Of a DNA stretch of 19,739 bases, positions 1-19,739 are shown one piece after another. The DNA comes from Rhodospirillaceae bacterium CCH5-H10 (GTDB lineage: Bacteria > Pseudomonadota > Alphaproteobacteria > Reyranellales > Reyranellaceae), in contig LSKJ01000681.1 in the NCBI GenBank assembly GCA_001557035.1, positions 1 to 19,739 of the forward strand. Direction: 5' to 3'. The translations under genes were made by a program, and so were the position numbers. The notes below the pieces were generated by a model that was given only the letters and a program-made list of their open reading frames with translations, was not told the origin of the DNA and did not search any database. How positions within the stretch are numbered: the stretch's first letter is position 1; each line of letters opens with the position of its first letter.

Positions 1-660
1 GCCCACGACCTCTCGCGCTTCTTCGACCCCGGCGTCGCAGCGCGCATTCGCGGGGCGGAGACGTCGATCCGGGCCGGCGAAGGCGAATTGCGCGACGTCG
101 CCATCCTGACCGTCGACCTGCGGGGCTTCACGCGTCTGTCGACCGAACTCGCGCCCGCCGAGGTGATGAAAGTCCTGCAGGACTATCAGCGCCGCACCTG
201 CCCGTTGATCGCAGCCGCCGGCGGCAGCATCGACAAGTTTCTGGGGGACGGCATCCTGGCGTCATTCGGCGCCGTGACGCCTTCGCCGACCGCTGCAGCG
301 GACGCGCTCAGGGCCGCCGAGGCGGTGATGGAGGCCGCAACCGCCTGGGCCGTCGAGCGGCGAGCCGCCGGATTGCCGCCGCTGGACATCGGCCTCGCCG
401 CCGCTTCGGGGCGGGTGGTTTTCGGGGCCGTGGGCGACGGCAAACGGCTCGAATTCACGGTCATCGGCGATGCCGTGAACCTTGCCGCCAAGCTCGAGAA
501 GCACAACAAGGTGGAGCGGACCCGGGCCATCACCGACGGCGCCACCTACGCTCTCGCCGAACGCCAGGGATATCGCCCCGCCGTTCCCCCCGAGCACCGG
601 CCTGGCCGCCAGGTCGGCGGTGTTGGAGAATCCGTCGATATTGTGGTCCTGGCCGCATGA
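1..660 (+). CDS. Class III adenylate/guanylate cyclase, C-terminal part (5' end outside window)
   Basis: The reading frame is open from the first base, so this is the 219-residue C-terminal part of a longer protein; a TTG at 88 is only an internal codon. The visible part is a class III nucleotide cyclase catalytic domain, which makes cyclic AMP (or GMP) from the nucleoside triphosphate. The two metal-binding aspartates are recognisable, D39 in VDLRGF and D83 in FLGDG (numbered from the window edge). The purine-selecting pair looks like K79 and T153 (in FTVIGDAVN), the Lys/Thr combination of class IIIb adenylate cyclases. The transition-state Asn is N160, but the arginine expected four residues later is lysine (K164). 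About 25 residues before the domain (DLSRFFDP...) resemble the linker that joins cyclases to an upstream sensor or membrane domain, which is not visible. The family call is firm; the substrate is inferred. Confidence 0.88.
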   Translation, partial: AHDLSRFFDPGVAARIRGAETSIRAGEGELRDVAILTVDLRGFTRLSTELAPAEVMKVLQDYQRRTCPLIAAAGGSIDKFLGDGILASFGAVTPSPTAAADALRAAEAVMEAATAWAVERRAAGLPPLDIGLAAASGRVVFGAVGDGKRLEFTVIGDAVNLAAKLEKHNKVERTRAITDGATYALAERQGYRPAVPPEHRPGRQVGGVGESVDIVVLAA

Positions 661-683
661 ACCCGCCTCGAAAGCGGGCGGGT
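661..683 (+). terminator. Possible weak terminator hairpin after the cyclase
   Basis: Directly after the cyclase stop codon, ACCCGCC (661-667) can pair with GGCGGGT (677-683) around a nine-base loop. The bases that follow (cgttgcctt) are not a real T tract, so this is at best a weak intrinsic terminator. Confidence 0.35.
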
Positions 684-690
684 CGTTGCC

Positions 691-721
691 TTGCCCTTTC
701 CCCATTCGCGGCCTATGTAAT
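691..721 (+). promoter_or_regulatory. Weak sigma70-like promoter candidate before the Tim44-like gene
   Basis: TTGCCC (691-696) is followed after 17 bases by TATGTA (714-719), overlapping TGTAAT (716-721). It lies about 50 bases before the GTG of the Tim44-like gene, behind a possible terminator. The match is mediocre and the call rests mainly on position. Confidence 0.3.
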
Positions 722-767
722 TTGAGACAGTCGAGCGCGTGGGATAGCGAGCCTTCGGAGCGCCATC

Positions 768-1493
768 GTGGGTAACAACTACGACATCATCCTGATCGGT
801 TTGGTCGCGGTCTTCCTGATCCTGCGGTTGCGATCCGTCTTGGGCAAACGCACCGGCAACGAACAGCCGCCGGCTCGCGATCCGTTCACGCCGCCCGCAC
901 CGCCGCCGGCCACGCCGCGCGTCGGCGATGCGTCGCAGGGCAACGACAATGTCGTGCCGCTGCCGACGGCCAACACGCCCGCGCCGCGTCAATCCTCGCC
1001 GACCAGCGGACCCGGCGGCATCCGGGCCACCGTGATGCCGACAGCGACGGCCGGCGTCGCCGCCATTCGTGCCGCCGATCCCGCCTTTGAGCCGATCGGC
1101 TTTACCGGCGGCGCACGCGCCGCCTTCACGGCCATCGTCGAGGCTTTCGCCCGCGGCGACACGGGCTCGCTGAAGCCCCTGCTCGACAGCGCCACCTATT
1201 CCAGCTTCGAAGCCGCGATTCGCGGGCGGATCGAACGCAACGAGACGGCGGAGACGACACTGATCGGCTTCGAGGCCTCCGACGTCGCCGCGGCGGAAAT
1301 GCAGGGCACGAACGCCGTCGTCACCGTCCGGTTCGTCAGCGAGCAGATCAACGTCGTCCGCAATGCCGACGGACAGATCGTCGATGGCAATCCCAACGAG
1401 GTCCAGAAGGTCGTCGACCTCTGGACGTTCCGCCGCGACACCACTTCGGGCGATCCCAACTGGCAGCTCATCAAGACCGAAAGCGAAGGTTGA
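768..1493 (+). CDS. Tim44-like domain protein, membrane-anchored
   Basis: The 241-residue protein has a single N-terminal membrane segment (about residues 7-20, IILIGLVAVFLIL) followed by basic residues (RLRSVLGKR). Next comes a long Pro/Ala/Thr-rich linker (about 32-100) and a C-terminal Tim44/TimA-type domain (about 110-241). That fold is shared with the mitochondrial import protein Tim44 and with bacterial inner-membrane proteins of poorly known role. A GTG start at 768 is supported by GGAG at 757-760 with a seven-base gap. The gene lies 17 bases before mltA and on the same strand, a pairing often seen in Alphaproteobacteria, so the two are probably cotranscribed. The domain call is good; the cellular role is unknown, and envelope function is only suggested by the anchor and the mltA neighbour. 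Confidence 0.85.
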   Translation: MGNNYDIILIGLVAVFLILRLRSVLGKRTGNEQPPARDPFTPPAPPPATPRVGDASQGNDNVVPLPTANTPAPRQSSPTSGPGGIRATVMPTATAGVAAIRAADPAFEPIGFTGGARAAFTAIVEAFARGDTGSLKPLLDSATYSSFEAAIRGRIERNETAETTLIGFEASDVAAAEMQGTNAVVTVRFVSEQINVVRNADGQIVDGNPNEVQKVVDLWTFRRDTTSGDPNWQLIKTESEG

Positions 1494-1510
1494 GGGAGGC
1501 GTTTCCGAGA

Positions 1511-2611
1511 ATGCGAGGGAGCCTGCTCGCCGGTGGACTGACCCTGTTGGTCGCCGGTTTCCTGTCTGCCTGCGCTTCGACACCGGGCTCTGCGCCGCAA
1601 CAGCGCATCGCGATGGAGCCGACTTCCTACAACGAGATCGCCGGTTGGGCAGGGGATCGCCACGCCGAGGCGCTCGCCACCTTTCGCCGGTCATGCCCCA
1701 AGCTGACGGCCGGGCCCGACGTCCGGATCGCGACCGATGGCGGCGAGAAGACCATTACGCCCGGTGAATGGGCGCGAATCTGCGAGGCCGCAGCGGCGGT
1801 GAAGCCCGGCGATGCCCGCGGCTCGCGCGCATTCTTCGAGACGAATTTCCGCCCGCTGATCGTCCAGGCGCCGGGCAAGTTCACCGGATATTTCGAACCG
1901 GATCTGCGCGGCAGCAAGGTTCCCTCCCGCCTCTTCACCGTGCCGGTCTATCGCAAGCCGCCGGATCTCACCGACAAGCCCTACTATACGCGCAGCGAGA
2001 TCGAAGCCGGCGCGCTGAAGGGCAAGGGCCTCGAGATCGCCTACGTTCAGGATCCCGTCGGTCTGTTCGAGGTTCAGGTCCAGGGCAGCGGCCGCGTGCA
2101 GCTCGCCGAGGGCGGCACCATGACTCTGGGCTTCGACGGCTCCAACAATCGGCCCTACACGGCAATCGGCGCCGTACTGGTCGAGATGGGCGTAATGAAG
2201 AAAGAGGAGGCGACCTGGCCCGCCATCCGCGACTGGCTGAAGCGCAATCCGCAGCAGGCGCGCGACGTGATGCGCAAGAACGAGCGCTACATCTTCTTCC
2301 GGGATACCAAGACCTCGGCGCCCATCGGGGCCGAAGGAGTGCCGCTCACCGCGCAGCGCAGCATGGCCATCGATCCGACGATCACGCCTTACGGTACACC
2401 GGTATGGATCGACACGCGCCGTCCGGTTTACCGCAAGCCCGGCGCCACAGAACCCTATCGCCGCCTGATGATCGCCCAGGACACCGGCGCCGCCATCAAG
2501 GGTCCGGCCCGGGGCGACGTCTTCTACGGCAGTGGTGCTCAGGCCGCCGAGTGGGCGGGCCGCATGAACAGCGAAGGCCGCGCCATCATCCTGGTGCCCA
2601 ACAAGAACTGA
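1511..2611 (+). CDS. mltA: Membrane-bound lytic murein transglycosylase A (lipoprotein)
   Basis: MltA cleaves the MurNAc-GlcNAc bond of peptidoglycan with formation of 1,6-anhydroMurNAc, acting from the outer membrane. The chosen ATG at 1511 gives 366 residues starting with a lipoprotein signal that ends in LSAC (Cys at residue 19). A TTG at 1490, overlapping the previous stop codon, is a possible earlier start; GGGAGG at 1494-1499 is rather far from the ATG. The MltA barrel is recognisable from GKFTGYFEPDLRGS and the VPVYRKP stretch (about residues 115-150). The C-terminal 3D domain carries AQDTGAAIKGPARGDVFYG, where D324 of QDTG is the likely catalytic acid. The length is typical of the family. 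No terminator is visible in the 154 bases that follow. Confidence 0.95.
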   Translation: MRGSLLAGGLTLLVAGFLSACASTPGSAPQQRIAMEPTSYNEIAGWAGDRHAEALATFRRSCPKLTAGPDVRIATDGGEKTITPGEWARICEAAAAVKPGDARGSRAFFETNFRPLIVQAPGKFTGYFEPDLRGSKVPSRLFTVPVYRKPPDLTDKPYYTRSEIEAGALKGKGLEIAYVQDPVGLFEVQVQGSGRVQLAEGGTMTLGFDGSNNRPYTAIGAVLVEMGVMKKEEATWPAIRDWLKRNPQQARDVMRKNERYIFFRDTKTSAPIGAEGVPLTAQRSMAIDPTITPYGTPVWIDTRRPVYRKPGATEPYRRLMIAQDTGAAIKGPARGDVFYGSGAQAAEWAGRMNSEGRAIILVPNKN

Positions 2612-2765
2612 GCGCCGGACTCTGCCCGCGGCGGTTCGCGTGCCGTGAAAAGCCGGCCCATCGCCCTGGACAGGCATCCGGTGGCCGTTGCCCTTCCACC
2701 GCCCTTCGAGCCTTTTCCGACAAGCGGCCGTTGCACGCCAAATTCGCCGCTGCCATGTTCGCGAC

Positions 2766-3554
2766 GTGTCCAGATCGCCAGCCACCTCCGCCCGCCCGCG
2801 CCGCGTCGCGCTCTTCGTCACCTGCCTCGTCGACCTGTTCCGGCCGTCCGTGGGCTTCGCCGCCGTGAAGCTCCTGGAAGAAGCGGGTTGTACCGTCGAG
2901 GTGCCGCCGCTCCAGGTCTGCTGTGGCCAGCCGGCCTACAACTCCGGCGACCGCGCGACGACGCGCGCCATTGCCCTGCAGGTGATCGATGCCTTCGAAG
3001 GCTACGATGCCGTCGTGGCGCCGTCGGGCTCCTGCGGCGGGATGCTGTCGCATCATTATCCCGGCCTGTTCGACGACGACCCCGCGCTGAAGGCACGCGC
3101 CGAGGATCTGGCGGCCCGCAGCTTCGAGCTCATGTCGTTCCTGGTCGACGTGCTGGGCGTCAGGAAGGTCGCCGCACGTTACGATGGCGCCGTGACCTAT
3201 CACGATTCCTGCTCGGGGCTGCGCGAACTCGGCGTGAAGGAGCAGCCGCGCGGACTGCTCGGCTCGGTGCAGGGGCTGAAGCTCAGCGAGATGAAGACGC
3301 CGGAAGTCTGCTGCGGCTTCGGCGGCACCTTCTGCGTGAAGTATCCCGAGATTTCGAATGCCATGGTCGGCGAGAAGACCGCTGACATCGCCGCGACCGG
3401 CGCGGGCACCTTGCTGGCCGGCGACCTGGGGTGCCTGATGAACATGGCCGGCAAGCTGCAGCGCGAGGGCAGCGCCGTGCAGGTGCGCCACGTCGCCGAG
3501 GTGCTGGCCGGCATGGGCGACCTGCCCGCCATCGGCGAGCCGGAGCGCGGCTGA
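2766..3554 (+). CDS. lutA: L-lactate utilisation protein LutA (Cys-rich Fe-S subunit)
   Basis: LutA is one of three subunits of the LutABC lactate oxidation complex that converts L-lactate to pyruvate in the cytoplasm. The two CCG-type cysteine-rich repeats of the family are present: VCCGQPAYNSG (C52-C53) with SGSCGGML, and YHDSCSGLRELG followed by VCCGFGGTFC (C182-C183, C190). These ligate iron-sulfur clusters. Homologues begin close to the VALFVTCLVDLFRPSVG stretch, so I chose the in-frame GTG at 2766 (262 residues). A TTG at 2688 would add 26 residues unlike the family, and no in-frame ATG exists. Neither start has a clear Shine-Dalgarno sequence. The stop overlaps the lutB ATG by one base (TGATG), so translation is probably coupled. 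No lutR-type regulator gene is in the window. Confidence 0.92.
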   Translation: MSRSPATSARPRRVALFVTCLVDLFRPSVGFAAVKLLEEAGCTVEVPPLQVCCGQPAYNSGDRATTRAIALQVIDAFEGYDAVVAPSGSCGGMLSHHYPGLFDDDPALKARAEDLAARSFELMSFLVDVLGVRKVAARYDGAVTYHDSCSGLRELGVKEQPRGLLGSVQGLKLSEMKTPEVCCGFGGTFCVKYPEISNAMVGEKTADIAATGAGTLLAGDLGCLMNMAGKLQREGSAVQVRHVAEVLAGMGDLPAIGEPERG

Positions 3555-4975
3555 TGCAATCCACCGCACACGCCTTCAAGTCGAATGTCGGTCACGCGCT
3601 GGCCGATCCCAACCTGCAGGATTCGCTGGCGAAGTTGAAGGTCGGCTTCTCCGAGCGACGGCGCCAGGCGGCCGAGAGGCTGCCCGAGTTCGAGGCGCTG
3701 CGCGATCGGGCGCGCGACATCAAGAACCACACGCTGGCGCATCTCGATTTCTATCTCGAGGAGTTCGAGCGCAAGGTGATCGGGCTCGGCGGCAAGGTGC
3801 ACTGGGCACCGACGGCGGCCGATGCACGACGGATCATCTCCGATCTTTGCAAGAGCGTGAACGCCAGGACTGTCGCCAAGTCGAAATCGATGGTGGCCGA
3901 GGAGATCGCCCTCAACGAGCATCTCGAGGCGCTGGCCATCGCGCCGATCGAGACCGATCTCGGCGAATACATCATCCAGCTGCGCAACGAGCCGCCCAGC
4001 CACATCATCGCGCCGGCCGTCCATCTCACCAAGGACCAGGTCGCCGACACCTTCCTCGAGCATCACGCCAAGCTCGGCTTCGACAAGCGCCTGACGGAAC
4101 GTAACGATCTCGTCGCAGAGGCGCGCTACGTCCTGCGCCAGAAGTTCCTCGATGCCGATGTCGGCCTGACCGGCGCCAACTTCCTGGTGGCCGAGACCGG
4201 CTCGTCGATGCTGGTGACCAACGAAGGCAATGCCGACCTCTCCAACACGCTGCCGAAGATGCACATCGTGCTGGCCAGCATCGAGAAGGTGATCCCCACG
4301 CTCGAGGACGCCGCGGTGCTGCTGCGCGTGCTGGCACGCTCGGCGACGGGACAGGAATCCTCGGCCTACACGACCCTCAACACCGGTCCGAAGAAGCGCG
4401 AGGATCTCGACGGACCCGAGCAGTATCACGTCGTGCTGCTCGACAACGGCCGCTCGTCGGTGCTCGGCACGGAGATGCAGGACATCCTGCGCTGCATCCG
4501 CTGCGGCGCCTGCATGAACCACTGCCCGGTCTATGGCGCCGTCGGTGGCCATGCCTATGGCTGGGTCTATCCCGGCCCGATGGGCGCCGTGCTGACGCCT
4601 CAGCTGGTTGGCGTCGAGGAGGCGAGCAACCTGCCCAACGCCTCGACCTTCTGCGGCCGCTGCGAGAGCGTGTGTCCCGTGCGCATCCCGCTGCCCAAGC
4701 TGATGCGCCACTGGCGCGAGCGCGAATTCGAGAAGCACCTGACGCCGAAGGGCGTGCGCCAGGGGCTGGCGGTGTGGAGTTTCCTCGCGCAGCGGCCCGC
4801 GCTCTATCGCCGTATGACCGGTATCGCCAACCGCGTGCTGGCGCTGTTCGGCCGTGCCGACGGCCGGTACGGCACGCTGCCTCTGGCGGGCGGCTGGACC
4901 CGCTTCCGCGACTTTCCCGCGCCGCAACCCGGGGGCACCTTCCATGCCCGTTGGGCTGCGCGGAGGAAGACATGA
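3554..4975 (+). CDS. lutB: L-lactate utilisation protein LutB (Fe-S electron transfer subunit)
   Basis: At 473 residues this is a typical LutB. It has an N-terminal LUD domain (about residues 60-300), a dicluster 4Fe-4S region with C314-x2-C317-x2-C320-x3-C324-P and C367-x2-C370-x3-C374-P, and a C-terminal DUF3390-like tail. The conserved GGHAYGWVYPGPMGAVLTP segment sits between the clusters. The protein would pass electrons from lactate oxidation. The open frame continues upstream of 3554, but that part lies inside lutA, and the ATG at 3554 (MQSTAHAFKSN) gives the family length. The start overlaps the lutA stop by one base and the stop overlaps the lutC ATG by four bases (ATGA), a clear sign of a translationally coupled operon. 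Confidence 0.96.
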   Translation: MQSTAHAFKSNVGHALADPNLQDSLAKLKVGFSERRRQAAERLPEFEALRDRARDIKNHTLAHLDFYLEEFERKVIGLGGKVHWAPTAADARRIISDLCKSVNARTVAKSKSMVAEEIALNEHLEALAIAPIETDLGEYIIQLRNEPPSHIIAPAVHLTKDQVADTFLEHHAKLGFDKRLTERNDLVAEARYVLRQKFLDADVGLTGANFLVAETGSSMLVTNEGNADLSNTLPKMHIVLASIEKVIPTLEDAAVLLRVLARSATGQESSAYTTLNTGPKKREDLDGPEQYHVVLLDNGRSSVLGTEMQDILRCIRCGACMNHCPVYGAVGGHAYGWVYPGPMGAVLTPQLVGVEEASNLPNASTFCGRCESVCPVRIPLPKLMRHWREREFEKHLTPKGVRQGLAVWSFLAQRPALYRRMTGIANRVLALFGRADGRYGTLPLAGGWTRFRDFPAPQPGGTFHARWAARRKT

Positions 4976-5646
4976 GCGACGCGCGGACGCAGATCCTGGG
5001 CGGAATCCGGCGCTCTCTGCGTCGTGGCGAGTTGGCGGGCGAAGCCCGGAGCGCGGTCGAAGCGCGCCTCGCCTCGCCCCCTCGCGGCCCTTCGGTTGCG
5101 CGCGCGCAGCTGCCGCAACCCGAGAGGGTCGCGCTGTTCTGCCAGTGGGCCGAGACCCTCAACGCGACCGTCGCGCGCGTCGGCGCCGCCGACGTGCCGG
5201 GCGAAGTGACGGCCTATCTCGCGCGCAACAACCTGCCGGCCAATGTCGCCATGGCGCCCTCTCCCCTGCTGGAAGGGTATGACTGGGCGAGCCAGAAGAT
5301 GCTGTCGATCCGCCGTGGTCGCGGCGAAGGCAGCGACCAGGTCTCGGTCACCGGGGCCTTTGCCGGCATCGCGGAGACCGGCACCGTGGTGATGGCTTCC
5401 GGCCCCGATCATCCCGTGTCGCTGAACCTGCTGCCCGACACGCACGTCGTGGTGCTGCGCGAGTCCGATGTCGTCGCCGGCTACGAAGACGTGTGGGGCA
5501 GGCTGCGCGAGCGCTATGGCAAGAACCTGATGCCGCGCACCGTCAACACGATCACCGGCCCGTCGCGCACCGGCGACATCGAGCAGGCGATGGAGCTGGG
5601 CGCCCACGGGCCGCGTCGCATGCACATCCTGGTGGTACGGGACTGA
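4972..5646 (+). CDS. lutC: L-lactate utilisation protein LutC (LUD domain)
   Basis: This 224-residue protein is the third subunit of the lactate oxidation complex and consists mainly of a LUD domain. The conserved segments TGAFAGIAETGTVVMAS, a histidine-containing SLLP/NLLPDTHVVVL region, and a C-terminal TGPSRTGDIEQAMELGAHGPRRMHILVV are all present, in family order. The start ATG at 4972 overlaps the lutB stop (ATGA), preceded by CGGAGGAAGAC, a strong Shine-Dalgarno sequence (GGAGGA) at suitable distance. The stop overlaps the next gene's ATG by one base (TGATG). Confidence 0.95.
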   Translation: MSDARTQILGGIRRSLRRGELAGEARSAVEARLASPPRGPSVARAQLPQPERVALFCQWAETLNATVARVGAADVPGEVTAYLARNNLPANVAMAPSPLLEGYDWASQKMLSIRRGRGEGSDQVSVTGAFAGIAETGTVVMASGPDHPVSLNLLPDTHVVVLRESDVVAGYEDVWGRLRERYGKNLMPRTVNTITGPSRTGDIEQAMELGAHGPRRMHILVVRD

Positions 5647-6410
5647 TGCCGGCCGGCAACGACACTCCCGGCGAGGTGCGCCCCGGAGAGTTACGCGTTG
5701 TCGGCACGAGCGTTACGCGCGAGATCGAACTGCTGCTCGACCGGGTGGCGCAGGCGGTGGGCAGGCGCGCGCCGCGGGTGTTGCAGGTGGGATCCCGGAC
5801 GCTCGTCTCCGAGCGCAACGTGCGCAACTGGCGAAACCTCGTCGCCAGACGCTTCGGCACCAAGGCGGAGTTCGTCGGGCTCGATCTGGCGGAGGGATCC
5901 AATGTCGACTGCGTCGCCGACATCTGCAGCGATCCGAGGACACTCAGGTCCAGGCTGGGCGAGGAGCCGTTCGATCTCGTCCTGTGCTGCCATGTGCTCG
6001 AACACACACGCCATCCGGCACGCGCGGCGCGCAACATCGAGCGGGCGCTGCGGCCCGGCGGCCTGGCTTACGTGGCGGCCGCCTGGTCGCAGGCGTTCCA
6101 CGCCACCCCCGACGACTACTGGCGCTTCTCGGCCCGCGGCCTGATGCTTCTGTTCGGGCAACTCGAGATCGTGTCGTCGTTCTACAGCGGCGGCGATGTC
6201 GGCCTGGATGTCGCCTATCGCGTCGAACGGGACGGCCGGCCGGAACTCGATCCCCGTGCCGGCGCGGTCGAACAGGGCCTGTTTCAGCTCGTCCTCGACC
6301 ATGAGGACAATCGCGCCGTGCTGGCGCGCCAGGCGACCGAGCGGCTGCCCGTGTCGCGGACCTACATGCCCAGCCTGTTCGTCAACCTCGTGGGGCGCCG
6401 GATCCGGTAG
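5646..6410 (+). CDS. SAM-dependent class I methyltransferase, last gene of the lut operon
   Basis: The 254-residue protein has a Rossmann methyltransferase core: motif I-like RVLQVGSR (44-51), an acidic strand end VGLDL (D80), and FDLVLCCHVLEH (109-120), followed by ALRPGGLAYV. A DDYWRFSARGL segment, seen in methyltransferases associated with sugar or cell-surface polymer genes, follows at about residue 157. Motif I has lost the usual G-x-G-x-G pattern, which also happens in that subgroup. The substrate cannot be read from the sequence. The ATG overlaps the lutC stop (TGATG), and a strong terminator follows 20 bases after the stop, so it is the fourth and last gene of the lut operon. It is not part of the known lactate oxidation pathway. 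Confidence 0.8.
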   Translation: MPAGNDTPGEVRPGELRVVGTSVTREIELLLDRVAQAVGRRAPRVLQVGSRTLVSERNVRNWRNLVARRFGTKAEFVGLDLAEGSNVDCVADICSDPRTLRSRLGEEPFDLVLCCHVLEHTRHPARAARNIERALRPGGLAYVAAAWSQAFHATPDDYWRFSARGLMLLFGQLEIVSSFYSGGDVGLDVAYRVERDGRPELDPRAGAVEQGLFQLVLDHEDNRAVLARQATERLPVSRTYMPSLFVNLVGRRIR

Positions 6411-6432
6411 CGGGTGGCGTTTCCCCAAAAGA

Positions 6433-6458
6433 AAAGAGCGGGCTTTCGCCCGCTCTTT
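6433..6458. terminator. Bidirectional intrinsic terminator between lut operon and porin
   Basis: AAAGAGCGGGC (6433-6443) pairs perfectly with GCCCGCTCTTT (6448-6458) around a TTTC loop. A-rich sequence precedes it (ccccaaaagaa) and T-rich sequence follows (ccattttctgg), so it can end transcripts from both the methyltransferase and the convergent porin gene. Confidence 0.9.
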
Positions 6459-6481
6459 CCATTTTCTGGTTTGTCCTGCGA

Positions 6482-7858
6482 CTAGAAGCGCAGGTCCATA
6501 CCCATCAGCAGACCCCAGCTGTTGCCCGAGACCGCGTTGCTCGGGCCCGAAGCGTTGTAAAAGAGGCCACCGCCCGTGAGCTTGACGCCCGGCCCGAGCG
6601 CGTAGTTCACGCCGACTTCCCACTTGTTGACCGACTCCTGCCCAAACCGGAGAGAGCCCGGAGTGTTCGGACCAGCAAAGGCGTTGCTGTTCACGCCGGG
6701 CACGCCTGTGGGGGCGACACCCGTGGCACCACTCGTGCCGACGGTGATGCCTTGGACGACGGCCGAACCGTTACCGTTGTTGTTGTACGAACCGACCCAG
6801 TTGACCGACATCTGCCACGGACCGGTCTCGTACATCACGCCCGCAGTGTAGAAGCGAGTATCGTTGTCGACGCGGGTGTAGTAGTTGGCGCCCAGGCCGT
6901 TGTTATCGTAGCCGACGGCGCCGCCCAAGGTAAAGCCCTTGAAGCCAAGCTGCGCGCCGACGACCCACTGCTTCCACGCGGTCAGGTTCGAGCCCGACGC
7001 CTGGTTGGCCGCCGCCGCAAGCGGCTGGTTACCGGGGACGAAGGAGCCATACATGAACGCGCCGTACAACGCCACCGTGACGTCACCGAACTTGTTCAGG
7101 TAGTTGGCGCCGACATCGAACACGTCCTGATAAGAGTAGTCCGCCGTGAAGCAGTTGGGAGACGAGGTGGCATTGCCGTAGCCGCAGATGCCGGCGGTGT
7201 TGGTGGTCGGACCGACGTTGTTCGGGTTGAGGGCGAACTGACCGCTAACGAAGTTGACTTTCGGACGATAGCCAACACCAATCTGCAGGCCCTGGAAGCG
7301 CGGGGTGAAGTAGTTGATGCCCTGCGCGTCCTGGACCTGGCCGGCGATGGTGGTCGTGGTGGCGTGGAAATACGCCTTGTTGTTCAGCGCGACGGACTGG
7401 TTAACCCACGCGAAGTTCGTGTTGTGCTGAATGGCGCCGAAGCCGATCAGCGCAGACGGCGTGCCGTAGTACATGCGATACGTCGCCGGATCGCGCGAAC
7501 CGAACTCGACACGACCCCAGCCGCCGAAGGCGAACAGGAACGCTTCGTCGATGTACTGCGGGCCGCCGACATCCTGGCGCGGGTTCCAGCCTTCGAGTTC
7601 GACGTGGACACCAACCGACGTGCCGTTATCCAGCTTGGTCTGGCCGATGAAGTGGATTTCACCTTCCTGCTGAAAATTCAGGCCCTTGTACTGGGCCCAA
7701 GTGCCGTTGACGGCATACGTCGAGTCGATGCCGCCAGCGATGACGTAGAAGGTGTAGTAACCGCCGACACCGATCTTGATAGGATCGGCCGCCATGGCCG
7801 GAGCGGCCATGAGACCGCCGACGATCAGGGCGGTGGAACCGAGTAGAAGCTTCTTCAT
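6482..7858 (-). CDS. Gram-negative outer membrane porin
   Basis: The 458-residue protein starts with a clear signal peptide (MKKLLLGSTALIVGGLMAAPAMA, cleavage before ADPIK) and then looks like a 16-stranded porin: alternating aromatic and small residues, many Gly/Asn/Thr turns (for example in NNNGNGSAVV) and a C-terminal Phe (MGMDLRF), as required for outer membrane insertion. A conserved segment EFGSRDPATYRMYYG follows the likely constriction-loop area. The start ATG at 7858 is preceded by GAGGGAG seven or so bases away; an upstream extension of 18 residues has no signal-peptide logic. It would allow diffusion of small solutes. Substrate preference cannot be read. It is a single-gene transcript, with its own promoter and terminator. 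Confidence 0.92.
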   Translation of the reverse strand: MKKLLLGSTALIVGGLMAAPAMAADPIKIGVGGYYTFYVIAGGIDSTYAVNGTWAQYKGLNFQQEGEIHFIGQTKLDNGTSVGVHVELEGWNPRQDVGGPQYIDEAFLFAFGGWGRVEFGSRDPATYRMYYGTPSALIGFGAIQHNTNFAWVNQSVALNNKAYFHATTTTIAGQVQDAQGINYFTPRFQGLQIGVGYRPKVNFVSGQFALNPNNVGPTTNTAGICGYGNATSSPNCFTADYSYQDVFDVGANYLNKFGDVTVALYGAFMYGSFVPGNQPLAAAANQASGSNLTAWKQWVVGAQLGFKGFTLGGAVGYDNNGLGANYYTRVDNDTRFYTAGVMYETGPWQMSVNWVGSYNNNGNGSAVVQGITVGTSGATGVAPTGVPGVNSNAFAGPNTPGSLRFGQESVNKWEVGVNYALGPGVKLTGGGLFYNASGPSNAVSGNSWGLLMGMDLRF

Positions 7859-7970
7859 CTTTCTCCCTCTCTCACTAGTCAGAGACTGGTACGTAACAAA
7901 AGGCCTGGCCAACCGGCGGGAACTCGAAGCCTACTGACGCGGCTACGGAATCCACCAATGCGGCGGAACT

Positions 7971-7999
7971 ATAAAACACTTCGCCAAATCGAGGGTCAA
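7971..7999 (-). promoter_or_regulatory. Sigma70-like promoter of the porin gene
   Basis: On the minus strand TTGACC (7999-7994) and TTTTAT (7976-7971; TTTATA one base further) are separated by 17 bases. The predicted transcript would have a leader of about 105 bases before the porin ATG, room for regulation. It is the best sigma70 match in this gap. Confidence 0.6.
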
Positions 8000-8074
8000 G
8001 AAATGGTGGCCTCAGTGCTGCATTCCGCCCGCACCTGTGGCGTCTTTGTCACATTTTACCTCGGCGTCAGGCTC

Positions 8075-8103
8075 TTGGGGAATGCCGTGGCCTAGGTTTA
8101 TAG
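8075..8103 (+). promoter_or_regulatory. Candidate promoter of the DUF3576 lipoprotein gene
   Basis: TTGGGG (8075-8080), a 17-base spacer and TTATAG (8098-8103) form a sigma70-like pair on the plus strand, some 150 bases before the ATG. The -35 element is poor, the -10 element reasonable. Confidence 0.4.
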
Positions 8104-8254
8104 GAAGACCTCGTCCACAACACGGTGCATTTTTTAATAGGACTGATAGTGGCATATTGCCCTGCCGCTTGCGGTTCACGCCTTGTTGAGCTTATGGTCC
8201 GCCCCTATCTCCGCCGCGGCGTTGCGGCAAATGGGAATACAAGGGCGCCATTCC

Positions 8255-8806
8255 ATGTCGCGACCGTCCATATTATTAAGCATCACCGCGGCTGCGCTCT
8301 TGGCCGTTGGCTGCGCCGACGAAACTAGCAATTATGAACGGGCTACCCATCCGTCGGGTGATCGCAGCAAAACTGACGTCCGCCAGGGATTGGGCGGTCG
8401 CACTCAGGAGCAGGGTACGTTGTTCGGTCCTGGCGGCATGTTTGGCTCCAAGAGCGAGAAGAAGGAAGATTTTGTCACCGGCGTCGCCGTGAACGCCTAC
8501 CTGTGGCGCGCGTCGCTCGACACGATCAACTTCATCCCGCTGGTATCGGCCGATCCGTTCGGCGGCGTCATCATCACCGACTGGTACACGCCGTCGGAGA
8601 CGCCCAACGAGCGCATGAAGGTCCAGGTCACGATCCTCGACCGCGAGCTGCGGGCCGACGGCGTCCGCGTCTCGGTCTTCAAGCAGCAGACCAGCCCCAA
8701 GGGCGGCAACTGGGTCGACGCCCAGGTCGACCCGCGCACCAACATCGACATCGAGAACGCCATCCTGACGCGCGCCCGGCAGCTCCGCATTGCCGGCGGC
8801 TCCTGA
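8255..8806 (+). CDS. DUF3576 family lipoprotein
   Basis: The ATG at 8255 gives 183 residues beginning MSRPSILLSITAAALLAVGC, a lipoprotein-type signal with Cys at residue 20 (Ala at -3 is slightly unusual). The mature part contains the conserved DUF3576 block: VNAYLWRASLDTINFIPL, SADPFGGVIITDWYT, and a C-terminal ENAILTRARQLRIA. The fold and function of this alphaproteobacterial family are unknown to me; envelope location is implied by the signal. It lies just before leuS, as it does in many Alphaproteobacteria, but a strong terminator separates the two here. An earlier in-frame start at 8183 lacks support because it would bury the signal sequence. Confidence 0.88.
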   Translation: MSRPSILLSITAAALLAVGCADETSNYERATHPSGDRSKTDVRQGLGGRTQEQGTLFGPGGMFGSKSEKKEDFVTGVAVNAYLWRASLDTINFIPLVSADPFGGVIITDWYTPSETPNERMKVQVTILDRELRADGVRVSVFKQQTSPKGGNWVDAQVDPRTNIDIENAILTRARQLRIAGGS

Positions 8807-8843
8807 GACCGGCCCACTCCTCTCTGTCAAAAGCTTGACGTGA

Positions 8844-8882
8844 GAGGCCGCAGCGGGCATCCGCTGCGGCCTCCGTCTTTTT
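8844..8882 (+). terminator. Strong intrinsic terminator between DUF3576 gene and leuS
   Basis: GAGGCCGCAGCGG (8844-8856) pairs perfectly with CCGCTGCGGCCTC (8861-8873) around GCAT, followed by cgTCTTTTT. It ends the DUF3576 transcript, or acts as a leader attenuator if a transcript continues into leuS, which starts 28 bases later. Confidence 0.88.
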
Positions 8883-8905
8883 CGGAACACCCTTTTTCGG
8901 GAACA
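8877..8905. repeat. Imperfect tandem direct repeat in the leuS leader
   Basis: CTTTTTCGGAACA (8877-8889) is repeated as CTTTTTCGGGAACA (8892-8905), two bases apart and differing by one inserted G. The first copy supplies the T tract of the terminator; the second ends five bases before the leuS GTG. Confidence 0.75.
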
Positions 8906-8910
8906 TCTCC

Positions 8911-11508
8911 GTGTCTTCGACACCCGCCGCACCGACCGTGCGCTACAATTTCAGCGAAACCGAGAGCAAGTGGCAGAAAGTCTGGGAAGATCGCCAGACC
9001 TTCAAGGCTGCGATGGATAAGGCGCGACCGAAATATTACATGCTCGAAATGTTCCCCTATCCGTCGGGGCGCATCCACATGGGCCACGTGCGCAACTACA
9101 CGCAGGGCGACGTGATCGCCCGCTACAAGCGCGCCAGGGGCTTCAACGTGCTCCATCCGATGGGCTGGGACGCGTTCGGCCTGCCGGCCGAGAACGCCGC
9201 CATGGAGAAGAAGGTCCATCCCAAGAAGTGGACTTACGAGAACATCGCCACCATGAAGAAGCAGCTGAAGTCGATGGGCCTGTCCCTCGACTGGAGCCGC
9301 GAGCTGGCGACCTGCGACCCGAGCTACTACCGCCACCAGCAGAAGATGTTCCTCGACTTCTGGAAGGCCGGCCTCGCCTACCGCAAGGAGGCCTGGGTCA
9401 ACTGGGATCCCGTCGACAATACCGTGCTGGCCAACGAGCAGGTGATCGAGGGCAAGGGCTGGCGCACCGGCGCGCCCGTGGAGCGCCGCAAGCTCACCCA
9501 GTGGAACCTCAAGATCACCCACTTCGCCGACCAGCTGCTGAGCCGCCTCGACACGCTCGACCGCTGGCCGGAGAAGGTGCGCCTGATGCAGGCGAACTGG
9601 ATCGGCAAGAGCCGCGGCGCGCGCGTCTTCTGGGAACTGACCGACGCCTCGGGCGCCGACCACGGCCAGCTCGAGATTTTCACGACCCGTCCCGACACGC
9701 TGTTCGGCGCCTCCTTCATGGCGCTGTCGGCCGAGCATCCGCTGGTCCAGGGCCTGGCGTCGACCGATCCCGGCCTTCAGCATTTCGTTGCCGAATGCCG
9801 CAAGACCGGCACCGCGGCGGCCGAGGTCGAGACCGCCGAGAAGCAGGGCTACAAGCTGCCGTTGCTGGCGAAGCATCCGCTGATCCCGGGCAAGACCGTG
9901 CCGGTGTTCGCCGCCAACTTCGTGCTGATGGAATACGGCACGGGCGCGATCTTCGGCTGCCCCGGCCACGACGAGCGCGACCATGAATTCGCGATCAAGT
10001 ACGGTCTGCCGATCCTGCAGGTGGTCGCGCCGACCGACGGCAAGACGCTCGACATCGCGGCCGCACCCTATGTCGAGGACGGCGTCATCGTGAACTCCGA
10101 ATTCCTCGACGGGCTCGGCGTCGAAGACGCGAAGGCGAAGGTCATCGCGCGCCTCGAGGAGTTGGGCGTCGGCAAGGGTACGACGCAGTATCGCCTGCGC
10201 GACTGGCTGGTCTCGCGCCAGCGCTATTGGGGTTGCCCGATCCCGGCCATCCATTGCGAGAGCTGCGGCGTCGTGCCGGTGCCGGACAAGGATCTGCCGG
10301 TGCAGTTGCCCGACGACGTGACCTTCGACCGGCCGGGCAATCCGCTGGACCGCCATCCGACGTGGAAGCATGTGCCGTGCCCGGCCTGCGGCAAGCCCGC
10401 GCGTCGCGAGACCGACACGTTCGACACGTTCATCGATTCGAGCTGGTACTTCGACCGGTTCACCTCGCCGGGTCTCGAGACCGCGCCGTTCGACCGCGAG
10501 GAAAACCAGTACTGGATGCCGGTCGATCAATATATCGGCGGCGTCGAGCACGCGATCCTGCACCTGCTCTATTCGCGCTTCTGGACGCGCGCGATGCGCG
10601 AGGTCCAGATGACCAGCCGCGACGAGCCGTTCGACGGCCTGTTCACCCAGGGCATGGTCTGCCACGAGACCTATCGCGCAAGCGACGGAACGTGGCTGAC
10701 GCCCGAGGAGATCGGGCGCGGCGACGGCGGCAAGGTCGTGCGCCTCTCCGACAAGAGCCCCGTCGAGGTCGGCCGCTCGGAGAAGATGTCCAAGTCGAAG
10801 AAGAACGTCGTCGACCCGGACGAGATCATCCGCGACTACGGCGCCGACACCGCGCGCTGGTTCATGCTGTCCGACAGCCCGCCCGAGCGCGACCTGGAAT
10901 GGACCGAGGCCGGCGTCACCGGCGCCTGGCGCTTCCAGCAGCGCCTGTTCCGCATCGCCTCGCAGGCGATCGAGTCGCTGCCGGCGATCGGCACGGCCAG
11001 GCCCGCGACCTTCTCCGACGCCGCCACCGCGCTGCGTCGGGCGGCGCACAAGTCCATTGCCGGCATCTCCGCCGACATCGAGGCCTTCCACTTCAACAAG
11101 GCCGTGGCGCGTCTCTACGAGTTCGCCAACACGATCGACGCGGTGAAGGCGACCGATGAGTCGACACGCTGGGCGCTGCGCGAGGCGCTTGAGATCTTCG
11201 TGCGCCTGATCGGGCCGATGACGCCGCATCTCGCGGAGGAACTCTGGCACGCGCTCGGCCACCGCAGCCTGCTGGCCGATGCGCCGTGGCCGCTGGCCGA
11301 GGATGCGCTGCTGGTCGACGATACGGTCACGGTCGCCGTACAGTTGAACGGCAAGCTGCGCGGCACCATCGCGCTCGCCAAGGATGCGCCCAAGGACGTG
11401 GCGGAAGCCGCCGCGCTGGCGCTGCCCGAACTGGTACGCGGACTCGACGGCAAGACGCCGAAGAGGGTGATCGTCGTGCCGAATCGCATCGTAAACGTCG
11501 TGGTCTAG
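8911..11508 (+). CDS. leuS: Leucyl-tRNA synthetase
   Basis: Leucyl-tRNA synthetase charges tRNA-Leu and edits misactivated amino acids. The 865-residue length is typical for bacteria. The class I signature HMGH is at residues 56-59 (in [11 protein letters not shown]) and KMSKS at 625-629. The editing domain is present between them ([13 protein letters not shown], followed by the [15 protein letters not shown] segment), as is a zinc-binding-like Cys pattern ([16 protein letters not shown]). The listed GTG at 8911 lacks a good Shine-Dalgarno sequence; another GTG at 8938 (VRYNFSETE) would match many homologues better and is a serious alternative. The gene follows a strong terminator and no convincing own promoter is visible. 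Confidence 0.97.
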
Positions 11509-11538
11509 GGGCCGCAGAGCCAGGGAGGGCCAGCACAC

Positions 11539-11706
11539 ATGGCACGCAAGCCGAACTACGACTTCGAGCGTCGCGAACGCGAGCGTCTCAAGGCCATCAA
11601 GGTCGCCGAGAAGGCCGAAGCCAAGCGCGCCGCCCGTGAGCGCGCCAAGCAGGAAGAGGGCGGCGGCGCGTCGGATGGCAGCGAGCCGCCAGCCGACAAG
11701 GGCTGA
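11539..11706 (+). CDS. Small charged hypothetical protein (55 aa)
   Basis: An ATG at 11539 preceded by GGGAGG (11523-11528, ten bases away) opens a 55-residue frame, MARKPNYDFERRERERLKAIK..., ending at TGA 11704-11706. The protein is made of Arg/Lys/Glu/Ala, probably helical over residues 8-43, with a Gly/Ser/Pro-rich tail, and has no signal or membrane segment. Short proteins beginning with MA(R/K)xPNYxFERxER are common in Alphaproteobacteria as I remember them, without an assigned function. It sits 30 bases after leuS and 35 before holA on the same strand, so it is probably cotranscribed with both. It occupies the place where lptE often stands. Confidence 0.7.
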   Translation: MARKPNYDFERRERERLKAIKVAEKAEAKRAARERAKQEEGGGASDGSEPPADKG

Positions 11707-11741
11707 ACTCACCGAAGCGCCGGCCGTGCTATAGAGGCGCG

Positions 11742-12785
11742 GTGAAGATCGAAGCACGCCAGGTCGAAGCCTTCCTGAAGAAGCCGGATCCCAAGATCCG
11801 GGGCGTGGTGATCTACGGCAACGATGACGGGCTCGTGGCCGAACGCGCCGTGGCGCTGGCCCGAACGATCTGCGAGGACCTCAAGGATCCGTTCCGCGTC
11901 GTCGACATCACCGGCGATTCGCTGAAGCAGGATCCTGCACGCCTGGCCGACGAGTTCGGCGCCCTGTCGATGATGGGCGGTCGTCGCGTGATCCGCGTGC
12001 GACCGGCAGGCGAGGAGTCGGTCGCGGCGCTTGAGAATCTCGTCGAAGCGGTTGCGGGCGATGCTTTGATCGTTGTCGAAGCAGGCAACCTGACGCCGCG
12101 GTCCGGCCTGCGCACGCTGGCCGAGACGGAGGCCAGTCTGGCGGCCCTGCCTTGCTACATGGACAACGAGGCCGCGCTCGAAGGCCTGGTCGAGAGTTCC
12201 GCGCGCGCCCAGGGGCTGACGGTGGAGCCCGACGCACTGGAGTGGATCGTGGAGCGCCTGGGCGGCGATCGCGGCCAGACGCGCGGCGAGATCGACAAGC
12301 TGCTGCTCTACAAGGGCAGCGATAGCGGCAAGTCCATCACGCTCGAAGACGGGATGGCCATCCTTGGCGACACCGCGTCGATCGGAATCGACGACGTGAT
12401 TGCCGCGACCTTCGACGGCGACCTGATCGGACTGGACCGCGCGCTCGACCGGGTCTTCGCCGAGGGCGGCAATCCGATCCAGCTGGTGCGCGCACTGCAG
12501 CGGCACGCCGATCAACTGCATCTCGTGTCAGGCCACATGTCGAAGGGCGGCAACCTCGAAGGGGCGATGTTCAAGGCGAGGGGGCTGCCGCGCGGCGGAC
12601 CGGTCCGCCAGCGTTTCGAACGCCATGTGCGCGGCTGGCCGCTCGCACGCCTGAGTTCCGCCCTGACTGCGATTCTCGACGCCGAGATCGAGTGCAAGCG
12701 AACGGGCCTGCCCGACGAGGCGATTGCCCGCCGGCTGTGTCTGCGCCTCAGCCAGGCGGCGCGATCGGCAAAGGCACGACGCTAG
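11742..12785 (+). CDS. holA: DNA polymerase III delta subunit
   Basis: HolA is the clamp-loader subunit that opens the beta sliding clamp. The 347-residue protein shows the family's start (KIEARQVEAFL..., GVVIYGNDDGLVAERA at about residues 21-36), DITGDSLKQDPARLADEFGALSMMGGRRVIRV at about 62-93, and the C-terminal FAEGGNPIQLVRALQRHADQL segment. As expected for delta, it has no intact Walker A motif. The GTG start at 11742 is the only sensible one; no clear Shine-Dalgarno sequence precedes it. Its stop codon shares bases with the stop of the convergent encapsulin gene (CTAG), leaving no space for a terminator between them. Confidence 0.92.
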   Translation: MKIEARQVEAFLKKPDPKIRGVVIYGNDDGLVAERAVALARTICEDLKDPFRVVDITGDSLKQDPARLADEFGALSMMGGRRVIRVRPAGEESVAALENLVEAVAGDALIVVEAGNLTPRSGLRTLAETEASLAALPCYMDNEAALEGLVESSARAQGLTVEPDALEWIVERLGGDRGQTRGEIDKLLLYKGSDSGKSITLEDGMAILGDTASIGIDDVIAATFDGDLIGLDRALDRVFAEGGNPIQLVRALQRHADQLHLVSGHMSKGGNLEGAMFKARGLPRGGPVRQRFERHVRGWPLARLSSALTAILDAEIECKRTGLPDEAIARRLCLRLSQAARSAKARR

Positions 12786-13609
12786 CCCGGTTGCTTGCCA
12801 CTGCCGGCGGTGAGGGGAATGGCAGCCTGCGGCGACAGCACCAGGAAGGTGAAGCTCTCCTCGATGTAGAGCCGTACCCGCTCGGCATCGTGGTCGAGAT
12901 AGCCGATCGAGAAGTCCTGACCGACCGTCAGTTCGAAGTCACCGCCGCGGAGCGAGATCACCAGACCGCCATCGAGGCCCGGGGCGGCGTACACGTCACC
13001 GTCGATCAGGCGCTGGACATGGCTCAGGATCGGATAGCCGCCGTCGGTGCGCGCCTGGAGATCCTTGTAGAGCTGCTCGCTCAGCACCACGGCGAAGGGA
13101 CCCTCGACACCCTCGTCGCGCATCTTTTTCAGCGCAGCGGCGACGGCATCGGGATAGTCGGCGTGGCTGGTCCCCAGCGCGACCGACTGACCCTTCTGGG
13201 CTTCGCAGATGCCCGTGATCTGCGCGGCCTTGTAGCCGTGGAAGATGGCGCGATCCTCGGCGATGGCGATTTCGCGCGCCGCGGCCGTCACCGAATCGAG
13301 ATCGGGATCGCGCGCGCCGCGATCGATCGCGTCGAGTTCGCCGCGACTCACCTCGAAGGGAATACGCAGTTCGACCAGTGGCTGGATGCGCCGCAGCAGG
13401 GCGCGAACGTTCTTGCCGCCCGGCGGCGAAGCGATGGGATCGGCACGACCGAGCTCGACGTCGGACGCGCCCCAGCCGAGAGGTCCCTTGAAGTCGACGA
13501 CGCGCCGCGCCGCCAGCAAGGCACGCAACGTGCGCTTGGCCTCGGTCTCGATTTCTTCCCAGCCGGCCTGGGTGATGGGCGCACGATCGCGGAAAAGATG
13601 GTTCTTCAT
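12782..13609 (-). CDS. enc: Family 1 encapsulin shell protein (HK97 fold, linocin M18 family)
   Basis: The 275-residue protein matches family 1 encapsulins from end to end: N-terminal LFRDRAPITQAGWEEIETEAKRTL, RRVVDFKGPLGW at about 36-47, RIPFEVSRGELDAIDRGARDPDLD at about 81-104, AEDRAIFHGY at about 117-126, DGGYPILSHVQRL, and the C-terminal GGDFELTVGQDFSIGYLDHDAERVRLYIEES with SFTFLVLSPQAAIPL. Such proteins assemble into a roughly 24 nm, 60-subunit icosahedral cage that encloses cargo bearing a short C-terminal peptide. Its ATG overlaps the stop of the ferritin-like cargo gene (ATGA), so cargo and shell are translationally coupled. A short Gly/Ser/Lys/Pro tail follows the usual end. Confidence 0.96.
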   Translation of the reverse strand: MKNHLFRDRAPITQAGWEEIETEAKRTLRALLAARRVVDFKGPLGWGASDVELGRADPIASPPGGKNVRALLRRIQPLVELRIPFEVSRGELDAIDRGARDPDLDSVTAAAREIAIAEDRAIFHGYKAAQITGICEAQKGQSVALGTSHADYPDAVAAALKKMRDEGVEGPFAVVLSEQLYKDLQARTDGGYPILSHVQRLIDGDVYAAPGLDGGLVISLRGGDFELTVGQDFSIGYLDHDAERVRLYIEESFTFLVLSPQAAIPLTAGSGKQPG

Positions 13610-13995
13610 TTCTTGCTCACTTTACGCAGGCTGCCGATCCCGAGGCTGCCGTCCGACGCTTCGGCGCCTTCGGCCTCCTCACCACCTTCCTTGCCCATCA
13701 TGGTGGCCTCGATCTGGGTGACCGGGCCTTCCTTGAAGAGGAAGGTGCGGAGATGCTCGTCCATCTTGGGATCGTTGCGACGCAGCCATTCGAGCGTCAT
13801 CGCGGCATGCTCTTTTTCCTCGTCACGATTGTGTTCGAGGATGGAGCGCAGTTCCGCGTTCGACGTGGCCTTGGCGCGCTGGTCGTACCAGTCGACGGCC
13901 TCGAGTTCTTCCATGATGGAAACGATCGCGCGATGGCGATCGATTACCTCCGGACCGAGCTTGTCCGGGTCTTCGTGCAGCGTGTCACTAGCCAT
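13606..13995 (-). CDS. encFtn: Encapsulated ferritin-like protein (EncFtn) with encapsulin targeting peptide
   Basis: The ATG at 13995 gives 129 residues closely resembling the Rhodospirillum rubrum encapsulated ferritin. The iron-binding residues of that family are all present with the same spacing: E29, E30, E32 and W36 (in MEELEAVDWYDQR) and E60 and H63 (in NRDEEKEHAAMTLEWLRRND). The two-helix protein forms annular decamers that oxidise Fe(II) inside the shell. After an acidic linker (about 102-114) the C-terminus ends DGSLGIGSLRK (115-125) plus VSKK, the classical encapsulin cargo-loading peptide. The frame stays open upstream to 14397, but ATG 13995 gives the family's N-terminal length. 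No Shine-Dalgarno sequence precedes it, which fits the promoter described separately. The gene precedes and overlaps the shell gene. Confidence 0.96.
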   Translation of the reverse strand: MASDTLHEDPDKLGPEVIDRHRAIVSIMEELEAVDWYDQRAKATSNAELRSILEHNRDEEKEHAAMTLEWLRRNDPKMDEHLRTFLFKEGPVTQIEATMMGKEGGEEAEGAEASDGSLGIGSLRKVSKK

Positions 13996-13999
13996 GTAC

Positions 14000-14014
14000 G
14001 GCCAAACGTTGGCC
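14000..14014. repeat. Inverted repeat at the encFtn promoter -10 region
   Basis: GGCCAA (14000-14005) and TTGGCC (14009-14014) form an inverted repeat around ACG, overlapping the -10 element of the predicted promoter and ending four bases before the cargo start codon. It may be an operator or a coincidence of GC-rich sequence. Confidence 0.55.
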
Positions 14015-14029
14015 AGCCGAGAAAGTTCC
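14005..14029 (-). promoter_or_regulatory. Predicted EcfG (general stress sigma) promoter of the encapsulin operon
   Basis: On the minus strand GGAAC (14029-14025), 16 bases, and CGTT (14008-14005) match the alphaproteobacterial EcfG consensus GGAAC-N16-17-CGTT exactly. With transcription starting a few bases after the -10 element, the RNA would begin within about 0-5 bases of the cargo ATG (13995). The sequence is seen directly; sigma factor identity and leaderless transcription are inferred. Confidence 0.6.
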
Positions 14030-14115
14030 CGCACGGGGGAATGCTTCCGTCCTCGCAGCGCAACGTGCCGACGGCCGAGTGCGTTGCATCCGCCGAACCT
14101 TCGAGGGAGGTGCGG

Positions 14116-14592
14116 GTGCGCACGCTGGGAATCTTGCTGACGGCCTCTTTGCTCCTCGCGGGCTGCGCCACGGTGCCGATGGCCGGGGCGGGCGCCGACG
14201 CGGAAGGCAAGCGGTTCGATCCGCCGCCGCCGGGCCGGTCTGCCCTCTATGTCTATCGAAGCTCGATGCTGGGAACGGAGTCGATCTTCAACATCGCCGA
14301 CAACCAGCAGCCGGTCGGCGCGCTGGCGGACAAGACATGGATCCGCGTGGACGTCGCGCCGGGCCCGCATGTCATTGCCTGCAGCATTCCGAGCCACGCG
14401 CCGATGACCCAGGACCCGGCACAGACCGCCACGGTCACTCTCGCGCCGGGAGAAACGCGCTTCGTCGAGGCCGTGATCTGGCCCGGCCTTCCACTCAACC
14501 CGCGCTGTCGCACGACCGAGGTTGCCGCCGATCAGGGGAGGGCGGCGGTCGCCGCCGGCACTCGCGCGATGGGCGCGGGCTGGTCGAACTGA
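14116..14592 (+). CDS. DUF2846-like lipoprotein, divergent from the encapsulin operon
   Basis: A GTG at 14116 preceded by AGGGAGG (14104-14110, five-base gap) gives 158 residues. The start MRTLGILLTASLLLAGC is a model lipoprotein signal with Cys at 17. The mature part resembles DUF2846: RSALYVYRSSMLGTESIFNIADNQQPVGAL, KTWIRVDVAPGPHVIAC, and LAPGETRFVEAVI, i.e. a beta-sandwich-like envelope protein of unknown function. A GTG at 14110 is the alternative start. The frame is open upstream to 13753 but that overlaps encFtn on the other strand. The gene converges on parB with nine bases between the stops. No direct functional link to the encapsulin system is visible beyond the shared upstream region. 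Confidence 0.82.
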   Translation: MRTLGILLTASLLLAGCATVPMAGAGADAEGKRFDPPPPGRSALYVYRSSMLGTESIFNIADNQQPVGALADKTWIRVDVAPGPHVIACSIPSHAPMTQDPAQTATVTLAPGETRFVEAVIWPGLPLNPRCRTTEVAADQGRAAVAAGTRAMGAGWSN

Positions 14593-14601
14593 CCGGACGC
14601 G

Positions 14602-15609
14602 CTAACGCCGCGTGAGCTTGTCGACCACCGTGTCGAGTTGATCGAAGTCGCGGATCTCCAGGGTCAGCACGCTCTGCTCGCCGAGACCGCGCAGCGTGAG
14701 ATCGACCTTGAGGCCCAGCGCCTCCTCCAGTCGCTTCTCCAGCGCGCGCGTGTCGGCCGTCTTGGGTGACCCGCCGGCGGCTCCCGGCTTACCCTTGCCG
14801 GAACCGCCGCCACCCTTGGCTTTTCTCTTGGTATCGCCCGCAAGTCTTTCGAGATCCCGCACCGTCAGCTTCTCGGCGACGGCCTGTTTGGCCATGGCCA
14901 ACGGATCGGGCACGCCGATCAGGGCACGTCCCAGACCGGCGGTGAGCTGGCCGTCGCGCACCATCTCCTGGACCGCCGGCGGCAGATCGAGCAGGCGGAT
15001 CGTGTTGGCGACATGCGGGCGGCTGCGGCCCATCATCCGCGCGATGTCTTCCTGGGTGTGCTTGTAGTCGTCGATCAGGCGCTTGTAGCCCTGCGCCTCG
15101 TCGATGGCGGTGAGGTCGGAGCGCTGCAGGTTTTCGACCAGGCCGATCTGCAGGGCATCCAGATCGTCGATCGTGCGGATGACGACCGGCACGTCGTGGA
15201 GCTGGGCCTTCTGCGCCGCCCGCCAGCGTCGTTCGCCGGCGATGATTTCATAGGAGTCGGCCGCATCGCGCAGCGGGCGCACAAGGATGGGTTGTAGAAG
15301 TCCATATTCCTTGACCGACTCGACCAGCGCCTCGATGCCCTCGAAGCTGGTGCGCGGCTGCATCTTGCCGGGCTTGAGCTGGCCGATCGGCAGGGTGATC
15401 GGCGTGCGGTTGGCGGCGGCCCGGGCTGGCTCGCCGTCGGTCGCTGCGGCCGGCGCCGCGACCGCTGGCGCCGAGACCGCAGACGCCGAAGACGGCAGGG
15501 TCGGCGGCGGAGCGGGCGCGGCCGGCGTGACGGCGGAGGCGACTTCGTCATCGCCCAGCAGCGCAGACAGGCCGCGGCCGAGACCGCGCGGTTTCGGGGG
15601 CTGGCTCAT
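14602..15609 (-). CDS. parB: Chromosome partitioning protein ParB (CTPase, parS binding)
   Basis: ParB loads onto parS and spreads as a CTP-dependent clamp. The 335-residue protein has the N-terminal ParA-stimulating motif GLGRGLSALLGDD (9-21), a Pro/Ala-rich linker (about 28-68), and the CTP-binding domain with GERRWRA (125-131) and ENLQR (159-163). The helix-turn-helix region follows (TQEDIARMMGRSRPHVANTIRLL, 184-207) and, after a Gly/Lys-rich linker, a C-terminal dimerisation domain (about 284-335). The usual SAGHARAL motif reads TAGLGRAL (223-230), without the histidine. ATG 15609 overlaps the parA stop (ATGA). The frame is open further upstream within parA but that is not coding here. 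Confidence 0.96.
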   Translation of the reverse strand: MSQPPKPRGLGRGLSALLGDDEVASAVTPAAPAPPPTLPSSASAVSAPAVAAPAAATDGEPARAAANRTPITLPIGQLKPGKMQPRTSFEGIEALVESVKEYGLLQPILVRPLRDAADSYEIIAGERRWRAAQKAQLHDVPVVIRTIDDLDALQIGLVENLQRSDLTAIDEAQGYKRLIDDYKHTQEDIARMMGRSRPHVANTIRLLDLPPAVQEMVRDGQLTAGLGRALIGVPDPLAMAKQAVAEKLTVRDLERLAGDTKRKAKGGGGSGKGKPGAAGGSPKTADTRALEKRLEEALGLKVDLTLRGLGEQSVLTLEIRDFDQLDTVVDKLTRR

Positions 15610-16442
15610 GGGACGATCGCCTGTTCTGCTGCAAGGCGCCGGCGGCGGATGAACTCGCTCGCCAGCAGGATGTAGGCCTGCGATCCGGCGCAGGCATTGT
15701 CGTAGATCAGCACCGGCATGCCGTGCGAGGGCGCCTCGGCAATGCGGACGTTGCGCGGGATCGTCGTGCCGAAGACCAGTTCGCCATAGTGAGCGCGCAC
15801 GTCGGCCACGACCTGCTGGCTGAGAGTCATGCGGCGATCCACCATGGTCAGGACGACGCCAAAGATATGCAACTTGGGATTGAGTCTCTTCTTGACCCGC
15901 TCGATCGTGTTGCCGAGCGCGCCGATGCCTTCGAGCGCCAGGAACTCCGCCTGCAGCGGAACCAGCACCGCATCGACGGCGACCAGGGCGTTGAGCGTGA
16001 CCAGGCCGAGAGAGGGCGGACAATCGATCAGGACGATCGTCCAGCGATGGCGGGCGTCGTTGCCCGGTGCCGCCAGCGATTCGGCCAGGCGATGCTCGCG
16101 CCGCTCCAGGTCGATCAGCTCGATCTCGGCCCCCGCGAGCTGGCCGGCGGCCGGCATGACGTCCAGACCCGGAATCTGCGTCGCGCGCACGGAAGAATCG
16201 AGTGGGTTCAGTCCCAGCAGGAACTCGTACGATCCAGGTGAGCGCTCACTACGAGATATCCCTAGTCCCGTCGAGGCATTGCCCTGGGGGTCAAGGTCTA
16301 TCAAAAGGACCTTCTCACCGACTGCGGCCAGGGCGGTCGCGAGGTTGATGGCCGTCGTGGTCTTACCGACGCCGCCCTTCTGGTTGGCGATCGCGAAGAT
16401 CTGTGGGGCCGTAGGGGCCGATTCGGAGGATGACGGCGTCAC
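15606..16442 (-). CDS. parA: Chromosome partitioning ATPase ParA (Soj family)
   Basis: ParA is the ATPase that moves ParB-parS complexes over the nucleoid. The 278-residue protein has the deviant Walker A KGGVGKTT (22-29), the A' stretch LLIDLDPQGNASTGLG (46-61), and Walker B-like VLIDCPPSLGLVTLNAL. No other start exists near the family's N-terminus, so GTG at 16442 is the only reasonable one. That start lies 80 bases inside rsmG, so about 26 codons, including most of the Walker A loop, are read in two frames. There is no obvious Shine-Dalgarno sequence, suggesting coupling to rsmG translation. The stop overlaps the parB ATG by four bases. Confidence 0.96.
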   Translation of the reverse strand: MTPSSSESAPTAPQIFAIANQKGGVGKTTTAINLATALAAVGEKVLLIDLDPQGNASTGLGISRSERSPGSYEFLLGLNPLDSSVRATQIPGLDVMPAAGQLAGAEIELIDLERREHRLAESLAAPGNDARHRWTIVLIDCPPSLGLVTLNALVAVDAVLVPLQAEFLALEGIGALGNTIERVKKRLNPKLHIFGVVLTMVDRRMTLSQQVVADVRAHYGELVFGTTIPRNVRIAEAPSHGMPVLIYDNACAGSQAYILLASEFIRRRRLAAEQAIVP

Positions 16443-17022
16443 GGTCGGTCACGCTTGCAATGGCTTCGCAGGTAAAATCCCATCTCTTCCTGGCCTCGTC
16501 CACCTCTGCCTGCCACTCTTTGCCCTTATGGAACAGACAAATCCCGGTATCCAATCTGTGGCGGTCCGCCCAGGCCAGTAACTGTGCCAGCGGTGCCAGC
16601 GCACGCGCCGTGACGATTTCCGCCCCGACGGGTTCGGCGACTTCGATGCGCTTGATCAGGAGCCGCGGCGGCTTCTCCAGACCCATCTTGCGACTCGCTT
16701 CGCCAAGGAAGGCCGCCTTACGCGCATCGGATTCGATGAGCGTGATGTCGAGGTCGGGGCGCATGGCGGCGATCACGAGACCCGGAAAACCGCCACCGCT
16801 TCCGAGATCGGCGAGGGTTTTAATCTCGGCAGGGATCTGACGAACGACTTGGGCCGAGTCCACGATGTGGCGCTTCCACGCGCCGTCCAAGGTGTTCCTT
16901 CCCACCAGGTTGATGGCCTTCTGCCATCGCTCCAGGGTCTCGACGAGAGTTTCAAGCCGGGCCCGTGTTTCACGTGAAACATCCGCGAGCGGGTCCACGT
17001 TAGGCGGCACGCCGGCGCACAT
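16363..17022 (-). CDS. rsmG: 16S rRNA (guanine-N7)-methyltransferase RsmG
   Basis: RsmG (GidB) methylates G527 of 16S rRNA. The 219-residue protein shows the SAM-binding motif [15 protein letters not shown] (71-85), [14 protein letters not shown] (93-106) and a downstream [13 protein letters not shown]; the RHIVDSA segment (51-57) lies near the N-terminus. The C-terminus is about 20 residues longer than usual because the frame runs 80 bases into parA. The ATG at 17022 lies 23 bases inside mnmG; a GTG at 16998, just after the mnmG stop, is an equally plausible start. A perfect parS site lies at 16966-16981 and encodes part of DVSRETR near the N-terminus. Confidence 0.94.
16966..16981. other. 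parS centromere site 1 (inside rsmG)
   Basis: The 16-base palindrome TGTTTCACGTGAAACA is an exact match to the bacterial parS consensus bound by ParB. It lies near the 5' end of rsmG, about 1.4 kb from the parB start. Confidence 0.95.
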
Positions 17023-18859
17023 GCTTCAGGAGGGCGACGAGGGCAGCCGGAGTGACGCCGGAAATGCGGGCGGCCTGGCCGAGCGTCGCCGGGCGATTGG
17101 CTTCCAGCTTCTGGCGGACTTCGGTCGAGAGGCTTCCAATCGCGCCGTAGTCCAGATCGGCCGGGAGGGACAAAGCTTCGTCGCGTCGATAGGCAGCGAT
17201 GTCGCCCCGCTGACGGGAGAGGTATCCCTCGTAGCGAGAATCGATCGTGAGCTGCTCCGCCACCTCCGGCGAGATCGCCGCGAGTTCCGGCCAGAGGCCG
17301 ACGACCCGGTCCCAGTCGATTTCGGCATAGGCGAGGAGATCCAGCGCCGACCGGGGGACGCCGTCCTGATTGATTGCAACGCCGCGCTTGGCCAGGGCCG
17401 AGGGGGTGATCTTCAGGCCCTGCGCCAGCGTCCGCGCCGACTCCAGGGTCTCATGTTTCACGTGAAACAACGCGGCGCGCTCGGCGCCTACGCAGCCGGC
17501 CTCCAGACCGCGCCGCGTGAGGCGCTGGTCGGCATTGTCGGCCCGTAGCCACAGGCGATACTCTGCCCGGGACGTGAACATGCGGTACGGCTCGGTGACG
17601 CCCAGCGAGACCAAATCGTCGACAAGGACACCGATGTACCCATCGGCCCGGTCGACGACGAACGGCTTGGACGCGGCCGCGTTGACGCCGGCGATCAGCC
17701 CCTGGGCCGCCGCTTCCTCATAACCCGTGGTGCCGTTGATCTGGCCGGCCATGTAGAGGCCGGGGACGCGGCGGGTTTCCAGGGTCGCGTGAAGTTCGCG
17801 CGGATCGATGTGGTCGTACTCGATGGCATAGCCCGGCCGGATCATCTCGGTCCGTTCCAGACCCGGAATTGTCTCCAGCATCGCCAGCTGGACCTCCCTG
17901 GGCAGCGAGGTCGAGATGCCGTTCGGATAGACGGTGAAGTCGTCCAGACCTTCCGGCTCCAGGAAGATCTGGTGCCGGTCGCGCTGGCCGAACCGCACGA
18001 CCTTGTCCTCAATCGACGGACAGTAGCGCGGGCCGACACTCTCGATCTGGCCCGAATACATTGGCGCGCGATGGAGGTTGGCCCGGATGATCTCGTGGGT
18101 CGCCGCGGTGGTCGTCGTGATGTAGCAGGGGATCTGCGGCGTGGTGATCCTGTCTGTCAGATACGAGAACGGACGCGGCGGGTCGTCGCCGTCCTGACGC
18201 TCGAGCGCCCCATAGTCGATCGTGCGACCGTCGAGCCGGGCCGGCGTGCCGGTCTTCAGCCGACCCAGCTTGAAGCCCAGCCGATCCAGCGTCCGGGCAA
18301 GCGCCGTGGAGGGCTCCTCGACCCCGTCGCCGCGCACACGACCCGCCGGAATCTTGGTTTCGCCCATGTGGATCAGGCCGCGCAGGAAGGTACCCGTCGT
18401 CAGGATCACACGACCGGCGCCGATTTCCGCACCTGATTCCGTGACGACACCGGCACACGTTCCACGTGTATTCAGAATGATGTCCGCAACCGCCTCTGCC
18501 CGGATTTCGAGGCCCGTCTGCTCGGCCAGCAGGTCCTGAACGGCCTGCCTGTAAAGCTTGCGGTCGGCTTGGGCGCGCGGTCCGCGCACCGCGGGACCCT
18601 TCGAGAGGTTGAGAGTGCGGAACTGGATACCGCCCCGGTCGATGGCCCGGCCCATGATGCCGTCCAGCGCGTCGATCTCGCGGACCAGATGACCCTTGCC
18701 CAATCCGCCGATCGCCGGATTGCACGACATCTCGCCGATCGTCTCGACCCGGTGGGTGAGGAGCAGGGTGCGGGCGCCCATGCGCGCCGCCGCGGCCGCG
18801 GCCTCACAGCCGGCATGGCCACCGCCCACCACGATCACGTCGTATGAAAAGGCCCGCAT
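17000..18859 (-). CDS. mnmG: tRNA uridine-5-carboxymethylaminomethyl modification enzyme MnmG (GidA)
   Basis: MnmG, with MnmE, makes 5-carboxymethylaminomethyl uridine at wobble position 34. The 619-residue length is standard. The FAD-binding motif [14 protein letters not shown] (about 9-22), the [21 protein letters not shown] segment (about 47-67) and [21 protein letters not shown] (about 81-101) are diagnostic, as are the later [12 protein letters not shown] and [17 protein letters not shown] segments. AAAAGG stands six bases before the ATG but lies in a hairpin described separately. The stop overlaps the rsmG start. No mnmE precedes it here, although mnmE-mnmG is the common order in the class. 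A second parS site lies in the gene. Confidence 0.97.
17454..17469. other. parS centromere site 2 (inside mnmG)
   Basis: A second exact TGTTTCACGTGAAACA lies 488 bases from site 1. Within mnmG it encodes part of LFHVKHE, read in a different frame relative to the palindrome than in rsmG. Confidence 0.95.
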
Positions 18860-18871
18860 GGCCGGCCTTTT
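18847..18871 (-). promoter_or_regulatory. Hairpin enclosing the mnmG start codon
   Basis: In the mnmG mRNA sense AAAAGGCC (18871-18864) can pair with GGCCTTTT (18854-18847), leaving the ATG (18859-18857) in a nine-base loop. The upstream arm contains the only Shine-Dalgarno-like bases. It may hide the ribosome site or, with TTTT at its end, weakly terminate transcripts from the phosphatase gene. Confidence 0.4.
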
Positions 18872-18913
18872 ACGCCGCCCGGTCGGCCGCGGTCCAGTTA
18901 TCCTCAGGCCGGT

Positions 18914-19534
18914 CTAGACGATTCCCTCGAGATGGCTCGTGTCGTTCAGGAAACCGACCCGCACGTCCCCAGCGCCGGATATCTCGATCTCGCTCAGGCC
19001 GCACGGATCCTGCGCCAGCTTCCAGTAGGCCGAGAGCGGCTGGTCGAGAAGCTGAAGCAGCAGCGCGCGATTCACGCTGTCATGACCGACCAGCACGACC
19101 GTCTCGCCGCCGTGCCGCTCCATCACCAGGCGCAGCGCGTCGGCCGTCCGCGCCACGACGTCCTGCAACGACTCGCCACCGGGAAAGCGCAGGAAATGCG
19201 GTGCCTGACGCCACAGTCGATAAGCCTCGGGCGCTTCCTGCTCGACGTCTTCATGCGTACGCATCTGCCAGGCGCCGTAGTCGATGTCGCCAAGGCCCTC
19301 ATGTACCGACGTGGGAACTCCGCACGCCTCTGCAACCCGACCGCCGGTCAAGACGCATCGCTGCATCGCGCTGGTATAGACGGCAACCGGCTTCCAGTGT
19401 CCGGCGATTCGCCGGGCCAAAGCGTCGGCCTGCGCCAATCCCCGCGCCGTCAGAGGCAGCTCTGCGCGACCGCGAAAACGCGCGGGCCGGATGCCGTCGA
19501 CGTGACCGTGGCGCGTCAGCAATATCCTGGTCAT
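18914..19534 (-). CDS. Histidine phosphatase, alpha-ribazole phosphatase-like
   Basis: The 206-residue protein is a branch 1 histidine phosphatase: RHG at 8-10 (H9 the phosphate acceptor), RGRAELPLTARGLAQA at about 21-36, a likely acid/base E79 (VHEGLGDIDYGAW), and the second catalytic His H151 in VLVGHDSVNRALLL. GDIDYGAW and FPGGESLQDV resemble alpha-ribazole phosphatases (CobC), which remove phosphate from alpha-ribazole 5'-phosphate late in cobalamin synthesis, but the superfamily also includes broad phosphatases and phosphoglycerate mutases. The divergent cobalamin riboswitch next door supports the B12 reading. ATG 19534 is the only good start. No gene symbol is given because the substrate is not certain. 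Confidence 0.85.
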   Translation of the reverse strand: MTRILLTRHGHVDGIRPARFRGRAELPLTARGLAQADALARRIAGHWKPVAVYTSAMQRCVLTGGRVAEACGVPTSVHEGLGDIDYGAWQMRTHEDVEQEAPEAYRLWRQAPHFLRFPGGESLQDVVARTADALRLVMERHGGETVVLVGHDSVNRALLLQLLDQPLSAYWKLAQDPCGLSEIEISGAGDVRVGFLNDTSHLEGIV

Positions 19535-19592
19535 GCCACCAGTCTATCGCAGGCGCCGGCTCCAACGTACATGAGTCGATCGGCACCCTGTC

Positions 19593-19739
19593 TTGACGGT
19601 TGGAAGTCGCTTGCCGTACGGGACTGGGATCGACGGTCCTCCTTAACCGGAGGCGAACAGGGAATGCCGTGCCGCCTCTTCGGGGGCCAATCGGCAGCTG
19701 TACCCGCAGCTGTAAGCGGCGAGCGAACGCCCAAATGTC
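19593..19739 (+). ncRNA. Cobalamin riboswitch aptamer (3' end cut by window edge)
   Basis: The core of the cobalamin aptamer is visible: CCTCC...GGAGG hairpin (19638-19653), AACAGGGAAT (19656-19665), a G/C-rich arm (gccgcc/gggggc), then GGCAGCTGTA (19693-19702) and CCCGCAGCTGTAAGCGG (19703-19719), the characteristic conserved 3' core. TTGACGGTTGG near 19593 is the probable 5' arm; the exact 5' end is uncertain. The 3' stem and the expression platform lie beyond the window. It should repress a downstream B12 uptake or synthesis gene when adenosylcobalamin is bound. It is divergent from the alpha-ribazole phosphatase-like gene. Confidence 0.88.

Follow-up and report, generated by a model that had tools for sequence, protein, structure and literature searches.

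The encapsulated-ferritin operon in the window, that is, the whole 19,739-nt stretch of DNA analysed here, is preceded by a promoter motif of the EcfG type that lies so close to its first gene that transcription is predicted to begin at the start codon. We judge it probable (about 0.8), from comparison of sequences, that the site is a working EcfG/ECF15-type promoter giving a leaderless encFtn-encapsulin mRNA under stress; the motif is exactly as first described, and comparison gives the interpretation good support. If this is true, iron storage in a nanocompartment is tied to the master stress switch of the Alphaproteobacteria, a connection not found in the literature searched.

The probable promoter site and the divergent gene

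The operon lies on the minus strand and consists of encFtn (13606..13995), which encodes an encapsulated ferritin-like cargo of 129 aa (PF22277, 5.8e-39; TIGR04535, 147.8 bits against a cut-off of 125), and the gene for a family 1 encapsulin shell protein of 275 aa (12782..13609; PF04454, 3.5e-90; NF041155, 317.6 bits against a cut-off of 100). Because cargo and shell genes are adjacent and both score above curated cut-offs, the pair is classed as an EncFtn-encapsulin operon. The ATG of the shell gene overlaps the TGA of encFtn in the sequence ATGA (13609-13606, minus strand), and the closest related loci carry titles such as Reyranella and Rhodospirillaceae. Upstream, the encFtn frame runs on without a stop through its promoter as far as a GTG at 14397 (13606-14397, minus strand), so automatic annotation may set the start too far upstream. 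A wrong choice of the encFtn start codon was rejected, as the same ATG bears a Shine-Dalgarno sequence in the leadered orthologues (judged by eye).

On the minus strand, positions 14029-14005 read GGAAC TTTCTCGGCTGGCCAA CGTT, with the -35 element at 14029-14025, the -10 element at 14008-14005 and the encFtn ATG following after nine bases, at 13995; the original prediction had this site right in both sequence and coordinates. All nine bases agree with the consensus of the general stress response (GSR), GGAAC-N16-CGTT, as given in passages of PMC7083833, PMC3892343 and PMC4287350. The first G of GGAAC stands 34 nt before the A of the ATG, and in Caulobacter one SigT motif is placed 'at -34' of one mapped transcription start site (TSS), where the -10 element is TGCT; this reference spacing comes from one passage of PMC4287350. 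The predicted transcription start is thus the A of the ATG as +1 (13995), with C at -1 (13996), also on the minus strand, and the predicted leader is 0 nt long, give or take about 1 nt. GGAAC-N15-18-CGTT occurs a single time in the window. With a random expectation of 0.65 matches there, and at least one match in 96 of 200 shuffles, the window alone would not prove the site; its position and its conservation do. A palindrome over the -10 element, GGCCAA-ACG-TTGGCC, was considered as an operator and rejected, since on visual inspection the sister sequences do not preserve it.

A second EcfG-type promoter, GCAAC-N17-CGTT at 14060..14085 of the plus strand, points away from the operon and ends 30 nt before the GTG of a small lipoprotein gene (14116..14592, plus strand; 158 aa) that has the Shine-Dalgarno sequence gagggagg. 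The claim that no other match lies near a gene start therefore stands for GGAAC and fails for GCAAC, a -35 box that a passage of PMC7083833 counts among the two commonest in GSR promoters of Sphingopyxis. The product was called a lipoprotein by eye from its signal sequence, and its match to DUF2846 (PF11008) reaches 20.6 bits, below the cut-off of 34.3. Among the 45 sequences searched, the gene is found in 14 loci from 12 different genomes (two same-genome pairs), and all 14 carry G[GC]AAC-N16/17-CGTT 30-35 nt before the GTG, 8 in the strict form and 6 with GCAAC. The region between encFtn and the lipoprotein gene thus appears to hold a divergent promoter pair, beyond the single promoter originally predicted.

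Conservation and architecture within and beyond the genus

A search of 65 genomes of the genus found encFtn in 48 of them, at 51 places; after a locus at a contig edge that has no upstream region (L168) and a fragment (G066:C26) were left out, 50 upstream regions were compared, namely the window and 49 genus loci. Of the 50, 43 have a strict GGAAC-N16/17-CGTT no more than 120 nt from encFtn, and with at most one mismatch the site is present in 49, which answers the prospect that orthologous promoters might lack the motif. Dinucleotide shuffles gave a mean of 0.1 (maximum 1) for the strict site and of 2.46 (maximum 7) with up to one mismatch; at the leaderless position the strict site occurs in 20 of 50 upstreams against 0.005 (maximum 1) in shuffles, a figure that is not a probability because the compared loci are related. 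The sole upstream that has no motif belongs to a second encFtn copy of 55% identity (L170, G044:C56).

In 22 of the 50 loci (20 of them strict) the -10 element ends 9 nt (16 loci) or 8 nt (6 loci) before the ATG, with the first base of the -35 element at -34 in 16 loci and at -33 in 6; in the remaining 27 loci with a site, the best match ends 35-78 nt before the ATG. Reyranella aquatilis (L002) has the leaderless form, and R. soli (L014) is among the leadered relatives, whose predicted leaders measure roughly 35-45 nt. Apart from GCAAC in L151 and L158, none of the nine motif bases varies among the 22 leaderless loci, while the commonest base of a column reaches 32-55% in the 25 bases 5' of the motif and 32-77% in the spacer. 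All 22 have C at -1, which fits transcription starting on the A of the ATG at a pyrimidine-purine step. It is also evident that the two groups differ in their Shine-Dalgarno sequences: the longest run of consecutive AAGGAGGT bases before the ATG is 0-3 in the 22 leaderless loci (within -20..-4); of the 27 leadered loci, 26 have runs of 4-6 and one has a run of 3. These results, a spacing that would place +1 at the A of the AUG and an absent Shine-Dalgarno sequence, are those expected of a leaderless mRNA. They bear out the lack of a Shine-Dalgarno sequence at encFtn that had been remarked on, and they show the placement of an RNA start near the ATG to be conserved in 22 of 50 loci; the exact 5' end is still a prediction.

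In a tree of encFtn plus shell sequences (45 of 48 rows, L035, L163 and L166 having no shell match and being left out; quick method), 18 leaderless rows form one clade with SH-aLRT 98, and two more (L018 and L135) fall in the sister clade among leadered rows. The deeper branches are leadered and three changes suffice, although several deep forks are weak. We read this as loss of the leader in the ancestry of the window's encFtn. Between the -10 element and the Shine-Dalgarno sequence, leadered orthologues conserve an element around CGGYCGGACTA..G (alignment of L010, L011, L016, L017, L019, L020, L022-L031, L033 and L172). An RNA structure in the leaders of the leadered clade was rejected, since the single-strand folds of six leaders did not surpass those of shuffles (z -0.84 to 0.84); the element may thus be a DNA operator.

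Outside the genus the picture is different. An encFtn match was found in 64 of 385 genomes of the class, and a strict site lies within 200 nt in 8 of 59 non-genus encFtn upstreams, with 0 at the leaderless position; the 59 were taken irrespective of a shell gene and include two misplaced upstreams that are effectively unread (L227 and L250). With 8 of 59, a class-wide rule was rejected, and EcfG-type control of encFtn, as judged from the motif, is near-universal in the genus and patchy elsewhere. Furthermore, five gammaproteobacterial encFtn loci (L034, L045, L057, L061 and L064; four Steroidobacter and one Lysobacteraceae MAG) have by eye GGAAC-N16-CGTA upstream, which suggests ECF control of encFtn there too.

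General stress response genes and competing explanations

The PhyR-NepR-EcfG partner switch controls the general stress response, and its genes were observed in relatives of the window's genome. The nearest genome compared, G001, shares 22% of the window's words and has NepR, two ECF sigma genes, PhyR and an HWE/HisKA_2 kinase clustered, its PhyR having both PhyR sigma-like domains and the receiver. The order at G001:C1:3412437-3417127 (L089, L173) is sigma-sigma-nepR, with phyR and the HWE-type kinase divergent. NepR was matched at E<=0.001 in 17 of 25 genus genomes, the other 8 giving no match to a profile 35 positions long. PhyR_sigma2 was matched in 6 of the 6 genus genomes given, as were ECF sigma genes, and PhyR_sigma-like in 20 of 20 (19 above cut-off), a profile that also catches ECF sigma factors. 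Moreover, 6 of the 6 genomes have a strict site that lies upstream of phyR and is directed at it; in G001 the distance to the phyR frame is about 500 nt. The whole G001 genome has 76 strict sites, compared with 60 matches to the reversed pattern, so modest an excess that many single matches must be chance; among the 30 of 76 sites read, some precede a divergent pair of trehalose-phosphatase and CsbD genes, usual members of stress regulons, and LemA and DUF4142 genes. Taken with the motif in orthologues, the PhyR, NepR and phyR-side counts in these relatives support the proposed membership in an EcfG general stress regulon, and we infer that EcfG itself reads the site.

Under this reading, PhyR activated by stress would sequester NepR, and EcfG-RNA polymerase would then produce a single transcript of encFtn and the encapsulin shell gene. 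In the window's clade transcription would begin at, or no more than one base from, the A of the encFtn ATG, and the resulting leaderless encFtn mRNA would be translated without a Shine-Dalgarno sequence, with the shell gene probably translated by coupling through the overlap of its start codon with the encFtn stop codon. The second EcfG-type promoter in the same intergenic region would fire outward into the small lipoprotein gene, which would have a normal leader.

Three other explanations have to be weighed. GGAAC is common to many ECF promoters, and the site could be a real ECF promoter read by another ECF sigma factor, either the non-EcfG member of the sigma pair next to nepR or an unrelated one, so that the operon would answer a signal other than the PhyR cascade. 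The four or five PhyR_sigma2-matching places in each of six genomes favor this reading, as does the related motif of the gammaproteobacterial loci; it is opposed by the agreement of both elements with the GSR consensus cited above and by the presence of the same motif beside phyR and at the trehalose-phosphatase and CsbD genes, and we hold it to be unlikely. That the nine-base motif is a chance match could be argued from the 0.65 matches expected in the window, yet its conservation at a fixed position in diverged DNA refutes this, and we reject chance as scarcely credible.

The promoter might also be real while the main mRNA is leadered and comes from an upstream start, at a GCAAC-N17-CGTT site or a housekeeping promoter. 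A candidate for the former, with one mismatch, lies at 14087-14062 of the minus strand, 66 nt before the ATG, and the corresponding site is strict in L123, L125 and L126. However, the motif is near-symmetrical and this site shares bases with the conserved plus-strand promoter of the lipoprotein gene; a transcript from it would still be without a Shine-Dalgarno sequence; and no sigma-70-like site was found in 13500-14700. A mainly leadered mRNA in the window's clade is therefore improbable in our judgment, and a stress-activated promoter for a leaderless encFtn-encapsulin mRNA remains the preferred reading. If so, one genus has one operon in both leaderless and leadered forms, and one intergenic region joins a leaderless gene with a Shine-Dalgarno gene under the same promoter type, which together would offer a natural test of whether leaderless translation is an advantage under stress.

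Candidate leaderless promoters elsewhere and comparison with known systems

To look beyond encFtn, we searched GGAACN16CGTTN8-9ATG in 20 genomes of the genus and obtained 81 matches (26 in 8 genomes and 55 in 12), of which 11 are encFtn; control spacings in the same genomes gave 24 matches at 5-6 nt and 43 at 11-12 nt. An ATG at the -33/-34 spacing is thus over-represented genome-wide. The pattern with an ATG 0-30 nt downstream has at least 592 matches in the 20 genomes against at least 166 for the reversed pattern, an imperfect control that uses GTA for ATG, with nested matches listed unequally on the two strands; fixed spacings were used rather than a histogram of distances. The matches read comprise 56 of the 81 (10 of them encFtn), 24 of 24 at 5-6 nt and 0 of 43 at 11-12 nt. 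By a base-composition rule of our own, which is not annotation, a coding-like frame begins at 29 of 46 non-encFtn matches and at 5 of the 24 with the 5-6 nt spacing (P = 0.0008, Fisher's exact test, ignoring the kinship of the genomes), and 17 of the 46 fail this test. Of the 29 coding-like matches, 24 have a pyrimidine at -1, which is C in 21 cases; at the control spacing 13 of 24 matches have a pyrimidine there.

Several products recur: a 35-aa membrane peptide in 5 genomes, and a 73-75-aa membrane protein, response regulators and AsmA-like proteins in 3 genomes each. A 421-aa protein is found in 4 genomes, with a less certain start because its frame is open upstream, and single cases include a transglycosylase-associated (GlsB/YeaQ type) protein, a mechanosensitive channel and an ATP-dependent DNA ligase. 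One or two copies of each product were scanned with Pfam. The 35-aa peptide (MLDFLGSLLWPVV...; L199, L201, L217, L219 and L303), preceded by a leaderless EcfG-type promoter, matched no Pfam family in either of its two scanned copies. Other recurrent matches among the 81 are unlike gene starts, for example L282, L289, L304 and L286. We tentatively propose, as a possibility somewhat short of even odds, that part of the general stress regulon in Reyranella forms a leaderless branch, with EcfG promoters fixed at -33/-34 from the AUG. Its members would be encFtn and the genes for the 35-aa membrane peptide, the 73-aa membrane protein and a single-domain response regulator, together with AsmA-like, GlsB/YeaQ-like, mechanosensitive-channel and DNA-ligase genes. 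If such a branch exists, one sigma factor would yield under stress a set of mRNAs translated by a separate, Shine-Dalgarno-free route, and encFtn would have joined it by leader loss.

A literature search joining encapsulin with EcfG, PhyR, sigma factor, promoter or Reyranella returned nothing on the topic; a passage of PMC10960027 describes an RpoH-like gene beside a peroxidase encapsulin. Alphaproteobacteria are known to make leaderless transcripts: Sinorhizobium meliloti has 171 leaderless TSSs (PMC3616915), and in Bradyrhizobium 192 TSSs coincide exactly with the start codon (PMC4842269). A search for leaderless with EcfG found no paper, and one with RpoE2 found just the Sinorhizobium map, whose supplementary tables may list single RpoE2-dependent leaderless genes.

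The operon itself resembles known EncFtn-family 1 encapsulin iron-storage operons in having the cargo gene followed by the shell gene, with both families above cut-off, and differs from them in the regulation described here. The site shares its -35 element, spacer length and -10 element with the promoters of EcfG (ECF15; RpoE2/SigT) regulons, GGAAC-N16/17-CGTT; unlike these, its target is an encapsulin operon and initiation is predicted at the start codon. With leaderless alphaproteobacterial mRNAs, the predicted encFtn transcript would have in common an AUG at the 5' end and no Shine-Dalgarno sequence. The part of PMC4842269 that deals with leaderless genes of Bradyrhizobium gives them an extended -10 motif, TGnTA, and states that specific promoters for them have not been described, whereas encFtn here has an EcfG-type promoter.
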